Shown: positions 1 through 64,000 of the stretch, one piece after another | Position numbering within the stretch: position 1 is the first letter of the stretch | How the letters are laid out: every line of letters starts with the position of its first letter | Translations under genes and position numbers: made by a program | Assembly: GCA_016790635.1 (NCBI GenBank) | Contig: JAEUOR010000026.1 | Coordinates: 1-64,000 of the forward strand | Direction of reading: 5' to 3' | DNA: 64,000 nucleotides | Source of the DNA: Burkholderiales bacterium | GTDB lineage: Bacteria > Pseudomonadota > Gammaproteobacteria > Burkholderiales > JAEUOS01 | Notes under the pieces: generated by a model | What the model was told of the DNA's origin: nothing | Seen by the model: the letters and a program-made list of their open reading frames with translations, nothing else | Databases searched by the model: none

Positions 1-716
1 CGACGCTCATGATCACCACCGATGCGACCATCACGATCAATCCCTACCTCTACGCCAAGCTGCCCTACGACCCTGCCAAGGACTTCGTCGCCGTCACGCA
101 ACTGGTCCTCCTGAACCAGATCCTGCTGGGCAACGCCGGCCTGGCGCCGGCGAACCTGCGCGAACTCATCGCGCACGCCAAGGCCAACCCGGGCAAGCTC
201 AACTACGCGTCCTACGGGGTCGGCAGCCAGCCGCACCTGGCGATGGAAATCCTCAAGAGCCAGGCCGGCATCGACATCGTGCACGTGCCCTACAAGGGCA
301 TCCCGCAGGCCGTGCCGGCAGCGATTGCCGGCGAAGTGCAACTCACGTTCTCCGGCGCGGCCTCCTCCATGGCGCACCTGCGCGCGGGCAAGCTCAAGGC
401 CTTCGCGATCGGCGGGGCCAGGCGATTGAGCCTGGTGCCCGAGGTGCCGACCTTCGCCGAACAGGGTTTTCCCGACGTGCCGGCCAATGCCTGGTTCGGG
501 CTCTTCGCGCCGGCCGGGACGCCGCGCGACCTGGTCCTGACCCTTCACGGCGAGGTCGCGCGCCTGCTGCGCGAACCCGAATTCCTGCAGAAGGAAGTCA
601 TCGCCAAAGGTTACGAACTGGTCGCCAGCACGCCCGAGGAGTTTGCGGCCTTCCTGGTGCAGGACAATCGCCGCAACGCGAACGCCGTGAGGATTTCCGG
701 CGCGCGCGCCGACTGA
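1..716 (+). CDS. Bug/TctC family periplasmic solute-binding protein (5' truncated by window edge)
   Basis: This is the C-terminal two thirds of a tripartite tricarboxylate transporter (Bug/TctC) receptor, a periplasmic protein that binds small carboxylates or similar solutes. The open frame continues through the left edge; the visible ATG at 9 lies in the family segment that precedes 'INPYLYAKLPYDP', so it is internal and the real start with its signal peptide is outside. Typical family segments follow: 'LNYASYGVGSQPHL', 'HVPYKGIPQA', 'VPEVPTFAEQGFPDV' and the C-terminal alpha/beta lobe. No TctA/TctB membrane subunits are nearby. The gene is followed 75 bases later by glutaryl-CoA dehydrogenase, so a dicarboxylate ligand is conceivable but not shown. 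Confidence 0.9.
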   Translation, partial: TLMITTDATITINPYLYAKLPYDPAKDFVAVTQLVLLNQILLGNAGLAPANLRELIAHAKANPGKLNYASYGVGSQPHLAMEILKSQAGIDIVHVPYKGIPQAVPAAIAGEVQLTFSGAASSMAHLRAGKLKAFAIGGARRLSLVPEVPTFAEQGFPDVPANAWFGLFAPAGTPRDLVLTLHGEVARLLREPEFLQKEVIAKGYELVASTPEEFAAFLVQDNRRNANAVRISGARAD

Positions 717-746
717 TCCATCCCGCGAACGCGCGGCCCCGACTTC

Positions 747-752
747 TATAAT
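747..752 (+). promoter_or_regulatory. Probable -10 element upstream of gcdH
   Basis: A perfect TATAAT lies 40 bases before the gcdH start codon, in an otherwise GC-rich gap. I see no good TTGACA-like -35 box at the usual spacing, so the promoter assignment rests on the -10 box alone. Confidence 0.4.
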
Positions 753-791
753 CGTCGCCCCACGCGACCCCAGTCTCTGCAAAGGACCGCC

Positions 792-1985
<1,194 letters not shown>

Positions 1986-2020
1986 GCACACCGGCAGGCG
2001 GACAGGCGGGCGCGCGCGGC

Positions 2021-3547
2021 ATGGCTGCGCGGCGACCGTCACTGTCCGAAGCAGGCCTATGCCTGCTCGCAGTCGCGCTCATGGGCGCGGCCGGCTGCGT
2101 GGCTGCCGCTCTTGGCGCGGCGACCGCCCAGGCCGCCCAGCCGTCAATCACGGTCGGCTCCAAGCGCTTCACCGAGTCCTACATCCTGGGCGAAATCGTG
2201 CGCGCCAGCGCAACGCCGCATGCCGCGGTGGTGCACCGGCAGGGCCTCGGCAATACCGCGATCGTCTTCGAAGCGCTCAAGAGCGGCGCCATCGACCTGT
2301 ATCCGGACTACACCGGAACCATCGCCCGCGAAATCCTGAAGCGCGATGCCGAAGTGCCGCTGGCCGAACTCGACGCCGCGCTCGCCCCGCTCGGCCTGGG
2401 TGTCGCCGTGCCGCTGGGATTCCACAACGGCTACGCGCTGGCCATGCGCGGCGACGAAGCGTCGCGGCGCGCCATCACGCGGCTCTCCGACCTCAAATCC
2501 CACCCGGACTTGAGGCTCGCGCTGTCGCACGAGTTCCTCGCCCGCGCCGACGGCTGGCCGGGCCTGGCGCGGCGCTATGCGCTGCCGCAGCGCCCGACCG
2601 GCATCGACCACGGTATCGCCTACGCTGCACTCGGGCAGCGCAGCATCGATGCGACCGACATCTACACCACCGACGCGAAGATCGCGCGCGAGCGGTTGAC
2701 GGTGCTGGCCGACGACCTGGGCCATTTCCCGCGCTATGAGGCGGTGCTGGTCTACCGCCGCGACCTGCCCGCGCGCGCGCCGGCCGCGTGGGCTGCGATC
2801 CGCGCCCTGGAAGCGCGCATCGATGCGGCTCGCATGGTGGCGCTCAATGCCGCGGCCGAACTGGACGGGCGGTCGTTTGCAAGCGTCGCGCAGGAATTCT
2901 TAGGTAGCAGCAGCGGCACGCGTACGCGCTTTGTCGACAAGCTCTTCGGCGACGACTTCTGGCGCCTGTTGCGCCAGCACGTGTGGCTGACCACACTCGC
3001 CGTCGCTGCCGCGCTTGCGATGGGCGTGCCGCTGGGCATCGTCGCGGCGCGCTCGCGCCGCCTCGCAACGCCGGTGCTGGGCGTGGCCGCGATGCTGCAG
3101 ACCGTTCCCTCGCTGGCGCTGCTGGCCATGCTGATCCCGCTGGTCGGCGACATCGGCAGCACGCCGGCGCTGATCGCACTCTCGCTCTATGCGCTCCTGC
3201 CGATCGTGCAGAACACGGTGGCCGGCATGGCGGGCGTCCCGCGCGGGCTGACGCAGGCGGGCGTCGCGCTCGGACTCAGCGCGCGCCAGGTGCTGGCCGA
3301 AATTGAACTGCCGCTCGCCTGGCCGGTCATCGCCGCCGGCGTCAAGACCGCCGCGGTCACCACTGTCGGCACCGCGACCATCGCCGCCTTTATCGGCGCC
3401 GGCGGATTCGGCGAGCGCATCGCCAGCGGATTGGCGACCAACGACCACGCCACGCTCTTAGCCGGCGCCATCCCCGCGGCAGCACTGGCACTCCTCACCC
3501 AGCTGGCCTTTACCGGAATGGCGCGCCGGCCGCGGCGCGGCGCCTGA
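2021..3547 (+). CDS. Fused substrate-binding/permease protein of a glycine betaine/choline-type ABC importer
   Basis: About 508 aa starting at the ATG at 2021; the frame stays open far upstream but that part is a shadow of gcdH. Residues 1-40 form a signal-like hydrophobic segment. Residues about 42-300 are an OpuAC-type binding domain ('ITVGSKRFTESYILGE', 'GAIDLYPDYTGT'). Residues about 310-500 are an OpuCB/ProW-type permease with several membrane helices and 'GAGGFGERIASGLAT'. Domain order is binding protein first, permease second. Compatible-solute or related quaternary-amine uptake is the family role; the ligand is not determined. The ATP-hydrolysing subunit expected for such a system is absent on both sides, and the neighbours (gcdH, arsR) are unrelated. 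Confidence 0.82.
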   Translation: MAARRPSLSEAGLCLLAVALMGAAGCVAAALGAATAQAAQPSITVGSKRFTESYILGEIVRASATPHAAVVHRQGLGNTAIVFEALKSGAIDLYPDYTGTIAREILKRDAEVPLAELDAALAPLGLGVAVPLGFHNGYALAMRGDEASRRAITRLSDLKSHPDLRLALSHEFLARADGWPGLARRYALPQRPTGIDHGIAYAALGQRSIDATDIYTTDAKIARERLTVLADDLGHFPRYEAVLVYRRDLPARAPAAWAAIRALEARIDAARMVALNAAAELDGRSFASVAQEFLGSSSGTRTRFVDKLFGDDFWRLLRQHVWLTTLAVAAALAMGVPLGIVAARSRRLATPVLGVAAMLQTVPSLALLAMLIPLVGDIGSTPALIALSLYALLPIVQNTVAGMAGVPRGLTQAGVALGLSARQVLAEIELPLAWPVIAAGVKTAAVTTVGTATIAAFIGAGGFGERIASGLATNDHATLLAGAIPAAALALLTQLAFTGMARRPRRGA

Positions 3548-3572
3548 GCACGCCGCCCCGCCGGGGGATGGA

Positions 3573-3974
3573 TCAGCGCCGTGCCGGCGCGCGCCGTACC
3601 GGCCGGGCGAACGCGTCGTGGTGCCTTGCGCTGCGCTCGAACTGGCGCGCGAGGCTGCCGCACACCAGGTCGCACAGGGCATAGACCGAGTCGTCGGCAA
3701 TGCGGTAGTAGACGCTCGTGCCGCGGCTCTCGCGCGCCACCAGGCCGTGCTTGGCAAGGCCGGCCAGGTGGCGCGAAACGTTGGCAGAGGTCGAACCGGT
3801 CTGCAACGCGATATCACCGACGTTGCGCTCGCCGCCGCGCAGGAGATTCAGGATCTTCAGGCGCGTCGGCTCGGCGAGCACCTGGAAATAGGCGGCGATC
3901 TGAACCAGGGCTTCGTCGGGCAGTCCATCCATGGCGCGGCAGGGGGCAGTTCGGGAAAGCTCGATGATGCCCAT
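3573..3974 (-). CDS. ArsR/SmtB-family winged-helix repressor, probably sulfur-responsive
   Basis: About 133 aa. The start at 3974 is chosen because an AGGAGG Shine-Dalgarno sequence lies just upstream; a longer frame exists but lacks one. Helix-turn-helix core: 'LAEPTRLKILNLLRGGERN' through 'STSANVSRHLAGLAKHGLV', followed by the beta wing 'RGTSVYYRIAD'. Cysteines are at 12, 101 and 105. BigR/SqrR/YgaV-type ArsR proteins sense persulfide with two cysteines, one of them in the same C-terminal helix; the second cysteine of that pair, in an early helix, is not seen here, so sensing may use Cys101/Cys105 or Cys12. The gene is divergent from the RND/SQR locus and a palindrome lies between them. Sulfur sensing is inferred from context. 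Confidence 0.85.
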   Translation of the reverse strand: MGIIELSRTAPCRAMDGLPDEALVQIAAYFQVLAEPTRLKILNLLRGGERNVGDIALQTGSTSANVSRHLAGLAKHGLVARESRGTSVYYRIADDSVYALCDLVCGSLARQFERSARHHDAFARPVRRAPARR

Positions 3975-4013
3975 GCGGGGCCTCCTTGGCAACAAACTTG
4001 TTTAATTACGTAC

Positions 4014-4042
4014 TTGACTATTTGCGTAATTGCGCAAATAAT
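4014..4042 (+). promoter_or_regulatory. Promoter of the RND/sulfide locus
   Basis: A -35 box TTGACT (4014-4019) and a -10 box AATAAT (4037-4042) are separated by 17 bases in a locally AT-rich stretch. The operator palindrome at 4019-4040 occupies the spacer, so bound repressor would exclude RNA polymerase. The leader to the adaptor gene is about 80 bases. Confidence 0.6.
4019..4040. promoter_or_regulatory. Putative ArsR operator (22-bp palindrome)
   Basis: The half-site TATTTGCG is followed by its inverted copy CGCAAATA with a central TAATTG; 20 of 22 positions obey the dyad symmetry. It sits between the divergent arsR-type gene and the RND operon and within the -35/-10 spacer of the latter, as expected for a dimeric winged-helix repressor. 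Confidence 0.7.
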
Positions 4043-4128
4043 AACACATGGTTCCCGCATGTCCAGTCGCCGCGCCGCCCAAGGCCGGTCTCCGGACGAC
4101 TCCGGCGGGTTTGCGCAAGAGGTAGGCA

Positions 4129-5193
4129 ATGGCATTGCACAGGTGGTCTTCGATTCTTGGTCACGCGGCGTGGGGGCTGGTGCTCGCGCTGCCGCTGCCC
4201 GCGGCGGCGACGGCGCCGGCGGCCGCGCTCGCCAGCGTGACGGTCAAGAGCGGGGGCAACGGCGAATCGTCAGGTTTCGACGGCGTGGTCGAAGCGCTGC
4301 GCCAGACCGTCATCGCAGCACAGGTGCAGGGCGCGGTGATCGCGCTGACGGTCAAGGCCGGTGACGCAGTGCGGGCCGGACAGGTTCTGGTCCGCCTCGA
4401 CGCGCGCGCGGCCCTGCAGAACGCCGCCGCCGGAGACGCACAGGTGCGCGCGGCGCGCGCCGAAATGGAGGCCGCCACGCGCGAAGTGGAGCGCCAGCGC
4501 GCCCTTTTCGCCCGGCAGTACATCAGCCAGGCCGCGCTCGACCGCGCCGAGGCGCAGTTCAAGTCGACCACGGCCATCGTCGAATCCCAGGTTGCGCAGG
4601 CGAATGCCGCGCGCACGCAGTCGGGCTTCTACGTGCTGAGCGCGCCCTATTCCGGCGTGATCGCGGAGGTGTCGGTCGTGCAGGGGGACATGGCCATGCC
4701 GGGCCGCCCGCTCATGACCATCTACGACCCGGCCGCGATGCGCGTGACCGCGCCGCTCCCGCAAAGCCTGGCCGCCCGCCTGGGCGGCGCCGATGCGATG
4801 CGCACCACGCGCATCGAGTTGCCCGGATTGCCGGCGGAGCGCTCGCAGCAGGCGCCGACCCGGGTGACCATCCTGCCCGCCGCCGACCCGGCAACCCACA
4901 CCGTCCCGGTGCGCTTCGACTTGGGCGCCTCTCTGCCGGTGGCGCCGGGCAGCTTCGCGCGGGTGTGGCTGCCTGCAGGCAACGGCAGCCAGGCGCGCGT
5001 CTTCGTCCCGTCGTCCAGCCTGGTGCAGCGCGCCGAGGTGACCGCGGTCTACGTCCTCGACGCCGGCGGCAAGCCGCACCTGCGTCAGGTGCGCCTGGGC
5101 CGCGCGAACGGCGGCATGACCGAGGTGCTTGCCGGTGTGTCCGATGGCGAGCGCGTCGCGACCGACCCGCAGGCCGCGGCGCGGGTGCGCTAG
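4129..5193 (+). CDS. RND efflux periplasmic adaptor subunit (HlyD/MFP family)
   Basis: About 354 aa. An N-terminal signal peptide of roughly 30-35 residues is followed by a beta-barrel/lipoyl/coiled-coil hairpin: the lipoyl half 'VIALTVKAGDAVRAGQVLVRLD', a long Ala/Arg/Glu-rich helical hairpin around residues 100-165, the second lipoyl half 'LSAPYSGVIAEVSVVQGD', then beta-barrel and membrane-proximal domains. The protein bridges an inner-membrane RND pump to an outer-membrane channel. It is the first gene after the ArsR operator, and the RND pump starts 9 bases downstream. No TolC-like outer-membrane gene is present in the locus, so the pump must borrow one. Confidence 0.9.
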   Translation: MALHRWSSILGHAAWGLVLALPLPAAATAPAAALASVTVKSGGNGESSGFDGVVEALRQTVIAAQVQGAVIALTVKAGDAVRAGQVLVRLDARAALQNAAAGDAQVRAARAEMEAATREVERQRALFARQYISQAALDRAEAQFKSTTAIVESQVAQANAARTQSGFYVLSAPYSGVIAEVSVVQGDMAMPGRPLMTIYDPAAMRVTAPLPQSLAARLGGADAMRTTRIELPGLPAERSQQAPTRVTILPAADPATHTVPVRFDLGASLPVAPGSFARVWLPAGNGSQARVFVPSSSLVQRAEVTAVYVLDAGGKPHLRQVRLGRANGGMTEVLAGVSDGERVATDPQAAARVR

Positions 5194-5202
5194 GCGAACG
5201 GC

Positions 5203-8200
5203 ATGCAGGCAAGCCTCGGCATCTCCGGTCGCATCGCCGCCTACTTCCAGGCGGCGAGCATCACGCCGCTCCTGGCGCTGGTGGCTTTCCTGCTGGGTGT
5301 CTTTGCCGTGATCGTCACGCCGCGCGAAGAAGAGCCGCAGATCAACGTCACCATGGCCAACGTCTTCATCCCCTTTCCGGGCGCCGCTGTCCGGGAGGTC
5401 GAGCAGATGGTGGCGGGCCCGGCCGAGCAGGTGCTCTCGCAGATCGCCGGGGTCGAGCACGTCATGTCGGTCTCGCGTCCCGGGCTGGCGCTGATCACCG
5501 TGCAATTCAAGGTCGGCGTGCCGCGCACCGAAGCGCTGGTGCGCCTGCACGACACGGTCAGGGCGAATGCGGACTGGCTGCCGCGCGGCCTGGGCGTCGG
5601 TGAACCGCTCATCAAGCCGCGCGGCATCGATGACGTGCCGATCGTCAGCCTGACCCTGTTTTCCCGCGACCCCGCGACCGGTTCGTTCGACCTCGAGCGC
5701 GTCGCCCACAGCATCGAGGCCGACCTGAAGCGTGTCGCCGGCACGCGCGAAGTCGTCTCCATCGGCGGACCCGGGCGGGCCGTGACCGTCGAACTGGACC
5801 CGACGCGCATGGCCGCCAGCGGTATTACCGTGGCCGACCTGCGTGCCGTGGTGGGCGGCGCCAACGTCGGTCTGCCGGCAGGAGACCTGGTCAGGGGCGA
5901 CCGCCGCATCGCCGTCGAATCCGGCCCCTTCATCCGGGATGCGCGCGACCTCGGCGAACTTGTCGTCGGCGTGCGTAACCGCAAGCCGGTATTCCTGTCC
6001 GAGGTGGCCCGGGTGCGCGACGGCGCACCGGCCGCCACGCGCACGGTCTGGCACGGCATCGCCGGCAAGGAGGGCGGCGAGTTTCCGGCAGTGACCGTGT
6101 CGGTCACCAAGAAGCCGGGCGAGAACGCGATCGACGTCGCCAACGCCGTCCTCAATCGCGTCGAGGCGCTGAGGAACACCGTGATCCCGCAAGGGGTCGA
6201 GGTCAGCATCAGCCGCAACTACGGCGCCACCGCCAACGACAAGGCCAGGCAGCTGATCCAGAAGCTTCTGTTCGCGACCGCCTCGGTGGTCGCGCTGGTG
6301 TTCCTGGCGCTGGGCCGGCGCGAGGCGGCCATCGTCGGGCTGGCCGTGGTGCTGACCCTCACGGCGACGCTGTTCGCCTCGTGGGCCTGGGGCTTCACGC
6401 TCAACCGCGTGTCCCTGTTCGCACTCATCTTTTCGATCGGCATCCTGGTCGACGACGCCATCGTGGTGGTCGAGAACATCCACCGCCACCAGCATCTGCA
6501 TCCCGGGCTGCCGTTGTCCGACATCATCCCGCGCGCGGTCGACGAGGTGGGCGGCCCCACCATCCTGGCCACGCTGACGGTGCTCGCCGCGCTGCTGCCG
6601 ATGGCATTCGTCTCCGGGCTCATGGGGCCCTACATGGGCCCGATCCCCATCAACGCCAGCATGGGCATGCTGCTCTCGCTGGCCATCGCGTTCGTGGTCA
6701 CGCCCTGGCTGGCGCGGCTGTGGATGAAACCGGTCGCCGCGGCGGAGCACGGCGCGTCCGGCACCAACGAGTACACGGGCCTGGCCGCCCGTCTGGCGCC
6801 CTGGTTCATGCGGCTCTTCCGCCCGCTGCTCGACGAACGCCGCGGTGGTCGCAATCGCGGCCTCTTCGCCCTCGCGGTGGGCGCGGCGATCGCGGTCTCG
6901 GTCGCCCTGCCGGCCGTGGGGTGGGTGCTGCTCAAGATGCTGCCGTTCGACAACAAGTCCGAGTTCCAGGTCATCGTCGACATGCCGGCCGGCACGCCGG
7001 TCGAGCGCACCGCCGCGGTCTTGCGCGAACTGGGTGCGCACCTGGCCACCGTGCCCGAGGTCACCACCTACCAGGCCTACGCCGGCACCGCCGCGCCGAT
7101 CAACTTCAACGGCCTGGTGCGCCAATACCACCTGCGCGACGGCGGCGAGTACGGCGACATCCAGGTCAACCTGGTCGACCGCAAGAGCCGCGATCAGCAG
7201 AGCCACGCGATCGCCACCCGGGTGCGCCCGGCGCTGGCGAAGATCGGGCGCTCCCATGGCGCCAACGTCAAGGTCGTCGAAGTGCCGCCCGGACCGCCGG
7301 TGGCGGCGCCCATCGTCGCCGAGATCTATGGTCCGGATGCCGCAGGTCGCGAGCAGCTGGCCCGCGCCGTGCGGGAAGTCTTTGCGAAGAGCGCCGGGTT
7401 CGAGGACATCGACGACAGCAACATCGCGCCGGCCCCCAGAGAGCTGGTCCTGGTGGACCGCCGCAAGGCCGCTCTCTTGGGCGTATCGCAACAAGCCATC
7501 GCCACCACGCTCAACGCCGGACTGGCTGGCCTGCCGGTCAGTTACCTGCACGACGGCACCAAGTATCCCGCGGCCATCACCCTGCGCCTGCCCGACGAGA
7601 GCCACGGCGACATGGACGCGCTTCTCGCGCTCGGCGTGCGCAGCGCCGAAGGACGCCTGGTGCCGATCCGCGAGCTCATCACGCGCGTCTCCGCGCTGCG
7701 CGAGCAGCCGATCCATCACAAGGACCTGCTGCCGATGAGCTACGTGGTCGCCGACATGGCCGGCCGGATCGACAGCCCGCTGTACGGCATGTTCGGCGTG
7801 CGCCGCGAGGTCGCCGCGCTCGCGGTGCCCGGCGGCGGCGCCATCGAGGAACACTTCATCAGCCAGCCCGCCGATCCCTACCGCGCCTACGCCATCAAGT
7901 GGGACGGCGAGTGGCAGATCACCTACGAGACTTTTCGCGACATGGGCCTGGCCTACGCGGTCGGCCTGATCCTCATCTACCTCCTGGTGGTGGCGCAGTT
8001 CGGGTCCTACCTGACGCCGCTGATCATCATGGCACCGATCCCGCTCACGATCATCGGCGTCATGCCGGGCCACGCCCTGCTGGGAGCGCAGTTCACGGCC
8101 ACCTCGATGATCGGCATGATCGCGCTTGCCGGAATCATCGTGCGCAATTCGATCCTGCTGGTGGATTTCATCAACCTGCAGCTTGCAGAGGGTGTTCCGC

Positions 8201-8448
8201 TGGCCGAGGCGATCCCGCGTTCGGCCATCACGCGTGCGCAGCCCATCGTCCTGACCGGGCTGTCGGCCATGCTGGGCGCGTTCTTCATCCTGGACGACCC
8301 GATCTTCAACGGCCTGGCCATCGCGCTGATCTTCGGCATCCTGGTCTCGACCCTCCTCACCCTGGTGGTGATCCCCCTGCTTTATTACGTCGCCTACCGC
8401 GGGCGCTCAAACCCGCCGGCGGCACAACCTGAAGGAGCACAAGCATGA
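5203..8448 (+). CDS. RND family efflux pump inner-membrane subunit
   Basis: 1081 aa, full length for the AcrB/MexB-type superfamily. The first membrane helix ('LLALVAFLLGVFAVIV') and the start of the porter domain ('PFPGAAVREVEQMVAGPAEQ') are at the N-terminus. The proton-relay pair Asp417-Asp418 lies in 'ILVDDAIVVVENIH', matching Asp407/408 of AcrB. A second porter half and a C-terminal six-helix bundle ('IGMIALAGIIVRNSILLVDF') follow. The sequence looks like the broad HAE/metal-type clade, but I cannot name the substrate; the CzcA-type charged metal relay was not checked in detail. It is co-transcribed with the adaptor and overlaps the next gene by ATGA. Confidence 0.93.
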   Translation: MQASLGISGRIAAYFQAASITPLLALVAFLLGVFAVIVTPREEEPQINVTMANVFIPFPGAAVREVEQMVAGPAEQVLSQIAGVEHVMSVSRPGLALITVQFKVGVPRTEALVRLHDTVRANADWLPRGLGVGEPLIKPRGIDDVPIVSLTLFSRDPATGSFDLERVAHSIEADLKRVAGTREVVSIGGPGRAVTVELDPTRMAASGITVADLRAVVGGANVGLPAGDLVRGDRRIAVESGPFIRDARDLGELVVGVRNRKPVFLSEVARVRDGAPAATRTVWHGIAGKEGGEFPAVTVSVTKKPGENAIDVANAVLNRVEALRNTVIPQGVEVSISRNYGATANDKARQLIQKLLFATASVVALVFLALGRREAAIVGLAVVLTLTATLFASWAWGFTLNRVSLFALIFSIGILVDDAIVVVENIHRHQHLHPGLPLSDIIPRAVDEVGGPTILATLTVLAALLPMAFVSGLMGPYMGPIPINASMGMLLSLAIAFVVTPWLARLWMKPVAAAEHGASGTNEYTGLAARLAPWFMRLFRPLLDERRGGRNRGLFALAVGAAIAVSVALPAVGWVLLKMLPFDNKSEFQVIVDMPAGTPVERTAAVLRELGAHLATVPEVTTYQAYAGTAAPINFNGLVRQYHLRDGGEYGDIQVNLVDRKSRDQQSHAIATRVRPALAKIGRSHGANVKVVEVPPGPPVAAPIVAEIYGPDAAGREQLARAVREVFAKSAGFEDIDDSNIAPAPRELVLVDRRKAALLGVSQQAIATTLNAGLAGLPVSYLHDGTKYPAAITLRLPDESHGDMDALLALGVRSAEGRLVPIRELITRVSALREQPIHHKDLLPMSYVVADMAGRIDSPLYGMFGVRREVAALAVPGGGAIEEHFISQPADPYRAYAIKWDGEWQITYETFRDMGLAYAVGLILIYLLVVAQFGSYLTPLIIMAPIPLTIIGVMPGHALLGAQFTATSMIGMIALAGIIVRNSILLVDFINLQLAEGVPLAEAIPRSAITRAQPIVLTGLSAMLGAFFILDDPIFNGLAIALIFGILVSTLLTLVVIPLLYYVAYRGRSNPPAAQPEGAQA

Positions 8449-8654
8449 CCTCATGGCAAATCGTTCGTCTCGTCGCCGGCACATTCATCCTGGTTTCACT
8501 GGCCCTGGGGATCCCGGGCAGCCCGGTGTTCGTCAGCCAGTGGTGGCTGGCATTCACCGCCTTCGTCGGCGCCAACCTGCTGCAAAGCGCCCTCACGCGC
8601 TGGTGCCTGATGGAATCCATCCTGCGCAAGCTCGGCGTCAGCGCGGGCAACTAG
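8445..8654 (+). CDS. DUF2892 family small inner-membrane protein (YgaP-like transmembrane domain)
   Basis: 69 aa with two hydrophobic helices ('LVAGTFILVSLALGI' and 'WWLAFTAFVGANLLQSAL') and a cysteine close to the second helix (Cys54). It matches the DUF2892 type found as the membrane part of YgaP, which in enterobacteria is controlled by the ArsR protein YgaV and handles persulfide. The start codon overlaps the RND stop (ATGA), which ties its translation to the pump. No rhodanese domain is attached here. The molecular role is unknown. Confidence 0.8.
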   Translation: MTSWQIVRLVAGTFILVSLALGIPGSPVFVSQWWLAFTAFVGANLLQSALTRWCLMESILRKLGVSAGN

Positions 8655-8664
8655 GACTGCCGCC

Positions 8665-9096
8665 ATGCACCTGCACTGCGCCGCCTGCGGCAGCACCAAT
8701 CGCGTTCCCGAGGAGCGGCTCGACCACGGTCCCGTGTGCGGGCGCTGCAAGGCCCCGCTCTTGGCGGGGGTGCCGGTCGCGCTCGACGACGCCTCGCTCG
8801 CACCGTTTCTCGAGAACACCGACCTGCCGGTGGTGGTCGACTTCTGGGCACAGTGGTGCGGCCCGTGCCGGGCCATGGCACCGCACTTCGCGGCGGCAGC
8901 GCGCGACATGCCACGCGTGCGCTTTGCCAAGGTCGATACCGAGGTCGCGCGCGCGGCCGCCGCCGACTACAACATCCGCAGCATCCCGACCCTGATCCTG
9001 TTCGAAAACGGACGCGAGTCGGCGCGGGTGTCGGGTGCGATGCGGGCGGCGGAACTGACGCGCTGGATCAGCAGCAAGAGCGCGCCTGCGGCATGA
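8665..9096 (+). CDS. trxC: Thioredoxin 2 (zinc-ribbon thioredoxin)
   Basis: 143 aa. The N-terminal zinc ribbon has cysteine pairs at 5/8 and 25/28; the thioredoxin fold follows with the active site 'WCGPC' (Cys65, Cys68), a conserved 'DTEVARAAAADYNIRSIPT' segment including the cis-proline, and the terminal helix. It is a cytoplasmic disulfide/persulfide reductase, and TrxC-type proteins are often stress-induced. It lies 10 bases behind the DUF2892 gene and ahead of the SQR gene, so it could reduce protein or low-molecular-weight persulfides made in this pathway (inference). Confidence 0.93.
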   Translation: MHLHCAACGSTNRVPEERLDHGPVCGRCKAPLLAGVPVALDDASLAPFLENTDLPVVVDFWAQWCGPCRAMAPHFAAAARDMPRVRFAKVDTEVARAAAADYNIRSIPTLILFENGRESARVSGAMRAAELTRWISSKSAPAA

Positions 9097-9113
9097 CCAG
9101 GACGCGCACGGCA

Positions 9114-9136
9114 TGCCGCGTCGATGCGACGCGGCA
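9114..9136. repeat. Stem-loop between trxC and sqr
   Basis: A perfect 10-bp stem (TGCCGCGTCG and its complement) with a three-base loop lies in the 74-base gap between trxC and the oxidoreductase gene. No T-tract follows. It could set transcript stability or processing; a complete terminator is unlikely because the following genes belong to the same functional set. Confidence 0.5.
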
Positions 9137-9170
9137 ACTTCAGGCAGCACGATGACACAAGGAGACGAAC

Positions 9171-10520
9171 ATGAAATCGGTTGCGAAACATGAAGTCCCG
9201 GCGCCGGGCGCGCCGGACCCGGCGCGCAGGCGCCTGCTGCGGCTCGGGGCCGGCGCCCCGGCGGCGCTCGCGGCGGCCGGCGCGGCCACGCCGGCACGCG
9301 GCGCGATCCGCACCAACGCCCGCATCGTCATCGCCGGCAGCGGCCTGGGCGGCCTTGCCGTGGCGCACCGCCTGTCGCAGGCACTGGAGGGCGCGAAGAT
9401 CACCATCGTCGACCGCAAGGAAGAGCACAACTACCAGCCCGGCTATACCCTGGTCGCCAGCGGGGTCTGGCCGATGGACAAGGTGCGCGACCGCAATGCC
9501 GACTACATGCCTCCCGGGGTCAACTGGGTGCGCGACATGGTCGCCGAGTTCGAACCTGCCGCCAATGCCGTGGTCACGACCGGCGGGCAGCGCATCGAGT
9601 ACGACTTCCTGGTCGTTGCCACCGGCCTGCACCTGGACTATGCGCAAATCCCCGGCATGGACGTGGCGGCGATCGGCAGCAACGGCCTGGCCAGCGTCTA
9701 CCCCGGACCGCAGGCTGCGCAGGCCACCTGGGCCGCGATGCAGGCTTTCGCGCAAAAGGGCGGCAACGCGATCATGACCTTGCCGGCCACGCCGCTCAAG
9801 TGTGCCGGCGCGCCGCTCAAGATGACCTTCATGCTGCGCGACCGGCTGCGCCAGGCGGGCACCCTGGACAAGTCAAAGGTGCGCTTCCAGTCCGCGCTGG
9901 GCAACGTGTTTGGCGTCAAGGCGGTCAACGACAACGTGCTGGCGCGCTGGAAGACACTGGGCGTGGACGTCGAAACCAACCGCCGCCTGGTCGGCATCGA
10001 CATCGGCGCGCGGCGCGCGACCTTCGCCAGCCCGGAAGGCGAGAAGGAGGAACTGCCGTACGACTTCCTGCACGTGGTGCCGCCCATGCGCGCGCCCGAT
10101 GCGATCCGCAAGAGCGAACTGTCCTGGAAGGAGGGCCCGTTCGCCGCCGGAGGCTGGCTCGAGGTCGACAAGGCCACGCTGCAGCACCGCCGCTTTGCCA
10201 ACGTGTTCGGCATCGGCGACATCAACGGCACGCCGCGCGGCAAGACCGCTGCAACCGTCAAGAAAAGCGCGCCGATCGTGGCGGCGAACCTCGTCTCCGT
10301 GGTCGCCGGACGCAAGCCCGAGGCGAGCTTCGACGGATACACCTCGTGTCCGCTGCTCACCCGCGAGGGTTCCGCCATGCTGATCGAGTTCGACTATGAC
10401 GGCAAGCTCACGCCGTCACTGCCGATGATCGAACCTCTGCAGGACAGTTTCTTCGCCTGGCTGCTCAAGGTGCGCATGCTCAAGCCCGCGTACCTGGCGG
10501 TACTCAAGGGTCGCGTCTGA
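9171..10520 (+). CDS. sqr: Sulfide:quinone oxidoreductase (SQR), with Tat-like leader
   Basis: 449 aa FAD flavoprotein that oxidises sulfide to a persulfide and reduces quinone. The FAD-binding motif is 'VIAGSGLGGLAVAHRL' (53-68). The two redox cysteines expected in type II SQR are Cys211 in 'TPLKCAGAPLK' and Cys393 in 'FDGYTSCPLL'; no other cysteine is present. The C-terminus has the amphipathic 'FFAWLLKVRMLKPAYL' membrane-binding segment. Residues 1-45 are an extra N-terminal extension with 'ARRRLLRLGAGAP' and an Ala-rich stretch ending near 'PARGA', resembling a twin-arginine signal. This would place it in the periplasm, unlike most SQRs of this type. The start follows an AAGGAG ribosome binding site. 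Confidence 0.88.
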   Translation: MKSVAKHEVPAPGAPDPARRRLLRLGAGAPAALAAAGAATPARGAIRTNARIVIAGSGLGGLAVAHRLSQALEGAKITIVDRKEEHNYQPGYTLVASGVWPMDKVRDRNADYMPPGVNWVRDMVAEFEPAANAVVTTGGQRIEYDFLVVATGLHLDYAQIPGMDVAAIGSNGLASVYPGPQAAQATWAAMQAFAQKGGNAIMTLPATPLKCAGAPLKMTFMLRDRLRQAGTLDKSKVRFQSALGNVFGVKAVNDNVLARWKTLGVDVETNRRLVGIDIGARRATFASPEGEKEELPYDFLHVVPPMRAPDAIRKSELSWKEGPFAAGGWLEVDKATLQHRRFANVFGIGDINGTPRGKTAATVKKSAPIVAANLVSVVAGRKPEASFDGYTSCPLLTREGSAMLIEFDYDGKLTPSLPMIEPLQDSFFAWLLKVRMLKPAYLAVLKGRV

Positions 10521-10551
10521 ACGGCGCGCCATCACTTCAAGGAGATACAGC

Positions 10552-10893
10552 ATGTATGAAATCTGGCTGGCATGGAACATCGTCTGGGAAATGGCCCTGG
10601 CCGCGTGGCCGCTGGTCCTGGCTGCGGCGGTCGCGTGGGTGCTGCTCGTGACCGTCGCCTGGCGCCGCCCGGGCGCGCGTCCGGGCGCCGCGCTGCCGAC
10701 GGCGATCCTGTGGGCCGCGGTCGGCGCCATCGCGGCATTCGTGGTGGTGCCAGGCGCGGTGGGCTCCTCGCTCACCGAACTCGGCTACTGGGTCGACGTC
10801 GCCAATCTGGCCGCGATTGCGGTGGCCTGCGGCGCGGTCGTCGGCGCATTCGCGTGGCCGCTTGCCACACTGTTCAAGACGCGCATCGTCTGA
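10552..10893 (+). CDS. Small membrane protein of unknown function in the SQR locus
   Basis: 113 aa with three likely membrane helices: residues about 7-37, 48-68 and 82-106, joined by short Arg/Pro-rich loops. I do not recognise the family. An AAGGAG ribosome binding site precedes the ATG. It sits between the SQR and DUF302 genes with gaps of 31 and 36 bases, so it is very likely co-expressed with them and may help the SQR or DUF302 protein at the membrane. No cysteines or metal-binding motifs are visible. Confidence 0.8.
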   Translation: MYEIWLAWNIVWEMALAAWPLVLAAAVAWVLLVTVAWRRPGARPGAALPTAILWAAVGAIAAFVVVPGAVGSSLTELGYWVDVANLAAIAVACGAVVGAFAWPLATLFKTRIV

Positions 10894-10929
10894 CCCGGCA
10901 TGTCCACAATTTCCAAGGAGAACCCGCGC

Positions 10930-11316
10930 ATGACCTACCACTTCAGCAAGACCCTGCCCCTTTCCATGGACGCGGCCTGTGAACGCGCAACCGAGGCGCT
11001 CAAGGCCGAGGGCTTCGGCGTCCTGACCGAGATCGACGTGCAGAAAACCCTCAAGGCCAAGATCGGTGTCGACTTTCGCCCTTATCGCATCCTCGGCGCC
11101 TGCAATCCGGGATTCGCCCACCAGGCCCTCCTGGCCGAGGACAAGATCGGCACCATGCTGCCGTGCAACGTGATCGTGCAGGAACATGCCCCCGGCCGGG
11201 TGGAGGTCTCGGCAGTCGATCCGATCGAATCGATGAAGGCTATCGACAACCCCACCCTGGGCGGCATCGCCCAGCAGGTTCGGGACAAGCTCATGGGCGT
11301 GATCGCGGCGCTCTGA
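10930..11316 (+). CDS. DUF302 domain protein
   Basis: 128 aa from the ATG at 10930, chosen over an ATG at 10900 because AAGGAG lies 9 bases upstream of it. Nearly the whole protein is one DUF302 domain: 'AACERATEALKAEGFGVLTEIDVQ', the 'YRILGACNPGFAHQAL' core with Cys58, 'IGTMLPCNVIVQE' with a second cysteine, and a C-terminal helix. DUF302 proteins recur next to sulfur-oxidation and persulfide-handling genes in Gram-negative bacteria, but their biochemistry is not established. Cytoplasmic by sequence, as no signal peptide is seen. Confidence 0.88.
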   Translation: MTYHFSKTLPLSMDAACERATEALKAEGFGVLTEIDVQKTLKAKIGVDFRPYRILGACNPGFAHQALLAEDKIGTMLPCNVIVQEHAPGRVEVSAVDPIESMKAIDNPTLGGIAQQVRDKLMGVIAAL

Positions 11317-11410
11317 CCGGTAACCCGCAGGCTGCCCGGCCCCGGCGCGCGGGCGACGCCGGCAGTCCGATCCGAGCAACAGGAAGGCCCGGCTGGGATA
11401 GCATTCCCGC

Positions 11411-12223
11411 ATGAACCCAACCGAGCCCTGGTACCTCCCTGTCGCCGATGAGGTCGCGATTTTCGAAGCCGCCTGGCGTCAGCGCCTGCCGGTGCTGCTC
11501 AAGGGGCCGACCGGCTGCGGCAAGACGCGCTTTGTCGAGCACATGGCAGCGCGCCTCTTTCGCGCAGGCGAGGGCGCGCGCAAGCGTGTCGCGCCGCTGG
11601 TCACGGTCGCCTGCCACGAAGACCTGACCGCGACCGACCTGGTCGGACGCTATCTCTTAAAGGGTGACGAGACGGTCTGGATCGACGGACCGCTCACCCG
11701 GGCCGTGCGTGAAGGCGGCATCTGCTACTTGGACGAGATCGTCGAAGCGCGCAAGGACACGACCGTCGTCATCCATTCGCTGACCGACCATCGCCGCGTG
11801 CTGCCGATCGACAAGACCGGCGAGATGCTCGAGGCGCATCCCGACTTCCTGCTGGTGATCTCCTACAACCCCGGCTACCAGAGCGTGGTCAAGGACCTGA
11901 AGCCCTCGACGCGGCAGCGTTTCGTGAGCCTGGAATTCGGCTATCCCGCCCTCGCGGCCGAGGCTGAGATCGTCGCGCACGAAAGCGGCGTCGACCCGGC
12001 GCTGGCGCTGCAGCTCGCGAAGATCGGCGAGAAGGTGCGCCACCTGCGCGAGCACGGCTTCGACGAGGGCGTGAGCACGCGCCTCCTCATCTACGCTGGG
12101 CAACTCATCACCTCGGGCATCGACCCGCGACGCGCCTGCGACGCCGCGATCGCGCATGCGGTCACCGACGACGACGAGGTGCGCCAGGCGATCGTAGACA
12201 TCGTCGACGTGCTGCTGCCGTGA
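11411..12223 (+). CDS. cbbQ: MoxR-type AAA+ ATPase of the CbbQ/NirQ/NorQ family
   Basis: 270 aa. Walker A 'GPTGCGKT' at 32-39, Walker B 'GGICYLDEI' with Asp108/Glu109, and the CbbQ-type C-terminal domain. CbbQ-like ATPases work with a VWA-domain partner to remodel or activate a metalloenzyme (RuBisCO for CbbQO, NO reductase for NorQD). The partner overlaps it by ATGA immediately downstream. No RuBisCO, norCB or gas-vesicle genes are near. The gap to the DUF302 gene is 94 bases, so it may be part of the same transcript or have its own promoter. Confidence 0.88.
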
Positions 12224-14358
12224 TGGCGGAGGCGGGCAACGGCGCAACCCGCTCTGCGGAGGCTGCGGACGACGCACCTGCCGCTGCCAGCATCGCCTTC
12301 GCCGACATCCAGCGCGCGCTCGCCCTCTTTGCGCAGGGTATCGCCGGAATGCCGCTGCACCTGGAGCCGCGCGCCGCGGCGCGCACCGACGCCTCGCGCC
12401 GCCGCCTGGAACGCGAGGCGCAGACCCTGGTGCTGCCGCCGTCCGTCGGCATCCATGCGGGCGCCGCAGAGAATCGCGGCGCCTACCGGGCAGCGGTGCT
12501 GCACCAGGTCGGCTATCGGCAATTCGGCACCTACGCGTTCCGGCTGGCGCTGGCGGCGACGCGCATGCCGCTGCCCGCCGCCGCACCGCGCCCGGCGCGC
12601 CCGCTCATTGCGCGCCCTGGCATCATGCAGCGCACCGAACTGGAGCGCCTTTTCGCGCTCGCCTCGCGCCCCGCCCTGCTGCGGCGGCTGTTCGTCACCC
12701 TGGAGGACTGGCGCGTCGATGCCGCGCTGCGCCGCGCTTATCCGGGCGCGCGCGGCGACCTCGACCGCGCCTGCGCACACGCGCTCGCGGGCCGGCCGGC
12801 CCTCGATGCCCTGCGCCCGGTCGCGCGTCTGATCGAGGCCCTGGTGCAGGCCTCGCTCGGCGTGCCGCAGGCGAAGCTCGCGACGCTCGTCGTGGATGCC
12901 CGCCTGGAGGAACTCCTCGCGCTGGCAGCGCCGGTCGCAAGCGAGGGAGCGGACGTCTACACGAGCGCCGCGGCGGCGCTGGCCATCCATGCACTCCTGG
13001 TCGAGCGCGCACCACGCGTGCGGCGCGACACCGCGACGACACAAGGATTGGCGCTGCCGGACGAAGGCGCGAGCGCGGACGCCGCCGCGGGCGCTCACGA
13101 TGACCTTGCCGAAGGCATCGCCGAAGCCGCGCCCGAGGATTTCGACGGGCCGGGCGTGGACTTTCGCGGCGAGTTCGCGCCCGACCTTGAACTCCTCATG
13201 AGCGAGGAAGCGCGCGGCGGCACCACCCTGGCCGAGGTGCAAGCCACCCTGTCCGCACCGGACGGCGCCAGGGAAGCGGACGAACCCGGCACGACAGGAC
13301 GAAAACCGCGCGCCGCCAGCGGGCGCGGCAAGCGCGAGGTCGCCCGCAGCTTTCTCTACGACGAGTGGGACTGCCACAGCGGATCGTACCGGCGCGCCTG
13401 GTGCCGCGTGCGTGAAGAACGCCTGAAGGGGGAAGCGCCCGACTTCCTGGCCGACCTGCGGCGCCGCCATGGCGCGCTCGCGCGCGACCTGCGCCGCAGC
13501 TTCGGACTCCTGCGCCCGGAGTCCTGGCTGCGCGTGCATCGCGCCATCGACGGAGAGGAACCGGACCTCGACCGCGCCATCGAAGCGCACATCGACCGCA
13601 AGAGCGGCGGCGCCGGCGACGACCTGGTCTACATGCGCCGCGACCGCGGCCGGCGCGAAGTGGCGGCCGCGTTCCTGGTTGACCTGAGTGCGTCGACCGA
13701 TTTTCCGGTGCCCGACCCGGCGGGTGCCAACGTGTCGCCTCCCGCGAGTCCGGCTGCGCCAGCAACCTCCGACCCCTACGTCTGGGGCCGCTTCGGCGGG
13801 CCGCTCGACATCACGCCGGTCGGGCCGAAGCGCCGCGTCGTCGACGTCGAGCGCGATGCGCTTGCGCTGATGTGCGAGGCGCTCGACCGACTCGGCGATG
13901 CCTACGCGGTGTACGGCTTTTCGGGCAGCGGGCGCGACAACGTCGAGTTCCTGATCGCGCGCGATTTTTCGGATTCCGCGGCCGCGCGCACGCGCGCCGC
14001 CCTGGCGGCGATGAAGCCCATGCGTTCCACGCGCATGGGGCCGGCGATCCGCCATGCCGCCAGCAAGCTCAAGCGCCGCGCCGAGCGCGTCAAGACCCTG
14101 ATCGTCGTCTCCGACGGCTACCCGCAGGATGTCGACTACGGCCCCGACCCGAGCGACGAAGCCTACGGCATCGCCGATACCGCGCAGGCGCTGGCCGAGG
14201 CGGAGCGCGCCGGCATCGCCACCTTCTGCATCACCGTCGACCCGGCCGGCCACGACTACCTGAAGCGCATGTGCGAACCGGGGCGCTACATGGTCATCGG
14301 CGACGTCAACACCCTGCCGGCCGAACTGGCGCGCACTTACCGGGCATTGACCCTCTAG
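12220..14358 (+). CDS. cbbO: CbbO/NorD-type VWA-domain activation protein
   Basis: 712 aa. The N-terminal two thirds is the divergent CbbO/NorD scaffold, with an acidic/Ala-rich linker around residues 285-330 and '[20 protein letters not shown]'. The C-terminal von Willebrand A domain starts near residue 480 with an intact MIDAS motif Asp488-x-Ser-x-Ser ('[11 protein letters not shown]') and continues to '[15 protein letters not shown]'. The long variable stretch between MIDAS and the rest (Pro/Ala-rich, about 500-525) is an insertion. It should form a complex with the preceding AAA+ protein and deliver it to a client enzyme; the client is not evident. Start overlaps the ATPase stop (ATGA). 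Confidence 0.87.
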
Positions 14359-14380
14359 GAGCCTGCGCGGCAGAAGGCGC

Positions 14381-15307
14381 CTAGCGCATCTGCGAACGAC
14401 TGTAGCCGGGAGGATGGCCCGTCGCGTACGCGTGCACCAGATGGTAGCGCGGCGGGTGGTAGAGCGATGCCGCGGTGGCCGGCTGGGCGAACTTGCCCGC
14501 CGCCAGCGGCGTGCGCACGAAAAAGGCATTGGCGCCCGAGAGGCTGCAGCCGACCAGCGTGTAGTCCTTGCGCGCCGCCAGGGTGGTGAGCGATTCCAGC
14601 GACGCGCCGAACTGATCGGTCCCGTCCCAGCCATGCATGGGGTCGTAGGCCATGATCCATTCCATGGGCGGCGGGAACTTGGCGTTGTATTCGATGGCGA
14701 CCACGCGCGGCCGGATGACGTCGATCGCCTCCCACACGTGGTAGTCGTTGCCGTCGATGTCGATGCTGATGAGGTCGGGCTCGGGCGGCAGCTTGAGGTC
14801 GCCGATGAGGCCGTTGATGTTCTCGCGCATGACCAGCGCGTGGCGCAGCACGAGGCGCCCCGAATCGAGCCAACGGCCGAACCCCTTGTGGATCTGCGCG
14901 ACGCGCGCCGCGTCGCCTTCGATCCACGCGCCCGACCAGCCCTGCTCGATCAGGCAGAGGGTGTTGTTCTCGAGGCCCGCGTCGACCCCGAACTCGAGGA
15001 ACCTGCGATCGGTGGTGCCGATGCGGCGGAAGATCTCGGCGAGGATGCCGTCTTCGTCGTTCTGCGAGTACACCGACGCGCCATGCCGCTCGAGGCGCAG
15101 CGGATCATCGTAGCGACTGTCCGCCAGGAGACGATCGCGTTCCTGGGTCACGAGCGACTGCAACTGCGGGCCCGCGATCGCGGACAGTTCCTGCAATCGC
15201 CGATCGATCTCCCGCAATGATGTCGCCCATGCCGGGTCCGCACCAGCCGCGGGCTGCGGCGCGGCAACGTCGTGTGAGCGAAGCGATTGCAGGAGCCTGG
15301 CGAGCAT
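14381..15307 (-). CDS. FkbM-like/SAM-dependent methyltransferase-type protein
   Basis: About 308 aa from ATG 15307; a GTG at 15337 could add ten residues. The N-terminal 90 residues look helical and may be coiled ('LREIDRRLQELSAIAG'). From about residue 80 on the sequence resembles the FkbM-type Rossmann methyltransferase fold used in glycan or small-molecule modification: 'SQNDEDGILAEIFRRIG', 'FLEFGVDAGLENNTLCLI', 'DLISIDIDGNDYHVWEAI'. The acceptor is unknown. It is convergent with the CbbO gene (22-base gap) and stands alone on the minus strand, divergent from the Bug/amidohydrolase pair. Confidence 0.65.
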   Translation of the reverse strand: MLARLLQSLRSHDVAAPQPAAGADPAWATSLREIDRRLQELSAIAGPQLQSLVTQERDRLLADSRYDDPLRLERHGASVYSQNDEDGILAEIFRRIGTTDRRFLEFGVDAGLENNTLCLIEQGWSGAWIEGDAARVAQIHKGFGRWLDSGRLVLRHALVMRENINGLIGDLKLPPEPDLISIDIDGNDYHVWEAIDVIRPRVVAIEYNAKFPPPMEWIMAYDPMHGWDGTDQFGASLESLTTLAARKDYTLVGCSLSGANAFFVRTPLAAGKFAQPATAASLYHPPRYHLVHAYATGHPPGYSRSQMR

Positions 15308-15472
15308 GCCGAATTCTAGCCGGGGGCTCGTCGACACTCATCGACAGTCGTCTCGCGGGCTTCGTGCCTTGCGGCATTGACACCAGCGGAGAGGCGAACA
15401 GAGTCAATGCGCCTGGCTGCGCCGAGCCGCGTCGAGTAGCATGCGGACTTCCACGGTATCCGGGATGCTCCC

Positions 15473-16432
15473 ATGCGATTGCTCGCCTCGTTCGCCGCCT
15501 GTGCGCTCACCGCCTTCTCGATTGGCGCCATGGCGCAATCCTTCCCGACCAAGCCCATGCGCATGATCGTCCCTTACCCGGCGGGCGGCGCCACCGACAT
15601 GATGGGGCGGCTGATCGCCCAGAAACTCTCCGAGGCCTTCAAGCAGCCGGTCGTGGTCGAGAACCGCCCCGGCGCCGGCGGCAACATCGGCGTCGAGATG
15701 GTCGCCAAGGCGCCCTCCGACGGCCATGTGCTCGGCATCTCGGCGACCAACAGCTTCGCGATCAACCCGCACTTGATGAAGAACCTGCCCTACGACGCGC
15801 TCAAGGACCTGACGCAGATTTCCATGATCGGCGTGATCCCCAACGTCATCGTCGTCGGCATGGACGTCCCTGCCAAGACCATCGCCGAACTGGTCGCGTT
15901 GGGCAGGAAGCAGCCGCTGGCCTACGCCTCGCCCGGACAGGGCACCTCGCTGCACCTGGCCGGCGAGATGCTCAACGACGCCGCCGGCATCAACATGACC
16001 CATGTGCCCTACAAGGGCGACGTACCCGCCTTGCAGGACGTCATCGGCGGGCGCGTGCCGGTCATGACCTCCAACCTCTCGTCGGTGCTGCCGCACGTGC
16101 GCGCCGGCAAGCTGCGCGCGCTCGCAGTCACGACCGCCCGGCGCGCCTCCCAGCTGCCCGATGTGCCGACGATGGCCGAATCCGGGTACCGCGACTTCGA
16201 CATCAGCGTCTGGTTCACGGTCTTTACCGCCAGCGGCGCGCCGCGCGAGGCGCTCGAGGCCCTCAATCGCGAAACGCAGCGCGCGCTCAACGCCGCCGAC
16301 CTGCGCGAGCGCCTCATCAATGCGAACATCGACCCGCGCCCAACCGGGCTGGACGAGATCCGTGGCTACGTGCTGAAGGAACACGAACGCTGGGGCGCGA
16401 TCGTGAAGAAGACCGGCGTCACCTGGGACTAG
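15473..16432 (+). CDS. Bug/TctC family periplasmic solute-binding protein
   Basis: 319 aa with a clear Sec signal peptide ('MRLLASFAACALTAF', cleavage after 'GAMA'). Family motifs: 'MIVPYPAGGATDMMGR', 'VVENRPGAGGNIG', 'YASPGQGTSLHLAG', 'HVPYKGDVPALQ', 'LPDVPTMAESGY'. It probably captures an organic acid in the periplasm. Eight bases separate it from the amidohydrolase gene, so the two are one transcription unit and the ligand may be the substrate or product of that enzyme (inference). No TctAB permease is adjacent. Confidence 0.93.
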   Translation: MRLLASFAACALTAFSIGAMAQSFPTKPMRMIVPYPAGGATDMMGRLIAQKLSEAFKQPVVVENRPGAGGNIGVEMVAKAPSDGHVLGISATNSFAINPHLMKNLPYDALKDLTQISMIGVIPNVIVVGMDVPAKTIAELVALGRKQPLAYASPGQGTSLHLAGEMLNDAAGINMTHVPYKGDVPALQDVIGGRVPVMTSNLSSVLPHVRAGKLRALAVTTARRASQLPDVPTMAESGYRDFDISVWFTVFTASGAPREALEALNRETQRALNAADLRERLINANIDPRPTGLDEIRGYVLKEHERWGAIVKKTGVTWD

Positions 16433-16440
16433 GAGCGCCC

Positions 16441-17298
16441 ATGGCCCACGACATCCTCGCCATCGACGCGGTCGTCAACCTGCGCAGCGCCGAGGCGCTG
16501 GCCCTGCAGCCAGACCGGCGGCGCTTCTACGTCGACAAGATGCGCGTCGCCGAGTCGAGTTTCGCGCCGGTGGATTTGGACGAGATGCTGGGGCGCATGG
16601 ACGCCGCCGGCACCGAAATCGCGTTCCTGATCGCAGCCAAGGTCGGCGTCAGGCATCACCCGGCCTGCTATCACGTGCCCTATGAACTGGTCGCCGATGC
16701 CGTGCAAAAGCACCCGCAGCGCTTCAAGGGCCTGGCCGGCATCGACCCCACCGAAGGCATGGCCGGCGTGCGCGCGCTCGAGAAGGCGGTGCGCGAATAC
16801 GGTTTCATCGGCGCGCACACTTACCCGCACTGGTTCGAACTGGCGCCGGATCACGCCAGGTACTACCCGTTCTACGCCAAGTGCGTCGAACTGGACATCC
16901 CGATCCAGATGCAGGTCGGCCAGTCGATGATCTACGACCCGACCTATCCGCGCCGCTCGACTGGCAGGCCGATCGCCATCGACGCGGTGGCCTGCGACTT
17001 CCCGGAACTGAAAGTCGTCGGCATCCACGTCGGCATTCCCTGGGCCGAGGAGATGATCGCGATGGCCTGGAAGCACGCCAATGTGCACATCGGCTGCGAC
17101 GCGCACCGCCCGCCCTACTGGCCCGAGACCTTCGTCAAGTACATGAACAGCTACGGGCAGGACAAGGTGATCTTCGGCACCGACTTCCCGGTGCTGGACT
17201 TCGAGCGCACGCGCGCCGATTTCGATGCGCTCCCGCTCAAGCCGGAGGTGCGGCGCAAGGTGCTGCGCGACAACGCGCTGCGGCTGTACAGGCTCTGA
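16441..17298 (+). CDS. Amidohydrolase family protein (COG2159, ACMSD-like fold)
   Basis: About 285 aa starting at ATG 16441 (the frame is open further upstream but overlaps the Bug gene). It has the TIM-barrel amidohydrolase-2 pattern: 'FIGAHTYPHWFEL', 'VVGIHVGIPWAEEM', 'ANVHIGCDAHRPP' and the strand-8 Asp in 'VIFGTDFPVLDFER'. The N-terminal metal motif HxH, normally after the first strand, is replaced by 'IDAVVNLR', so the protein either uses a reduced metal site or is a decarboxylase/hydratase/hydrolase of a sub-clade lacking it. Substrate unknown; pairing with the preceding Bug protein suggests a small organic acid. Confidence 0.82.
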   Translation: MAHDILAIDAVVNLRSAEALALQPDRRRFYVDKMRVAESSFAPVDLDEMLGRMDAAGTEIAFLIAAKVGVRHHPACYHVPYELVADAVQKHPQRFKGLAGIDPTEGMAGVRALEKAVREYGFIGAHTYPHWFELAPDHARYYPFYAKCVELDIPIQMQVGQSMIYDPTYPRRSTGRPIAIDAVACDFPELKVVGIHVGIPWAEEMIAMAWKHANVHIGCDAHRPPYWPETFVKYMNSYGQDKVIFGTDFPVLDFERTRADFDALPLKPEVRRKVLRDNALRLYRL

Positions 17299-17303
17299 CG
17301 CGC

Positions 17304-18326
17304 TCAGCCCCACCCGTGCAGCACCGCCTTGCCGATGCTGCGCCCGGCCTCCACCTGCATATGCGCCGCGCGCAGATTGGCGGCGTTGATCGGTGTGAGG
17401 ACGGTGGTCTGGGTGGCGCGCAGCACGCCCTTGTCGATCAGTTGTGCGACCTGGTTCAAGAGATGGTGCTGCTCGATCATGTCCGGCGTGGCGTTGGACG
17501 GGCGCGTGAACATGAATTCCCACGACACGCTGCAACTCTTGCCCATCAGCGGCGACACGTCGACAGGCGCGTTTGCGCGGATGATCGAGACGATGCCGCC
17601 CAGCGGCGCCAGCACCTGCGCGCAGGCGGCGAAGTGCCGCTCGGCGTCGTTGGTCAGGAACACGTAGTCGACATGGCGGCGTCCGGTCGCGCGTAGCGCG
17701 GCGGCCAGGTCGCCGGCGTGGCTCACGACGTCGTCCGCGCCCAACTCCCGGCACCATTGCGCCGATTCCGCGCGCGTGGCTGAGGCGATCACTTCCAGCC
17801 CGGCGACCTTGGCCGCCAGTTGAATCGCCATCGACCCCACGCCGCCGGCGCCGCCGACGACCAGGATCGACTTGCGCCGACGCACATCGGGCGGGGCGCC
17901 GACCTTGAGACGGTCGAAGAGCCCCTCCCAGGCCGTGATCGCAGTCAGCGGCAGCGCCGCGGCGGCGGCGAAGTCCAGCGTCTTCGGCATGTGGCCGACG
18001 ATGCGCTCATACACCGCGTGCAATTGCGCGTTCGAGCCGGGGCGCCCGACATCCCCGGCGTAGTAGACGCGGTCGCCGGGCTTGAAGAGGCTCACCGCGG
18101 CGCCGACGCTCTCGACGACACCGGCCGAGTCGTAGCCCAGCACGCGCGGCGCGCCCTCGACTTTGGATTTCACCAGGCGCTGCTTGCAGTCCACCGGGTT
18201 GACCGACACCGCCTCGACGGCCACGATCAGGTCGTGCGGCCCGGCTTGTGGATTGGGCAGATCGGCGTCGGCGAACGCGCCCGGGTCGGCGGCCGGCAGC
18301 GGACGTGGAATGACGACAGCTTTCAT
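17304..18326 (-). CDS. Zinc-type alcohol dehydrogenase-like (quinone-oxidoreductase/MDR family) protein
   Basis: About 340 aa from ATG 18326, which overlaps the stop of the CoA-transferase gene by ATGA; the frame open further upstream lies inside that gene. GroES-like N-terminal domain ('VSVNPVDCKQRL', 'LGYDSAGVVESVGA', 'FKPGDRVYYAGDV') and Rossmann NAD(P) domain ('LVVGGAGGVGSMAIQLA'). The structural-zinc cysteine cluster is absent, as in the ZADH/quinone-oxidoreductase branch. It is the last gene of a three-gene unit hydratase-CoA transferase-dehydrogenase and convergent with the amidohydrolase gene (5-base gap). Likely an enoyl/quinone reductase or alcohol dehydrogenase; substrate unknown. 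Confidence 0.87.
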   Translation of the reverse strand: MKAVVIPRPLPAADPGAFADADLPNPQAGPHDLIVAVEAVSVNPVDCKQRLVKSKVEGAPRVLGYDSAGVVESVGAAVSLFKPGDRVYYAGDVGRPGSNAQLHAVYERIVGHMPKTLDFAAAAALPLTAITAWEGLFDRLKVGAPPDVRRRKSILVVGGAGGVGSMAIQLAAKVAGLEVIASATRAESAQWCRELGADDVVSHAGDLAAALRATGRRHVDYVFLTNDAERHFAACAQVLAPLGGIVSIIRANAPVDVSPLMGKSCSVSWEFMFTRPSNATPDMIEQHHLLNQVAQLIDKGVLRATQTTVLTPINAANLRAAHMQVEAGRSIGKAVLHGWG

Positions 18327-19555
18327 GGTGCTCCCTCCCCGGCTTGCCCGGCAAAAGCGGCCTTGGCGGCCACGAGCGCGGCGAACTCGGCCTCCGACAC
18401 CCCGTGCCGCGCCAGCACGGCACGCGTGTCCTCGCCCAACCCGGGCGCCGTATGACGGATCGCGCCCGGCGTAGCCGAGAGTTTGGGCACGATGCCCGGC
18501 ACCTCGACCGCAAACCCGTCGCGCGTGGTGATGCTCTGGATCATGCCGCGCGCACGGTACTGCGGATCCTCGGCGATGTCCTTGACCGTATAGATGCGCC
18601 CGCCGGGCACACGCGCCTGCGTCATCGCGTCCAGGCAGCCCTGCACCGTGTGCTTGCGCGTCCATTCACCGATCGCGCCGTCGATCTCGTCCACACGCAC
18701 GACGCGCCCGGCGTTGTTGGCGAGCCCCGGATCATTGCCCAGATCGTCGCGCCCGATGAGCGTCATCAGGCGCTTGAAGATCGAGTCGCCGTTGCCCGCC
18801 ACCAGCACATAACCGTCGCTGCACGGGTAGGCGTTGGATGGCGCGATGCCCGGCAGCGCGCTGCCGCCGGGGCCGCGCACCAGCCCTTCGGCGCTGTACT
18901 CGGGCAGCAGGCTCTCCATGCAGTTGAAGACCGCCTCGTAGAGCGCCACGTCGACGACCTGCCCGCGGCCGGTGCGATGGCGATGATGCAGCGCCAGCAG
19001 CACGCCGATCACGCCGTGCAGCGCGGCGATGGTGTCGCCGATGGAGACGCCGACGCGCACCGGCACCTGGCCGGGCGTGGCAGTGAGGTGGCGCAAGCCA
19101 CCCATGGCCTCGCCGACCACGCCGAAGCCGGGCATGTCCTTCATCGGTCCGTCCTGGCCGTATCCCGACACGCGCAGCATGATGAGGCGCGGGTTGGCCG
19201 CCGAGAGCGCCTCCCAGCCCAGGCCCCAGCCCTCGAGCGTGCCGGGGCGGAAATTCTCGATGACCACGTCGGCTTCGGCGGCCAGGCGACGCACGATGTC
19301 CTGGCCTTCCTTCTTGCGCAGGTCCAGCACCACCGAGGACTTGTTGCGCGACTGCACCTGCCACCACACCGAGGTGCCATTGCGCAGCACGCGCCATTTG
19401 CGCAGGGGGTCGCCCTCGCCGGGCGGTTCGATCTTGATCACCTCGGCGCCGAAATCGCCCAGCGTCTTGCCGGCAAAGGGACCGGCGATCAACTGGCCCA
19501 GTTCGATGACCTTGAGGCCGGCCAGGGCCTGCGGGGGAATGGTGGGGGTGGTCAT
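18323..19555 (-). CDS. CaiB/BaiF (family III) CoA-transferase
   Basis: 410 aa, normal family length. 'LKVIELGQLIAGPFAGKTLGD' at the N-terminus, 'EVIKIEPPGEGDPLRKWR', 'KKEGQDIVRRLAAEADVVIE', and 'GVSIGDTIAALHGVIG' containing Asp174, the expected nucleophile that forms the acyl-enzyme intermediate. It transfers CoA between carboxylic acids in the cytoplasm. Upstream is a hydratase-type gene on the same strand (54-base gap) and the downstream dehydrogenase overlaps by 4 bases. A divergent acyl-CoA ligase lies next to them, so the cluster probably activates and processes one carboxylic acid. Confidence 0.93.
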   Translation of the reverse strand: MTTPTIPPQALAGLKVIELGQLIAGPFAGKTLGDFGAEVIKIEPPGEGDPLRKWRVLRNGTSVWWQVQSRNKSSVVLDLRKKEGQDIVRRLAAEADVVIENFRPGTLEGWGLGWEALSAANPRLIMLRVSGYGQDGPMKDMPGFGVVGEAMGGLRHLTATPGQVPVRVGVSIGDTIAALHGVIGVLLALHHRHRTGRGQVVDVALYEAVFNCMESLLPEYSAEGLVRGPGGSALPGIAPSNAYPCSDGYVLVAGNGDSIFKRLMTLIGRDDLGNDPGLANNAGRVVRVDEIDGAIGEWTRKHTVQGCLDAMTQARVPGGRIYTVKDIAEDPQYRARGMIQSITTRDGFAVEVPGIVPKLSATPGAIRHTAPGLGEDTRAVLARHGVSEAEFAALVAAKAAFAGQAGEGAP

Positions 19556-19609
19556 GCGTGGCTCTCGATCAAGGCTTGTTCCTCAGGCGTTCATGAAATG
19601 CGGCGGTTT

Positions 19610-20398
19610 TCAAGCGGCAAAGCGAATCTCGATGCGCCCCAGCGCGCCGAAATCGACTGCGACACGTTCGCCGGGAGCGACCGCGAAAGGCTTGAAGCAG
19701 GTGCCGGTGGTGACCACCTGGCCCGCGGCCAGGGTGATGCCGAGACCGGACAGTTCATTGACCAGCCAGGCCAGCGCGATGGCCGGCCCGCCCAGCACAT
19801 TGCGACCTTCGCCCACATGGCGCACGCCGCGTGCGTCGATGCCGATCACCGGGTGCGCCGCGAGGTCCAGGGATCGCCAGATCTCGGGCACCGCCGCGCC
19901 GAGCACGAAATAATCCGCGCAGGCGTTGTCGGCGATCAGCTGCGCAGCGCCCGCTTCTTCGAACGGGCAAAAGCGCGAGTTGGGGATCTCGATGGCCGGG
20001 TGCAACGTCGCCACCGCGGCCAGCACCTCGGCCGGCGTGTAGGCCGCAGCGCGCGGCGAGAGGTCGCACGCCATGCGAAAGGCGAATTCACCCTCGGCCA
20101 CCAGCATGCGGTTGCCCTTGAGGGAAACGGTCGCACCGGAAGAAAAGCAGCGTTCGGCCAGGAGGCGCCCGGCCAGCGGGCCATCGACATGGATGTGCTG
20201 CTGCCCGGCCACACTGGTCGCGGCGATCTTCCAGCCGAAGAGCGCTTGCGTCGTGTACGCCTCGAGCGCTCGTTGCGCCGCGTAACCCTCGGCACGGGTG
20301 ATCGGGCGGATCGCAGCCGGCAGGTGGGCGACACAACTGCCCTCCCCCACCATGCGCCAGATCTCCTGCGCCGTTTGTCCTGCCTTGCCGTCCGACAT
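19610..20398 (-). CDS. 2-keto-4-pentenoate hydratase-like protein (FAH superfamily)
   Basis: About 262 aa from ATG 20398, preceded by an AGGAAG ribosome binding site; an upstream extension overlaps the divergent ligase promoter and is unlikely. The pattern is that of MhpD/DmpE/DmpH hydratases and decarboxylases: 'ITRAEGYAAQRALEAY', 'GWKIAATSVAGQQHIHVDGP', 'AEGEFAFRMACDL' (metal-binding Glu pair), 'LHPAIEIPNSRF', 'GPAIALAWLVNEL'. Such enzymes hydrate 2-hydroxypenta-2,4-dienoates in aromatic meta-cleavage. No ring-cleavage enzyme is adjacent, so the substrate may be another enol or enoyl acid. Confidence 0.85.
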   Translation of the reverse strand: MSDGKAGQTAQEIWRMVGEGSCVAHLPAAIRPITRAEGYAAQRALEAYTTQALFGWKIAATSVAGQQHIHVDGPLAGRLLAERCFSSGATVSLKGNRMLVAEGEFAFRMACDLSPRAAAYTPAEVLAAVATLHPAIEIPNSRFCPFEEAGAAQLIADNACADYFVLGAAVPEIWRSLDLAAHPVIGIDARGVRHVGEGRNVLGGPAIALAWLVNELSGLGITLAAGQVVTTGTCFKPFAVAPGERVAVDFGALGRIEIRFAA

Positions 20399-20454
20399 GG
20401 CCTCGCGCTTCCTGTGCTGAAATCGGCTCGGATTGTCACTCAACTTTAGCAACG

Positions 20455-21930
20455 ATGAATCTGGCCGCGGCGCAGGACCGCCATGCCGCCGAGCGTGGCG
20501 AACACGTCGCGCTCGTCGACGGGCCGCGCCGCATCACCCATGCGCAACTGGCCGCCGACATCGCGCGCACCGCGGCGCACTTGCGCTCGCTGGGCGTGGC
20601 GGCCGGCACCCTCACTGGTGTCGCGCTGGGCGACCGTGCCCTGCACGTCGTGGTCATGCTCGCGCTGGCGCGACTGGGTGCGGTCCTACTGCCGCTGGAC
20701 CATCGCTGGACCGCGGGCGAAAAGGAGCGCGTGGTCGCGCATTTCGGCGCGACGCTCGCGATCGTCGAAGCGGGCGACCCGATCAAGGATGTGCGCAACG
20801 TCGCGGCCGATGCCGCGTTCGCCCGGGCGTGCGACATGGCTCCGCCGCAGACGGAAGTCGCCGCGGGCGGCGACGCCCCGCTGCTGGTCTCGCTTTCCTC
20901 CGGCACGACCGGCCGCCCCAAGGGGCCCCGCATCACCCACGATCACTTCCTGGCGCGCTTTCGCACCCACTGGATCAACCTGGGCTTTTCTGCCGACGAC
21001 GTGTTCGTCTGCGCGACGCCCCTGTATTTCGGCGCCGGGCGCACCTTCGTCTGGTCCACCCTCTACGTCGGCGGCACGGTCGTGCTCGCGCCGCCGCCCT
21101 ATGATCCGCGCACCCTGGCCGACACCCTGGCACGCGAGCGTGCCAGCACGCTCTTTCTCGTACCCACGCAACTCAGGCGCGCCCTGGCCGAGGTGCCGGA
21201 CCACCCGGCCTTTACAAACTTGCGCCTGCTTTTTTCCAGCGGCGCGCCGCTCACCCGCGACGAGCGCCTGGCGATTCGCGACCACCTGAACCCGCGCTTT
21301 TGCGAGTACTACGCCTCGACCGAGGGCGGCGGCGTCACGCTGCTCACACCTAAGGACCTGCCGGACCACGCCGATAGCGTCGGCCGCGCGGTGCACGGCG
21401 TGGAAGTCGAAGTTGTCGATGGCGAACATCGCCCGCTGCCGGCGGGCGATGTCGGGCGGCTTCGCTACCGCAGTCCGGGCTGCGCGACGGCCTTTCATCG
21501 CGACCCGGACGCCTCCGCCGAAGCGTTTCGCGACGGCTGGTTCTATCCCGGCGACCTGGGGCGGATCGACAGCGCGGGTTATCTCACCCTGGCTGGCCGC
21601 GCCAAGGACATGATCATCCGCGGCGGGGTCAACATCTACCCGGAGGAGATCGAGGCAGTGCTGCGCGGCCACCCCGAAGTCATCGATGTCGCGGTGGTCG
21701 GCTTCGAGGCGCCCGACCTGGGCGAAGACATCGCCGCCTTTGTCGTGTTGCGCTCGGCACTCACTGACGACGACCTCACGCACTGGTGCGCGACCCGCCT
21801 CGCTCGCTACAAAGTGCCGCGCCGGTGGCGACGGATCGCGGAGTTACCGCGTAACACCTCGGGCAAGACGATCAAGGCAGCATTGGCAAACAAGTTGAAA
21901 AATGGGGATGGCTCCGAAAAAGGTAAATAG
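20455..21930 (+). CDS. AMP-dependent acyl-CoA synthetase/ligase (benzoate-CoA-ligase-like)
   Basis: 491 aa ANL-superfamily enzyme. The P-loop 'SLSSGTTGRPKGPRITH' is at about 143-159, followed by 'FCEYYASTEGGG' (motif A5), 'GWFYPGDLGRID' (A7, hinge Asp), 'GRAKDMIIRGGVNIYPEEIE' region (A8) and the C-terminal catalytic Lys in 'RNTSGKTIKAAL'. It activates a carboxylic acid as an acyl-CoA with ATP. The start lies 56 bases from the divergent hydratase gene, so both promoters overlap. Substrate not determined; together with the CoA-transferase and hydratase it fits degradation of an aryl or unsaturated acid. Confidence 0.9.
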   Translation: MNLAAAQDRHAAERGEHVALVDGPRRITHAQLAADIARTAAHLRSLGVAAGTLTGVALGDRALHVVVMLALARLGAVLLPLDHRWTAGEKERVVAHFGATLAIVEAGDPIKDVRNVAADAAFARACDMAPPQTEVAAGGDAPLLVSLSSGTTGRPKGPRITHDHFLARFRTHWINLGFSADDVFVCATPLYFGAGRTFVWSTLYVGGTVVLAPPPYDPRTLADTLARERASTLFLVPTQLRRALAEVPDHPAFTNLRLLFSSGAPLTRDERLAIRDHLNPRFCEYYASTEGGGVTLLTPKDLPDHADSVGRAVHGVEVEVVDGEHRPLPAGDVGRLRYRSPGCATAFHRDPDASAEAFRDGWFYPGDLGRIDSAGYLTLAGRAKDMIIRGGVNIYPEEIEAVLRGHPEVIDVAVVGFEAPDLGEDIAAFVVLRSALTDDDLTHWCATRLARYKVPRRWRRIAELPRNTSGKTIKAALANKLKNGDGSEKGK

Positions 21931-21956
21931 AACAATACCTTGCGAAAAACCACCGC

Positions 21957-21998
21957 TTACCATCTTGCTGTTTTACCGTAAAGCCAGCAATATGGTAA
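21957..21998. promoter_or_regulatory. Inverted-repeat operator upstream of vapB
   Basis: Two 14-base arms (TTACCATCTTGCTG at 21957-21970; its inverted copy at 21985-21998) match at 13 of 14 positions around a 14-base spacer. The spacer itself carries a smaller dyad (TTTAC/GTAAA). It ends 10 bases before the antitoxin start codon, the usual place for VapBC autoregulation. It could also act as a weak hairpin behind the ligase gene, but no T-tract follows. Confidence 0.6.
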
Positions 21999-22008
21999 AT
22001 TGCCCCTC

Positions 22009-22314
22009 ATGAAAACGACACTCGATCTGCCAGACGATATCGTGCAAGCCGTCAAGCTGCGTGCCGTCTTGCAGCGCAGGCCGGTCAAGGATCTGGTTGC
22101 CGAATTGCTGCGCAACGCGCTCGGCATGCTGCCTGCCCGCCCATCCGGTGAAACCTCGGGCAGCACGGCATTCACCATCGGCGCCAACGGCATTCCCGTG
22201 GCTGTGGGCAAGGCAGACGCGCCCGCATCACGCATGCCGGTTGAAGCCTTGCTACAGCTTGAACGGGAAGCAATGGCGTCGGTGGAACGAGCGCATGTCG
22301 GGCACCCTCTTTGA
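22009..22314 (+). CDS. vapB: VapB-type ribbon-helix-helix antitoxin
   Basis: 101 aa from the ATG at 22009 (a TTG three codons earlier is possible). The N-terminus 'MKTTLDLPDDIVQAVKLRAVLQ' is a ribbon-helix-helix DNA-binding motif as in VapB/CopG antitoxins, followed by a less conserved tail that would wrap the toxin. The 3' end overlaps the toxin start by 20 bases, so translation is coupled. Local base composition is lower in G+C than the flanking catabolic genes, as usual for mobile toxin-antitoxin pairs. Confidence 0.82.
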   Translation: MKTTLDLPDDIVQAVKLRAVLQRRPVKDLVAELLRNALGMLPARPSGETSGSTAFTIGANGIPVAVGKADAPASRMPVEALLQLEREAMASVERAHVGHPL

Positions 22315-22744
22315 CACCAACGTATGGCTGGCGGCGTTCTTTCGCGCTCACCCGGGACACAAGACGGCGCAGCGAAGACTCACCGAAGCGACAGCGGCCG
22401 TGCCGGCAGCGCTCTGTCGGCAAACGCAACTAAGCTTCCTGCGCCTGGTATCCACCCCCGCACTCTTGGCCGCATACGATGTGGCCGGCTTTGCCAACAA
22501 GGATGCGGTTGCCGTGCTGCATGCGTTCACGGCAATGCCCAACGTGCGCACGTTCGATGAAGCTCCCGGGACCAACGAAAGCTGGCTGCGCCTGGCGGCG
22601 GTAAACACCGCGTCGCCCAAGGTCTGGATGGACGCGTATCTGGCTGCGTTCGCAATCACGAGTGGACTTGCATTGGCCACCTTTGACACCGACTTCCGCA
22701 ATTTCGTCGGGGCCGGCCTGGACCTCGAAGTTCTCGTGGCCTGA
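22295..22744 (+). CDS. vapC: VapC-type PIN-domain ribonuclease toxin
   Basis: 149 aa from ATG 22295. PIN-domain acidic residues: Asp7 ('LFDTNVWLAAF'), Asp113 ('VWMDAYLAAFA') and Asp131/Asp133 ('ATFDTDFRNF'). The position that is Glu in many VapC toxins reads Gln45 ('QTQLSFLRL'), a substitution I believe is common in this sub-branch. PIN toxins cleave specific RNAs, often initiator or other tRNAs. It forms a pair with the overlapping antitoxin and is bounded by unrelated metabolic genes, which suggests acquisition as a cassette. Confidence 0.85.
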   Translation: MSGTLFDTNVWLAAFFRAHPGHKTAQRRLTEATAAVPAALCRQTQLSFLRLVSTPALLAAYDVAGFANKDAVAVLHAFTAMPNVRTFDEAPGTNESWLRLAAVNTASPKVWMDAYLAAFAITSGLALATFDTDFRNFVGAGLDLEVLVA

Positions 22745-22769
22745 ACGGCGGAACAAGACCGGAGCAAAC

Positions 22770-23759
22770 ATGGACAATCCCCGCTCACGGCAAAGGCGCG
22801 CCACGCTCGCAGCCTTGTGCGCCCTGCCCTGGCTGTCATTGCGCGCCGCCGCGCAGGTCCCGGGCTACCCGGCCAAGCCCATCCGCTTCATCGTGCCGTT
22901 TTCCACCGGCGGTGGCCCGGACCTGTCGGCGCGACGCATCGCGGATGCGCTCGGGCCGCGGCTTGGCACCTCGATGGTCGTCGAGAATCGGGTCGGCGCC
23001 ACCGGCATGATCGGGCTGGCCGAGCTGGCGCGTTCGCCCGCCGACGGACACGTGATCGCGCTCGTCAATTTGGCCAACACCATCGCGCAGTCGATGCAGG
23101 CCAAGCCCCTGGCCGACACGGTGCGCGACTTGGCGCCGGTCACGCTCGTCGGTCGTCAGTACACCATCCTGTGCGTCGCTCCGAATTCGCCGGCGCGCGA
23201 CGTCGCCGGGTTGACGCGCCTCCTCAAGGATGCGCCCGGCCAGCATACCTTCGCGTCGGGCGGCAACGGCACGCCGGCCCATCTTGCGGGCGAACTCTAT
23301 CGCCGCGCGGTCGGCGTCGACGCCCGCCACATCCCCTACAAGGCGCTGCCCACCGCACTCACCGACGTGGGGCGCGGCGAGATCAGCTTTATCTTCAGCA
23401 TCGGCAACTCGGCCATCCCCCTGGTGCGCAACGGCCGCCTGCGTGCACTGGCGATTGCCGCACCGCAACGCGTGGCCGCGCTGCCCGACCTGCCCACTCT
23501 CGCCGAGGCCGGCGTCCCGGGGGTGGATGTGCAAAGCTGGACCGGCATCGTCGCCCCGGCCGCCACGCCGCGCGCCATCGTCGACACGCTCAACCGCGCG
23601 CTGCGCGATGTCATGACCCAGCCGGAGATGCGTACCGCCTTCGAGAACCTCGGCATCGAAGTGGTCCACAACTCGCCGGACGAATTTGGCGCGCTGCTCA
23701 AGAGCGAGTTGCAGCGCTGGACGGCCTTCGTGCGACAGGCGGGCATCACCCAGGATTGA
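22770..23759 (+). CDS. Bug/TctC family periplasmic solute-binding protein
   Basis: About 329 aa from ATG 22770, which has a GGAG ribosome binding site; the longer frame overlaps the toxin gene. The leader 'RRATLAALCALPWLSLRAAAQ' is a signal peptide, with an Arg pair that could also make it Tat-dependent. Family motifs: 'FIVPFSTGGGPDLSARR', 'VVENRVGATGMIG', 'FASGGNGTPAHLAG', 'HIPYKALPTAL', 'LPDLPTLAEAGVPGV'. It leads a set running into the GST, biotin-carrier and UbiD genes, so its ligand may be an aromatic or unsaturated acid (inference). Confidence 0.92.
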   Translation: MDNPRSRQRRATLAALCALPWLSLRAAAQVPGYPAKPIRFIVPFSTGGGPDLSARRIADALGPRLGTSMVVENRVGATGMIGLAELARSPADGHVIALVNLANTIAQSMQAKPLADTVRDLAPVTLVGRQYTILCVAPNSPARDVAGLTRLLKDAPGQHTFASGGNGTPAHLAGELYRRAVGVDARHIPYKALPTALTDVGRGEISFIFSIGNSAIPLVRNGRLRALAIAAPQRVAALPDLPTLAEAGVPGVDVQSWTGIVAPAATPRAIVDTLNRALRDVMTQPEMRTAFENLGIEVVHNSPDEFGALLKSELQRWTAFVRQAGITQD

Positions 23760-23847
23760 CGCACGCGCTTCTCAAAGACACTGAACATCGTTTTCCGCCT
23801 GCGGCTCCAAGGCCTTGGGGACGCTGGCACAAGAAAAGGCTTGATCT

Positions 23848-24528
23848 ATGGAACTCTATGAACTCGGCGGCACGGGTGGGCGGCGCTACAGCGTTTATTC
23901 CTGGCGCACGCGCATGGCACTGGCGCACAAGGGCTTGGCATTTCAAAGCCGCCCTGTCGCGGTGAGCGACAAGGCGGCCATCGCCTTCTCCGGCCAGGAA
24001 AGGGTGCCGATCCTGAAGGACGGCGAGCGCGTCGTCCACGACTCCTGGAAGATCGCCGAGTACCTGGACGAGACCTACCCGGACCAGCCGCTTTTCGGCG
24101 GCGAGATCGGTCGCTCGGTCACGCGGGTCATCAATGCCTGGGCGGATCGCACGCTGATTCCGCTGCTCTTTCCCGCGCTCATGCTGGAGAATGTCACGCG
24201 CCTCGCTGCGCCCGATGCCACGCACATCCGCGCACAACTCGAAAAGGCCACCGGCCGGCCGCTGGAGGAACTGGCGGCGGGCCGCGCCGGGGCGGTCAAG
24301 GCCTTTGCGCGTGCGCTCGACCCGGTGCGCGCGACGCTGCGCAGCCAGCCCTACCTGTGCGGCGCCGCGCCGGCCTACGCGGACTACATCGTGTTTTCCC
24401 TGCTGCAATGGCCGCGCGTGGCTTCGCCCGACCCCATCCTGCCGGCCGACGACGCGGTAGCGGCCTGGTTCGATAGACTGCTCGACGCGCACGGCGGCAT
24501 TGGCCGCGCCGAGCCCGCCGCCACTTGA
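23848..24528 (+). CDS. Glutathione S-transferase of the beta-etherase (LigE-like) type
   Basis: 226 aa. The thioredoxin-like N-terminal domain reads 'YSVYSWRTRMALAHKGLAF', 'ERVPILKDGERVVHDSWKIAEYLDE', 'YPDQPLFGG', a pattern shared with LigE-type glutathione-dependent beta-aryl etherases and their relatives; the C-terminal domain is all-helical. The glutathione-binding 'RVPIL..' loop and the following Asp-Ser are present. Members range from lignin dimer cleavage to maleylpyruvate-type isomerisation or dehalogenation. It is placed between a Bug gene and the biotin-carrier/UbiD pair (8-base gap to the latter), so it may take part in an aromatic pathway. Substrate unproven. Confidence 0.82.
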   Translation: MELYELGGTGGRRYSVYSWRTRMALAHKGLAFQSRPVAVSDKAAIAFSGQERVPILKDGERVVHDSWKIAEYLDETYPDQPLFGGEIGRSVTRVINAWADRTLIPLLFPALMLENVTRLAAPDATHIRAQLEKATGRPLEELAAGRAGAVKAFARALDPVRATLRSQPYLCGAAPAYADYIVFSLLQWPRVASPDPILPADDAVAAWFDRLLDAHGGIGRAEPAAT

Positions 24529-24536
24529 GGATCGAA

Positions 24537-24767
24537 ATGCCCACACTGAAGCTCAATTCCGAAGTCACAGGCAATGTCTGGAAGGTCGAGGTCGCCGCCG
24601 GCCAGGCCGTCGCCGAAGGCGATGTGCTCGTCATCGTCGAGTCCATGAAGATGGAAATCCCCATCGAAGCGCCGCGCGCCGGCACGGTGGCTGCGATCCA
24701 CGTCGCCGAAGGCGAGGCGATCAAGGAGGGCGCGCTGGCGGTCGAACTCGAGGTCGGCTTAGCATGA
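24537..24767 (+). CDS. Stand-alone biotin/lipoyl attachment domain protein (BCCP-like)
   Basis: 76 aa from ATG 24537; a TTG 12 bases earlier is less likely. The complete protein is a biotinyl domain with the canonical 'ESMKMEI' motif, biotinylated on Lys38, and the symmetrical 'GAVVEVAAGQAV'/'GTVAAIHVAEGEAI'-type hammerhead strands. A biotin carrier passes carboxyl groups between a biotin carboxylase and a carboxyltransferase; neither is visible here. It overlaps the UbiD-family decarboxylase by ATGA, which suggests matched production. A lipoyl role is possible, but Met-Lys-Met favours biotin. Confidence 0.87.
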   Translation: MPTLKLNSEVTGNVWKVEVAAGQAVAEGDVLVIVESMKMEIPIEAPRAGTVAAIHVAEGEAIKEGALAVELEVGLA

Positions 24768-26098
24768 ACGACCTGCGCGGGTTTCTGGCGGCACTGCGTG
24801 CGGCCGGCGAAGTCCACGAGATTCGTCGCACGGTCGACCCGGTGCGCGAACTGGGCGCGGTGCTGTCCGCCTGCGAGCGCGCCGACAAGGCGGCCTTCTT
24901 CCATGCCGTGCGCGGCCACGGCGTCCCGGTGGTAGGCGGCCTGTTGTCCTCGCCGCGGCGCATCGCGCTCGCACTGGGCTGCCCGGTCGCCGAGATCGGC
25001 GCGCGCATGGGCGCGGCCACTGAATCGCCCGTCCCCTATGCGCTGCACAACGGCCCGGCGCCCTGCCAGGAAGTCGTGATCGACTCACCCGACCTTTCTC
25101 ACTGGCCGATCCCGACCCATTCCCCACTGGACGCCGGCGCCTTCATCACCGCCGGGGTGGTGATTTCGCGCGACCCCGCCTCGCCGCGCCACAACCTGTC
25201 GTACAACCGCATGCAGATCTACGGCGCGGACCGCACCGGCATCAGCATGAACATCTGGCGCCACATCAAGGGCTTTTTCGACCGCATCGAGCCGAGCGGA
25301 CAGAACCTGCCGTTCTGCGTCGCCATCGGCCCGGACCCCGTGGTGATGATGGCGGCCGCGTTTCGCTACGACGGCGACGAATACGACATCGCCGGCAGCC
25401 TGCGCGGCGCACCGGTGCCGGTGGTCAAGGCTCGTACCTGCGACATCATGGTGCCTGCCACCGCCGAGATCATCCTCGAAGGCGAGGTGCTGGCCGGGGT
25501 GCGCCAGATGGAAGGCCCGATGGCCGAATTCACCGGCCACTATTCGGGCGCCGACCCCAAGCATGTGGCGCGCATCACCTGCATCACCCACCGCGCCGCC
25601 CCCATCTGGCAGACCATGAACGGCGGCGGCTACGAGCACCAGAGCGTGGGCAACATGATCACGCGCGAACCGCTGCTTGCGCGCTTCGTGCGCCATATCA
25701 CGCCGCGCATGAAGGCCGTGCATCTGCCCCCCTATGCGGCGGGGTTCACCGCCATCATCAGCCTGTCCAAGCCCGAGCCCGGCGAGGCGCGCAACGTCGC
25801 GCTGGCCGCGCTGGCCGCGCACGTCAACTTCAAGACCATCATCGTCGTCAACGACGACGTCGACATCCACGATCCGGCCGATGTCATGTGGGCGCTTGGC
25901 ACGCGCGTGCGCTGGCACGAGGGCGTGATCCCGATTCCCGGCACGCACGGCAACGAACTCGATCCGTCCTCGGACGCCCACGGCGTGGTCGCCAAGGTGA
26001 TCATCGACGCCACCCTGCCGGCCGAACGCCTGGAGCGCTTTGTCAAGGTGGTCTATCCGCCGGTCGATCTGGCGCAATACTTGCGAGGGGATTCCTGA
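24764..26098 (+). CDS. UbiD family (prenylated-FMN) decarboxylase
   Basis: About 444 aa from ATG 24764. UbiD-type residues are visible: Arg149 in 'SYNRMQIYG', and Glu250/Glu255 in 'RQMEGPMAEFTGHYSG'; their spacing matches the Arg-Glu-Glu triad of fungal Fdc1. The prFMN-binding region 'ITAGVVISRDPA..' is also present. UbiD enzymes reversibly decarboxylate aromatic or alpha,beta-unsaturated acids in the cytoplasm and need the flavin prenyltransferase UbiX for the cofactor; no ubiX is in this window. It is co-translated with the biotin-carrier protein and followed by a Bug gene 30 bases later. Confidence 0.93.
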   Translation: MNDLRGFLAALRAAGEVHEIRRTVDPVRELGAVLSACERADKAAFFHAVRGHGVPVVGGLLSSPRRIALALGCPVAEIGARMGAATESPVPYALHNGPAPCQEVVIDSPDLSHWPIPTHSPLDAGAFITAGVVISRDPASPRHNLSYNRMQIYGADRTGISMNIWRHIKGFFDRIEPSGQNLPFCVAIGPDPVVMMAAAFRYDGDEYDIAGSLRGAPVPVVKARTCDIMVPATAEIILEGEVLAGVRQMEGPMAEFTGHYSGADPKHVARITCITHRAAPIWQTMNGGGYEHQSVGNMITREPLLARFVRHITPRMKAVHLPPYAAGFTAIISLSKPEPGEARNVALAALAAHVNFKTIIVVNDDVDIHDPADVMWALGTRVRWHEGVIPIPGTHGNELDPSSDAHGVVAKVIIDATLPAERLERFVKVVYPPVDLAQYLRGDS

Positions 26099-26128
26099 AG
26101 CAGACTGCACGCAACCGGGAGAGCAACC

Positions 26129-27112
26129 ATGAAGACATTGACCGCCATCACCTGCCTGGGCGCGATGCTCGCCCTGGCCCCCGCGGCGGCCACCGCGCAG
26201 GCCGTCGAGGCCGGCTATCCATCCAAGCCGCTGCGCATGGTCGTGCCCTTCGGCGCCGGCGGCGTGTCCGACATCGTCGGTCGGGTACTGGCGCAGAAAA
26301 TGGGCGAAGTGCTGGGCCAGAGCATCGTCGTGGACAACCGGCCGGGCGCCGGCGGCATGGTGGGCGCCGGCGCGGTCGCCAAGTCGGCGCCCGACGGCTA
26401 CACCATCCTCCTGTCGTCCCTGAGTCCGTTCGCCATCGGCCCGCGCCTGGTCAAGGCGCCGCCCTACGATCCGGTGGCGGACTTCTCGGCAATCGGCGCA
26501 GTCGCGCTCACCCCGACCATCCTGACCGTCGGCGCAACGACCACCTACAAGAGCGTCGCCGACCTGGTGACCTACGCGCGCGCCAACCCGGGCAAGCTCA
26601 ACTACGGCTCTTCAGGCATCGGCAGCGTGGCGCACATCTCGGCCGAACTGCTGCGCATTTCCGGCAAGGTGGAACTGACCCACGTTCCGTACAAGACCGC
26701 CGCAGCCGCCTACCCGGACATGATCGCCGGCAGCCTGGCCATGGTATTCGATGCCCTGCCTTCGGCGATTGTGCATGTCAGGAGCGGCAAGGCACGCCCG
26801 ATCGCGATGATGGCCGACAAGCGCTCGCCGCTCCTGCCGGAGGTGCCGACGTTCGCCGAAGCCGGCTACCCCAACGTGACCCTGCGCCTGTGGATCGGTC
26901 TGCATGCGCCGCCGGGGCTGCCGGCGCCGATCCTGCAGAAGATCAGCGACGCCGCGTCGCGCGCGGTAGCCGCCGGCGACCTGCGCGAGCGCTTCGGTGC
27001 AGTGGGAGCGGAACCCGGCTTTCTCGGGCCGCGCGAATTCGGCGCCATGGTGCGCCAGGATGTCGAGTCACTGGGCAAGACCATCGAGGCGGCGGGCATC
27101 AAGCCGGAATAG
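26129..27112 (+). CDS. Bug/TctC family periplasmic solute-binding protein
   Basis: 327 aa, signal peptide 'LTAITCLGAMLALAPAAATAQA'. Motifs: 'MVVPFGAGGVSDIVGR', 'IVVDNRPGAGGMVGAG', 'LNYGSSGIGSVAHIS', 'HVPYKTAAAAYPD', 'LPEVPTFAEAGYPNV'. It closes the Bug-GST-BCCP-UbiD unit on the plus strand and is convergent with the LysR gene (21-base gap). Two Bug receptors bracketing the decarboxylase pair suggests two related ligands or high- and low-affinity versions (inference). Confidence 0.93.
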   Translation: MKTLTAITCLGAMLALAPAAATAQAVEAGYPSKPLRMVVPFGAGGVSDIVGRVLAQKMGEVLGQSIVVDNRPGAGGMVGAGAVAKSAPDGYTILLSSLSPFAIGPRLVKAPPYDPVADFSAIGAVALTPTILTVGATTTYKSVADLVTYARANPGKLNYGSSGIGSVAHISAELLRISGKVELTHVPYKTAAAAYPDMIAGSLAMVFDALPSAIVHVRSGKARPIAMMADKRSPLLPEVPTFAEAGYPNVTLRLWIGLHAPPGLPAPILQKISDAASRAVAAGDLRERFGAVGAEPGFLGPREFGAMVRQDVESLGKTIEAAGIKPE

Positions 27113-27133
27113 CCAGCCTCGCGTCGCACAGCC

Positions 27134-28045
27134 TCAGGGCGCCGCTGCGAACTCCTGCGCCGCGGCCTTGAGCGCATCGAGCGCCGCGCGCGCCGCCGGC
27201 GACAAGGAACCGCGCCGCCTGCGCGTGATGCCCACCAGGCGCACCCAGGATCCGGCTGCCACCGGCAGGGCCACCAGTTGGCCTGCCTTTTCCTCCCAGT
27301 AGATCAGTTCGCGCGGGATGAAGGTGAGGAAGTCGCCGTGCAGCACCACCGATTTCATGAGCACCGTCGAGGTGGTCTCGATCGTCGCCTCCGGGGGCAC
27401 CAGGTCGTGCGTGCGAAACAGGTCGTCGAATGCCAGGCGCTCCAGCTCGCGCCGGCGCGGCAGTATCCAGCGCTGCGCCAACAGGTCGGCCAGAGGCACG
27501 CTGCGTCGACGCGCCAGCGGATGGCCGGCACGCGCCACCACCGCGCCGCTTTCCTCGAACAACTTGTCGTGCGCCAGTTCGGGGTCGCTCGGACGACCGG
27601 GCACCGATGAGAGCGCGAAGTCGATCTCGCCATTGCGCACCCAGGGCATGAGGTTTTCGTTGAGGCCGTACAGCACGCTGGCCTTCAGGTGCGGGTGCGT
27701 GCGCGCCAGCGCCATCAGCGCGCGCGGCAGGAGCCGGTTGGCCTCGGTCGGGCCGCAACCCATCAGCACGTGACCGCGCGCGGCGCCCTTCAGGGCGTCG
27801 ATCTCGGCCTCGGCATTGCGCAACTCGGCCTCGATCGCGCTGCCGTGCGCCAGGAGAGCCTCGCCGAACGGGGTGGGCACGACGCCAAAGCGGCCACGCT
27901 CGAGCAGGCGCACGCCGAGTGACTTCTCCAGAGCCTTCAGGCTCTTGGACAGCGCCGGCTGCGAGATCTCGAGCTCCGCCGCGGCCTCGGTCAGGTTGCC
28001 GTGCCGGCTCGCCGCCAGGAACAGTTGCAGTCGCCGGAAATCCAT
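27134..28045 (-). CDS. LysR family transcriptional regulator
   Basis: About 303 aa from ATG 28045 (MDFRRLQLF start, the usual LysR opening); an eight-codon upstream extension is possible. Winged HTH 'NLTEAAAELEISQPALSKSLKALEKSLG' then the periplasmic-binding-protein-like effector domain ('VLMGCGPTEANRLLPRAL', 'FALSSVPGRPSDPEL', 'AVVARAGHPLARRRSVPL'). It is divergent from the ring-hydroxylating dioxygenase genes, 115 bases apart, and a 19-bp palindrome covers its own start codon. It most likely activates the dioxygenase genes in response to the aromatic substrate or a metabolite. Confidence 0.92.
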   Translation of the reverse strand: MDFRRLQLFLAASRHGNLTEAAAELEISQPALSKSLKALEKSLGVRLLERGRFGVVPTPFGEALLAHGSAIEAELRNAEAEIDALKGAARGHVLMGCGPTEANRLLPRALMALARTHPHLKASVLYGLNENLMPWVRNGEIDFALSSVPGRPSDPELAHDKLFEESGAVVARAGHPLARRRSVPLADLLAQRWILPRRRELERLAFDDLFRTHDLVPPEATIETTSTVLMKSVVLHGDFLTFIPRELIYWEEKAGQLVALPVAAGSWVRLVGITRRRRGSLSPAARAALDALKAAAQEFAAAP

Positions 28046-28060
28046 AACCAATGGTAATGG
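28042..28060. promoter_or_regulatory. Candidate LysR operator (19-bp palindrome)
   Basis: The sequence has the form CCAT-N-ACCA-N-TGGT-N-ATGG with 16 of 19 positions symmetrical, including a T-N11-A core typical of LysR binding sites. It overlaps the start codon of the LysR gene and faces the divergent dioxygenase promoter, fitting autorepression plus activation across the intergenic region. Confidence 0.55.
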
Positions 28061-28160
28061 AAAAAGCATGGCAAGTTGTTGTGCGCCCCGCGCCGCGTTG
28101 TTAAGGTGGCGGACCCGTCGGCCGCAGCGCCCGGGCAACACACCTTCCCCGAGGAGCCGC

Positions 28161-29465
28161 ATGCAAGCCATCGACCCCCGCACGCTGGTCGAACCCGACC
28201 GTGTCCACCGCCTCGCCTACACCAGCGAAGAGATCTTCGAGCGCGAGATCGAGCAGATCTTCGAGAAGATCTGGATCTACTGCGGCCACGAATCGCAGGT
28301 CAGGAAGCCGGGCGACTACCACACGCTCACCATCGGGCGCCAACCGATGATCATGGTGCGCGGCCGCGACAACAAGGTACGCGTGCTCTACAACCGCTGC
28401 CCGCATCGCGGCGTGCAGCTGTGCGGCAACACGCGCGGCAACGTCGGCGGCAATTTCGTCTGCTCCTACCATGCCTGGAGCTTCCATCTCGACGGCCAGC
28501 TCGAGAGCATGCCGCTCATGAAGGGTTATGAAGGCACGCGACTCACGCGCGACAACCCGGACTGCCACATGAAGGCCGCCGCGCGCGTCGACTCCTATCG
28601 CGGCTTCGTCTTCGCAAGCCTGGCGCCCACGGGACCGACGCTGGCCGAGTTCCTGGGCGACGCCAAGGTCGCTTTCGACGACATGTGCGACCGCTCGCCG
28701 GAAGGCGAGGTCGAGGTCGTGCCGGTCTGCCACCGGGTGGTGCAGCATTCCAACTGGAAGTTCTTCATGGAAAACCAGATGGACGCGCTGCATCCGTCGG
28801 TGACCCACCAGTCGACCGGCGTGGCGGCGACGCGCGTCGAGAAAAAGATCGCCGCCGCAAGCGGCCACGCGCCGCTCTACTACCACTACCTGTCCGCCTT
28901 CGCGACGCCGTTCGACAAGTGGGACGGAGTGCAGACGGTCAACTACCCGCGCGGCCACGGCATCCTCAAGGCCTACATGGGCCTGCGCCCGCAGGACCCG
29001 GATACGAAGGCCTACGAGAAGCTCATGGTCAAGGCCTACGGGCATGACAAGACCGAGGAGTTTCTCTCGCGCTCCATCCACCATGTGCTCATCTACCCTT
29101 ATCTCTCGGTGCAATCGCCGCTGCAGCAGCTGCGCTGCCTGCGACCGATCAGCCCTTCGGAGACCCTCTCGGAAATCTGGCATTTCCGCCTGAAGGGCGC
29201 GCCCGAGGCGATCTATCGCCGCTCGCTCTGGTACTACAACCTGGTCAATTCGCCGGCCACCATGGTCAACGCCGACGACCTGGAGAACTGGTCCAAAGGC
29301 CAGTGGGGACTGCAATCCCGCGGCGGCGACTGGGTGAGCTTTCATCGCGAATTCGGCCGCGACACCACCGAGAACGGCACGACCTATTCGAACAAGGGCA
29401 CCTCCGAGGCCGTGATGCGCTCGCAGTTCAAGGCCTGGCTGGATTACATGACGGAGGGCGCGTGA
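28161..29465 (+). CDS. Ring-hydroxylating dioxygenase large (alpha) subunit
   Basis: About 434 aa from ATG 28161, with a GAGGAG ribosome binding site; the open frame upstream lies in the intergenic region and LysR shadow. The Rieske [2Fe-2S] ligands are Cys80/His82 ('NRCPHRGVQ') and Cys101/His104 ('CSYHAW'). The mononuclear iron motif is 'QMDALHPSVTH' (Asp, His, His). It dihydroxylates an aromatic ring using electrons from a ferredoxin/reductase; neither electron carrier is adjacent, although a Rieske ferredoxin and reductase are encoded at 44706-46277. The beta-subunit gene follows with a 1-base overlap. Substrate unknown; the benzoate/anthranilate/aryl-acid class is possible. Confidence 0.93.
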   Translation: MQAIDPRTLVEPDRVHRLAYTSEEIFEREIEQIFEKIWIYCGHESQVRKPGDYHTLTIGRQPMIMVRGRDNKVRVLYNRCPHRGVQLCGNTRGNVGGNFVCSYHAWSFHLDGQLESMPLMKGYEGTRLTRDNPDCHMKAAARVDSYRGFVFASLAPTGPTLAEFLGDAKVAFDDMCDRSPEGEVEVVPVCHRVVQHSNWKFFMENQMDALHPSVTHQSTGVAATRVEKKIAAASGHAPLYYHYLSAFATPFDKWDGVQTVNYPRGHGILKAYMGLRPQDPDTKAYEKLMVKAYGHDKTEEFLSRSIHHVLIYPYLSVQSPLQQLRCLRPISPSETLSEIWHFRLKGAPEAIYRRSLWYYNLVNSPATMVNADDLENWSKGQWGLQSRGGDWVSFHREFGRDTTENGTTYSNKGTSEAVMRSQFKAWLDYMTEGA

Positions 29466-30193
29466 TGGCCACGAAAAAGAAGACGGCCAAGGTGGCACGG
29501 AAGGTCGCCGCGCGCCCGCTTGCCAAACGCCCCGCCAAGCCCGAAGCGCGCAAGGCCGCCGCCCCGCGCGCGCCCGGCAAGAGCCTCAAGCAGGACATCG
29601 TGATCGAGGCCGACGGTCGCGGCCGCACCGGCGCGCAGGCCATCGCCCCGGGGCACTCGCCGCGCGGCGTCGTGCCGCCCGTGCGCGCGCCCCAGGCGGC
29701 CAAGCCGGTGGTCGCCGCCGGTGACCTCAAGGCCCGCGTCGAGGCCTTTCTCTTTCGCCAGAGCGAACTGCTCGACAACAAGCACTGGCAGGACTGGATC
29801 GACCTCTTCACCGACGACGGCGTGTACTGGATGCCGGTGACGCCCGAGCAGACCGACTGGGAGGGCGAACCCTCGATCTTCGCCGAGGACAAGCCCATGA
29901 TGGAAATCCGCATGGGCCGCGTGACCCACCCGAACGCCTGGTCGCAAGCGCCGATGTGGGCCACCAACCATTTGATCGGCAACATCGTCATCGAGTCGGC
30001 CAACGCGAAGGAAGTCGTCGTGCGCTCGCGCTTTCACATGATGGAACTGCGCCGCGACGATGTGCGCCACTTCGGCGGGACCTATCGCCACACCCTGGTG
30101 CGCTCCGGTGACTCGTTCCGCATCCGCCATCAGCGCGTCGACCTCTTCAACGGGCAGGCGCCGTTTCACTACGTGCTTCAGGTCTGGGTCTGA
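29465..30193 (+). CDS. Ring-hydroxylating dioxygenase small (beta) subunit with long basic N-terminal tail
   Basis: 242 aa. Residues about 90-242 are the ordinary SnoaL-like beta subunit ('VEAFLFRQSELLDNKHWQDW', 'YWMPVTPEQ', 'THLIGN'-type segment 'TNHLIGNIVIESANAKEV', 'GGTYRHTLVRSGDSFRI'), which stabilises the alpha3beta3 hexamer. Residues 1-85 are an added tail made mostly of Lys, Ala, Pro and Arg ('KKKTAKVARKVAARPLAKR'), resembling a histone-H1-like tail and absent from normal beta subunits of 160-180 aa. The ATG at 29465 overlaps the alpha stop; no better internal start with a ribosome binding site is seen, so the tail appears to be translated. Confidence 0.9.
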   Translation: MATKKKTAKVARKVAARPLAKRPAKPEARKAAAPRAPGKSLKQDIVIEADGRGRTGAQAIAPGHSPRGVVPPVRAPQAAKPVVAAGDLKARVEAFLFRQSELLDNKHWQDWIDLFTDDGVYWMPVTPEQTDWEGEPSIFAEDKPMMEIRMGRVTHPNAWSQAPMWATNHLIGNIVIESANAKEVVVRSRFHMMELRRDDVRHFGGTYRHTLVRSGDSFRIRHQRVDLFNGQAPFHYVLQVWV

Positions 30194-30199
30194 AAGCTC

Positions 30200-30225
30200 G
30201 CGACGCCCGTCAAGGCGGGCGTCGC
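30200..30225. terminator. Stem-loop between convergent genes
   Basis: A perfect 10-bp GC-rich stem (GCGACGCCCG and its complement) with a 6-base loop begins 6 bases after the beta-subunit stop and lies 11 bases before the end of the convergent gene at 30236. No T-tract is present on either side. It is well placed to stop or protect both transcripts. Confidence 0.55.
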
Positions 30226-30235
30226 ATGGTGTCCC

Positions 30236-31282
30236 CTATTCGACCACTTCGCTGCGTGCCAACCCCAGCAACTCGAACACCGAACGATCGGTGACGAGAA
30301 AGAGGTCCGCGTCGCCGCCGCGCGCCATGTGGGTCGCAACCGTCCAGTGCGGGATCGTGAAGACGTCGTGCTGCTCCCATTCGATGGACTTGCCGCCGAC
30401 CACGCTCCTGCCTGAGCCCGAAACGACCAGGCAGAGGGTGTTCCAGGTCGAGCGCCTGGCGGCCGTGGTCGCACCCGCACCGAGACGCAGCGCATAACAA
30501 TCCAGCGCGGGCATGACCGGCCCGCCGTTGTCCGGGTTGACGTAGCGCGCGAGCTTGGATCCATCGGCGGCTGCCGGCAGTCCGGCAAGAAACGCCCTGG
30601 TTGCCTCGCCGGCATAGTGAAACTTGGGCGAGTGCGCGCCGGCGACCGGCGCCGGCTGGGCCGCGCCTGCCGCCGCCAGGCCCGTGCCGGCCCAGCGCCG
30701 CTCCTCGCCTTCGTCGACCTCCCAGAACGCAGCTTCGCTGCGACTGCCGGGCTCGAAGAAACTCGCGTCCAGACCGCAGACCAGCGGCATGTTGGCCGCG
30801 TCGAACCAGGCCGTGCGTTCCTGCCCCAGGTTGATGTGACCATGCCAGCACATGGGCGGGGTCAGCACCAGGTCGCCTTCTTTCATCGCGCAGCGCCGGC
30901 CATTGACGATCGTCGCCGCACCGTCGGCGCGCGTCGCGAACCGGATCGCCGCGGCGGTGTGCCGGTGCGGCACCGCGCGATCGCCCGGGTTCAGCACCGT
31001 GAAAGCGCCCAACAGGTTGGAGGTGGTCTGCGTGGCACCGCCGAAGGCCGGGTTGACCATGATGATGGCGCGACGCTCGACATCCTCGATCGGGACTTCG
31101 ACCGCGGCGCGCGCCGCGAAGGGGTCGAAGTCCCGCCAGCGCCAGTGCATGGGCATGTCCTTGGCCGCGGGGACGATCGGCGTGATGGCCTTGTAGCGGT
31201 CCCACAGCGGATGGTAGTGCGCCGCTTCGAGGTCGGCGATGAGTGCGGCGTCGGGGCGGGCGGAGGCAGGGGAAGCAGACAT
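30236..31282 (-). CDS. Gentisate 1,2-dioxygenase-like cupin oxygenase
   Basis: About 348 aa from ATG 31282; an in-frame ATG 60 bases upstream would add 20 residues. It resembles the bicupin gentisate/1-hydroxy-2-naphthoate/salicylate 1,2-dioxygenase family, with 'LNPGDRAVPHRHTAAAIRF' carrying the His-x-His metal ligands of the first cupin and 'VTDRSVFELLGLAR' at the C-terminus. These Fe(II) enzymes cleave a ring between a carboxyl- and a hydroxyl-bearing carbon. It is convergent with the ring-hydroxylating dioxygenase and could cleave that enzyme's product after rearomatisation (inference). Confidence 0.85.
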   Translation of the reverse strand: MSASPASARPDAALIADLEAAHYHPLWDRYKAITPIVPAAKDMPMHWRWRDFDPFAARAAVEVPIEDVERRAIIMVNPAFGGATQTTSNLLGAFTVLNPGDRAVPHRHTAAAIRFATRADGAATIVNGRRCAMKEGDLVLTPPMCWHGHINLGQERTAWFDAANMPLVCGLDASFFEPGSRSEAAFWEVDEGEERRWAGTGLAAAGAAQPAPVAGAHSPKFHYAGEATRAFLAGLPAAADGSKLARYVNPDNGGPVMPALDCYALRLGAGATTAARRSTWNTLCLVVSGSGRSVVGGKSIEWEQHDVFTIPHWTVATHMARGGDADLFLVTDRSVFELLGLARSEVVE

Positions 31283-31438
31283 CGTCGGACCTTGCGGGGA
31301 AGAGAAGGGCACAGAGAAGGGAAGTCGGAGGAACAGCGACACGCGATTCGCCCGGATGGGCTTGAGGCGGCCACGGGAGGCGAAAGTGTAGCGGGCCGGG
31401 CGCCACCCCGCGCGGCGCCCGGAAAAAAGCGAGAATCG

Positions 31439-32308
31439 ATGGACTTACCCCCTGCCACCCTCCGGCCGCGCAACATGCCCCACCTACTCTCCCCCCAGCA
31501 GGTCGCCGCCTACCATCGGGACGGGGCCGTGTGGCCGGTGCGGGTCATGAGCGAAGTCGACGCACAGGGCTACCGGCGCGCGCTGGAAGCGCATGAAGCC
31601 AAGTCGGGCGAACCGCTGCAGGGCAACTGGCGCCACAAGACCCACCTGCTCTTCACCTGGGCCGATGCGCTGGTACGTCACCCGAAAATCCTCGACGCCG
31701 TGGAAGACTGCATCGGCCCGGACATCCTGTGCTGGACCACCAACTTCTTCATCAAGGAAGCCAATAGCCCCGGCTTCGTCTCCTGGCACCAGGACGCGAC
31801 CTACTGGGGCCTGGAACCCGACGACGTCATCACCGCCTGGGTCGCGTTTACCGAAGTGACGCCCGAGAACGGCTATATGCAGGTGATCCCAGGTTCGCAC
31901 AGGATCGACCAGTTGCCGCACCGCGATACCTTCCACAAGGACAACCTGCTCTCGCGCGGCCAGGAGATCGCGGTGGAGGTGGACAAGTCGCAGGCCCGCG
32001 GCATCGCCCTGCGTCCCGGGGAGATATCGCTGCACCACATCAAGCTGGTGCACGGCTCGGACGCCAACCGCAGCGCCGACCGGCGCATCGGCCTGGCGAT
32101 ACGCTACATCCCGCCGTCGGTGCGCCAGACCAAGGTGCGCGATTCGGCGCAGCTGGTGCGCGGCACCGACCGCTTCTGCCACTTCGACCCCGAGCCGCGG
32201 CCGCAGGCCGACCTGGACGCCGCCGCGCTGGCGGCGCACGCCGACGCCGTCGGGCGGCAGGTCAAGGCCTTGTACTCGGGCACGGAGAAGACGGCGTTTC
32301 GCGCCTGA
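31439..32308 (+). CDS. Phytanoyl-CoA dioxygenase (PhyH) family protein
   Basis: About 289 aa from ATG 31439; ATG 31475 (MPHLLSPQQ) is an equally plausible start. The non-haem Fe(II)/2-oxoglutarate facial triad is visible: His117-x-Asp119 in 'SWHQDATYWG' and His205 in 'HHIKLVHGSDANRS', with a downstream Arg that would bind 2-oxoglutarate. PhyH relatives hydroxylate very different small molecules, including phytanoyl-CoA, ectoine and secondary metabolites. The open frame further upstream belongs to the antisense of the gentisate-dioxygenase gene. The start is divergent from that gene, separated by about 155 bases. Substrate unknown. Confidence 0.87.
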   Translation: MDLPPATLRPRNMPHLLSPQQVAAYHRDGAVWPVRVMSEVDAQGYRRALEAHEAKSGEPLQGNWRHKTHLLFTWADALVRHPKILDAVEDCIGPDILCWTTNFFIKEANSPGFVSWHQDATYWGLEPDDVITAWVAFTEVTPENGYMQVIPGSHRIDQLPHRDTFHKDNLLSRGQEIAVEVDKSQARGIALRPGEISLHHIKLVHGSDANRSADRRIGLAIRYIPPSVRQTKVRDSAQLVRGTDRFCHFDPEPRPQADLDAAALAAHADAVGRQVKALYSGTEKTAFRA

Positions 32309-32372
32309 GACGCAGAGAACGCGGCGCTTCGCGCCCGAAGGGCGGCCGCCGCGCGTGCGGTCCGCGAATGCC

Positions 32373-32882
32373 CTATCGCCTGCCCGCTTCCGGCACCGGC
32401 CGATCACGCTCGAAGCGCTGTTCATCGACGACCTTGCCCCACTGCGCCCCGGGGCGCGCTTGCGCCAGCCGGAATCCGTGCGCCTCATACAAGTGGCGCG
32501 CCGCATGCAGTCCCGCGAAGGTCCATAAATAGGTGCGCTGGTAGCGCGCGTCGGTGAAGGCGAGTGCCGCGCTCAACAGTGCGCGACCGGCGCCGGAACC
32601 GCGCAGCGCGTCGGAGACGATGAACCAACGCAAGTGCGCACCGTCGTCCGCGGCGTGCGCGCCATCGATGACAATCGACCCTTCGATGCGGCCATCCACC
32701 AGCGCCAGCCACAGGTCGTCGCGCCCGGGCTGGTAGTCGAGGCAAAAGCCTGCCAGTTCACGCGCGACCTTGGCTTCAAAGTCGACGCCGAAACCGCTGG
32801 CGGCGGAGTAGTACTCGGCGTGCAGCGTGGCGACCCGGCCGATGCAGCCCGGCCGGTACCCGTTCGCGATTTCCACACTCAT
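32373..32882 (-). CDS. GNAT family N-acetyltransferase
   Basis: About 169 aa from ATG 32882 (MSVEI). The acetyl-CoA-binding motif A is 'FIVSDALRGSGAGRALLSAALAF', that is, the V-x-x-x-x-R-G-x-G-x-G/A pattern; the N-terminus 'CIGRVATLHAEYYSAASGFGVDFE' resembles a family of stand-alone acetyltransferases also found fused to MarR regulators. The acceptor is unknown. It lies 34 bases behind the LysR gene on the same strand and is convergent with the PhyH gene. Confidence 0.85.
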   Translation of the reverse strand: MSVEIANGYRPGCIGRVATLHAEYYSAASGFGVDFEAKVARELAGFCLDYQPGRDDLWLALVDGRIEGSIVIDGAHAADDGAHLRWFIVSDALRGSGAGRALLSAALAFTDARYQRTYLWTFAGLHAARHLYEAHGFRLAQARPGAQWGKVVDEQRFERDRPVPEAGRR

Positions 32883-32916
32883 GAGGCGGTGCAAGACTCG
32901 ATGTGATGGCTACGCA

Positions 32917-33858
32917 TTATCTGCCCATGCGCAGCGGCGCACCGGGCACCGCACCATCGAACGCCCGCCGCAGCCATTCGACGAAGACCTGCACACGCAC
33001 CGAGTGGCGATGTCGCGCCGGATACACCGCATAAATGTCCGCCGCGGGGGTATCGTAGTTCTCCAATACCTGCGTCAATCGCCCGCTGTGGAGGTGCTTG
33101 GCAATATCCCATTCGGCGCGCATCAGAATGCCGTGGCCGTCGAGTGCCCATTGCAACGCGATCGCGCCATCGTTGCTGGCCAACTGGCCGCGGACCTTGA
33201 CCGACTCGGCCGCAGTGCGCCGCCGCCCGACCGGCGTGAAGCGCCAGACGCCGTAGGCATGCTGATCCTGTCGCAGCACAATGCATCGGTGACGCGCCAG
33301 GTCGGCCGGCGCGCGCGGGGTACCGTGGCTCGCGAGATAGGCCGGGGCAGCGCACAACAGCCTCCGGTTTGGCGCAAGCCGCACTGCCACCACGCGTGCG
33401 TCAGGTGGCTCTCCAAAACGTACGCAAACATCGAATGAGTCGTCGCCGAACTGCACCGGCTCCGCCGAAAGATGCAACTGCACCTCGACCTCCGGATACT
33501 GGCGTGCAAACTGCGACATCAAGGGCCCGACGTAGTTGCGTCCAAAACCCAGGGTGGCGTTGACGCGCAGCATGCCCTTGGGCGCGGCGGCGGCCCGCGA
33601 CACCTGGCGCTCGGCATCCTCGATCTCGGCCAGGATGCGGCGAGCGTGCGCGAGGTAGACCTCCCCCTCGGGGGTGAGGCCGAGGCGTCGCGTGCTGCGC
33701 GCCAGCAGCGTCACGCCTATCCGCGTCTCGAGTTTCTTGAGGCGCTTGCTGACCGCCGGCGTCGTGACATTCAGCTCTCGCGCCGCCGCCGACAGGCTCC
33801 CGGCGCGAACGATCTGACTGAACACGGCGAGGTCGGCTGAGGAGGACGCGGACGCCAC
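32917..33858 (-). CDS. LysR family transcriptional regulator (DmlR-like)
   Basis: 313 aa. HTH 'SLSAAARELNVTTPAVSKRLKKLETRIG', then 'GVTLLARSTRRLGLTPEGE' and the effector domain ('LRVNATLGFGRNYVGPLMSQFARQYPEVE'). This branch resembles regulators such as DmlR, which controls D-malate dehydrogenase; the divergent neighbour here is a tartrate/malate-type dehydrogenase 118 bases away, supporting the same arrangement. Overlapping inverted repeats lie between them. Confidence 0.92.
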   Translation of the reverse strand: MASASSSADLAVFSQIVRAGSLSAAARELNVTTPAVSKRLKKLETRIGVTLLARSTRRLGLTPEGEVYLAHARRILAEIEDAERQVSRAAAAPKGMLRVNATLGFGRNYVGPLMSQFARQYPEVEVQLHLSAEPVQFGDDSFDVCVRFGEPPDARVVAVRLAPNRRLLCAAPAYLASHGTPRAPADLARHRCIVLRQDQHAYGVWRFTPVGRRRTAAESVKVRGQLASNDGAIALQWALDGHGILMRAEWDIAKHLHSGRLTQVLENYDTPAADIYAVYPARHRHSVRVQVFVEWLRRAFDGAVPGAPLRMGR

Positions 33859-33877
33859 TTCACGGATCGGGTGATTG

Positions 33878-33907
33878 TTAACCCAAAGTTAAAGACAGAC
33901 TAACTTT
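33878..33907. promoter_or_regulatory. Overlapping inverted repeats between LysR and tartrate-dehydrogenase-like genes
   Basis: Dyad 1: TTAAC-N5-GTTAA at 33878-33892, a T-N11-A LysR box. Dyad 2: AAAGTTA at 33885-33891 and TAACTTT at 33901-33907, separated by 9 bases. The two share the AGTTA half-site, which suggests alternative occupancy with and without inducer. Confidence 0.5.
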
Positions 33908-33976
33908 ACAGCATGCAGCAGCAGCGCCCGGCGGCTTAGATTCGTCATCTCACCTCCTGTACATCGAGCACAAGCC

Positions 33977-35071
33977 ATGAAAACCTATCGCATCGCATGC
34001 ATTCCCGGAGACGGCATCGGCAAGGAAGTCATTCCCGCCGGCCAGGAAGTGCTGGCAGCCCTGGCCGCGGCGCGCGGCGACTTCGGCTTCGACTTCGAGA
34101 GCTTCGGCTGGGGCGGCGACTGGTACCGCAGGCACGGCGCAATGATGCCCGCCGACGGCCTCGATGCCTTGCGCAACAAGGACGCGATCCTGTTCGGCTC
34201 GGCCGGCGACCCCGACATCCCGGACCACATCACGCTGTGGGGCCTGCGCCTGAAGATCTGCCAGGGCTTCGATCAGTACGCCAACGTGCGCCCGACGCGC
34301 ATCCTGCCGGGCATCACAACCCCGCTGGCGCGCTGCAAGCCGGAGGACCTGGACTGGGTGATCGTGCGCGAGAACTCCGAGGGCGAGTACGCCGGGGTCG
34401 GCGGCCGCGCGCACCAGGGCCATCCGCTGGAAGTGGCGACCGATGTCTCGATGATGACCCGCGCCGGGGTGGAGCGGGTGCAGCGCTTCGCCTTCAAGCT
34501 CGCGCAGTCGCGCCCGCGCAAGAAGCTCACGGTCATCACCAAGTCCAACGCGCAGCGCCACGCCATGGTCATGTGGGACGAGATCGCGCGCGAAGTCGCA
34601 CGCGACTTCCCCGACGTGAGCTGGGACAAGGAGTTGGTCGACGCCGCCACCGCGCGCATGGTCAACCGCCCCGCCTCGCTGGACACCATCGTCGCCACCA
34701 ACCTGCATGCCGACATCCTCTCGGACCTGGCCGCGGCGCTGGCGGGGAGCCTGGGCATCGCCCCGACCGGCAACCTCGATCCCGAGCGGCGCTACCCGTC
34801 GATGTTCGAACCCATCCACGGCTCGGCCTTCGACATCATGGGGCGCGGCCTGGCCAACCCCATCGGCACCTTCTGGTCCTGCGTGATGATGCTCGAGTAC
34901 CTGGGCGAGGACGCCGCGGCCGCGGCCCTGATGTCGGCCATCGAGTCGGTCACCGCCAACCCCGCGCTGCATACCGGCGACCTGGGCGGCAAGGCGAAGA
35001 CGGTCGACGTGACCAGAGCCGTCATCGATTGCCTGGCTGCGGGTGTCAACGGGAACCGACGCGCGGCCTGA
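33977..35071 (+). CDS. Tartrate/D-malate dehydrogenase-like enzyme (isopropylmalate dehydrogenase family)
   Basis: 364 aa NAD-dependent beta-decarboxylating dehydrogenase. Family signatures: 'RIACIPGDGIGKEVIPAG', substrate arginine region 'LRLKICQGFDQYANVRPTR', 'VIVRENSEGEYAGVGGR', metal-binding Asp residues in 'ATNLHADILSDLAAALAGSLG', and 'MFEPIHGSAFDIMGRGLANP'. The 'LWGLRLKICQGFDQYANVRP' form is typical of tartrate dehydrogenase/D-malate dehydrogenase (TtuC/DmlA) rather than LeuB. It oxidises D-malate or tartrate to pyruvate/oxaloglycolate plus CO2. The divergent LysR gene probably controls it and the downstream Bug gene 40 bases away likely captures its substrate. Confidence 0.9.
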   Translation: MKTYRIACIPGDGIGKEVIPAGQEVLAALAAARGDFGFDFESFGWGGDWYRRHGAMMPADGLDALRNKDAILFGSAGDPDIPDHITLWGLRLKICQGFDQYANVRPTRILPGITTPLARCKPEDLDWVIVRENSEGEYAGVGGRAHQGHPLEVATDVSMMTRAGVERVQRFAFKLAQSRPRKKLTVITKSNAQRHAMVMWDEIAREVARDFPDVSWDKELVDAATARMVNRPASLDTIVATNLHADILSDLAAALAGSLGIAPTGNLDPERRYPSMFEPIHGSAFDIMGRGLANPIGTFWSCVMMLEYLGEDAAAAALMSAIESVTANPALHTGDLGGKAKTVDVTRAVIDCLAAGVNGNRRAA

Positions 35072-35111
35072 TGCCCGCAGCGCTTCGACAATTTCGACAA
35101 GGAGACAAGAC

Positions 35112-36059
35112 ATGAAGCATGCACTCGCAGCAATGGCACTCTCACTCGCCCCGTATCTCGCAGCCGCGCAAGCCTGCCCGGACAAGAACGTCAACTACTG
35201 GCAGGCCTTTCCGCCGGGCGGCGAGTCCGACATCTCTGCGCGCCATCAGCAAGCCGTGCTCAAGAAGAAGTGCCCGGCGATCGAAACCATCGTGCAGTAC
35301 AAGCCCGGCGCCGGCGGTGCGCTGATGTGGACCACGATGAACCAGCTGCCGGCCGACGGACTCAACGTAGTCGGAGTCAACCTGCCGCACATCGTGTTCC
35401 AGCCGATCGAGGGCACGGTGCAGTACAAGACCGAGGACGTAACGCCGGTGTTCTGGTTCCACTACACCCCGGACGCGCTTGTGGTGCACGAGCAAGGCCC
35501 GGTCAAGACCTTTGCCGACTTCCTGAAGACCGCGCGCGCCGACGCCGGCAAGTTCAGCCTGGGCGGCTCGGGCGTCAACTCGGCCAATCACGCGGCCAAC
35601 GAGCGCCTCAACGCGGCCTTCAACGTGAAGACCAACTACATTCCCTTCAAGGGCACCGGCGACATGACCACGGCCGTGCTGGGCCGCCAGGTGGACGGCG
35701 CGATGACCTATACCGCGTTCGCCATCAACAACAAGGGGCGCGTGCGCGCGCTGGCAGTGGCGATGGACAAGCGCCATCCGCTCTTGCCCGACGTGCCGAC
35801 ATTCAAGGAACTCGGCGTCAACTGGGTCGACGGCGCCTACCGCGGCGTGGGCCTGCCGAAATCGGCTTCGCCGGAAACGCGCAAGCGTGTGTCGGACCTG
35901 TGGCGCACGCTCAACAACGAGGCCGAGATGAAGGAGCTCGCCGCCAAGAGCGGCTTCGAGCTTGTGAACATCGGCGTCGAGGAGATGGATGCGTTCATGA
36001 AAGACAAGGCGCGCATCTACACCGACGCTGCCCGCTTGTTGGGGCTGGGCAAGAAATAG
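35112..36059 (+). CDS. Divergent Bug/TctC-like periplasmic solute-binding protein
   Basis: About 315 aa from ATG 35112, with an AAGGAG ribosome binding site and signal peptide 'MKHALAAMALSLAPYLAAAQA'. It keeps the Bug fold hallmarks 'QYKPGAGGALMWTTM', 'YIPFKGTGDMTTAVLG' and 'LLPDVPTFKELGV' but differs at the N-terminus: 'ACPDKNVNYWQAFPPGGESD' and 'KKKCPAIETIV' carry two cysteines that could form a disulfide. It follows the tartrate/malate dehydrogenase gene, so a hydroxy-dicarboxylate ligand is a reasonable guess. Confidence 0.88.
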   Translation: MKHALAAMALSLAPYLAAAQACPDKNVNYWQAFPPGGESDISARHQQAVLKKKCPAIETIVQYKPGAGGALMWTTMNQLPADGLNVVGVNLPHIVFQPIEGTVQYKTEDVTPVFWFHYTPDALVVHEQGPVKTFADFLKTARADAGKFSLGGSGVNSANHAANERLNAAFNVKTNYIPFKGTGDMTTAVLGRQVDGAMTYTAFAINNKGRVRALAVAMDKRHPLLPDVPTFKELGVNWVDGAYRGVGLPKSASPETRKRVSDLWRTLNNEAEMKELAAKSGFELVNIGVEEMDAFMKDKARIYTDAARLLGLGKK

Positions 36060-36175
36060 CCGTTCGGCGCGCTCATTGTCAGTGCAGGAAGGTTCGAGCC
36101 GCGAAAGCATGGTTGAATCGATGCCTTTCGGACTTGACGCATCGCGCCCCGTAGCGATTCGTCTTCGACAAGAGC

Positions 36176-36643
36176 ATGTCCCTGATGCTGCAGATCCACG
36201 CCAGCCGCTGGTTCAACACACAGGAACCGGTCTCGCTGGCAGACCTGCGCGGCCGCGTGGTGGCCGTGCACACCTTCCAGATGCTGTGCCCCGGGTGCGT
36301 ACTGCACGGCCTGCCGCAGGCGACCAAGCTGCACCAGACGTTCTCGCAGGAGCAGCTGGCCGTCGTCGGGCTGCACACGGTGTTCGAGCATCACAGCGTG
36401 ATGGGTGCCGACGCGCTCGAGGCCTTCATCCACGAGTACCGCCTGCGCTTTCCGATCGGCATCGACGAAGCGGATGACGATGGCCCCATCCCCAAGACCA
36501 TGAAGGCCTGGGGCCTGCAGGGCACACCCAGCCTCATCCTTATCGACAAGGAAGGGCGCACGCGCCTCAAGCACTTCGGCCAGATCGACGACATGGCGCT
36601 CGGCGCAGTGGTCGGTGGGCTGATCGGCGAACCCGGGGCCTGA
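36176..36643 (+). CDS. Redoxin (TlpA/AhpC-type thioredoxin-like protein) with CPGC motif
   Basis: 155 aa with a thioredoxin fold: 'LRGRVVAVHTFQMLCPGCVLH' region with Cys38 and Cys41, the cis-proline segment 'WGLQGTPSLILIDKEGR', and a redoxin-type insertion between them. No signal peptide, so it appears cytoplasmic, whereas most TlpA proteins are exported. The start (MSLMLQ) lacks a strong ribosome binding site; a start three codons later is possible. It could be a peroxidase or disulfide reductase. It is the last plus-strand gene before the long minus-strand operon. Confidence 0.83.
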   Translation: MSLMLQIHASRWFNTQEPVSLADLRGRVVAVHTFQMLCPGCVLHGLPQATKLHQTFSQEQLAVVGLHTVFEHHSVMGADALEAFIHEYRLRFPIGIDEADDDGPIPKTMKAWGLQGTPSLILIDKEGRTRLKHFGQIDDMALGAVVGGLIGEPGA

Positions 36644-36646
36644 AGC

Positions 36647-36720
36647 TCAGCCGGTCCCGCCGGGCGGCCCGAGGTATTCGCGCAGCCACGCGGCGCTCTG
36701 CGCCGAGGCGCACGCCCACA
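36647..36720 (-). pseudogene. 3' remnant of a second CoxG-like gene
   Basis: Reading the minus strand to a TGA at 36647 gives a short peptide containing '[18 protein letters not shown]', close to the C-terminus of the CoxG-like protein encoded at 38907-39701 ('[19 protein letters not shown]'). Both end a few residues later. Only about 24 codons survive, and the frame differs from the preceding opine-dehydrogenase-like gene. It looks like the tail of a duplicated or displaced coxG gene whose 5' part was replaced. Confidence 0.5.
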
Positions 36721-36734
36721 GATCAGTGGTTCGA

Positions 36735-37796
36735 TCAGGCAGCCACGCGCCCCGCAAGCCCGGCGAAGGTCTCGCACTCAAGCCTCAGCGCGGCGACAAA
36801 TTCGTTCCCCGCCATGAAATCGCACCCGGCGATCAGGCTTGCGCACTCGATGACCGAGCGCGTCGCCGGCATGTCCACGTGTGCCAGCCGCGCCAACGCA
36901 AGCGAAAACACCAACCCGTAAGGCACGTCTTCGGCCAGGAAGCGCGTGTCGATGTCGGTCGGTCCCGGCGGTCCGCCGCGCTTCGCGTGCAGCTCGGCAG
37001 CGATGCCGGCCAGGGTGTCGGCCGTGGTCGAAAACGATTTGGCGAAGTGCGTCTCCAGCGACCGCACGCGAAGCCCGAACGCTCGTGCCAGCGCGATGCG
37101 CTCCGCGTCCAGGCGCTCGATCACCGCGGCGACCTTTGGGGTCATGTAGTGATATTGCGGCCAGGACTCGGCGCGCTCGATGCGCGTCCAGTTGAAGATC
37201 GCGAGCGGGCCGTGCGCGACCGGGTTGATGTTCGATAGCGTGCTGGCGAGCGGGTTGGCTTCGGCGACGAAGCCGTCGCCGAAAAGCGCCGCGCACGTAT
37301 CGAGCGCGTCCGCCTGCCGCGCCACCGGCAGCACCGACAAGCCGAACTCGACCCGCCGCGTCATGATGCGCACACCGTGATCGCCGTCGCGCCGCGCCGT
37401 GAGCACCGTGGTGCCCAGGCTCATGACGGTCAGGTCGCGCCCGCGGGCACGTGCCGCCTCGAACAGGTATAGCGACGACAGGGAAGCCATGGAACTGACC
37501 AGCACCGCCTGGCCGGAGGCCAGGTGCGGCAACAGCGCGTTCATCACCGCGCGATGGCCGTTGACCGGCACGGCCACGACGAGCACTTCCGCGCCGGCAG
37601 CCAGTTGCGCGGCCGAATCGGCCACGGCAACCGGGCAGCTGGCCTCGAGCACGCCACTGGCGAGCAGCGGTCCCGTGCGCAGCGCCGCGGCAGTATCGCC
37701 GCGCGGCGACCAGATCGTGACCGTGTGGCCGCGCGAGGCCAGCCACGCCGCATAGGCCAGTCCGATGCCGCCGCAACCGGCGATGCCGACCTTCAT
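36735..37796 (-). CDS. NAD(P)-dependent octopine/nopaline (opine) dehydrogenase family protein
   Basis: 353 aa. N-terminal Rossmann motif 'VGIAGCGGIGLAYAAWLASRGH', and the family's C-terminal helical domain beginning near 'ASTLSNINPVAHGPLAIFNW', where the Asn/His residues correspond to the opine dehydrogenase active site. These enzymes reductively couple a 2-oxo acid with an amino acid or reverse that reaction; some relatives are ketopantoate-reductase-like. It is the last gene of the long minus-strand operon, 7 bases after a Bug gene, so it may act on an N-containing metabolite. Confidence 0.82.
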   Translation of the reverse strand: MKVGIAGCGGIGLAYAAWLASRGHTVTIWSPRGDTAAALRTGPLLASGVLEASCPVAVADSAAQLAAGAEVLVVAVPVNGHRAVMNALLPHLASGQAVLVSSMASLSSLYLFEAARARGRDLTVMSLGTTVLTARRDGDHGVRIMTRRVEFGLSVLPVARQADALDTCAALFGDGFVAEANPLASTLSNINPVAHGPLAIFNWTRIERAESWPQYHYMTPKVAAVIERLDAERIALARAFGLRVRSLETHFAKSFSTTADTLAGIAAELHAKRGGPPGPTDIDTRFLAEDVPYGLVFSLALARLAHVDMPATRSVIECASLIAGCDFMAGNEFVAALRLECETFAGLAGRVAA

Positions 37797-37803
37797 GCGT
37801 GTC

Positions 37804-38775
37804 TCATTCGACGCGAATGCCGCCCTGGCGGATCACGCGCTCCCAGCGCGCGTGATCCTCGTCGACGGTGCGCGCCAGTTCGGCGCGACCACCGCAACTC
37901 TGCAGCGCGCCCAGGCCCTTGAAGCGATCGGCGGTCTCCGATGCCCTGCAGACCGCGACCAACTCGGTAGCGAGGCGTTCGAGTCGCTCGACCGGTGTTG
38001 CCGCCGGCGCCATGATGCCCACCCACACCGGCACTTCCAGCCCCTTCATGCCGGCGGCTTCAGCGATGACCGGCGGGTTGCCCAGGCTCGGCATGCGCGC
38101 GGCAGTGAAGGTGGCGAGCACGCGCGCCTTGCCGGCTTCCACCATGCCGTCGATGGAGGCCGCGCTGGTGACGATCAGCGCGACCTGGCCGCCGATCAGG
38201 TCGGTGATGGCCGGTGCCGCCCCCTTGTAAGGCACGTGCAAGAGCTGCACACCGGCCGCCTGGGCGAAGAGTTCGCCGGTCAGGTGCGAGACGGTGGCGT
38301 TGCCGGTGGACGCGTAGGCAACCTGGCGCGGCCGCGCCGCGGCGTCGCGCAGCACCTCGCCGACACTGCGATAGGCGCTCTGCGCGCGCACCGCCAGGGT
38401 CATGGGCGTGTCGGCGATCAGCGCAACGGCCGCGAGATCGCGGCGCGGGACGTACGGCAGCTTGGCGTGCAGATGGGGCGCGATCGTGATCGCGCCGCCG
38501 GTCGCGAGCAACAGCGTGTTGCCGTCCGGAGCTGCCTTGGCGACCGCGTCCGCCGCGATCACCCCGCCGGCGCCGGCGCGGTTGTCGATGAGCACCGTCT
38601 GGCCCAGGCGCGGCGCGAGTCTGTCGGCAAGGGTGCGCCCGATCACATCCTGCGCCCCGCCGGGCGCGAACGGGACGACCAGACGCAAGGGCTTGTCGGA
38701 CTGGGCCAGGACCGGGCTCGTCAAAGCGGCGGCCAGCCATGTGAGCGCAACGGCAAACCGGGAATCGAAGAACAT
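37804..38775 (-). CDS. Bug/TctC family periplasmic solute-binding protein
   Basis: About 323 aa from ATG 38775 (GAAAGG upstream); an in-frame start at 38790 is alternative. Signal peptide 'FAVALTWLAAALTSPVLAQ'. Motifs 'LVVPFAPGGAQDVIGR', 'VLIDNRAGAGGVIAAD', 'HVPYKGAAPAITD', 'MPSLGNPPVIAEAAGMKG' (the last being a variant of the family 'PDVPT' loop). Third Bug gene of the long operon; a 131-base gap separates it from coxG upstream, so an internal promoter is possible. Confidence 0.92.
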   Translation of the reverse strand: MFFDSRFAVALTWLAAALTSPVLAQSDKPLRLVVPFAPGGAQDVIGRTLADRLAPRLGQTVLIDNRAGAGGVIAADAVAKAAPDGNTLLLATGGAITIAPHLHAKLPYVPRRDLAAVALIADTPMTLAVRAQSAYRSVGEVLRDAAARPRQVAYASTGNATVSHLTGELFAQAAGVQLLHVPYKGAAPAITDLIGGQVALIVTSAASIDGMVEAGKARVLATFTAARMPSLGNPPVIAEAAGMKGLEVPVWVGIMAPAATPVERLERLATELVAVCRASETADRFKGLGALQSCGGRAELARTVDEDHARWERVIRQGGIRVE

Positions 38776-38906
38776 CGACGCGCCTTTCACGACAAGCGGG
38801 AACCGACGTCAGTCTACCTGCGCAGCCCCGGTCGGCGTCGCAGTCTCCGAACCCATGCATGGCACGATCCCGCCGTGAGCTGCTGCGCCAGGCCGGTGGT
38901 ACGCGT

Positions 38907-39701
38907 TCAGGGCGCGCTTTTGGCTTGTCCGAGATATTCACGCAGCCACGCCGCGCACTCCGGCGCGCTGGCCTGCGGCCACAACACCGTGACAGTCGCG
39001 TCGCCACGCCGCACTTCGATGGCGATGTCGCCGGGCTGGCGCGAAAGACCTGCCGGGACGAGCCCCAGCAAGCGGGCCAACCAACCGGCGCGGACGGTCG
39101 CGCTGCGCACCGAACCAGGCAGGTTCGGCAGGCCTGTCGAAGCCTCGGGTGCGCCGGGCTGCCACGGCTTCGCGTCCGTCGATTGCGCTGCGGAGCCGGT
39201 CTCGGAAGAGGACGTTCCGGCGGACGCTGGCTGGGAGGTGCCAGCGCTTGCAACCGGCGGCGCCAGGCGCGCCGCCAGGCTGGCGCCAAATTCATCCCAC
39301 AGACGATCGGCCTTGGTCTTCATGACATTCAGGCCAAACGTGCCCAGACGGCCGAGCACGTCCACCTTGACCTGCATGCGCAGGTCGGTGCCGCCATCGG
39401 GCCGCGCCGTCAGGAACATCTCGCTCAGTTGCTTGAACGAGCTCGCCACAGATGCATCCTCGCCGACCCCTTCGCTCTTCAGATACTCCGGCGCGCGCTG
39501 TTCGACGACGTTGGTGCGGATGCGGAATTTCGCGCTGACAAAGGCGATCTTGATCGCCATCACCGAGCGGTACTCGGTCGGGCTCACAACCTCGATGGAC
39601 TGCATGCCCGGCACGCACTGCCCCATGACGACCGGGTCCAGCAGCATGGCCCACACCTTTTCCGGTGTGCCGGGCAGGGTCAGGGACTTGTCAATTTCCA
39701 C
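38907..39701 (-). CDS. coxG: CoxG-like SRPBCC protein
   Basis: 264 aa. Residues 1-150 are the CoxG/SRPBCC domain ('[23 protein letters not shown]', '[21 protein letters not shown]', '[23 protein letters not shown]'), followed by a Ser/Ala/Pro-rich linker of about 55 residues and a short C-terminal region unlike usual CoxG tails ('[19 protein letters not shown]'). CoxG is linked to membrane anchoring or maturation of CO-dehydrogenase-type molybdenum enzymes. The start overlaps the coxS stop by 11 bases, so it belongs to the hydroxylase encoded immediately upstream. Confidence 0.88.
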
Positions 39702-40167
39702 GTGATTGTCCTGCCGCGGCCAGCACCGCTTCGACGATGCCGGCGTAACCGGTGCAGCGGCACAGGTTGCCGTCGAGCGCTTCGCGCACTTCGGCCTCGG
39801 TCGGCTTCGGGTTGGCCGCCAGCAACGCGGTGGCCGCCATGAGGAATCCGGGCGTGCAGTAACCGCACTGGAAACCGCCGTGCGCGGCGAAGCTTTGTTG
39901 CAGCGCGTTGAGCTGCCCGCCCTGGGCCAGGCCCTCGACGGTATCCACCCTGGCCCCGCGTGCCTGCACGGCCAGCATCAGGCAGGACTTGACCAGCCGG
40001 CCGTCGACCAGCACCGAACAGGCGCCGCAGACGCCGGTCTCGCAGCCGCGCTTGGTTCCGGTCAGCAACAACTCGTCGCGCAGCAGGTCAGCAAGCAGGC
40101 GCTTGGCCGGCACCTCGACCGCGTGCGCTTCGCCGTTGACGGTCAATTCAATCAAGTGTCTGGCCAA
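39691..40167 (-). CDS. coxS: Molybdenum hydroxylase [2Fe-2S] small subunit (CoxS/XdhC-type)
   Basis: 158 aa. The start is a TTG at 40167, supported by GAGGAG seven bases upstream and by the family-typical first residues '[16 protein letters not shown]'; no ATG is available. The N-terminal plant-type cluster uses Cys42, 47, 50 and 62; the second all-helical cluster uses Cys101, 104, 136 and 138 ('CGYC', 'CRCTGY'). It carries electrons from the molybdenum centre to FAD in the three-subunit hydroxylase made with the next two genes upstream. Confidence 0.92.
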
Positions 40168-40171
40168 GTGT

Positions 40172-41038
40172 CTACTCCTCACCCAAGCCGAAGGCGGCCA
40201 GCAGGGTACGCCGCACGACCACGCGCACCATGGCACGCCGGTAGGTCTCGTCACCGCGCGCATCCGAGACGGCAAATACGTCCTCGGCAGCAGCAGCGGC
40301 CGCCGCCAATATCTGTTCGCGCGTCGCTGCGCGCCCTTCGAGCAGGGCCTCGGCGCGCGGCACGCGCGCGGCGATGGGCACCGAGGCGCCGACGACCACG
40401 CGCACGTCGCGACAGGTGCCGTTCTCGTCGCGCGCCGCGACCGCCGCATTGACCAGCGGTCGATGCTCGGCCGGCGTGCGCAGGAAGCGCGTGTAGCGGC
40501 CGATGAATCCGGCCGCCGGCGGCGGCACGCGCACGGCTACCACCAGTTCATCGGCTTCGAGCGCGGTCGTGTAGTAATCCACCAGGAAGTCGCCCATGGC
40601 GATCACGCGCGTACCGCGCCGGCTGCCGACCTCGATCTGCGCATCGAGCGCCAGCAGGCAGGTGGCGGGGTCGGTCGCGGGATCGGCGTAGCAGAGGTTG
40701 CCGCCGAGCGTCCCCTGGTTGCGGATCTGCGGATTGGCCAGGTGCGCGGCCATCTGCGCCAGCATCGGGTAGTGTTGTTGCACAAGGGGCGCCGCGGCCA
40801 GTTCCGCGTGCAGGGTCAGCGCGCCGATGGAGAGCCCGCGTGCCGGGTCGAACGCGATGCCGCGCAATGCGTCGATCTTCGCCAGCGACACCAGGTGCGT
40901 CGGCGAGAGCAGGCGCTGGCGCAGCGCCAGCAGGAGCGCGGTGCCGCCGGCGTAGGCGCGGCAGTCCTCGCCGTGGCGCGCCATGAGCTCGCTGGCCTCG
41001 GCCACGCTCGACGGTTCGAGGAAGTCGAAGTCACGCAT
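40172..41038 (-). CDS. coxM: Molybdenum hydroxylase FAD-binding medium subunit (CoxM-type)
   Basis: 288 aa. FAD-binding motifs 'YAGGTALLLALRQRL' and 'ANPQIRNQGTLGGNLCYADPATD' are the two signature loops of the CoxM/xanthine dehydrogenase FAD domain, followed by the CO-dehydrogenase flavoprotein C-terminal domain ('YTRFLRTPAEHRPLVNAAVAA'). The gene overlaps the large-subunit stop by 8 bases and is 4 bases from coxS, so the subunits are made together. Confidence 0.93.
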   Translation of the reverse strand: MRDFDFLEPSSVAEASELMARHGEDCRAYAGGTALLLALRQRLLSPTHLVSLAKIDALRGIAFDPARGLSIGALTLHAELAAAPLVQQHYPMLAQMAAHLANPQIRNQGTLGGNLCYADPATDPATCLLALDAQIEVGSRRGTRVIAMGDFLVDYYTTALEADELVVAVRVPPPAAGFIGRYTRFLRTPAEHRPLVNAAVAARDENGTCRDVRVVVGASVPIAARVPRAEALLEGRAATREQILAAAAAAAEDVFAVSDARGDETYRRAMVRVVVRRTLLAAFGLGEE

Positions 41039-43316
41039 GGCCGGCCTCGCGCTTCATCGCCAGCGCGGCGAGAATCTTTTCCGGCGTGATCGGCAGCGCC
41101 GTGATGCGCACGCCGATCGCGTCGTACACGGCGTTGGCGATCGCCGCGGCGCCGGGCACGATCGCGGTCTCGCTCGCCCCCTTGGCGCCCAGGGGGCCGG
41201 TCGGGTCCATGGACTCGACGATGCCGGTGCGGATCATGGGCACGGCGCGCGCCAGCGGCATCGTGTAGTCGGCGAAGTTGCCGTTCATGAGCCGGCCGTT
41301 CTCGTACTGCAGCGATTCGTGCAGGGTCCAGCCGATGGCCTGCACCACCGCGCCGGCGGTCTGGCCGTGGATGGCCATCGGGTTGAGCGCCTTGCCGCAG
41401 TCATCCGAAACGAAGGTGTCGATCACCGTGACCTGGCCGGTCTCGGTATCGACCTCGACCTCGGTGGCCTGCACGGCAAAGGAATGCGCCGGGGCGACGT
41501 TGCCGAAGTACTTGGCGTCGGCCTGCACCGTCGGCGCATCCCACGTGGTCTTGACCTGCAGCCCCTCGCCGCCGTTGCGAAAGATGTGCATGCGCGCCAG
41601 CTCGGCATAGGTGAGCTTGTGCCCCGGCACGCCCTTCAGCCGGACGACGCCATCGACTGCTTCCAGGTCGGCGGGCGCCGCCTCGAGCTTCTCGGCCGCC
41701 AGCGCGACCAGCTTGTCACGCGCCTCGCGCGCGGCACGCACCACGGCGTTGCCGGCGACAATGGTCACGCGCGAAGCGAGCGAGCCGATCGCGAAGGCGG
41801 CAGCGTCGGTGTCCGGCTGCGCCACGGTCACATGCTCGACCGGGATCGACAGCTCGTGCGCGCACAACTGGGCCAGCACGGTGTAGGCGCCCTGGCCCAT
41901 GTCGCATTCGGCGGTCAGGAGCGTGGCGCGCCCGTCCTCGCTGATGCGCAGATGCACGGTCGAGCCGTCCCAGTTGCCGATGGTGCGGTTGCCCGAGACA
42001 TGCATGGCCGCGGCCATGCCGATGCCGCGCCGCTTCACCCCGCCACCCTTGGCACGGGAGCGCCGCGCGTCCCAGTCGACCGCGGACCGCACCTGCTCCA
42101 GGCACTGCAGCATGCCGGTCGAGCCGATCTTCCAGCCGTGCACGCTGGTTTCGCCCTGGCCGATCGCGTTGATGCGGTGCAGGTCCAGCGGATCACGGCC
42201 CAGGCGCGCCGCCAGGTCGTCAAGCGCGCAGTTGAGCGCAAAGCCCATCTGCTGCCCGCCGAAACCGCGAAAGGCGCCGCGCGGCGGGTTGTGGGTGTAG
42301 ACCAGTCGCGCGCGCGTGCGCACGTTCTGGATGCGATGCATGTTGTCGCTGCGCATCGCGGTCACGTACATGACGTGCGCGGTCAGGCCCTGGTAGGCGC
42401 CGCATTCGGCGATGATCTCGACTTCCTTGGCGACGATGCGTCCGTCGGCATCGACGCCCAGCTTCAGGCGCACGCGCTCGGGCACGCTGGCGCGCGCACC
42501 GAGAAAATCGTCGAGCCGGTTGTTGACAAAGCGCACCGGCCGGTCCAGCCGGCTGGCCAGGAAGGCGCAGATGAGGCTGTTGGTCTCTTCCACGATCTTG
42601 CCGCCGAAGCCGCCGCCGGTCACGGCCTGGATCACGCGCACCTTCGAGACCGGCATCTCCAGCGCCTCGGCATAGCGCGCGCGCGCCAGGAACACCGACT
42701 GGGTCGAGGTCCACACCGTGAGCCGACCGTCGCCGCCCATGGCAGCTACGGTCGCCATGGGTTCCAGGTAGCCCGGATACTGCGAGGGCGAGTCGTAGAT
42801 CGCCTCATGAATTGCCGCCGCGCGCGCAAAGCCGCCCTCGACATCGCCGTAGGCGATGTTCATCTCGTAGGCCAGGTTCCTGGTCCCGGCATGCACTTCG
42901 ACGGCGCCTTCGGCCAGCGCGGCGTCAGGGTCGAAGAGCGCGGGCAGTTCCTCGTATTCGACCTCGATCAGATCGATCGCGTCGCGCGCGATGTCTTCGC
43001 TTATCGCAACCACCGCCGCCACTTCCTCGCCGACGTGGCGCACGCGATCCACCGCCAGGATGCGGTGCTCCTTGCGATGCACGCCGGTCAGCTTGACCGG
43101 CGTGTCCGCCCCGGTCACCACCAGTCTGACCCCGGCAAGCGCGCGCGCCCGGGAGGTGTCGATGCGCACGATGCGCGCGTGCGCGTAAGGACTGCGCAAC
43201 ACGCGGGCATGCAGCATGCCGGCCGGCTTCAGGTCGCCGGCGTAGAGCGCCCGGCCGGTCAGCTTTTCGCGCGCGCCGACCTGGGGTGTATCGCGGCCGA
43301 TGCTGGATTCGGACAT
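41031..43316 (-). CDS. coxL: Molybdenum hydroxylase large (molybdopterin cytosine dinucleotide) subunit, xanthine dehydrogenase family
   Basis: 761 aa. 'VGAREKLTGRALYAGDL' and 'HARVLRSPYAHARIVRID' open the aldehyde oxidase/xanthine dehydrogenase a/b hammerhead domain; 'PPRGAFRGFGGQQMGFAL' and 'TGGGFGGKIVEETNS' are cofactor loops; the catalytic Glu716 is in 'LGAKGASETAIVPGAA'. The CO-dehydrogenase signature AYxCSFR is missing, so this is not a form I CO dehydrogenase; it belongs with hydroxylases of N-heteroaromatics, aldehydes or aryl-CoA esters. It is followed by coxM and coxS, the large-medium-small order. Its place behind a Rieske oxygenase suggests an aromatic substrate. Confidence 0.92.
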   Translation of the reverse strand: MSESSIGRDTPQVGAREKLTGRALYAGDLKPAGMLHARVLRSPYAHARIVRIDTSRARALAGVRLVVTGADTPVKLTGVHRKEHRILAVDRVRHVGEEVAAVVAISEDIARDAIDLIEVEYEELPALFDPDAALAEGAVEVHAGTRNLAYEMNIAYGDVEGGFARAAAIHEAIYDSPSQYPGYLEPMATVAAMGGDGRLTVWTSTQSVFLARARYAEALEMPVSKVRVIQAVTGGGFGGKIVEETNSLICAFLASRLDRPVRFVNNRLDDFLGARASVPERVRLKLGVDADGRIVAKEVEIIAECGAYQGLTAHVMYVTAMRSDNMHRIQNVRTRARLVYTHNPPRGAFRGFGGQQMGFALNCALDDLAARLGRDPLDLHRINAIGQGETSVHGWKIGSTGMLQCLEQVRSAVDWDARRSRAKGGGVKRRGIGMAAAMHVSGNRTIGNWDGSTVHLRISEDGRATLLTAECDMGQGAYTVLAQLCAHELSIPVEHVTVAQPDTDAAAFAIGSLASRVTIVAGNAVVRAAREARDKLVALAAEKLEAAPADLEAVDGVVRLKGVPGHKLTYAELARMHIFRNGGEGLQVKTTWDAPTVQADAKYFGNVAPAHSFAVQATEVEVDTETGQVTVIDTFVSDDCGKALNPMAIHGQTAGAVVQAIGWTLHESLQYENGRLMNGNFADYTMPLARAVPMIRTGIVESMDPTGPLGAKGASETAIVPGAAAIANAVYDAIGVRITALPITPEKILAALAMKREAGHA

Positions 43317-43343
43317 GCGGAAGTTGCTCCGATCAAGACAGGT

Positions 43344-44360
43344 TCAGGCCGCCTGCAATGCCGCGCGCGCCTTGGTCTGATCGGCGGCTTTTTTCTCCAG
43401 CATGCGCCGCACGCGGGCCAAGCCCATGTCGTGCTCGTACAGGAACTCGCGGTCGCGCGCGTTGTCCGGCATGCTTTCCAGCACCCAGCGGTCCTGCTCC
43501 AGCACGTCCCAGTGCAGCCCCTCCAGGCGATTGCGATACAGGAAGCGCCAGACGTTCTTCTGCCAGCCCGCCACCTTGCGCGTGCGCCAGAAGTACACCT
43601 GGCAGTGCGTCGCATCGACCGGCGTGGCGAAGCCGACGATGCCGAAGTGACCGCCCGGGCCATATTTCTTCTGGTACGGGATCGTCAGGCGCAGCCACAG
43701 GCAGCCGGAATCGCCCAGTTCGACCCAGTCGAAGTTGACGCCGCGCTGCCCGACCTTCTCGAACATGATGCCGGTCGGCGTCTTGGAGACGCGCATTTCG
43801 GAGCGCTTGTCGCCCTCGGCCATGGAATGCGAGGCAGCGTGCAGGTAGGCGCCGTGCATCGGGTCCATGACATTGTCGATCGCGTAGCGATAACTGGTGT
43901 TCCAGTTGGAATTGCACAGAAAGTAGGAATACTCGTCCGAAGTCAGTTCGACCGGCAATTCCAGCGGCGCGGGACTCGCCTTGGGATCGACGCCGAACCA
44001 CAGGAAGATCGCGCCGGCACGCTCTTCAACCGGATAGCTCCTGACGCAGCTCTTGCCTTCCAGCGGGCAGTTGGCCGAGGCCGGCACCAGCTTGACCGTG
44101 CCGCCGCCATCGATCTCGATGCCGTGGTACCAGCAGGCCACGCGGTCGCCCAGGTTCCAGCCCAGGGACAAGCGCGCGCCGCGATGCGGGCAGCGGTCTT
44201 CCAGCGCGTGTGCCTGGCCCTGCGCGTCGCGCCAGATGACGATCTGCTCCCCCAGGCGCGTGATGCCGATGGGTGCGTTGCTGACCTTCCAGGAGGGCAG
44301 GACCGGGTACCAGTAATCGCGCAGCCCGGTGGCCAGAATGTCCTGTGCTTGGGATTCCAT
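43344..44360 (-). CDS. Rieske non-haem iron oxygenase, large subunit
   Basis: 338 aa, the size of alpha3-type oxygenases without a beta subunit. Rieske ligands Cys57/His59 ('DRCPHRGARLS') and Cys76/His79 ('CWYHGIEI'); mononuclear iron site 'DNVMDPMHGAYLHAASH' with Asp, His, His. The form 'YWYPVLPSWKV' at the N-terminus and 'VRSYPVEERAGAIFLWFG' fit the phthalate/vanillate/2-oxoquinoline monooxygenase branch. It takes electrons from the Rieske ferredoxin and reductase encoded just upstream. Substrate unknown. Confidence 0.92.
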   Translation of the reverse strand: MESQAQDILATGLRDYWYPVLPSWKVSNAPIGITRLGEQIVIWRDAQGQAHALEDRCPHRGARLSLGWNLGDRVACWYHGIEIDGGGTVKLVPASANCPLEGKSCVRSYPVEERAGAIFLWFGVDPKASPAPLELPVELTSDEYSYFLCNSNWNTSYRYAIDNVMDPMHGAYLHAASHSMAEGDKRSEMRVSKTPTGIMFEKVGQRGVNFDWVELGDSGCLWLRLTIPYQKKYGPGGHFGIVGFATPVDATHCQVYFWRTRKVAGWQKNVWRFLYRNRLEGLHWDVLEQDRWVLESMPDNARDREFLYEHDMGLARVRRMLEKKAADQTKARAALQAA

Positions 44361-44381
44361 GATCTGTGTCTCCTTACGGTT

Positions 44382-44687
44382 TCATGCGCCCAGGCGCGCC
44401 ATTTCGGCTTCGAACGTGGCCACGGTCCATGCATTGCCGTCGGCGCAGCGAAATGCCTGGGCATTGAGCGAAGCGACGACCGCCTCGGCTGTCTCGGCGC
44501 CGCCGGTGAATGCGACTTCGAGCGCGTCGCCGAGCGCATTCTCGTACGCCGAGGGCGGCGCGGCGCGGGTCTGCCAGACGATGTTCTCGACCTGGCCCGG
44601 CACTTCGATCTGCCCCTTGCCGGCGACGTTGTTGGGCTGCGCCGCCTTCCAGGGCTTGAGGTAGGGATTGAACTCCTGGGTAGCCAT
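44382..44687 (-). CDS. Small protein of Rieske-oxygenase operons (recombinase-like helical domain)
   Basis: 101 aa: 'FNPYLKPWKAAQPNN', 'NIVWQTRAAPPSAYENALGDALE', then an acidic helical region. I associate this pattern with short proteins annotated as 'recombinase-like helix-turn-helix domain' that sit next to aromatic oxygenase genes, but I cannot run a search. It lies between the ferredoxin and oxygenase genes with gaps of 18 and 21 bases, so it is a constant part of the oxygenase module and may be an accessory or small subunit rather than a DNA-binding protein. Confidence 0.7.
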   Translation of the reverse strand: MATQEFNPYLKPWKAAQPNNVAGKGQIEVPGQVENIVWQTRAAPPSAYENALGDALEVAFTGGAETAEAVVASLNAQAFRCADGNAWTVATFEAEMARLGA

Positions 44688-44705
44688 GTTGCTCTCCTTG
44701 TCGAA

Positions 44706-45023
44706 TCAGGCGGATACGACCTGCACCTGGATTTCGGTGCCGGCCAGCCGCACGGGATAGGTCTTCAGGTCGCGGCAGGGTTCTCCGCGCAGGTACTTGC
44801 CGGTGGTCACGTCGAAGACCGCGTTGTGCAGCGGGCACTCGACCTCGCAGCCGTCGGCGAACCCCTGGGTCAGGAGCGCTGCGGCGTGCGGGCAGACATC
44901 CTCGATGGCGTGCAACTGCCCGTCGACCTCGTAGATGCCGATCTTGGTCTCGCCGACCGCCGCGCCCAGCGGCGCGTCGGGCTCGACCTGGTCGCGTTGT
45001 CCCACTGTGGTCCATTCCGACAT
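44706..45023 (-). CDS. Rieske-type [2Fe-2S] ferredoxin
   Basis: 105 aa with ligands Cys44/His46 ('EDVCPHAAALL') and Cys63/His66 ('ECPLHNAVFDV'). It is an electron carrier of the naphthalene/biphenyl-dioxygenase ferredoxin type, moving electrons from the FAD reductase encoded immediately upstream to the Rieske oxygenase downstream. Gaps to both neighbours are about 18 bases. Confidence 0.95.
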   Translation of the reverse strand: MSEWTTVGQRDQVEPDAPLGAAVGETKIGIYEVDGQLHAIEDVCPHAAALLTQGFADGCEVECPLHNAVFDVTTGKYLRGEPCRDLKTYPVRLAGTEIQVQVVSA

Positions 45024-45041
45024 GCTGAATTCTCCGAAGGT

Positions 45042-46277
45042 TCAGGCCGGCGCTTGCACCGGCAATTTGTTGAGATCGGCGGCAGGATCGACGAGCGCAT
45101 CGAGCCCAGGGTAGCGATCCTGCGCGATCCACTTGCGTACCACGCGGATCTCGCGCCCGGCGTTGATCGCGGCCACTGCCTTGATGCGCGCGCCGTCGCA
45201 AAAGAAAAACACGCGCGAACGCTTGGCCGGGACGTTGCGCTCGACAACCCGCATCGACTCGGTCGGTTCGCCCAGCAGTTGCAGGTTGTCGTCGTACTGA
45301 TCGGACCAGAACCATGGCGGCCCGTCAGCCGCCGCATCGTGAGTGAGGCCCAGCGCCGCTTTGGCCGCGGCCACGGCCTGCCGCTGCGCGTTCTCCCAGG
45401 ATTCGATGCGCGCGCGCGTGCCGTTGCCGCGCAGCGCGTTGGCACAGTCGCCCACCGCGTAGATGGCGGCGTCTTTGGTGCGGCCTTGCGCATCGGTGTG
45501 GATGCCGTTGCCGACCGCCAGGCCCGCAGCGGCGGCCAGGCGATCGTTCGCCACCAGGCCGATGCCCACCACCAGCAGGTCGCCCTGCAGCGTAGCGCCA
45601 CCGCCCAGCGTCAGCTTGACGCCGTCCTCATTGGCAACGACTTCTCGTACTCCGTCGCCCAGGCGCACATCGACCCCGTGCGCGCGATGCGTTTCAAGCA
45701 GGTGGGTGGAAACGGCGGGGGGTACCGTGCGCTGGCAAAGACGCGCGACGGCCTCGACGACAGTGACCTCACACCCCAGGGTTCGCGCCGAAGCGGCGAC
45801 CTCGAGCCCGATCCAGCCGCCGCCCAGGACCAGCACGCGCGGCCTGCCCTTAAGCGCCGACTTGAGGGCCAATGCATCTTCCCAGGTGCGCAGCGTCAGG
45901 ATGCGCGCATGCGGTGCCACGCCGGGCAAGGTGCGCGCGACGCCTCCCAGGGCCAGGAACAGCGCGTCATAGGCGACGTCCTCGCCGCTTTCCGTGACCA
46001 CCCGGCGCGCAGCACGATCGATCGACGCGATGCGCTGCCCGGGCCGCCAGTCCAGCGCCAGCTCGCTCCACTTGGGTTCCGGCACCAGCACCAGGCGCTC
46101 GAACCCCGCCTCGTCCTTGAGCACGGCCTTGGAGAGCGGCGGACGCTCGTAGGGCACGTGCGCCTCATCGCCGAACCACACGATGCGCCCGGCAAATCCC
46201 TCCTGGCGCAGGGTCCACGCGACCCAGCGCCCGGCCTGGCCGGCGCCGGCAATGACGAAAGTGCGGGGATCGGACAC
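45042..46277 (-). CDS. FAD-dependent ferredoxin reductase
   Basis: 411 aa NAD(P)H:ferredoxin reductase of the BphA4/ThcD type. FAD motif 'FVIAGAGQAGRWVAWTLRQEG', 'VPYERPPLSKAVLKDE', NAD-binding 'VLVLGGGWIGLEVAASARTLG', and 'IYAVGDCANA' near residue 280. A C-terminal reductase domain ('NLQLLGEPTESMRVVERN') is present. It completes a three-component oxygenase with the ferredoxin and large subunit encoded downstream. Confidence 0.93.
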   Translation of the reverse strand: MSDPRTFVIAGAGQAGRWVAWTLRQEGFAGRIVWFGDEAHVPYERPPLSKAVLKDEAGFERLVLVPEPKWSELALDWRPGQRIASIDRAARRVVTESGEDVAYDALFLALGGVARTLPGVAPHARILTLRTWEDALALKSALKGRPRVLVLGGGWIGLEVAASARTLGCEVTVVEAVARLCQRTVPPAVSTHLLETHRAHGVDVRLGDGVREVVANEDGVKLTLGGGATLQGDLLVVGIGLVANDRLAAAAGLAVGNGIHTDAQGRTKDAAIYAVGDCANALRGNGTRARIESWENAQRQAVAAAKAALGLTHDAAADGPPWFWSDQYDDNLQLLGEPTESMRVVERNVPAKRSRVFFFCDGARIKAVAAINAGREIRVVRKWIAQDRYPGLDALVDPAADLNKLPVQAPA

Positions 46278-46330
46278 GATGGGCTCGAAAGGGAATCTGG
46301 CGAAAGCGGGGGCGGAGACCGGACCGGGCT

Positions 46331-47302
46331 CTAGTCCGCCGTGATCTTGAGGTCGCGCGCGATGCGCCCATAGCGCTGGTCGTCCTGGCGCATCACCTCG
46401 GCCAGTTCCTGCGCCGTGCCGCCGCGCAGCTCGAGTCCGGCGCCGGTCAGGCGTTCGCGCACGTCTGCCATCTTCAGCACCTCGTTGATGGCCTCGTTCA
46501 ACCCGGCGATGGTCGGCGCCGGCGTGCCGCTGGCCGAGAAGATGCCATACCAGGCGTTGACCTCGACGCCCTTGACGCCGCGCTCGGTCAGTGTCGGGAC
46601 GTTGGGCAGCATGGCCGAACGCGCACGCTCTGCCACCGCGATGGCCATCAGCTTGCCCGAAGTCAGGTGCTGCGACACGCCACCGAGCGCGACGAACAGC
46701 AGCCTGACCTCGCCACCGATGGTCGCCACCACGGACGGCGCGACTCCGCGATAGGGCACGTGGGTCATCTTCGCGCCGATGGCTTCGCTGAACATCGCCG
46801 CGGCGAAGTGCATGGGCGAGCCGTTGCCGGCGGTACCGTAGGCCAGCTCGGGCTTGCTGCTCCTGGCGAGCGCCACCAGTTGCTCGACCGTGGTGACTCC
46901 CAGCGCGGGATTGGCGACGATCAGCATCGGCGTGGTCGCCGGCATGATCACCGGCGCCAGGTCCTTTTGCACGTCGATGCCGCCGCCGCTCCCCTTGGGC
47001 AGGACGTGCGGAGAGATCGCCAGGGTATTGGGTGCCAGCAGCAGGGTGCTGCCGTCGGCAGTGGCCTTGGCAACCGCCGACGCGCCGACCAGACCGCCAA
47101 CACCGGGCCGGTTCTCGACGATCACGGCGCGCGAAGTGCGGGCGGCGAGCTTCTCGCCGATCACCCGTGCCGCGATATCGGGCCCGGCGCCGGCGGGAAA
47201 CGGCACGACGATGGTGATCTGCTTGCCCGCAGGCTGGGCGAGGGCGCCAATCGATGCAGACGCCACGAGCGCGGCAGTGAGGAGAGAAGCGAACTTGGGC
47301 AT
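46331..47302 (-). CDS. Bug/TctC family periplasmic solute-binding protein
   Basis: About 323 aa from ATG 47302; an ATG seven codons upstream is also possible. Signal peptide 'FASLLTAALVASASIGALAQ'. Motifs 'IVVPFPAGAGPDIAARV', 'VIVENRPGVGGLVGAS', 'YGTAGNGSPMHFA', 'HVPYRGVAPSVVA', 'LPNVPTLTERGV'. Within the long operon between the extradiol-type dioxygenase and the ferredoxin reductase; presumably binds a pathway substrate in the periplasm. Confidence 0.93.
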   Translation of the reverse strand: MPKFASLLTAALVASASIGALAQPAGKQITIVVPFPAGAGPDIAARVIGEKLAARTSRAVIVENRPGVGGLVGASAVAKATADGSTLLLAPNTLAISPHVLPKGSGGGIDVQKDLAPVIMPATTPMLIVANPALGVTTVEQLVALARSSKPELAYGTAGNGSPMHFAAAMFSEAIGAKMTHVPYRGVAPSVVATIGGEVRLLFVALGGVSQHLTSGKLMAIAVAERARSAMLPNVPTLTERGVKGVEVNAWYGIFSASGTPAPTIAGLNEAINEVLKMADVRERLTGAGLELRGGTAQELAEVMRQDDQRYGRIARDLKITAD

Positions 47303-47339
47303 GAAGCGATCCTGATGAGGCATGTAGGTTGTCAAAGGG

Positions 47340-48296
47340 TCAGTGGCGCCGTTCGGTGAGGAACTGGCCGTCGTTCTCGCGCCCCTTCTGGCGGCGCGTG
47401 CGACCGTCGATGCCGCCATCGATGGCCCATTCGGCAAACACGGTCGGACCGGGCTCGAAATCGCGCGCCACCCAGGCCTCGGTCAATTCGTCCTCGTCGG
47501 CGTAGTACTCGATGAGGCCGCCGGCCGGGTTGCGGAAATACCAGAAGTAGGCCGACGAAATCGGATGGCGCCCCGGCCCGAGCTGGGTTTCCCAGCCGCA
47601 ACGACTCACGTGCAGGCCGCCACCGAAGACTTCGTGGATGTCGCGCACCGTGAAGGCAACATGGTTGAGCCCGCGCTTCCTGTCCGGCGTCTGCAGGAGA
47701 AAGAGGTCGTGATGGCCGCCGCGCGCAGCGCAGCGCATGAAGGCGCCGCGCCCGGGATAGCGGTCGGAGGTGACGAAACCCAGGCGCGCATAGAAGGCCT
47801 CGCACTGCGGCACGTCGGGAACGAAGAACACGACATGCCCGACCTCGATCGGCAAGGCGCGCTCGTAGACCTTGCCCGGCACGTCGACGCGCTCGCGCCG
47901 GTCCCAGGTATTGACGCGCACGCCTTCTGCCTCGACCGGTCGCTTGACGCTGACCTGGAATGCGATCGCCACGCCGTTGGGGTCGACTGAATGAACGCGC
48001 GCGCCTTCGTCACGAAAGCCGGGCAACGCGGACAAAACGCCGCGCAGCGAAGCAAGCTCCCCGGCATCGGACACACCCCACACCACCTGGCGCAGCGTCG
48101 GCCCTTCCTCGATGGCGGCCGGCAGCGCAAGCGTCGCCGGGTCGGCGACGACGACGCGCGCACCATTCAAGGTCTCGAAGACGAGGCGGCGGTCGCCCTC
48201 CTCGACCAGGCGCAGGCCCCAGTCGGAGTAGAAGCGCCGCGCGCTCGCCAGGTCCGCCGACCCGAAGGTGATTTCGTCGATGCCGAGAATGGCCAT
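47340..48296 (-). CDS. Extradiol dioxygenase-type VOC protein (two VOC domains)
   Basis: 318 aa with two vicinal-oxygen-chelate domains, as in type I extradiol ring-cleavage dioxygenases. In the second domain the iron ligands are His154 ('VGHVVFFVPD'), His212 ('LNHVAFTVRD') and Glu263 ('GGLIEYYADED'), which is the complete 2-His-1-carboxylate set. The N-terminal domain lacks these ligands, as in the family. It would cleave a catechol-like or hydroxylated heteroaromatic product of the Rieske oxygenase encoded downstream. Confidence 0.87.
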   Translation of the reverse strand: MAILGIDEITFGSADLASARRFYSDWGLRLVEEGDRRLVFETLNGARVVVADPATLALPAAIEEGPTLRQVVWGVSDAGELASLRGVLSALPGFRDEGARVHSVDPNGVAIAFQVSVKRPVEAEGVRVNTWDRRERVDVPGKVYERALPIEVGHVVFFVPDVPQCEAFYARLGFVTSDRYPGRGAFMRCAARGGHHDLFLLQTPDRKRGLNHVAFTVRDIHEVFGGGLHVSRCGWETQLGPGRHPISSAYFWYFRNPAGGLIEYYADEDELTEAWVARDFEPGPTVFAEWAIDGGIDGRTRRQKGRENDGQFLTERRH

Positions 48297-48323
48297 GGTG
48301 CTTGCTCGCGCTGTCTTGTCGCT

Positions 48324-49298
48324 CTATTCGGCCGTGATGCCGAATTCCTTGACCAGCCTGCCGAAGCGGCTGTCGTCGTCGGCGATCTGCCTGGCCAGCG
48401 CGGCCGGATCGCCACCGGTGGGCTCGATCCCGAGGGTGGCCATGCGCGCCATGACATCGGGCATCCTGAGCACTTCGTTCATGTGTGCGTTCAGGCTGCG
48501 CACGATGTCCGCCGGCAGGCCACGCGGCCCGAGAAGACCCATCCAGGCGCTGATGTCCAGATCCTTGTAGCCCAGCTCGATCAGGGTGGGTACGTTGGGC
48601 ATGAGCTTGGTGCGTTGCCGTTCAGCGACCGCCAGCGGCACCAGCTTGCCGCTGCTCACGTGCTGGCCGACCGCGCCGGGCGTGATCCAGCCGATCGTGA
48701 CATGGCCTCCCAGGGAATCGGTGACCACCGGCGCCACGCCCTTGTAGGGCACGTGGTTGATCTTGATGCCGGCACCCTTGTTCAGCATTTCCCCGGCGAT
48801 GTGCATGGGCGAGCCGGTACCCGGGCTGCCGTAGGTCAATGGGCGCGACTTGGCTTCCGCGATGACCTGGCGCATGTCCTTCATGCCGGTGGTCGGCGCG
48901 GTCACGGCAAGCAGCGGGATGTTGCCGGTCTTGATGATCGGGGTGAAGTCGCGATTGACATCATGCGCCACCTGCGGGCTCACCTTGAGCACGTGCTGCG
49001 CGATCGGAAAAGTCGAGGGCGTGAAGAGCAGCGTGTAGCCGTCGGGCGCTGCCTTGGCGACATGGGCGTTGCCGATGGTGCCGGACGCACCGGGGCGATT
49101 GTCGATGATGACCTGCTGGCCCAGGCGCTGCGCCAGTTTCTCGGCGTAGGCGCGGCCGATGGCGTCGGTGTCGCCGCCGGCGGGATAGGACACCACGATC
49201 GAGATCGGCTTGGCGGTGGGCCAGGCCTGCGCGAGGGCTTGGCTGGCACCGAGCGCGGCGATGGCTGCGGCGACAGCGATGACGAGGGGGCTTTTCAT
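48324..49298 (-). CDS. Bug/TctC family periplasmic solute-binding protein
   Basis: 324 aa with signal peptide 'LVIAVAAAIAALGASQALAQ'. Motifs 'IVVSYPAGGDTDAIGRAY', 'VIIDNRPGASGTIGNA', 'TYGSPGTGSPMHIAGE', 'HVPYKGVAPVVTD', 'LMPNVPTLIELGYKDL'. It is one of three Bug genes in the long operon, separated from the aldehyde dehydrogenase gene by 73 bases and from the extradiol-type dioxygenase by 27. Confidence 0.93.
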   Translation of the reverse strand: MKSPLVIAVAAAIAALGASQALAQAWPTAKPISIVVSYPAGGDTDAIGRAYAEKLAQRLGQQVIIDNRPGASGTIGNAHVAKAAPDGYTLLFTPSTFPIAQHVLKVSPQVAHDVNRDFTPIIKTGNIPLLAVTAPTTGMKDMRQVIAEAKSRPLTYGSPGTGSPMHIAGEMLNKGAGIKINHVPYKGVAPVVTDSLGGHVTIGWITPGAVGQHVSSGKLVPLAVAERQRTKLMPNVPTLIELGYKDLDISAWMGLLGPRGLPADIVRSLNAHMNEVLRMPDVMARMATLGIEPTGGDPAALARQIADDDSRFGRLVKEFGITAE

Positions 49299-49371
49299 GC
49301 GAGGTTCCTTTGACGGTGGTCGGAGGGAGGTTGGATGGATCGTTGCCAGAAAATCGATGCGTGACCCGGGC

Positions 49372-50868
49372 TCAAGCCGCCCAGGGCAGGGGCGCCGTGT
49401 TCATGCCCCAGTAAAGGCTTTTCTGTTCCATGTATTCGAGGATGCCCAGGCGCCCTTTTTCGCGGCCGATGCCGGAGTCGCGCCAGCCGCCGAAGGGCGT
49501 GGAAATCGAGAACTGCTTGTAGGTGTTGATCCACACCGTGCCGGCATGCACCGCGCGCGCGACGCGCCAGGCGCGCTTGTAGTCGGAAGTCCAGATGCCG
49601 GCGGCGAGCGCGTAGACGCTGTCGTTGGCCTGCGCCAGGAGGTCTTCCTCGTTATCGAAAGGCAACACGACCAGCACCGGGCCGAAGATCTCCTCCTGCA
49701 CGATGGCGCTCGAATTGGCCAGGCCTTCGATGATGGTCGGCAGGTAGTAGCAGCCGCGCTCGCGACCCTCGCCTTCGGGCCGCGCACCGCCGGTGACGAG
49801 ACGCCCGCCGTCGGCCAGGCCGCGCGCGACGTAGCGCTCGATGCTGTCGCGATGCGCGCTCGAGACCAGCGGTCCCATCTGGGTACGCTCGGAGACCGGA
49901 TCGCCGACGCGCAACTGCCGCGTTGCCGCGACCAGGCGCTCCATGAAGCGCGCCTGGATGGAGCGCTCGACGAACAGGCGCGAGCCGGCGATGCAGGACT
50001 CGCCCGACGAGCTGAAGATGCCGAACAGCACGCCGGCCACCGCGTGGTCGATGTCGCAGTCGGCGAAGACCATGGTCGGCGACTTGCCGCCCAGTTCCAG
50101 CGAGACCGGCATCATCTTGTCAGCCGCCGCGTGCGCGATGCCGCGCCCGGTGGAGGTGCCGCCGGTGAACGAGACGCGCCGCACCAGGGGATGCTTGACC
50201 AGCACGTCACCCACCACCGAACCCTTGCCGGGCAGCACGCTGATGATGCCCCCGGGCACGCCGGCTTCCTCGCAGATGCGCGCGAGTTCCAGCGCGGCGA
50301 TGGGCGTGATTTCCGCCGGCTTGACCACGACCGCGTTGCCGGCCGCCAGCGCCGGCGCCATCTTTTGCGCTTCGCTGGCGATCGGCGAATTCCACGGCGT
50401 GATCGCGGCCACCACGCCCATGGGTTCGTGCACGCTCATGGTGATCTGCTCGCCGCGCTGCGGGGTGAGCGAATCCTCCAAGGTCTCGCAGGCGGCGCCG
50501 AAGTACTGGAAAGTGCCGGCGGCCGAATCGACCAGCGCGCGCGTCTCGTTGATCGGCTTGCCGTTGTCGCGCCGCTGCCATTGGGCAAGTTCCTCGCGGC
50601 GCGCGCGAATGCCCTCGGCGATGCGGTACAGCACGCGCGCGCGCTCGTGCGGGCGGCGCCTGGCCCAGTCGGTCGTTGCGAAGGCGTGCTGCGCAGACTC
50701 CACGGCCTCGTTCGCGTCCTCTGCGCTGGCCGCGTGCAGCTCGGCACTGACCGAGAGGTCGGCCGGATACAGGCTTTGGTAAGCGTGGCCGCGGCCGCGA
50801 CGCCACTCGCCGCCGACCAGGATGGGCAGGTCGCGGCGCGGCAGTTGCGCTTGCAGGGGATCGTTCAT
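49372..50868 (-). CDS. NAD(P)-dependent aldehyde dehydrogenase
   Basis: 498 aa. The catalytic Cys292 is in 'SSGESCIAGSRLFV' and the general-base Glu258 in 'VSLELGGKSPTMVF'; the 'PWNSPIASEAQKMAPALAAGN' and 'SFTGGTSTGRGI' cofactor loops are present. It oxidises an aldehyde to the acid. The start overlaps the stop of the aspartate-dehydrogenase-like gene by ATGA, so the aldehyde may come from that enzyme or the ThDP enzyme further upstream. Closest in outline to aromatic/betaine-type aldehyde dehydrogenases, but substrate unknown. Confidence 0.93.
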   Translation of the reverse strand: MNDPLQAQLPRRDLPILVGGEWRRGRGHAYQSLYPADLSVSAELHAASAEDANEAVESAQHAFATTDWARRRPHERARVLYRIAEGIRARREELAQWQRRDNGKPINETRALVDSAAGTFQYFGAACETLEDSLTPQRGEQITMSVHEPMGVVAAITPWNSPIASEAQKMAPALAAGNAVVVKPAEITPIAALELARICEEAGVPGGIISVLPGKGSVVGDVLVKHPLVRRVSFTGGTSTGRGIAHAAADKMMPVSLELGGKSPTMVFADCDIDHAVAGVLFGIFSSSGESCIAGSRLFVERSIQARFMERLVAATRQLRVGDPVSERTQMGPLVSSAHRDSIERYVARGLADGGRLVTGGARPEGEGRERGCYYLPTIIEGLANSSAIVQEEIFGPVLVVLPFDNEEDLLAQANDSVYALAAGIWTSDYKRAWRVARAVHAGTVWINTYKQFSISTPFGGWRDSGIGREKGRLGILEYMEQKSLYWGMNTAPLPWAA

Positions 50869-51677
50869 ATCGATACGCCGGAGACGGCGCCGCGAATCGC
50901 GCGCACCAGGCTATAGACGGTGAGCGCCGAGGTCTTGGGATTGGCCGCCAGCGGGTGGTTCTCCAGCGTCAGTTCCATGCGGCCGAAGGCCCCAGCGGCG
51001 ATGACGCGATGCACGTTCTGGGTCACGCCCGGGTCGGCGATCAGCGTGGCGCGGGTCGCGTCCAGCCCCAGCCCGGCCAAGGACACCGTGGCCGCGACAT
51101 TCGCATTCTTGGGATAGGTGCGTGCCGCCTCGCGCGCGGTGCCGCTGAAGATGGTCGCCGGCGCGCTCATGCGGTCCAGGTCGACCACGGCTTCCGCCGG
51201 CGTGCCGCGCCAGCCCGAGGGCGGCTTGCGGCCGATGTATTCCACCGAGGTCAGGCCGCCGATGCGCGCGGCGGCCAGGGCATCGATCGCGCCGATGGCC
51301 CCGGCGATGAGTTGCACGCGTGCACCGCCGCGGGTGGCCGCATCGTTGAGCGATTCCCACAGGGCCGCATCCGCCAGCGAGCCGATCGAGGCGACCACGG
51401 CCGGAAAGCCGCGCGACAAGGCGGGCACGACGTGTTCGGCGACCGCGGCATGGCCCGCGCACTCGGCGATCAGGTCCGGCGGGCTCGTCTCCAGGTCGAC
51501 TCGCGTGGCGACGCGCGCCTGCGGCGCAAGACGCGCACAGACCCCGCGCGCCTCGGCCAATGCGAAGTCCGGGACGATGACCTGGTCGATCTTGACCATG
51601 GCGTCGCCGCGCAGGAGTTCCAGCGCGGCGCTGCCGATGGCGCCGCAGCCGATCATGGCAAGACGCACGGGCTTCAC
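50865..51677 (-). CDS. nadX: L-aspartate dehydrogenase-like protein (NadX family)
   Basis: 270 aa with Rossmann start 'LAMIGCGAIGSAALELLRG' and the NadX core 'DLIAECAGHAAVAEHVVPAL', 'VVASIGSLADAALW', 'TYPKNANVAATVSLAGLGLD' and 'NVHRVIAAGAFGRMELTLEN'. Aspartate dehydrogenase converts aspartate to iminoaspartate/oxaloacetate, but in catabolic clusters such proteins may deaminate other amino acids. It is joined to the ThDP enzyme upstream and aldehyde dehydrogenase downstream by 4-base stop/start overlaps, so the three probably act in sequence. Confidence 0.87.
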   Translation of the reverse strand: MKPVRLAMIGCGAIGSAALELLRGDAMVKIDQVIVPDFALAEARGVCARLAPQARVATRVDLETSPPDLIAECAGHAAVAEHVVPALSRGFPAVVASIGSLADAALWESLNDAATRGGARVQLIAGAIGAIDALAAARIGGLTSVEYIGRKPPSGWRGTPAEAVVDLDRMSAPATIFSGTAREAARTYPKNANVAATVSLAGLGLDATRATLIADPGVTQNVHRVIAAGAFGRMELTLENHPLAANPKTSALTVYSLVRAIRGAVSGVSI

Positions 51678-53326
51678 GCGGCGGCCTTGACCGGCGGTCC
51701 GGCGAAAGCGGTCTTGAAGGCGCCGATGGCCAGCATGTCGATTTCGAGCATCTTGGGCCCTGGCTCGCCGCTCAGGGCCGCCAGCGCGGCCGGCGCGTCC
51801 TTGAGCGCGGTGATGCGCCGATGCGTGAAACCCAGCGAGCGCGCCAGGAGCGCATAGTCCGGCGTGTGCAGATCGGCGTAGACGCGCCGCCCGCCGTACT
51901 GCGCGTCCTGAATGTTCTTGATCACGCCGTAGCTCTTGTCGTTCATGAGCACGACGGTGAAGTCGGCCTTTTCCTGCACCGCGCAGGCCAGTTCGCCCAG
52001 GTTCAGGATGAAGCCGCCGTCGCCGGCCAGGAGGATGGTCTTGCGACCGCTCGCGTGCTCGGTCGCGCCGATGGCAGTGCCGATGGCCATGGCCAGCCCC
52101 AGGCCGATGCCGCCACCCAGCGCGTGGACACCGGAATTGGCATGGAACAGGCGCAATTCGCGATTGCCCCAGGTCGAATTGGATACCGTGACGTCGCGCA
52201 CCCAGTTGAAGTCGCGTCCGGCGGCGCCCTGCACCGCATCGACCAGGGCCGCATAAGGCCCCAGCCCGTCGCGCAGGGAAGCCACCGCGCGCTCGTGCGC
52301 CGCACGCAGGTCGGCAGCAAAGGCCGCATCGATCTTCATGCGCCCCTCGAGCCGGGTCGCCAGCGCATCCAGGGACAAGGCCGCATCGCCGCAGGCAAAG
52401 ATCTCGCTCTCGTAGCAGCGTCCGTCGGCCAGGGGATCGACGTCAATGCGATACATGGGTCGCGGCAGCTTCAGCTTGTACTTGAGGGTCTCGTTGCCGC
52501 GCAGGCGCGAACCGACCACCAGCATGGCGTCGCAGGTGCCGTAGAAGGCCTCGACCGGCGGCGCGACGTTGTAGGCGCCGAGCGAGGCCGGGTGATCCTC
52601 CGCCAGCACGCCGCGCCCCTGCGTGCTGGTGACCACGCCGAAGCCCAGGCGCACCAGGCGTGCCACGGCGGCACCCGCACCGCGCGCGCCGCCGCCCAGC
52701 CACAGGAGCGGGCGCCGGGCGGACGCGAACGCGTCGGCCAGGCGCTCGATCGCCGCGGGGTCGGGGCGCGCCGACTCCATCGGCAGCGGTTCGAGATCGG
52801 CGGGCATGTCGATCAGCGCGCCCTGGATGTCGATGGGCACCTCCACGCTCACCGGCCCGGTCGGCGCCGACAGCGCGCAGTGCACTGCCTGCTTGAAGGT
52901 CGCGAGCGCGGTCTCGGCACTGCGCACCCGCCAGGCGCGCTTGGACACCGCCTTGAGCATGGACAACTGGTCCGGGGCCTCGTGAATGTAGGCCATGTCA
53001 CGGTCCAGGTACGGAGTCTCGATCTGGCCGGTGATATGCAGGAGCGGGGTCGACGCGGTGAGCGCCTCGACCATGCCGCCGGCCGCGTTGCCTGCCGCCG
53101 TGCCGGTGCTGGTGATGCACACGCCCAGGCTGCCGGTGGAACGTGCGCAGGCGTCGGCCATGCTGGCAGCGCCGGCCTCGCCGCGCGAGGAGACGAAGCG
53201 GATCGCGCCGCGCGCGGCGATCGCATCCAGGATCGGCATGTTGTGGATGGAAATGACGCCGAAGGCGACCTTGACCCCGCAGTGCTCGAGGAAGGCGGCA
53301 ATCGCGTGTCCGACGGTGACTTTCAT
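51674..53326 (-). CDS. Thiamine diphosphate-dependent enzyme (acetolactate synthase-like)
   Basis: About 550 aa from ATG 53326; the frame open upstream belongs to the antisense of the IclR gene. N-terminal ThDP PYR domain with the conserved Glu in 'VSSRGEAGAASMADACA', central domain, and C-terminal PP domain with the ThDP motif 'LLAGDGGFILNLGELAC' followed by the Asn about 28 residues later ('VLMNDKSYGVIK'). Members are acetolactate synthases, benzoylformate/oxalyl-CoA decarboxylases and carboligases. Absence of an ilvN partner and location in a catabolic operon suggest a 2-oxo acid decarboxylase or carboligase. Confidence 0.92.
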   Translation of the reverse strand: MKVTVGHAIAAFLEHCGVKVAFGVISIHNMPILDAIAARGAIRFVSSRGEAGAASMADACARSTGSLGVCITSTGTAAGNAAGGMVEALTASTPLLHITGQIETPYLDRDMAYIHEAPDQLSMLKAVSKRAWRVRSAETALATFKQAVHCALSAPTGPVSVEVPIDIQGALIDMPADLEPLPMESARPDPAAIERLADAFASARRPLLWLGGGARGAGAAVARLVRLGFGVVTSTQGRGVLAEDHPASLGAYNVAPPVEAFYGTCDAMLVVGSRLRGNETLKYKLKLPRPMYRIDVDPLADGRCYESEIFACGDAALSLDALATRLEGRMKIDAAFAADLRAAHERAVASLRDGLGPYAALVDAVQGAAGRDFNWVRDVTVSNSTWGNRELRLFHANSGVHALGGGIGLGLAMAIGTAIGATEHASGRKTILLAGDGGFILNLGELACAVQEKADFTVVLMNDKSYGVIKNIQDAQYGGRRVYADLHTPDYALLARSLGFTHRRITALKDAPAALAALSGEPGPKMLEIDMLAIGAFKTAFAGPPVKAAA

Positions 53327-53355
53327 TTGGTATCCGCTGTGTGGAGTGGGCCGCG

Positions 53356-54177
53356 TCAGGCGCGGCGCAGCGCGACGACGTTGCCGTCGTCCGCAGGTTC
53401 GGCACGAAAGTCCAGCAGCGCCGAGAGTTGTGCGGCTGCGCCGCACACTTTCGCCACCAGATCAGCCTGGCGATCGGCCGGGACGGATGTGCCGGGCACG
53501 GTGAGGCCGATCGCGGCGGCAACCTTGCCGTCACGGCCGCGCACGGGCGCCGCAATGGTGCAGATGTTGGATTCGAAGTAGCCTTCGGAGAGCACCCAGC
53601 CGCGCGCACGCACGCGCTGCGCCGCCTCGAAGAGCGCCGCGCTGTCGGCCGGGGTGTGGGCAGAGAGCGCTTCCAGGCGCGGCTCGGGATAGAGGGTGCG
53701 CAGGGCCGCCAGGGACAGGTCCGACAGCAACACCAGGCCCAGGACGGTCGCATGCGCCGGCAGGCGCGTCCCGACCGCGACCGAGGAGGCAAAGGGCGAC
53801 CGCGACGGCGCCCGGTGCAGGTAGACCGCGTCGCGGCCGTCGCGCACCACCAGCCCGGCGGAAAAGCTGGTTTCGTCGCGCAGTGCCTCGAGCAGCGGCC
53901 GGCCCAGTTCGACCAGGTCCAGAGAGGCCAGGTACTCGAAACCCAGGCGCAGCACCGCCAGGCCCAGCCGGTAGGCGCGGCCATCATTGGTGCGCTCGAC
54001 GAAGCCCATCGACTCGAGCGTGACCAGGAGGCGGAATACGGTCGAGCGCGGCACGCCCAGGCGCCGCGCCAGTTCCGGCGCGGACAACGAGGCCTCGCCG
54101 CGGCTGAACTCCTGCAGCAGGCGCAGTCCCCGCTCCAGACCGGGAACGGTGTAGCGCTCGGCGTCAGAGTCGGCCAT
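53356..54177 (-). CDS. IclR family transcriptional regulator
   Basis: 273 aa. HTH 'ASLSAPELARRLGVPRSTVFRLLVTLESMGFV' and the effector domain ('LGLAVLRLGFEYLASLDLVELGRPLL', 'VGTRLPAHATVLGLVLL', 'EGYFESNICTIAAPV'). IclR proteins bind aromatic or small organic acids and repress or activate catabolic operons. It is the second gene of the operon it probably controls, so it would autoregulate. Candidate binding sites lie in the 261-base intergenic region at 54766-55026. Confidence 0.93.
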   Translation of the reverse strand: MADSDAERYTVPGLERGLRLLQEFSRGEASLSAPELARRLGVPRSTVFRLLVTLESMGFVERTNDGRAYRLGLAVLRLGFEYLASLDLVELGRPLLEALRDETSFSAGLVVRDGRDAVYLHRAPSRSPFASSVAVGTRLPAHATVLGLVLLSDLSLAALRTLYPEPRLEALSAHTPADSAALFEAAQRVRARGWVLSEGYFESNICTIAAPVRGRDGKVAAAIGLTVPGTSVPADRQADLVAKVCGAAAQLSALLDFRAEPADDGNVVALRRA

Positions 54178-54228
54178 CGGATTGCGCAGGCGGGCAGTAA
54201 CCTGGAACAGGGAAACCGAGCGGGTCGG

Positions 54229-54765
54229 TCAGGCGCGCTTGATCTTGGCCAGCGGATGATCCGGCGGATAGGTCGGCGTGATCGGACGCGGATGCCCAAG
54301 CATCACGCACATGAGCGCATCCTCGTCGCCGATGTTGATTTCGCCACGGTAGACGCCGGGCGGCACCGAGATCAGGTCGCGATCGCCGAGGATGGCTTCC
54401 CAGGTCTGGCCGTCCTTTTCACACATGACCTTGACGCGACCGCGCATGACGAAGAACACCTCCTCGACGTCGGTGTGGATGTGCATCGGGCCCTCATGAC
54501 CGGCGGGAATCACCATGGTCGAGAAAGTGAAATGCTCGGAAGGCACGGTGTTCATATCAGAAGCCACGCCGGTGCCGCCGGTGCCCATGTAGCGCATTTG
54601 CGCGCGCTTGTATTTCGGATCGAAATCGGCCTGGAACTTGAGGGCGTTCCAGTCGTAGCGGCGGGTCTTGTAGAGGGCGCAGCGCGATTCCATCCACTGC
54701 TGGAAATTCATGCCGGCCGGCGGTTCGGTCGCGGAGGGGGCCACGGGAATGCTCATGTCGCTCAT
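54229..54765 (-). CDS. Cupin-domain protein
   Basis: 178 aa. A single cupin barrel with metal ligands His95/His97/Glu101-102 in 'GPMHIHTDVEEVFFVMRG'; the second motif 'ISVPPGVYRGEINIGDEDA' lacks the usual His, which may point to a weaker metal site or non-catalytic binding. Such small cupins in aromatic operons may be dioxygenases, isomerases or ligand-sensing proteins. It is the first gene of the long minus-strand operon, and its start follows an AAGGAA ribosome binding site. Substrate unknown. Confidence 0.85.
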   Translation of the reverse strand: MSDMSIPVAPSATEPPAGMNFQQWMESRCALYKTRRYDWNALKFQADFDPKYKRAQMRYMGTGGTGVASDMNTVPSEHFTFSTMVIPAGHEGPMHIHTDVEEVFFVMRGRVKVMCEKDGQTWEAILGDRDLISVPPGVYRGEINIGDEDALMCVMLGHPRPITPTYPPDHPLAKIKRA

Positions 54766-54809
54766 GGTGCTTTTCCTTCACCTGGGGATTAAGGCCAAAC
54801 GTTTCACTA

Positions 54810-54837
54810 AAAATACACTGATTTACTAATGGATCAA
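54810..54837 (-). promoter_or_regulatory. Candidate promoter of the long minus-strand operon
   Basis: On the minus strand, -35 TTGATC (54837-54832) and -10 TATTTT (54815-54810) are separated by 16 bases in an AT-rich stretch, about 40 bases before the cupin gene start. Most of the downstream gene gaps are under 75 bases, so this promoter could serve the complete 18-gene run. Confidence 0.42.
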
Positions 54838-54907
54838 TCATACAACCCGATATTCAACGATGTCAAGGGCCATTTTCCGTTGCGGCGCACCATGGCTTTG
54901 ACGCTCT

Positions 54908-54985
54908 CTGTATACAGGGGCTCGTCGGCCGACTCGCCAAGTACTTCTAATATTCCACCATTGAACCATTGTTTTATATGTTCAA
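54908..54985. promoter_or_regulatory. Palindromes in the cupin/SDR intergenic region
   Basis: The 261-base AT-rich intergenic region contains a perfect 10-bp palindrome CTGTATACAG (54908-54917) and an inverted repeat TTGAAC/GTTCAA with a 13-base spacer (54961-54966 and 54980-54985). A further ATTGTT/AACAAT dyad is nested in the latter (54969-54989). One or more of these are candidate sites for the IclR protein or another regulator. Confidence 0.45.
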
Positions 54986-55026
54986 CAATCGTAGACTAAG
55001 GGTCGCTTTTTTCCTTTCTGCACCCC

Positions 55027-55791
55027 ATGAACACTTCGACTTCACTGCTTGCAGGCCATCGGATCCTGATCACAGGCGGCGCCCGCGGTTTGGGGCTCGA
55101 ATTCGCACGTGCGGTCCTGCAACATGGCGCCCGGGTGGTGCTGGCCGACATCCTCTTCGAGGAAGCCAAGGCCGCCGCAGCGCAATTGCGCGCCGCATCC
55201 TTCGACGCGACCGCGCTGGCCCTCGACCTGAGCGATCCGGCCTCGATCTCTGCCTGCGCCGTGGCCGCGACAAGCGCCCTGGGCGGGCTGGACGGTCTCA
55301 TCAACAACGGCGCGATCACCAATTCCGGCGGCAAGAGCTTGATGGAGATCGACATCGACACCTGGGACCGCGTCATGAACGTGAATGTGCGCGGCACCTG
55401 GCTCATGACGCGCGCCTGCGCCGCGGCCCTGGGTGCCAGCGGCCGTGGCGCTGTCGTGAACCTGGCGTCCGACACGCCGCTGTGGGGCGCGCCGCGCCTC
55501 ATGGCCTATGTCGCCAGCAAGGGCGCGATCATCGCGATGACACGTTCGCTGGCACGCGAACTGGGGCCGCAGGACATCACCGTGAACGCGATCGCGCCGG
55601 GCCTCACCTTGGTCGAGGCGACCCAGTACGTGCCCGAGGATCGCCACCGCCTGTACCGCGAGCAGCGCGCACTGCAACGCGATCAGCTGCCGCAGGACGT
55701 CTCCGGGGCGGCGGTGTTCGCGCTGTCATCGCTGTCACGCTTTGTCACCGGCCAACTGCTGCCGGTCAACGGCGGCTTCGTGATGAATTGA
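55027..55791 (+). CDS. Short-chain dehydrogenase/reductase (SDR)
   Basis: 254 aa classical SDR. Cofactor motif 'LITGGARGLGLEFA' (15-28), NNG motif 'INNGAITN', and catalytic Ser148, Tyr161, Lys165 ('MAYVASKGAIIAMTRSLA'). The C-terminal 'FVTGQLLPVNGGFVMN' is family-typical. An Asp at the end of strand 2 ('VVLADILFEEAK') suggests NAD preference. It is divergent from the long operon, sharing its 261-base regulatory region, and likely reduces or oxidises an intermediate of the same pathway. Confidence 0.92.
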   Translation: MNTSTSLLAGHRILITGGARGLGLEFARAVLQHGARVVLADILFEEAKAAAAQLRAASFDATALALDLSDPASISACAVAATSALGGLDGLINNGAITNSGGKSLMEIDIDTWDRVMNVNVRGTWLMTRACAAALGASGRGAVVNLASDTPLWGAPRLMAYVASKGAIIAMTRSLARELGPQDITVNAIAPGLTLVEATQYVPEDRHRLYREQRALQRDQLPQDVSGAAVFALSSLSRFVTGQLLPVNGGFVMN

Positions 55792-55810
55792 ATCAGGCGA
55801 AACAACACCT

Positions 55811-57256
55811 TCAGGCCCCGCTGCGCTCGTCTTCGCGTGACCGGCGCGACGCGCCCAAGGCGAGCGCCAACGCCACCGCCACCATCAAGGCGGCCACGCC
55901 GAAGGTCGCGCGCATGCCGCGCGTCAGGGCGTCCGGCGCGGCGCCATCGAAATCACCTGCACCGGCGACAAAGGCGAAGATCGCTCCCATCAGCGATGCC
56001 CCGGTGATGAGACCCAGGTTGCGCGCCAGATTGAGAAGTCCCGACACTGTGCCACGCTGATCCGTCGCGATGCCGGACATCACGCCGGTGTTGTTGGCCG
56101 TCTGGAAGACGGCATAGTGGGTCGTGGTGATCACGATCGCACTCACGTAGCCTGCAATGCCGAGCGTTGCCGGCGCCAGACTCAGGCCCACGCATCCGAG
56201 TGTCATGCCGGCAAGTCCCACGACGGTCATTCGCCATGCGCCGAACCGGTCCACGAGGCGCCCGGCAGGCACGCCGGCCAAGGCCGCGGCGACCGGTCCG
56301 GCGGACATCACGACGCCTACCCAGACCGGATCAAGGCCCAGCGCCCCGGCCAGGTAATAGGGACCGACCACAAGCGTCGCCATGACCACGGTCGCGACTA
56401 TCGCACTCGTCGCCAGGCTCCCTTGCAAACCGGTATCGCGCAAATGCGCGGGCGAGACCAAGGGCGAACTCGCGCGTGCCTGGGTGCGCAGGAACACCCC
56501 TGCTCCGATCACGGCAACCAACAGAAGGGCGAGATTGGAAGCACCGAAATTTCCCCGGCCAAGGGTCATCGCCAGCGCGTAGGCTGCGAGACTCAGAGCC
56601 AACGTGAGGGTACCCACCGCATCGAAACCCGCCCGGCCGGACTTGGAGACAGCGCGATCCGCGGGCAAGACATGCCTGACCAGGGCCCATGCCACCAGAC
56701 CCAGCGGCGCGCCGACCCAAAAAATCGCCGGCCAGCCAAAACCCGCGATCAACGCGCCGCCCAACGTCGGTCCCAGCGCGGTACCGATCGCGGACATGGT
56801 GCCCAGCAGTCCCATTGCCGTGCCGGCCTGCTCCTTGGGCACCACCCCGGCGACGAAGGTCATGGTGAGAGCCATCATGATTGCCGCGCCCGCTCCTTGC
56901 AGGGCGCGCGCTGCGATCAGCCACGGAAGGGCCGGGGCGAGAGCGCAAAGAACAGACGCAAGCGAAAACAAGAGGATGCCCAGGGTCAACAAACGTCGGC
57001 GGCCCACGATATCGCCCAGGCGCCCGGCGCCGACGACCAGCGTCGTGGTGGCCAGCAGGTAAGCGATGACCACCCATTGCACCTGCGGCAACGGCGCACC
57101 ATAAATCTGCGCGAAATTCGGCAAGGCGACATTGGCGATGCTTGTGCCAAGCGACGGCAGCAGCGCGCAAAGCGCAAGAGTGGCAAGCACCCATCGCGTC
57201 GACGTTTCGCTCCGCGCGCCGCGCCTCGCCGGGCCGTGCGTTCTGAGAGTATTCAT
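55811..57256 (-). CDS. MFS transporter, DHA2-like (14-helix drug:proton type)
   Basis: About 481 aa from ATG 57256, with AGAGGAG upstream; the longer frame is unlikely. About 14 hydrophobic helices are visible. MFS signatures: 'LGTSIANVALPNFAQIYG' in helix 1, 'GAGRLGDIVGRRRLL' in the helix 2-3 loop (GxLaDrxGrkxxl pattern), and 'GTAMGLLGTMSAIGTALGPTLGG' in helix 5 (antiporter motif C). Role: proton-coupled export of a toxic or natural compound. It is divergent from a LysR gene 139 bases away, the usual arrangement for an inducible exporter. Confidence 0.9.
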   Translation of the reverse strand: MNTLRTHGPARRGARSETSTRWVLATLALCALLPSLGTSIANVALPNFAQIYGAPLPQVQWVVIAYLLATTTLVVGAGRLGDIVGRRRLLTLGILLFSLASVLCALAPALPWLIAARALQGAGAAIMMALTMTFVAGVVPKEQAGTAMGLLGTMSAIGTALGPTLGGALIAGFGWPAIFWVGAPLGLVAWALVRHVLPADRAVSKSGRAGFDAVGTLTLALSLAAYALAMTLGRGNFGASNLALLLVAVIGAGVFLRTQARASSPLVSPAHLRDTGLQGSLATSAIVATVVMATLVVGPYYLAGALGLDPVWVGVVMSAGPVAAALAGVPAGRLVDRFGAWRMTVVGLAGMTLGCVGLSLAPATLGIAGYVSAIVITTTHYAVFQTANNTGVMSGIATDQRGTVSGLLNLARNLGLITGASLMGAIFAFVAGAGDFDGAAPDALTRGMRATFGVAALMVAVALALALGASRRSREDERSGA

Positions 57257-57395
57257 TCGGGCTCCTCTGGTCTTGCGACGAAAAGTCAGTGATGACAGAA
57301 AGATAGGCTCTTGCAATCCGCGGCGGAAGACGCATCATTCACAATTTATAAGTGCGTCAAACGCCATATCCGCATACCCCGCGCAAGGTGACACG

Positions 57396-58352
57396 ATGAC
57401 CAGACCTGACCTCAACCTTCTGACTGCCCTCGATGTGCTGCTCGCCGAAGGCAGCGTCGCGCGCGCCGGCCGCCGCCTGGCGCTGAGCCCGTCGGCGATG
57501 AGCCGTACCCTGGCGCGCCTGCGCGCGGCCACCGGCGACCCACTACTGGTGCGCGCCGGGCGTGGCCTGGTTGCCTCGCCGCGCGCGCTTGAACTGCGTG
57601 CGCGCGTCGGCGCACTGGTCGACGAGGCCACGGCCATGCTGCGTCCGACGACCGGGCTCGAACTCGGCCGGCTCGAGCGCGGCTTCACCCTGCGCACCAG
57701 CGAGGGCTTTGTCGAGAACTATGGCGCCGCCCTGCTCGCGCGCATTCGCCGCGAGGCGCCGGACGTACGCCTGCGCTTCGTCCCCAAACCGGACCGCGAC
57801 AGCGGCCCCTTGCGCGACGGTGGCGTAGACCTCGAGGTTGGCGTCGTCGGCAAAGCCACCAGCCCCGAGGTCCACACCGTAGCCTTGTTCCGCGACCGCT
57901 TCGTCGGCGTGGTGCGCCGTCGCCACCCGCTGGCCAAGGGCGAAGTGACACTCCGGCGTTATGCATCCGCATGCCATGTGCGTGTCGCGCGCCCGGGAAG
58001 CGATACCACGCCGATAGACGACGCGCTCTCCACGCTGGGTATAGCCCGACCGGTCATCGCGACCGTCGGCGGATACTCGGCTGCCGTTGCGCTGGCGCGC
58101 GCCTCCGACCTCGTCGCCAGCTTGCCCGAGCGGCACACCGGCAATCTGCGCGCGGGGATGCATACCTTCACGCTGCCCCTTGACATGCCCGACATCACGG
58201 TCTCGCTCTTGTGGCATCCGCGCATGCAGGCCGATGCAGCGCACCGGTGGCTGCGGGGATGCGTGCGCGAGATCTGCGCCGACGGCGACCGCGATTCAGC
58301 GCTGCGCGATAGCCACGCTATAGCGCAAAGAGCACGCTCCCGCCGCACCTGA
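57396..58352 (+). CDS. LysR family transcriptional regulator
   Basis: About 318 aa from ATG 57396, with AAGGTG upstream. The N-terminus 'LNLLTALDVLLAEGSVARAGRRLALSPSAMSRTLARLR' is the NodD/PcpR-like LysR helix-turn-helix, followed by the effector-binding domain ('GFTLRTSEGFVENYGAALLARI', 'VDLEVGVVGKATSPEVH'). It is divergent from the MFS exporter gene and probably controls it. Its 3' end lies 100 bases before the SMP-30 gene. Confidence 0.92.
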   Translation: MTRPDLNLLTALDVLLAEGSVARAGRRLALSPSAMSRTLARLRAATGDPLLVRAGRGLVASPRALELRARVGALVDEATAMLRPTTGLELGRLERGFTLRTSEGFVENYGAALLARIRREAPDVRLRFVPKPDRDSGPLRDGGVDLEVGVVGKATSPEVHTVALFRDRFVGVVRRRHPLAKGEVTLRRYASACHVRVARPGSDTTPIDDALSTLGIARPVIATVGGYSAAVALARASDLVASLPERHTGNLRAGMHTFTLPLDMPDITVSLLWHPRMQADAAHRWLRGCVREICADGDRDSALRDSHAIAQRARSRRT

Positions 58353-58452
58353 CGCACGACAAGTCCCGTAGCCTGCCAACTCGCGGCACGCTTGCGTAAA
58401 CTCGCCGCTTCGCGCCGTCCGCGAACGGCCAATGATCCGCAGGGAATTCACC

Positions 58453-59391
58453 ATGAGCGACTTTCAGCCTTCGCAACGCTATCCCGACCCTTCCATCGTC
58501 ACCCTCGACGCGTCCTTCGACAAACTGCGCCTGGTACTGGTCAAGGTCGAGCGCATCGCGCACGGCACGCGCTGGGCCGAGGGGCCGGTGTGGTTCGGCG
58601 ACACGCGCACCCTGATCTGGAGCGACGTGCCCGGCAACACCATGTACCGCTGGGACGAGGAGTCCGGTGCCATGGGCGTTTTCCGCAAGCCCTCCAACAA
58701 CGGCAACGGCAACACGCGCGATCGCCAGGGACGCCTCATCACCTGTGAACACCTGGCGCGCCGCGTCACGCGCACCGAGTACGACGGCCGCATCACCGTG
58801 CTGGCCGACAGCTTCGAGGGCAAGCGCCTGAATTCGCCCAACGACGTGGTGGTCAAGTCCGACGGCTCGGTCTGGTTCACCGACCCGGTCTTCGGCATCA
58901 ACGGTTTCTACGAGGGCATGAAGGACACGCCCGCCCTGCCGACCCACGTCTACCGCATCGACCCCGACGGCTCCTTGTCGGTCGTCGCCGAGGGCATCAA
59001 CCAGCCCAACGGACTGGCCTTTTCGCCCGACGAATCGCTGCTCTACGTGGTCGAGTCGCGGTCGGTGCCGCGCAAGATCCTCAGTTTCGACGTCATCGGC
59101 GGGCGTACGCTCGCCAATCGCCGCGTGTTGATCGACGCCGGCCCCGGCACACCGGACGGATTTCGCTGCGACATCGAGGGCAACCTCTGGTGCGGCTGGG
59201 GCATGGGGCAGGCAGGGCTGGACGGCGTGCATGTGTTCAACCCGGACGGTCGCCTGATCGGACGCATCGACCTGCCAGAACGCTGCGCCAACCTCTGCTT
59301 CGGCGGGGTGCACCGCAACCGGCTTTTCATGGCGGCGAGCACTTCGCTGTATTCCCTCTTCGTCAACACGCAGGGCGCAGCATATTTCTAG
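58453..59391 (+). CDS. SMP-30/gluconolactonase family lactonase
   Basis: About 312 aa from ATG 58453 (MSDFQP); an in-frame start 21 bases earlier is weaker. Six-bladed beta-propeller of the SMP-30/gluconolactonase type: 'RWAEGPVWFGDTRTLIWSDVPGN' (Glu metal ligand), 'RLNSPNDVVVKSDGSVWFTDP' (Asn), 'INQPNGLAFSPDESLLYVVES' (Asn), 'TPDGFRCDIEGNLW' (Asp). It hydrolyses sugar or similar lactones with a divalent metal. No signal peptide, so it is cytoplasmic. The next gene is a PQQ dehydrogenase whose product could be a lactone, a likely functional link. Confidence 0.9.
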   Translation: MSDFQPSQRYPDPSIVTLDASFDKLRLVLVKVERIAHGTRWAEGPVWFGDTRTLIWSDVPGNTMYRWDEESGAMGVFRKPSNNGNGNTRDRQGRLITCEHLARRVTRTEYDGRITVLADSFEGKRLNSPNDVVVKSDGSVWFTDPVFGINGFYEGMKDTPALPTHVYRIDPDGSLSVVAEGINQPNGLAFSPDESLLYVVESRSVPRKILSFDVIGGRTLANRRVLIDAGPGTPDGFRCDIEGNLWCGWGMGQAGLDGVHVFNPDGRLIGRIDLPERCANLCFGGVHRNRLFMAASTSLYSLFVNTQGAAYF

Positions 59392-59517
59392 GCAGGACAG
59401 ACCAGGGCGGCCATCCCGCGTCATTTCGAAGGCGCGGGCGTAGAATCGACGCGCCGCCGTAGCGCCAAAACAAGAATCAGCGTGGCCGGCGGAATTTCAA
59501 CCCGCGGAGGAGACAAC

Positions 59518-60873
59518 GTGAAATTTTCTACCGGCGCCCTGACGGCGCTCGCGGCGCTCGGCCTTGTCGGCTGCGCCCAACAACCCACCCAGCCCAGTTC
59601 GCCGCCGCCGGCACCTCCGGTCGCGGCCAAGCCCGCGCCGGCCCCGGCGCCTGCTCCTGCGCCGCAGGTCGCTCAGCCCAAGCCTGCGCCCACCCCGGCG
59701 CCCGCGCCGGTCGCTGCGGCGCCTGCCAAACCGCCCGCGCCGCCGCCCGCCTGGCAGCAGGGCCGCCGTCCCGACCAGGCCAATTCGACCCTGGCGCCGC
59801 TGGCCGGCAAGATGACCGTCACCGCGCCCAACGAGATCCCGTTGGACCGCCTGAAGCTGCCGCCCGGATTCAAGGTCGAGTTGTGGGCGCACGGCATGCC
59901 CGGCGCGCGCATGATGGTGCGCGGCGACAAGGGCAAGATCTACGTCGGCACGCGCATCATCGGCCGGGTCTACGAGATCACCGACAACGGCCGCGAGCGC
60001 TCTTCGCGCGTGGTCGTCGACAAGCTGGTGCAGCCGGCCGGCGTGGCCTTCAGGAAGGGCTCCCTCTACGTCATGGCCATCGACAAGGCCCTGCGCTTCG
60101 ACGGCATCGAGGGCAAGCCCGACGTGCAGCCGGTCGACATGACGGCGGCCTTCCGCCTGCCGCCCGAACAGCACCACAACTGGAAGTACATCAAGTTCGG
60201 TCCCGACGGCAAGCTCTACGTGCCCTTCGGCGCGCCGTGCAACATCTGCGTTCCCGGCAACGAGTACGCGCAGATCCGCCGCTACAACGCCGACGGCAGC
60301 GGCATGGAAGTCATCGCCCGGGGCGTGCGCAACACGGTCGGCTTCGACTGGCATCCGCGCACGCGTGAACTGTGGTTCACCGACCACGGCCGCGACTGGA
60401 TGGGCGACGACAGCCCGGACGACGAACTCAATCGAGTCTCCAAGACCGGACTCAACTTCGGCTTTCCCTACTGTCACGCCAGCGGCGTGGCGGACCGCGA
60501 CCTGCCGAAGGCCAACCCCTGCGACGGCGTGACGCTGCCGGTGACCAACATGGGACCGCACGCGGCTGTCATGGGCATCAAGTTCTATACCGGCAAGATG
60601 TTCCCCAAGGAATACCGCGACGTGATGTTCATCGCGCGCAAGGGCTCGTGGAACCGCAGCACCAAGCTGGGCTTCGACGTCGTCACCGTGAAAGCGGACA
60701 AGAACGGCAAGAACCCCAAGGTCACGCCCTTCATGACCGGCTTCCTGGATGACCGCACGCAGCAGTTCTGGGGGCGTCCGGCCTACATCCTGCAGCAGTC
60801 CGACGGCTCGCTCCTGGTGTCGGACGAGCAGCTCGGCGCCATCTACCGCGTCTCGTATGCAGGCAAGAAGTAG
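59518..60873 (+). CDS. PQQ-dependent sugar/sorbosone dehydrogenase-like lipoprotein
   Basis: About 451 aa from a GTG at 59518, supported by GGAGGAG; a GTG at 59482 is in frame but would spoil the signal. The lipobox 'ALGLVGC' (Cys17) gives a lipid-anchored protein. A Pro/Ala/Lys-rich tether occupies residues about 20-85. The remainder is a beta-propeller of the glucose/sorbosone dehydrogenase family ('DRLKLPPGFKVELWAHGMPG', 'HHNWKYIKFGPDGKLYVPFG', 'RGVRNTVGFDWHPRTRELW', 'LNFGFPYCHASG', 'WGRPAYILQQSDGSLLVSDE'). It oxidises a periplasmic sugar or alcohol with PQQ and passes electrons to the cytochrome encoded next, whose start codon lies inside this gene. Confidence 0.9.
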   Translation: MKFSTGALTALAALGLVGCAQQPTQPSSPPPAPPVAAKPAPAPAPAPAPQVAQPKPAPTPAPAPVAAAPAKPPAPPPAWQQGRRPDQANSTLAPLAGKMTVTAPNEIPLDRLKLPPGFKVELWAHGMPGARMMVRGDKGKIYVGTRIIGRVYEITDNGRERSSRVVVDKLVQPAGVAFRKGSLYVMAIDKALRFDGIEGKPDVQPVDMTAAFRLPPEQHHNWKYIKFGPDGKLYVPFGAPCNICVPGNEYAQIRRYNADGSGMEVIARGVRNTVGFDWHPRTRELWFTDHGRDWMGDDSPDDELNRVSKTGLNFGFPYCHASGVADRDLPKANPCDGVTLPVTNMGPHAAVMGIKFYTGKMFPKEYRDVMFIARKGSWNRSTKLGFDVVTVKADKNGKNPKVTPFMTGFLDDRTQQFWGRPAYILQQSDGSLLVSDEQLGAIYRVSYAGKK

Positions 60874-61483
60874 GTTGGTCCGGCGCGCGGTCGACACCGC
60901 GCGCCGGAGCCTTGCCGCGCCCGCGCTTTTCGCGGGCGTCGTTTTTTGGGGCCTGCCGACCCTGCCTGCGCTGGCGCAGGTTCTGCCGGCCAAGGCGCAG
61001 GTGTGCGCGGCATGCCACGGTGCGGATGGCAATTCGGTCACGCCGGGCAGCCCCTCGCTGGCCGCGCAGCCGCGCCTGTTCCTCGAGAACACGCTGGTCA
61101 TGGTGCGCGAAGGCCTGCGCGACATCGCCGTCATGCGCGGCATGCTCAAGGGGTTCACGGACGCCGAGATCAGCGCGGTGGCGCGCTTTTATTCGTCCCA
61201 GACCTTGAAGCCGCAGCCGCCGGCGGCGGACGCGGCCCGCGTCGCGCGCGGCGCGACACTCTCCAAGGCCGCCCTGTGCGGCACCTGCCACCTGCCCGAC
61301 TATTCCGGGCGCGAGCAGATGCCGCGCCTGTCCGGGCAGCGCGAGGACTTCCTGTTTTCGTCGATGCGCGATTTTCGCGACGGCAGCGCCACCGGGCGCG
61401 ACACCATCATGGCCGCGACGCTCCGTGGCATGAGCGACGAGGAACTGCGCGATCTGGCGCATTATTTCGCGCAGAAGCCGTGA
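60857..61483 (+). CDS. Diheme cytochrome c (c4-like)
   Basis: About 208 aa from ATG 60857, which overlaps the dehydrogenase stop by 17 bases. Signal peptide with a hydrophobic core 'LAAPALFAGVVFWGLPTLPALA', then two haem-binding CxxCH motifs: Cys50-Cys53-His54 ('VCAACHG') and Cys141-Cys144-His145 ('LCGTCHL'). Two-domain diheme cytochromes of this type shuttle electrons in the periplasm to a terminal oxidase. It is the natural electron acceptor for the PQQ dehydrogenase encoded upstream. Two strong hairpins and a T6 tract lie inside its signal-peptide codons. Confidence 0.92.
   Translation: MQARSRLVRRAVDTARRSLAAPALFAGVVFWGLPTLPALAQVLPAKAQVCAACHGADGNSVTPGSPSLAAQPRLFLENTLVMVREGLRDIAVMRGMLKGFTDAEISAVARFYSSQTLKPQPPAADAARVARGATLSKAALCGTCHLPDYSGREQMPRLSGQREDFLFSSMRDFRDGSATGRDTIMAATLRGMSDEELRDLAHYFAQKP
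60879..60908. repeat. 13-bp stem-loop inside the 5' end of the cytochrome gene
   Basis: TCCGGCGCGCGGT (60879-60891) and its exact complement (60896-60908) are separated by a four-base loop. The hairpin begins 6 bases after the stop codon of the PQQ dehydrogenase gene and within codons 8-18 of the cytochrome gene. Together with the downstream hairpin it may tune expression between the two genes. Confidence 0.65.
60918..60947 (+). terminator. Intrinsic-terminator-like hairpin with T6 tract, inside the cytochrome signal-peptide codons
   Basis: CGCCCGCG (60918-60925) and its complement (60931-60938) form an 8-bp stem with a five-base loop, followed by TCG and six Ts (60942-60947). This has the form of a Rho-independent terminator, yet lies within codons 21-31 of the diheme cytochrome. 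It would stop transcription only when the cytochrome signal-peptide region is not being translated, i.e. it would act as a polarity/attenuation switch. Confidence 0.6.
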
Positions 61484-63654
61484 CGAGGAGCGCGCACCAG
61501 GTCGGATGCGTCGGTGCGCTTTGCGCGGCCGGCCTCATGACTTTCTGCGCCGTCGGCGACGCGCGTGCGCAGCCCGCGGCGCCGCAACCGGCGAGCGTCG
61601 TGGCCACGGATTCGGTGCCGTCCGTGGTCGTCACCCCGCTGCAAGTCGCGCAGCCGGCCTTTGACACACCGGCGTCGGTCGACGCGGTGGGCGCCGCGCA
61701 ACTGGGCGGCGGGCAGCGTCAGATCAACCTTTCCGAGACCTTGTCACGCGTGCCGGGGATCGTCGTGCAGGACCGGCAGAACCTTGCCCAGGACCTGCAG
61801 ATCTCCTCGCGCGGGTTCGGCGCACGCGCCACCTTCGGCGTGCGCGGCATTCGTCTCATGGCCGACGGCATCCCGGCCAGCATGCCGGATGGCCAGGGCC
61901 AGGTCTCGCATTTCAGCCTCTCCTCGGCCTCCCGGGTCGAAGTCCTGCGCGGGCCGTTCTCGGTGCTATACGGCAACGCGGCCGGCGGGGTGATCTCGAT
62001 CACCACCGCAGACCCGGTCGTCGGCCTGCGCGTCGGACCATCGTTCCTGGCTGGCAGCTTCAACACATGGCGCGCCGGGCTCGCGGCCTCGGGCGGCGAT
62101 GCCGCGCTCGGTTTCGTGGCTGACCTGGCGCGCTTTCGCACCGACGGCTATCGTGACCACAGCCGCGCGGACCGGGAATCGGCCAACTTCAAGCTGCGCG
62201 CCGTCGCGGGACCGGCGACGACGGTGACGGCGGTCCTCAATCACCTCTCGATGCCGGGCGTCGAGGATCCGCTCGGGCTCACGCGCGCCGAGATGCTGGC
62301 CAATCCGCGCCAGGCGACGCCAAACGCCTACCGCTTCAACACGCGCAAGGACACCGGGCAGACCCAGGCGGGCATGGTGGTGGACCATGCGCTCACGAGC
62401 GAGGATCGCCTGCGCCTGTCGCTGCACACCGGCGAGCGGCGCGTGCGCCAGTTCCTCGCCATCGAGCCGGGCCCGCAGGCCGCAGCGACGCACTCCGGTG
62501 GCGTCATCGACCTTGATCGCAACTACGGCGGGATCGACTTGCGCTGGATGCGCCAGGGCTATCTTGCCGATGGCGCCTTCACGCTCACGGCGGGGATGAA
62601 CTTCGATGCCATGGACGAGCGCCGCCGCGGCTTCCAGAATTTCGTCGGCGCGACCCTGGGGGTACAAGGTGCGCAGAAGCGCGACGAAGACAATCGCGTC
62701 AGCGTCTTCGACCGCTTCGTGCAGGGCGAATGGCAGTTCGCCGAGCGCTGGCGCGTCTCCGGCGGCGTGCGTCATTCGCGCGTGGCCTTCAATTCACGCG
62801 ACAACTTCATCGTCGGGGCGAACCGTGACGACAGCGGCAGCGTCGCCTACCGGGCGACGAGGCCGGCGGCCGGACTGGTCTTCCAGGCCAGCGAGAACCT
62901 CAACGTCTACGCCTCGGCCGGACGCGGCTTCGAAACGCCGACCTTCAACGAGCTGGCCTACCAGCGCGTCGGCGCCGGGCTCAACTTCGGCCTGCGCCCG
63001 GCGCAGAGTCGCCAGGTCGAGGCTGGCGCCAAGGCGCGTTTCGGCGGCGTGCTGGTCAATGCCGCGGTCTTCGCTGCACGTACTTCGGACGAGATCGCAG
63101 TCCTCGTCAACAGCGGCGGCCGCTCGGTGTTCCAGAACGTCGGCCGCACCGCGCGCGACGGCGTCGAACTGAGTCTCACCGCGCCGCTGGGCGCGGGCTT
63201 CACCCTCTACGGTGCCTATACGCAGGTCGAGGCGCGCTACCGCGACAGCTTCCTCAGTTGTGTGGCCGTGCCTTGTGCCGCGCCGACCGTGCCGATCGCC
63301 GCCGGCAACGCGATGCCGGGCATCCCGCGCGAGACGCTGTTCGTCGAACTCGCCTGGCGCGATGCGCGGCGCGGGCTTCTCGCGGCAATCGACGCGCGGC
63401 GCGTCGGCGCGGTGGTGGTCGACGACAGCAATTCCGATGCGGCAGCAGGCCACACCCTGGTCAATGCGCGCCTGCAATGGCAGCGCCCGGTCGGCGACTG
63501 GCTGCTGGGCGCTTTCGCGCGCATCGACAACCTGGGCGATGCCCGCTACGCAGGCTCGGTGATCGTCAACGAATCCAGCCGGCGCTTTTTCGAGCCCGCA
63601 CCGGGGCGCCACTGGGCGATCGGCGCCTCGGCCGCCTGGCGCTGGCGGCGATGA
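61480..63654 (+). CDS. pqqU: TonB-dependent outer-membrane receptor, PqqU/YncD-like
   Basis: About 724 aa from a GTG at 61480 that overlaps the cytochrome stop (GTGA); it gives a proper signal peptide ('CAAGLMTFCAVGDARA'). The plug domain reads 'INLSETLSRVPGIVVQDRQN', 'LAQDLQISSRGFGARATFGV', 'GIPASMPDGQGQVSHFSL', 'RGPFSVLYGNAAGGVISI'. The C-terminus reads 'YAGSVIVNESSRRFFEPAPG' and ends in an aromatic/basic beta signal. These segments match what I recall of E. coli YncD (PqqU), the pyrroloquinoline-quinone importer, along most of its length. With a PQQ dehydrogenase two genes upstream, PQQ uptake is a strong inference. Confidence 0.88.
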   Translation: MTRSAHQVGCVGALCAAGLMTFCAVGDARAQPAAPQPASVVATDSVPSVVVTPLQVAQPAFDTPASVDAVGAAQLGGGQRQINLSETLSRVPGIVVQDRQNLAQDLQISSRGFGARATFGVRGIRLMADGIPASMPDGQGQVSHFSLSSASRVEVLRGPFSVLYGNAAGGVISITTADPVVGLRVGPSFLAGSFNTWRAGLAASGGDAALGFVADLARFRTDGYRDHSRADRESANFKLRAVAGPATTVTAVLNHLSMPGVEDPLGLTRAEMLANPRQATPNAYRFNTRKDTGQTQAGMVVDHALTSEDRLRLSLHTGERRVRQFLAIEPGPQAAATHSGGVIDLDRNYGGIDLRWMRQGYLADGAFTLTAGMNFDAMDERRRGFQNFVGATLGVQGAQKRDEDNRVSVFDRFVQGEWQFAERWRVSGGVRHSRVAFNSRDNFIVGANRDDSGSVAYRATRPAAGLVFQASENLNVYASAGRGFETPTFNELAYQRVGAGLNFGLRPAQSRQVEAGAKARFGGVLVNAAVFAARTSDEIAVLVNSGGRSVFQNVGRTARDGVELSLTAPLGAGFTLYGAYTQVEARYRDSFLSCVAVPCAAPTVPIAAGNAMPGIPRETLFVELAWRDARRGLLAAIDARRVGAVVVDDSNSDAAAGHTLVNARLQWQRPVGDWLLGAFARIDNLGDARYAGSVIVNESSRRFFEPAPGRHWAIGASAAWRWRR

Positions 63655-63699
63655 GGCGCCCGCGCTGCGAGGTCTCGATGCCAGCGCAGGTGCGCCTCC

Positions 63700-63705
63700 T
63701 ATAAT
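63700..63705 (+). promoter_or_regulatory. Probable -10 element upstream of the response regulator gene
   Basis: A perfect TATAAT lies 47 bases before the regulator start codon and is followed by a CG-rich leader, the same pattern seen before gcdH. No clear -35 box is visible. Confidence 0.35.
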
Positions 63706-63752
63706 CGCCGTACAGGAACAGGCAAACGGGCTTAAGACCCGCACCCATATCA

Positions 63753-64000
63753 ATGGCCCGGCTCGTAGTGGTCGATGATGACGACACGATGCGCAACTGG
63801 CTCGCGGCGGTCCTGCGGGCGGCGCGCCACGAGGTGCGCGCGTACGCGTCCGCCGAAGAGGCCCTGCCGGCAATCCACGCCGACCTGCCGGACCTTGTCA
63901 TCGCCGATATCCGCATGCCGGGCAAGAGCGGCTTGGAGATGCTCGAGAGCTTGCGCGCGTCTGCCGCCACCAGGGCGCTGCCGCTGATCCTCGCCACTTC
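63753..64000 (+). CDS. Response regulator receiver-domain protein (3' truncated by window edge)
   Basis: At least 82 codons from ATG 63753, open through the right edge. The receiver domain begins with 'MARLVVVDDDDTMRNWLAAVL' region (acidic Asp8/9/10/11 cluster), has the phospho-acceptor Asp52 in 'LVIADIRMPGKSGLEML', and ends at 'RALPLILAT', just before the conserved Thr/Ser and Lys positions. The output domain lies outside. It is separated by 98 bases from the TonB receptor gene, with its own -10 box, and is probably unrelated to that operon. Confidence 0.85.
   Translation, partial: MARLVVVDDDDTMRNWLAAVLRAARHEVRAYASAEEALPAIHADLPDLVIADIRMPGKSGLEMLESLRASAATRALPLILAT

Follow-up and report, generated by a model that had tools for sequence, protein, structure and literature searches.

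The open reading frame at positions 9171–10520 of the window (the whole stretch of DNA analysed here, 64,000 nucleotides of contig JAEUOR010000026.1 from a Burkholderiales bacterium) encodes a protein identified, from its sequence and model fold, as a type II-like sulfide:quinone oxidoreductase (SQR) with predicted sulfide activity. We consider it likely that this enzyme is exported by the Tat system and works in the periplasm together with a membrane protein encoded directly downstream. A more detailed version, namely a two-subunit periplasmic SQR in which the Tat-exported flavoprotein would be anchored by an integral membrane subunit of the DUF5368 kind that also builds the quinone entry with its residues Asp82 and Glu13, is plausible and is offered tentatively, at slightly less than even confidence.

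Gene structure and identity of the SQR

The SQR gene and its main elements are as follows.

9159–9164, plus strand: Shine-Dalgarno sequence AAGGAG, a complete match, 6 nt upstream of the ATG at 9171
9171–10520, plus strand: SQR precursor with leader, 449 aa (open reading frame, alignment to human SQOR, AlphaFold model)
9171–9302, plus strand: leader, residues 1–44, with n-region, twin-Arg, Ala-rich core and A-R-G before Ala45 (putative cleavage site)
9225–9242, plus strand: twin-Arg motif R19-R20-R21-L22-L23-R24, with R19 and R20 invariant in 54/54 aligned relatives
9336–9353, plus strand: FAD-binding motif GSGLGG, residues 56–61 (sequence, alignment)
9801–9803, plus strand: redox Cys211, invariant in the alignment and aligned with a human SQOR Cys
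10347–10349, plus strand: redox Cys393, invariant in the alignment and aligned with a human SQOR Cys
10449–10505, plus strand: single C-terminal helix of the model, residues 427–445, in a tail shorter than that of leaderless type II SQRs

The ATG at 9171 is preceded by an in-frame TGA at 9153. A start downstream of the N-terminal extension was also considered and is excluded as far as sequence allows, since the next in-frame ATG, GTG or TTG is the GTG of codon 64, past the FAD motif. The preliminary description of this DNA had proposed a type II SQR with just two redox cysteines, preceded by an extension of about 45 residues with an Arg-Arg-Arg-Leu-Leu motif and an Ala-rich core ahead of the FAD motif. 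Both points agree with the sequence: Cys211 (TPLKCAGAP) and Cys393 (GYTSCPL) are the sole cysteines of the 449-aa protein and align with the human SQOR pair, and RRRLL begins at residue 19 of a leader of about 44–45 residues.

In a sequence search, human SQOR chains (PDB 6oi5, 6mo6, 8dhk) were the best solved relatives of the window SQR (E ~1e-72), sharing with it the fold, the FAD motif, the two redox cysteines and the GYTSC motif. The AlphaFold model (47 sequences; mean pLDDT 91) displays a two-dinucleotide-binding flavoprotein fold with the FAD motif, and it matches human SQOR along its length with TM-scores of 0.83–0.84 by query and 0.90–0.93 by target length. The C-terminus of the model consists of one helix with invariant W430, L437 and Y441, and the leader appears as a low-confidence helix (residues 17–36). 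The best NCBIfam model for the protein scores under its cut-off. Membership in the FccB/FCSD family was not indicated: FCSD_central reached 19.3/27 bits, FCSD-flav_bind was absent from the Pfam matches, and the protein matches SQOR far better than the FCSD/FccB models.

Two groups of type II SQRs

Relatives were drawn from a genome collection (80), plasmid records (7) and a sample of 398 genomes from within the phylum (56 regions), giving a 144-locus SQR set that includes the window and leaves out L002–L004 and L085, which are not SQR orthologues, and L001, which is identical to the window. When the enzyme bodies were scored without their leaders, two groups of 97 and 47 loci emerged, separated by a gap from 352 to 294 bits. 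The larger group, here called the exported clade for its predicted export, comprises members from Burkholderiales, alphaproteobacteria and gammaproteobacteria. When a tree was rooted on four distant SQRs, 94 full-length exported members were monophyletic with modest support (0.57), and 43 leaderless type II SQRs were monophyletic with a support of 0.97. The leaderless bacterial enzymes form a sister group with 34–44% identity. The set contains near-identical loci (e.g., L058/L066 and L081/L082), and the Fisher values given below ignore kinship.

The two groups differ in several features of the enzyme body. Both redox cysteines are invariant in all 54 aligned clade members (58 non-redundant SQRs minus L053, L047, L071, L077 and L081, plus the window). 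Bodies of exported SQRs contain 2.2 cysteines on average, with three or four in 20 of 94 members, versus 5.4 in the others, a figure that includes the four distant SQRs. The tail after the second redox cysteine spans 57–58 residues in 93/93 exported SQRs versus 60–92 residues in 43/43 leaderless ones, without overlap (L019, L066, L063, L077 and the four distant SQRs set aside); the window SQR is likewise shorter-tailed than the sampled bacterial type II enzymes. Furthermore, the motif around this cysteine is GYTSC in 93/93 exported SQRs, whereas leaderless enzymes have GYGSC, GYGAC, GYASC, GYSAC or GYSSC (GY[GAS][SA]C). Ten positions split the two groups, among them L216, F220 and T391 beside the redox cysteines.

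Many of the leaderless loci L106–L123 carry an in-frame N-terminal extra stretch of 120–200 residues, which we take to be DUF442-like.

The leader is predicted to be a Tat-type export signal

An Arg-Arg leader was found in all 92 readable N-termini of the exported clade, 21–36 residues ahead of the enzyme body. These 92 include L071, whose leader is irregular and was entered as positive; the other five of the 97 loci have an unaligned N-terminus (L031, L073, L074) or one cut by a contig end (L043, L053). At the leader's own Arg content, the chance of an Arg-Arg pair in a given 16-residue window is about 0.17 per sequence, so that its presence in every readable member exceeds chance. Moreover, in the alignment of 54 diverse members, which share 41–100% overall identity, R19 and R20 are the sole invariant positions from Met1 up to the body.

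The leader core of the window SQR is weakly hydrophobic (h-region value 1.48), close to those of two FccB-like twin-Arg proteins of the same genome (1.46 and 1.55), while in this small comparison two non-RR leaders of the window lie above it (1.92 and 2.02). A basic residue close to the cleavage site is present in 70/92 leaders and a strict A-x-A at the leader/body boundary in 82/92. Accordingly, the sequence features of a Tat substrate (N-terminal twin-Arg, weakly hydrophobic core, A-x-A type site) are all found, and TatC is encoded in the same genome. Profile searches were less telling: Tat HMMs matched 10/54 (Pfam) or 13/54 (NCBIfam) clade members at E up to 1, and the window SQR was absent from the ten Pfam matches among the 54 members searched. 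As these models match few members, the case for Tat was built on the invariant Arg pair instead.

In the leaderless group, Arg-Arg occurs ahead of the body in 10 of 47 sequences, nearly all inside the N-terminal extra domain, and no signal-like core was seen after the pairs in these ten. These comparisons favour reading the leader as a conserved signal of the Tat type, and hence predict a periplasmic enzyme. The Tat-like leader and periplasmic placement advanced in the preliminary description are thereby borne out by comparative genomics, at the level of prediction.

A DUF5368-like membrane protein is encoded directly behind the SQR

The downstream gene, which the preliminary description had overlooked, has the following elements.

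10552–10893, plus strand: DUF5368-like protein of 113 aa with three membrane helices; proposed partner subunit, beginning 31 bp past the SQR stop
10588–10590, plus strand: partner Glu13, conserved in 51/55, on the predicted periplasmic side
10795–10797, plus strand: partner Asp82, conserved in 55/55, on the predicted periplasmic side

A homologue of this gene lies directly behind the SQR at 92/97 loci of the exported clade versus 0/47 other SQR loci. Four of the five misses stop at a contig edge (L016, L019, L028, L066); at L077 the SQR frame is shifted and the homologue is present. Alphaproteobacterial plasmid records annotate the corresponding gene as DUF5368, and Pfam concurs. The window protein itself scores 12.5/25 bits against Pfam DUF5368 (PF17336), under the gathering cut-off that its same-position relatives pass, so its link to the family depends on intermediate sequences: 45/55 partner proteins match PF17336 at E up to 1 (best 2e-50), and an iterated profile unites all partners in one family. 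The window protein would thus be a diverged member of a family with no function on record in Pfam, and the name DUF5368 was not found in the open-access literature searched.

The association also holds when genomes are searched from the side of the partner. Exported SQRs occur in 10 of the 398 genomes of the phylum, and Pfam DUF5368 exceeds its cut-off in eight, always adjacent to an exported SQR; a ninth match, which at 22.2 bits is under the cut-off, is not behind one. The partner profile gave ten strong matches (at least 81.8 bits) in exactly the ten exported-SQR genomes and five weak ones (at most 24.2 bits) elsewhere. As these ten were rows of the profile itself, the independent test is that with the Pfam model alone.

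Hydropathy indicates three helices in 80/92 partners, and the model of the window protein consists of three long helices (pLDDT 94) containing few charged residues. In 55/55 partners, Lys and Arg are more numerous in loop 1 and the C-terminus than in the N-terminus and loop 2, where acidic residues are located. The positive-inside rule therefore predicts that the N-terminus and loop 2 face the periplasm; since Glu13 and Asp82 lie in these segments, the conserved side of the partner would be turned towards the compartment that the SQR would enter on export. Searches for a related fold gave little: Foldseek against solved folds returned four matches (best E 2.3), and a second comparison yielded the membrane part of ClbP (Z 5.6, rmsd 5.6, 104 aligned) and DgkA (Z about 5), possibly reflecting a common arrangement only.

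Pairwise identities of SQR and partner are correlated (r 0.91 over 89 loci). This mirrored divergence agrees with shared descent and, taken alone, is not enough to demonstrate contact; likewise, gene adjacency alone is no proof that the two proteins touch.

Genomic context

The remaining genes around the pair are listed below.

4129–5193: RND adaptor, ending about 4.0 kb upstream of the SQR
5203–8448: RND permease, between adaptor and SQR
8665–9096: TrxC-type thioredoxin, upstream flank of the SQR
10900–11316: DUF302 protein, downstream flank of the SQR/partner pair
11411–14358: pair of a CbbQ/NorQ-type AAA protein and a VWA protein, downstream

The preliminary description had placed the SQR next to the RND adaptor, and this part did not stand, with the permease and the thioredoxin lying between them. 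An RND permease occurs within 3 kb at 9/71 clade loci with enough flank versus 1/42 other SQR loci (Fisher p 0.09, kinship ignored), which does not support a link between the SQR and RND genes. TrxC and DUF302 were rejected as core parts, as they are near the SQR in just 10 and 8 of 90 loci. A DUF302 gene resembling one of the Synechocystis sqr1 operon is mentioned for Geitlerinema in an excerpt of PMC5061849. AAA/VWA-like pairs also lie near the exported SQR at L041, L060 and L063.

In a census of 122 neighbouring ORFs against Pfam, only methyltransferases (5/122) appeared in more than two, and no sulfur or efflux family recurred; the ORFs came from about 30 diverse clade loci (143 selected from 241 ORFs of 50 loci), were picked by length and include some that are not genes. 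SoxB was not enriched, exceeding its cut-off in 5/10 genomes with an exported SQR versus 12/41 with only leaderless SQRs (p 0.27; five of the 56 SQR-matching genomes, which have distant matches only, set aside).

The genome of the window carries SoxB, RuBisCO and two FccB-like flavoproteins, and from its gene content it looks like that of a sulfur oxidiser possibly capable of carbon fixation. Both FccB-like proteins (L002 and L003) have a twin-Arg leader with a Cys soon after the hydrophobic core, which could be a lipoprotein site. The SQR/partner pair is also found on plasmids. On the mobilizable Acinetobacter haemolyticus plasmid CP085288 (L086), cytochrome bd genes lie upstream and tatC about 2.5 kb downstream; on a Cereibacter sphaeroides plasmid (L090), the pair comes after a same-strand run of Calvin-cycle genes (gap, aldolase, ribulose-bisphosphate carboxylase).

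Comparison with known systems

Periplasmic SQRs and Tat-exported FccB are already known. FccB passes its electrons to cytochrome c, and the SQR of Rhodobacter capsulatus is a type I enzyme exported without a cleavable signal. A periplasmic location of the R. capsulatus enzyme is reported by Schutz et al. (1999). Like the predicted form of the window SQR, FccB is a Tat-exported periplasmic sulfide-oxidising flavoprotein, as described in an excerpt of PMC3504083. Elsewhere, the available text of PMC6548844 leaves the location of Methylophaga SQRs as cytoplasmic or periplasmic, and that of PMC12142623 describes a Desulfurivibrio Sqr that lacks a signal peptide and whose predicted secretion follows an unknown mechanism. 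From type II SQRs and human SQOR, the window SQR differs by its Tat-type leader and its constant membrane-protein neighbour. A clade of Tat-exported type II SQRs with such a neighbour was not identified in the open-access literature searched.

Proposed mechanism and alternative explanations

In the proposed mechanism, the SQR would fold with its FAD in the cytoplasm and then be exported by Tat, the leader probably being cut near residue 44. By homology to SQOR, periplasmic sulfide would attack the Cys211–Cys393 pair to form a persulfide, which may leave the enzyme as polysulfide or be transferred to a thiol or to sulfite, and the electrons would enter the quinone pool via FAD. The partner, with three helices, its N-terminus out and Glu13 and Asp82 in the periplasm, would most likely hold the SQR on the membrane and/or complete the quinone entry. 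It would thereby compensate for the shortened C-terminal tail of the SQR. According to parts of a type VI SQR study (PMC9666304), the C-terminal domain contains the site for quinone and is associated with membrane binding, most SQRs except type VI have two amphipathic C-terminal helices, and an SQR of C. maquilingensis becomes cytoplasmic and inactive once one or two of them are truncated. With a short tail in the exported clade and one C-terminal helix in the model of the window SQR, a membrane partner would likely offset the loss. The same excerpts report that the type VI SQR stays on the membrane after removal of its single helix, which counts against a simple anchor role of the tail.

Small membrane proteins beside enzymes can be transporters, and it is conceivable, if unlikely, that the exported SQR acts alone as a monotopic enzyme and that the three-helix protein handles its product or substrate, for example polysulfide or sulfide across the membrane. 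The retained C-terminal helix with its invariant W430, L437 and Y441 agrees with this, as does the description of SQRs as monotopic membrane flavoproteins in the available text of PMC9666304. However, the most conserved residues of the partner lie in predicted periplasmic segments and its helices are poor in charge, a pattern that speaks more for docking than for a path, and the enzyme tail is shortened in the same clade. It is rather improbable that the SQR is exported and its physiological reaction involves another sulfur substrate or another acceptor instead of sulfide and quinone. We know of no activity for the exported clade, the residues L216, F220 and T391 beside the redox cysteines differ from those of leaderless type II SQRs, and the best NCBIfam model stays under its cut-off; on the other side stand the strict invariance of the cysteine pair and the lengthwise fit of the model to human SQOR.

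It appears very improbable that the leader, instead of serving Tat export, acts as a Sec signal or remains uncleaved as an anchor in the membrane. The weak Tat HMM scores and a strict A-x-A near the boundary in most, not all, leaders would allow it, but an Arg pair invariant across such divergent sequences, the low hydrophobicity of the core and the frequent basic residues near the cleavage site argue for Tat, a route used by FAD enzymes such as FccB (excerpt of PMC3504083). Least probable is an RND-linked efflux module in which the exported SQR feeds the pump. Adaptor, permease, thioredoxin and SQR are codirectional both in the window and in its closest relative (L005), and nine clade loci have a permease nearby; yet 62/71 lack one, the contrast with other SQRs is weak, and the orientation varies. 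Our preferred explanation remains a Tat-exported type II-like SQR acting together with the DUF5368-like protein.

Significance

Genome papers often do not settle on which side of the membrane an SQR acts. The exported clade can be recognised by sequence criteria, namely an Arg-Arg leader, a tail of 57–58 residues after GYTSC and a small membrane gene downstream. If the partner is a true subunit, SQR would no longer be a one-protein enzyme, SQRs being otherwise described as monotopic enzymes that lack a subunit of this kind, and DUF5368 would gain its first function, as an uncharacterised family of sulfur bacteria and plasmids. Furthermore, the side to which the enzyme is exported decides where polysulfide would form, and bears on models of how sulfur reaches Sox, persulfide dioxygenases and sulfur globules.

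Follow-up and report, generated by a model that had tools for sequence, protein, structure and literature searches.

PQQ scavenging through the TonB receptor PqqU, which is YncD in E. coli, has already been published, and a PqqU is recognised by a residue signature of Y99 (F or W accepted), R304 and R365 (Munder 2025). The PqqU survey of 2025 analysed synteny relative to the biosynthesis operon and tallied PQQ enzymes by the families PF01011, PF13360 and PF13570 together with the HMM of Diamond et al.; about one third of the PqqU carriers had no recognised PQQ enzyme, and about one quarter of the published PqqU genomes also encode PQQ synthesis. We found no report in this survey of PqqU clustering with dehydrogenases, or of GSDH. 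The xoxF3 clusters (PMC10875860) combine a quinoprotein gene with genes for a cytochrome c and for a TonB receptor, with YncE in the figure, and this figure therefore provides a partial precedent for clustering.

Here we analyse a locus of an uncultured Burkholderiales bacterium in which three plus-strand genes, encoding a dehydrogenase, a diheme cytochrome c and a TonB receptor, occupy positions 59518-63654 of the window (the whole stretch of DNA analysed, 64,000 nucleotides), each gene overlapping the next. Our preferred explanation, which we hold at a probability of roughly 80%, is that the three genes constitute one transcription-translation unit that acquires and uses PQQ.

Gene organization of the locus

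The genes of the locus are as follows, with the basis of each assignment in brackets.

58432..59391, plus strand: SMP-30/gluconolactonase-like protein, upstream neighbour, outside the unit (Pfam SGL)
59518..60873, plus strand: GSDH-type (PF07995; AA12/sGDH-like) dehydrogenase, predicted to be PQQ-dependent and a lipoprotein, with a Pro/Ala linker (Pfam, profile and fold search)
60857..61483, plus strand: c4-like diheme cytochrome c with a signal peptide (Pfam Cytochrom_C, PDB matches to c4)
61480..63654, plus strand: PqqU-type TonB-dependent receptor, predicted for PQQ (PDB match, NCBIfam, residue signature, tree)

The cytochrome ATG at 60857 precedes the dehydrogenase stop codon (60871-60873), which gives the overlap of 17 bases described in the earlier note, and the GTG start of the receptor at 61480 lies inside the overlap with the cytochrome stop codon, in the GTGA coupling described there. 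The dehydrogenase, cytochrome and PqqU genes are thus confirmed as a coupled unit, as the first reading of the sequence had observed. An origin by chance is unlikely, since two further genera of the family show the same arrangement. Directly 3' of PqqU, from 63753 onward (L098:7754-8968), lies a gene whose product joins a response regulator receiver domain to a Ser/Thr protein kinase.

The earlier note also placed an SMP-30 lactonase before the three genes. It is a real gene located upstream of them, starting at 58432 or 58453, ending at 59391 and matching Pfam SGL with 200 bits; its membership in the unit did not hold. We place the lactonase outside the unit, and rejected it as a fourth component, because a gap of 126 bases separates its end from the GTG at 59518, no signal peptide is evident on inspection of its N-terminus, and the lactonase was found at none of the other loci searched.

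Assignment of the receptor to PqqU

The closest PDB structures to the receptor are those of E. coli YncD/PqqU, matched with E 8e-162 across residues 40-722; the family that ranks second has an E value of 2e-12. The likeness, previously noticed in the plug and C-terminal segments, spans the whole protein, and the identity to E. coli PqqU is 41% over nearly the full length. The NCBIfam PqqU model NF041535 is the top of 23 models for the receptor, with a score of 658 bits that lies below its equivalog cut-off of 1200 bits, a value that seems tuned to close relatives; the receptor is therefore classed as PqqU on the strength of the published residue signature and not of the NCBI equivalog definition. 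In the alignment, Y99, R304 and R365 of E. coli correspond to F119, R320 and R382 of the receptor, the complete signature, and Phe occupies the Y99 position in all 80 of the nearest PqqU homologues. By this signature, the receptor is a predicted PqqU.

The alignment to PqqU and its PQQ-binding residues, proposed earlier as a check, showed the contacts kept. The contacts identical to those of E. coli are Q84, Q121, K274, Q308, N477, Y481 and R536 (sites from PMC12124388), and 10 of the 11 contacts are kept or conservatively replaced, the exception being Q310, which is Leu in the receptor. The Q310A variant of E. coli PqqU behaves as the wild type (PMC12124388). Among the sequences compared, the PqqU of a contig titled as a Klebsiella pneumoniae MAG (L008) groups with betaproteobacterial sequences, and this bin may be mislabelled or mixed.

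The dehydrogenase and its predicted PQQ site

The open reading frame of the dehydrogenase extends over 59482-60873, and on inspection the likelier start is the GTG at 59518, which has a strong ribosome-binding sequence, GGAGGAG. The N-terminus carries a lipobox (LVGC) followed by a long Pro/Ala-rich linker. The match to Pfam GSDH (PF07995) is partial, with 54 bits; a profile built from 27 homologues retrieves AA12, Asd and sGDH in the PDB. An AlphaFold2 model made from 4 sequences (pLDDT 66.5, pTM 0.75) gave Z scores of 27-33 to AA12, sGDH and Asd in a fold search, with the SMP-30 class next at Z 25, and the first 16 fold matches are all members of the fold class of PQQ sugar dehydrogenases (sGDH/Asd/AA12). 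The modelled fold is thus a six-bladed propeller like those of the solved PQQ sugar dehydrogenases.

The reference for the PQQ/Ca site was TrAA12, whose residues are listed in PMC6881810. The predicted site codons in the window are the following.

59908..60654, plus strand: predicted PQQ/Ca-site codons, by alignment to TrAA12 R57, H153, R220, D221, N239, D242, H330, H350 and D354
59908: R
60175: H, predicted catalytic base
60328 and 60331: R-N pair
60385: H
60394: D, predicted Ca ligand
60559: H
60640: K
60652: N

TrAA12 R57, H153, R220, D221, D242, H330 and D354 correspond to R, H, R, N, D, H and N, respectively, in 26-27 of the 27 sequences. The catalytic His (aligned to H153), the Arg-Asn/Asp pair (R220 and D221, Arg-Asn here), the Ca-ligand Asp (D242) and the second His are kept in all 27 homologues, and the first Arg in 26; the window enzyme departs from TrAA12 at H350, which is Lys, and at N239, which is His. 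By this conservation, the dehydrogenase retains most of the AA12/sGDH PQQ-calcium site and should use PQQ.

PQQ synthesis genes and other PQQ users in the genome

The source genome is a draft with a completeness of 89.8% and a contamination of 5.6%. A model search of it gave no match for pqqB; a pqqC-like match was rejected as a synthesis gene since it is a CADD-like protein, and a pqqE-like match since it is MoaA. None of the five family genomes (84-97% complete) has pqqC, and the identical search detected it above the cut-off in 15 of 60 genomes. The earlier note saw no pqqABCDE genes; this now extends to the source draft genome for pqqB, pqqC and pqqE. Neither a full pqq operon elsewhere nor a loss of the PQQ residues of the receptor, the combination that the same note named as counting against its reading, was found. 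The source bacterium thus appears, from its gene content, to lack PQQ synthesis, and a lineage without the synthesis genes must obtain the cofactor from outside.

The window dehydrogenase was rejected as the sole quinoprotein of the genome, since PF07995 also finds a full-length orthologue of YliI/Asd on contig 59 (38767-39747; L150), with 49% identity to E. coli YliI. Orthologues of YliI/Asd are present in all five family genomes. This protein is likely a second PQQ user, so that the window dehydrogenase may not be the only enzyme supplied by the importer. A PF13360 search of the source genome found no eight-bladed PQQ dehydrogenase; its strong match is BamB and its weak match (351 aa) fits no NCBIfam model, and both were rejected as extra PQQ enzymes. 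In the relative G004, which is without pqqC, an eight-bladed PQQ alcohol dehydrogenase-like protein (L147:1450-3405) matches TIGR03075 with 405 bits, below the cut-off.

Conservation of the arrangement and co-occurrence with PqqU

PqqU is present in all five family genomes, and their PqqU proteins constitute one clade. The order dehydrogenase-cytochrome-PqqU is found in three genera of the family, represented by the source genome, G001 and G004, with local identities to the latter two of 45-46% for the dehydrogenase, 36-39% for the cytochrome and 56-57% for PqqU. In two genomes of the source genus, PqqU does not lie beside the dehydrogenase; in one of this genus, G002, the dehydrogenase and cytochrome are paired and PqqU is on another contig. 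In G003 a cytochrome gene adjoins PqqU, and no dehydrogenase of the window type was found in this 84%-complete genome. The unit of G001 directly adjoins the sulfur-oxidation genes soxA and soxZ (L094:10326-11441).

Outside the family, GSDH and cytochrome genes lie beside PqqU in Polaromonas sp. AET17H-212, an Alcaligenaceae bacterium, Pollutimonas bauzanensis and G052, and on the PqqU tree the GSDH-PqqU link requires at least three label changes; it recurs in at least two places of the tree besides the family. PqqU and GSDH co-occur among the 60 genomes (15/19 versus 7/41; Fisher p 6e-6), also when families f1 and f2 are each cut to one genome (p 6e-5). In five relatives a GSDH homologue is present while PqqU and pqqC are both absent, so some GSDH homologues may not use PQQ, or may take it by diffusion. 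Both pqqC and PqqU are present in 10 of the 60 genomes. Importer and synthesis genes are neighbours in G019 C5, G032 C4, G042 C2 and G051 C5, with pqqC about 2-7 kb from PqqU.

A pattern of which we found no report in the survey concerns the 80 nearest PqqU loci: at 26 of them, a gene for a quinoprotein dehydrogenase (eight-bladed at 23, GSDH-type at 3) lies no more than 8 kb away. Even if every genome of 4.5 Mb is assumed to hold five genes of this kind, the expected number would be below 2, the loci not being independent of one another.

A terminator-like hairpin in the cytochrome gene

The two CxxCH haem motifs of the cytochrome are encoded at 61004-61018 and 61277-61291, and its best PDB matches are cytochrome c4. 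Its gene contains one further feature.

60914..60947, plus strand: terminator-like hairpin and T-run, in the codons of the cytochrome signal peptide (also present in G001 and G004)

A GC-rich hairpin with a T-run is found 69-75 bases 3' of the dehydrogenase stop codon in the window, G001 and G004, which represent three genera (L093, L094); the background of such sites in this DNA is about 0.009 per 200 bases. The presence of this hairpin in the signal-peptide codons of the three genomes with the complete gene order is a new observation. In G034 the hairpin lies 40 bases 3' of the dehydrogenase stop codon, in G049 a possible cytochrome start codon falls within it, and in L057 it is 5' of the cytochrome start. 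Random synonymous versions of the sequence contain such a hairpin in 6% of draws for the window, 1.5% for G004, 17% for G001 and 0.035% for G034, a result that is suggestive only, because these four were picked after the hairpin had been seen.

The hairpin is a possible control element of the unit: placed at the start of the cytochrome gene, it may hold the expression of the cytochrome and importer below that of the enzyme, and if it is real, ribosomes on the coupled cytochrome gene would permit read-through. A terminator-like hairpin inside the unit also counts against the single-unit explanation, as do the sub-threshold PqqU score, the partial GSDH match and the shallow fold model, the Lys and His substitutions in the predicted cofactor site, the draft state of the genome, the relatives whose GSDH homologues occur without PqqU and pqqC, and the separation of PqqU from the dehydrogenase in two genomes of the genus.

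Discussion

If the single-unit explanation is correct, PqqU would import PQQ across the outer membrane, as its orthology and kept contacts suggest, and periplasmic PQQ and calcium would charge the membrane-tethered GSDH/AA12-type dehydrogenase at the conserved site. The enzyme would oxidise a sugar-like substrate and pass electrons to the c4-like diheme cytochrome, which would hand them to a terminal oxidase. An enzyme that should require PQQ, an importer with kept residues and the apparent lack of synthesis together imply that the bacterium probably takes the PQQ for this dehydrogenase from its surroundings; that neighbouring cells are the source is what we infer. The earlier proposal that uptake and use are encoded together in a cell that does not make PQQ is supported by the kept contacts and the absence of pqqB, pqqC and pqqE.

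It is unlikely, although worth weighing, that the GSDH-fold protein no longer uses PQQ, that PqqU serves only the YliI/Asd orthologue, and that the adjacency is simply inherited. The weak and partial PF07995 match would fit such a loss, as would the full-length YliI-type enzyme with its orthologues throughout the family and the five relatives whose GSDH homologues lack both PqqU and pqqC; against it, the PQQ/Ca-site residues count among those that do not vary across the 27 homologues, and different GSDH subfamilies are linked to PqqU in separate lineages.

The receptor could instead import another ligand, such as the substrate of the dehydrogenase or a metal complex, since ligand switching is possible in TonB receptors and this one is only 41% identical to E. 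coli PqqU, with Leu at Q310. We consider this very improbable, given that the receptor retains the signature and the charged contacts, among them K274 and R536, which are less conserved, and that Q310A has no effect in E. coli (PMC12124388). Slightly less probable still is that the cell makes PQQ from genes lying in assembly gaps and that the receptor only recovers lost cofactor. The incomplete draft leaves room for such gaps, and synthesis accompanies PqqU in about one quarter of the published genomes and, judged by pqqC, in 10 of our 60; yet pqqC is missing from all five family genomes in a search that detected it in 15 of 60, and pqqB and pqqE are missing from the source genome too.

In the single-unit explanation, a PQQ importer is tied to one particular enzyme with its electron acceptor, and gene context alone can thus indicate the use of scavenged PQQ. 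GSDH (PF07995), being outside the families named in the survey, is one candidate answer for the enzyme-less third of PqqU carriers, and the clustering pattern yields a testable prediction. A broader proposal, which we put forward tentatively and with considerable doubt, is that the importer clusters with its client enzymes as an unreported general rule of Beta- and Gammaproteobacteria, that GSDH with its own cytochrome is an overlooked client class explaining part of that third, and that in one lineage the output of the importer is set by a terminator in the cytochrome signal-peptide codons.

Comparison with known systems

The operon of GSDH, c4-like cytochrome and PqqU is new, and its enzyme belongs to a class that is not among the Pfam families of the PqqU survey; operon and enzyme class are a variant of the published principle of scavenging through PqqU. 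The receptor shares the signature and nearly all PQQ contacts with E. coli PqqU, whose gene adjoins the divergent yncE, far from gcd and yliI, whereas the window pqqU shares an operon with dehydrogenase and cytochrome genes. The dehydrogenase has the predicted six-bladed propeller and PQQ/Ca-site residues of sGDH (Acinetobacter), Asd/YliI and AA12 (TrAA12, CcPDH), with about 18-24% identity to the solved members, and differs from them in its lipobox, its Pro/Ala linker and its c4-like cytochrome partner. Like cytochrome c4, the window cytochrome has two class I haem domains; unlike it, its gene is located between GSDH and PqqU and carries a terminator-like hairpin in the signal-peptide codons. 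The xoxF3 enzyme is an eight-bladed lanthanide methanol dehydrogenase, unlike the window GSDH, and its cluster, like the window, includes genes for a TonB receptor and a cytochrome c.
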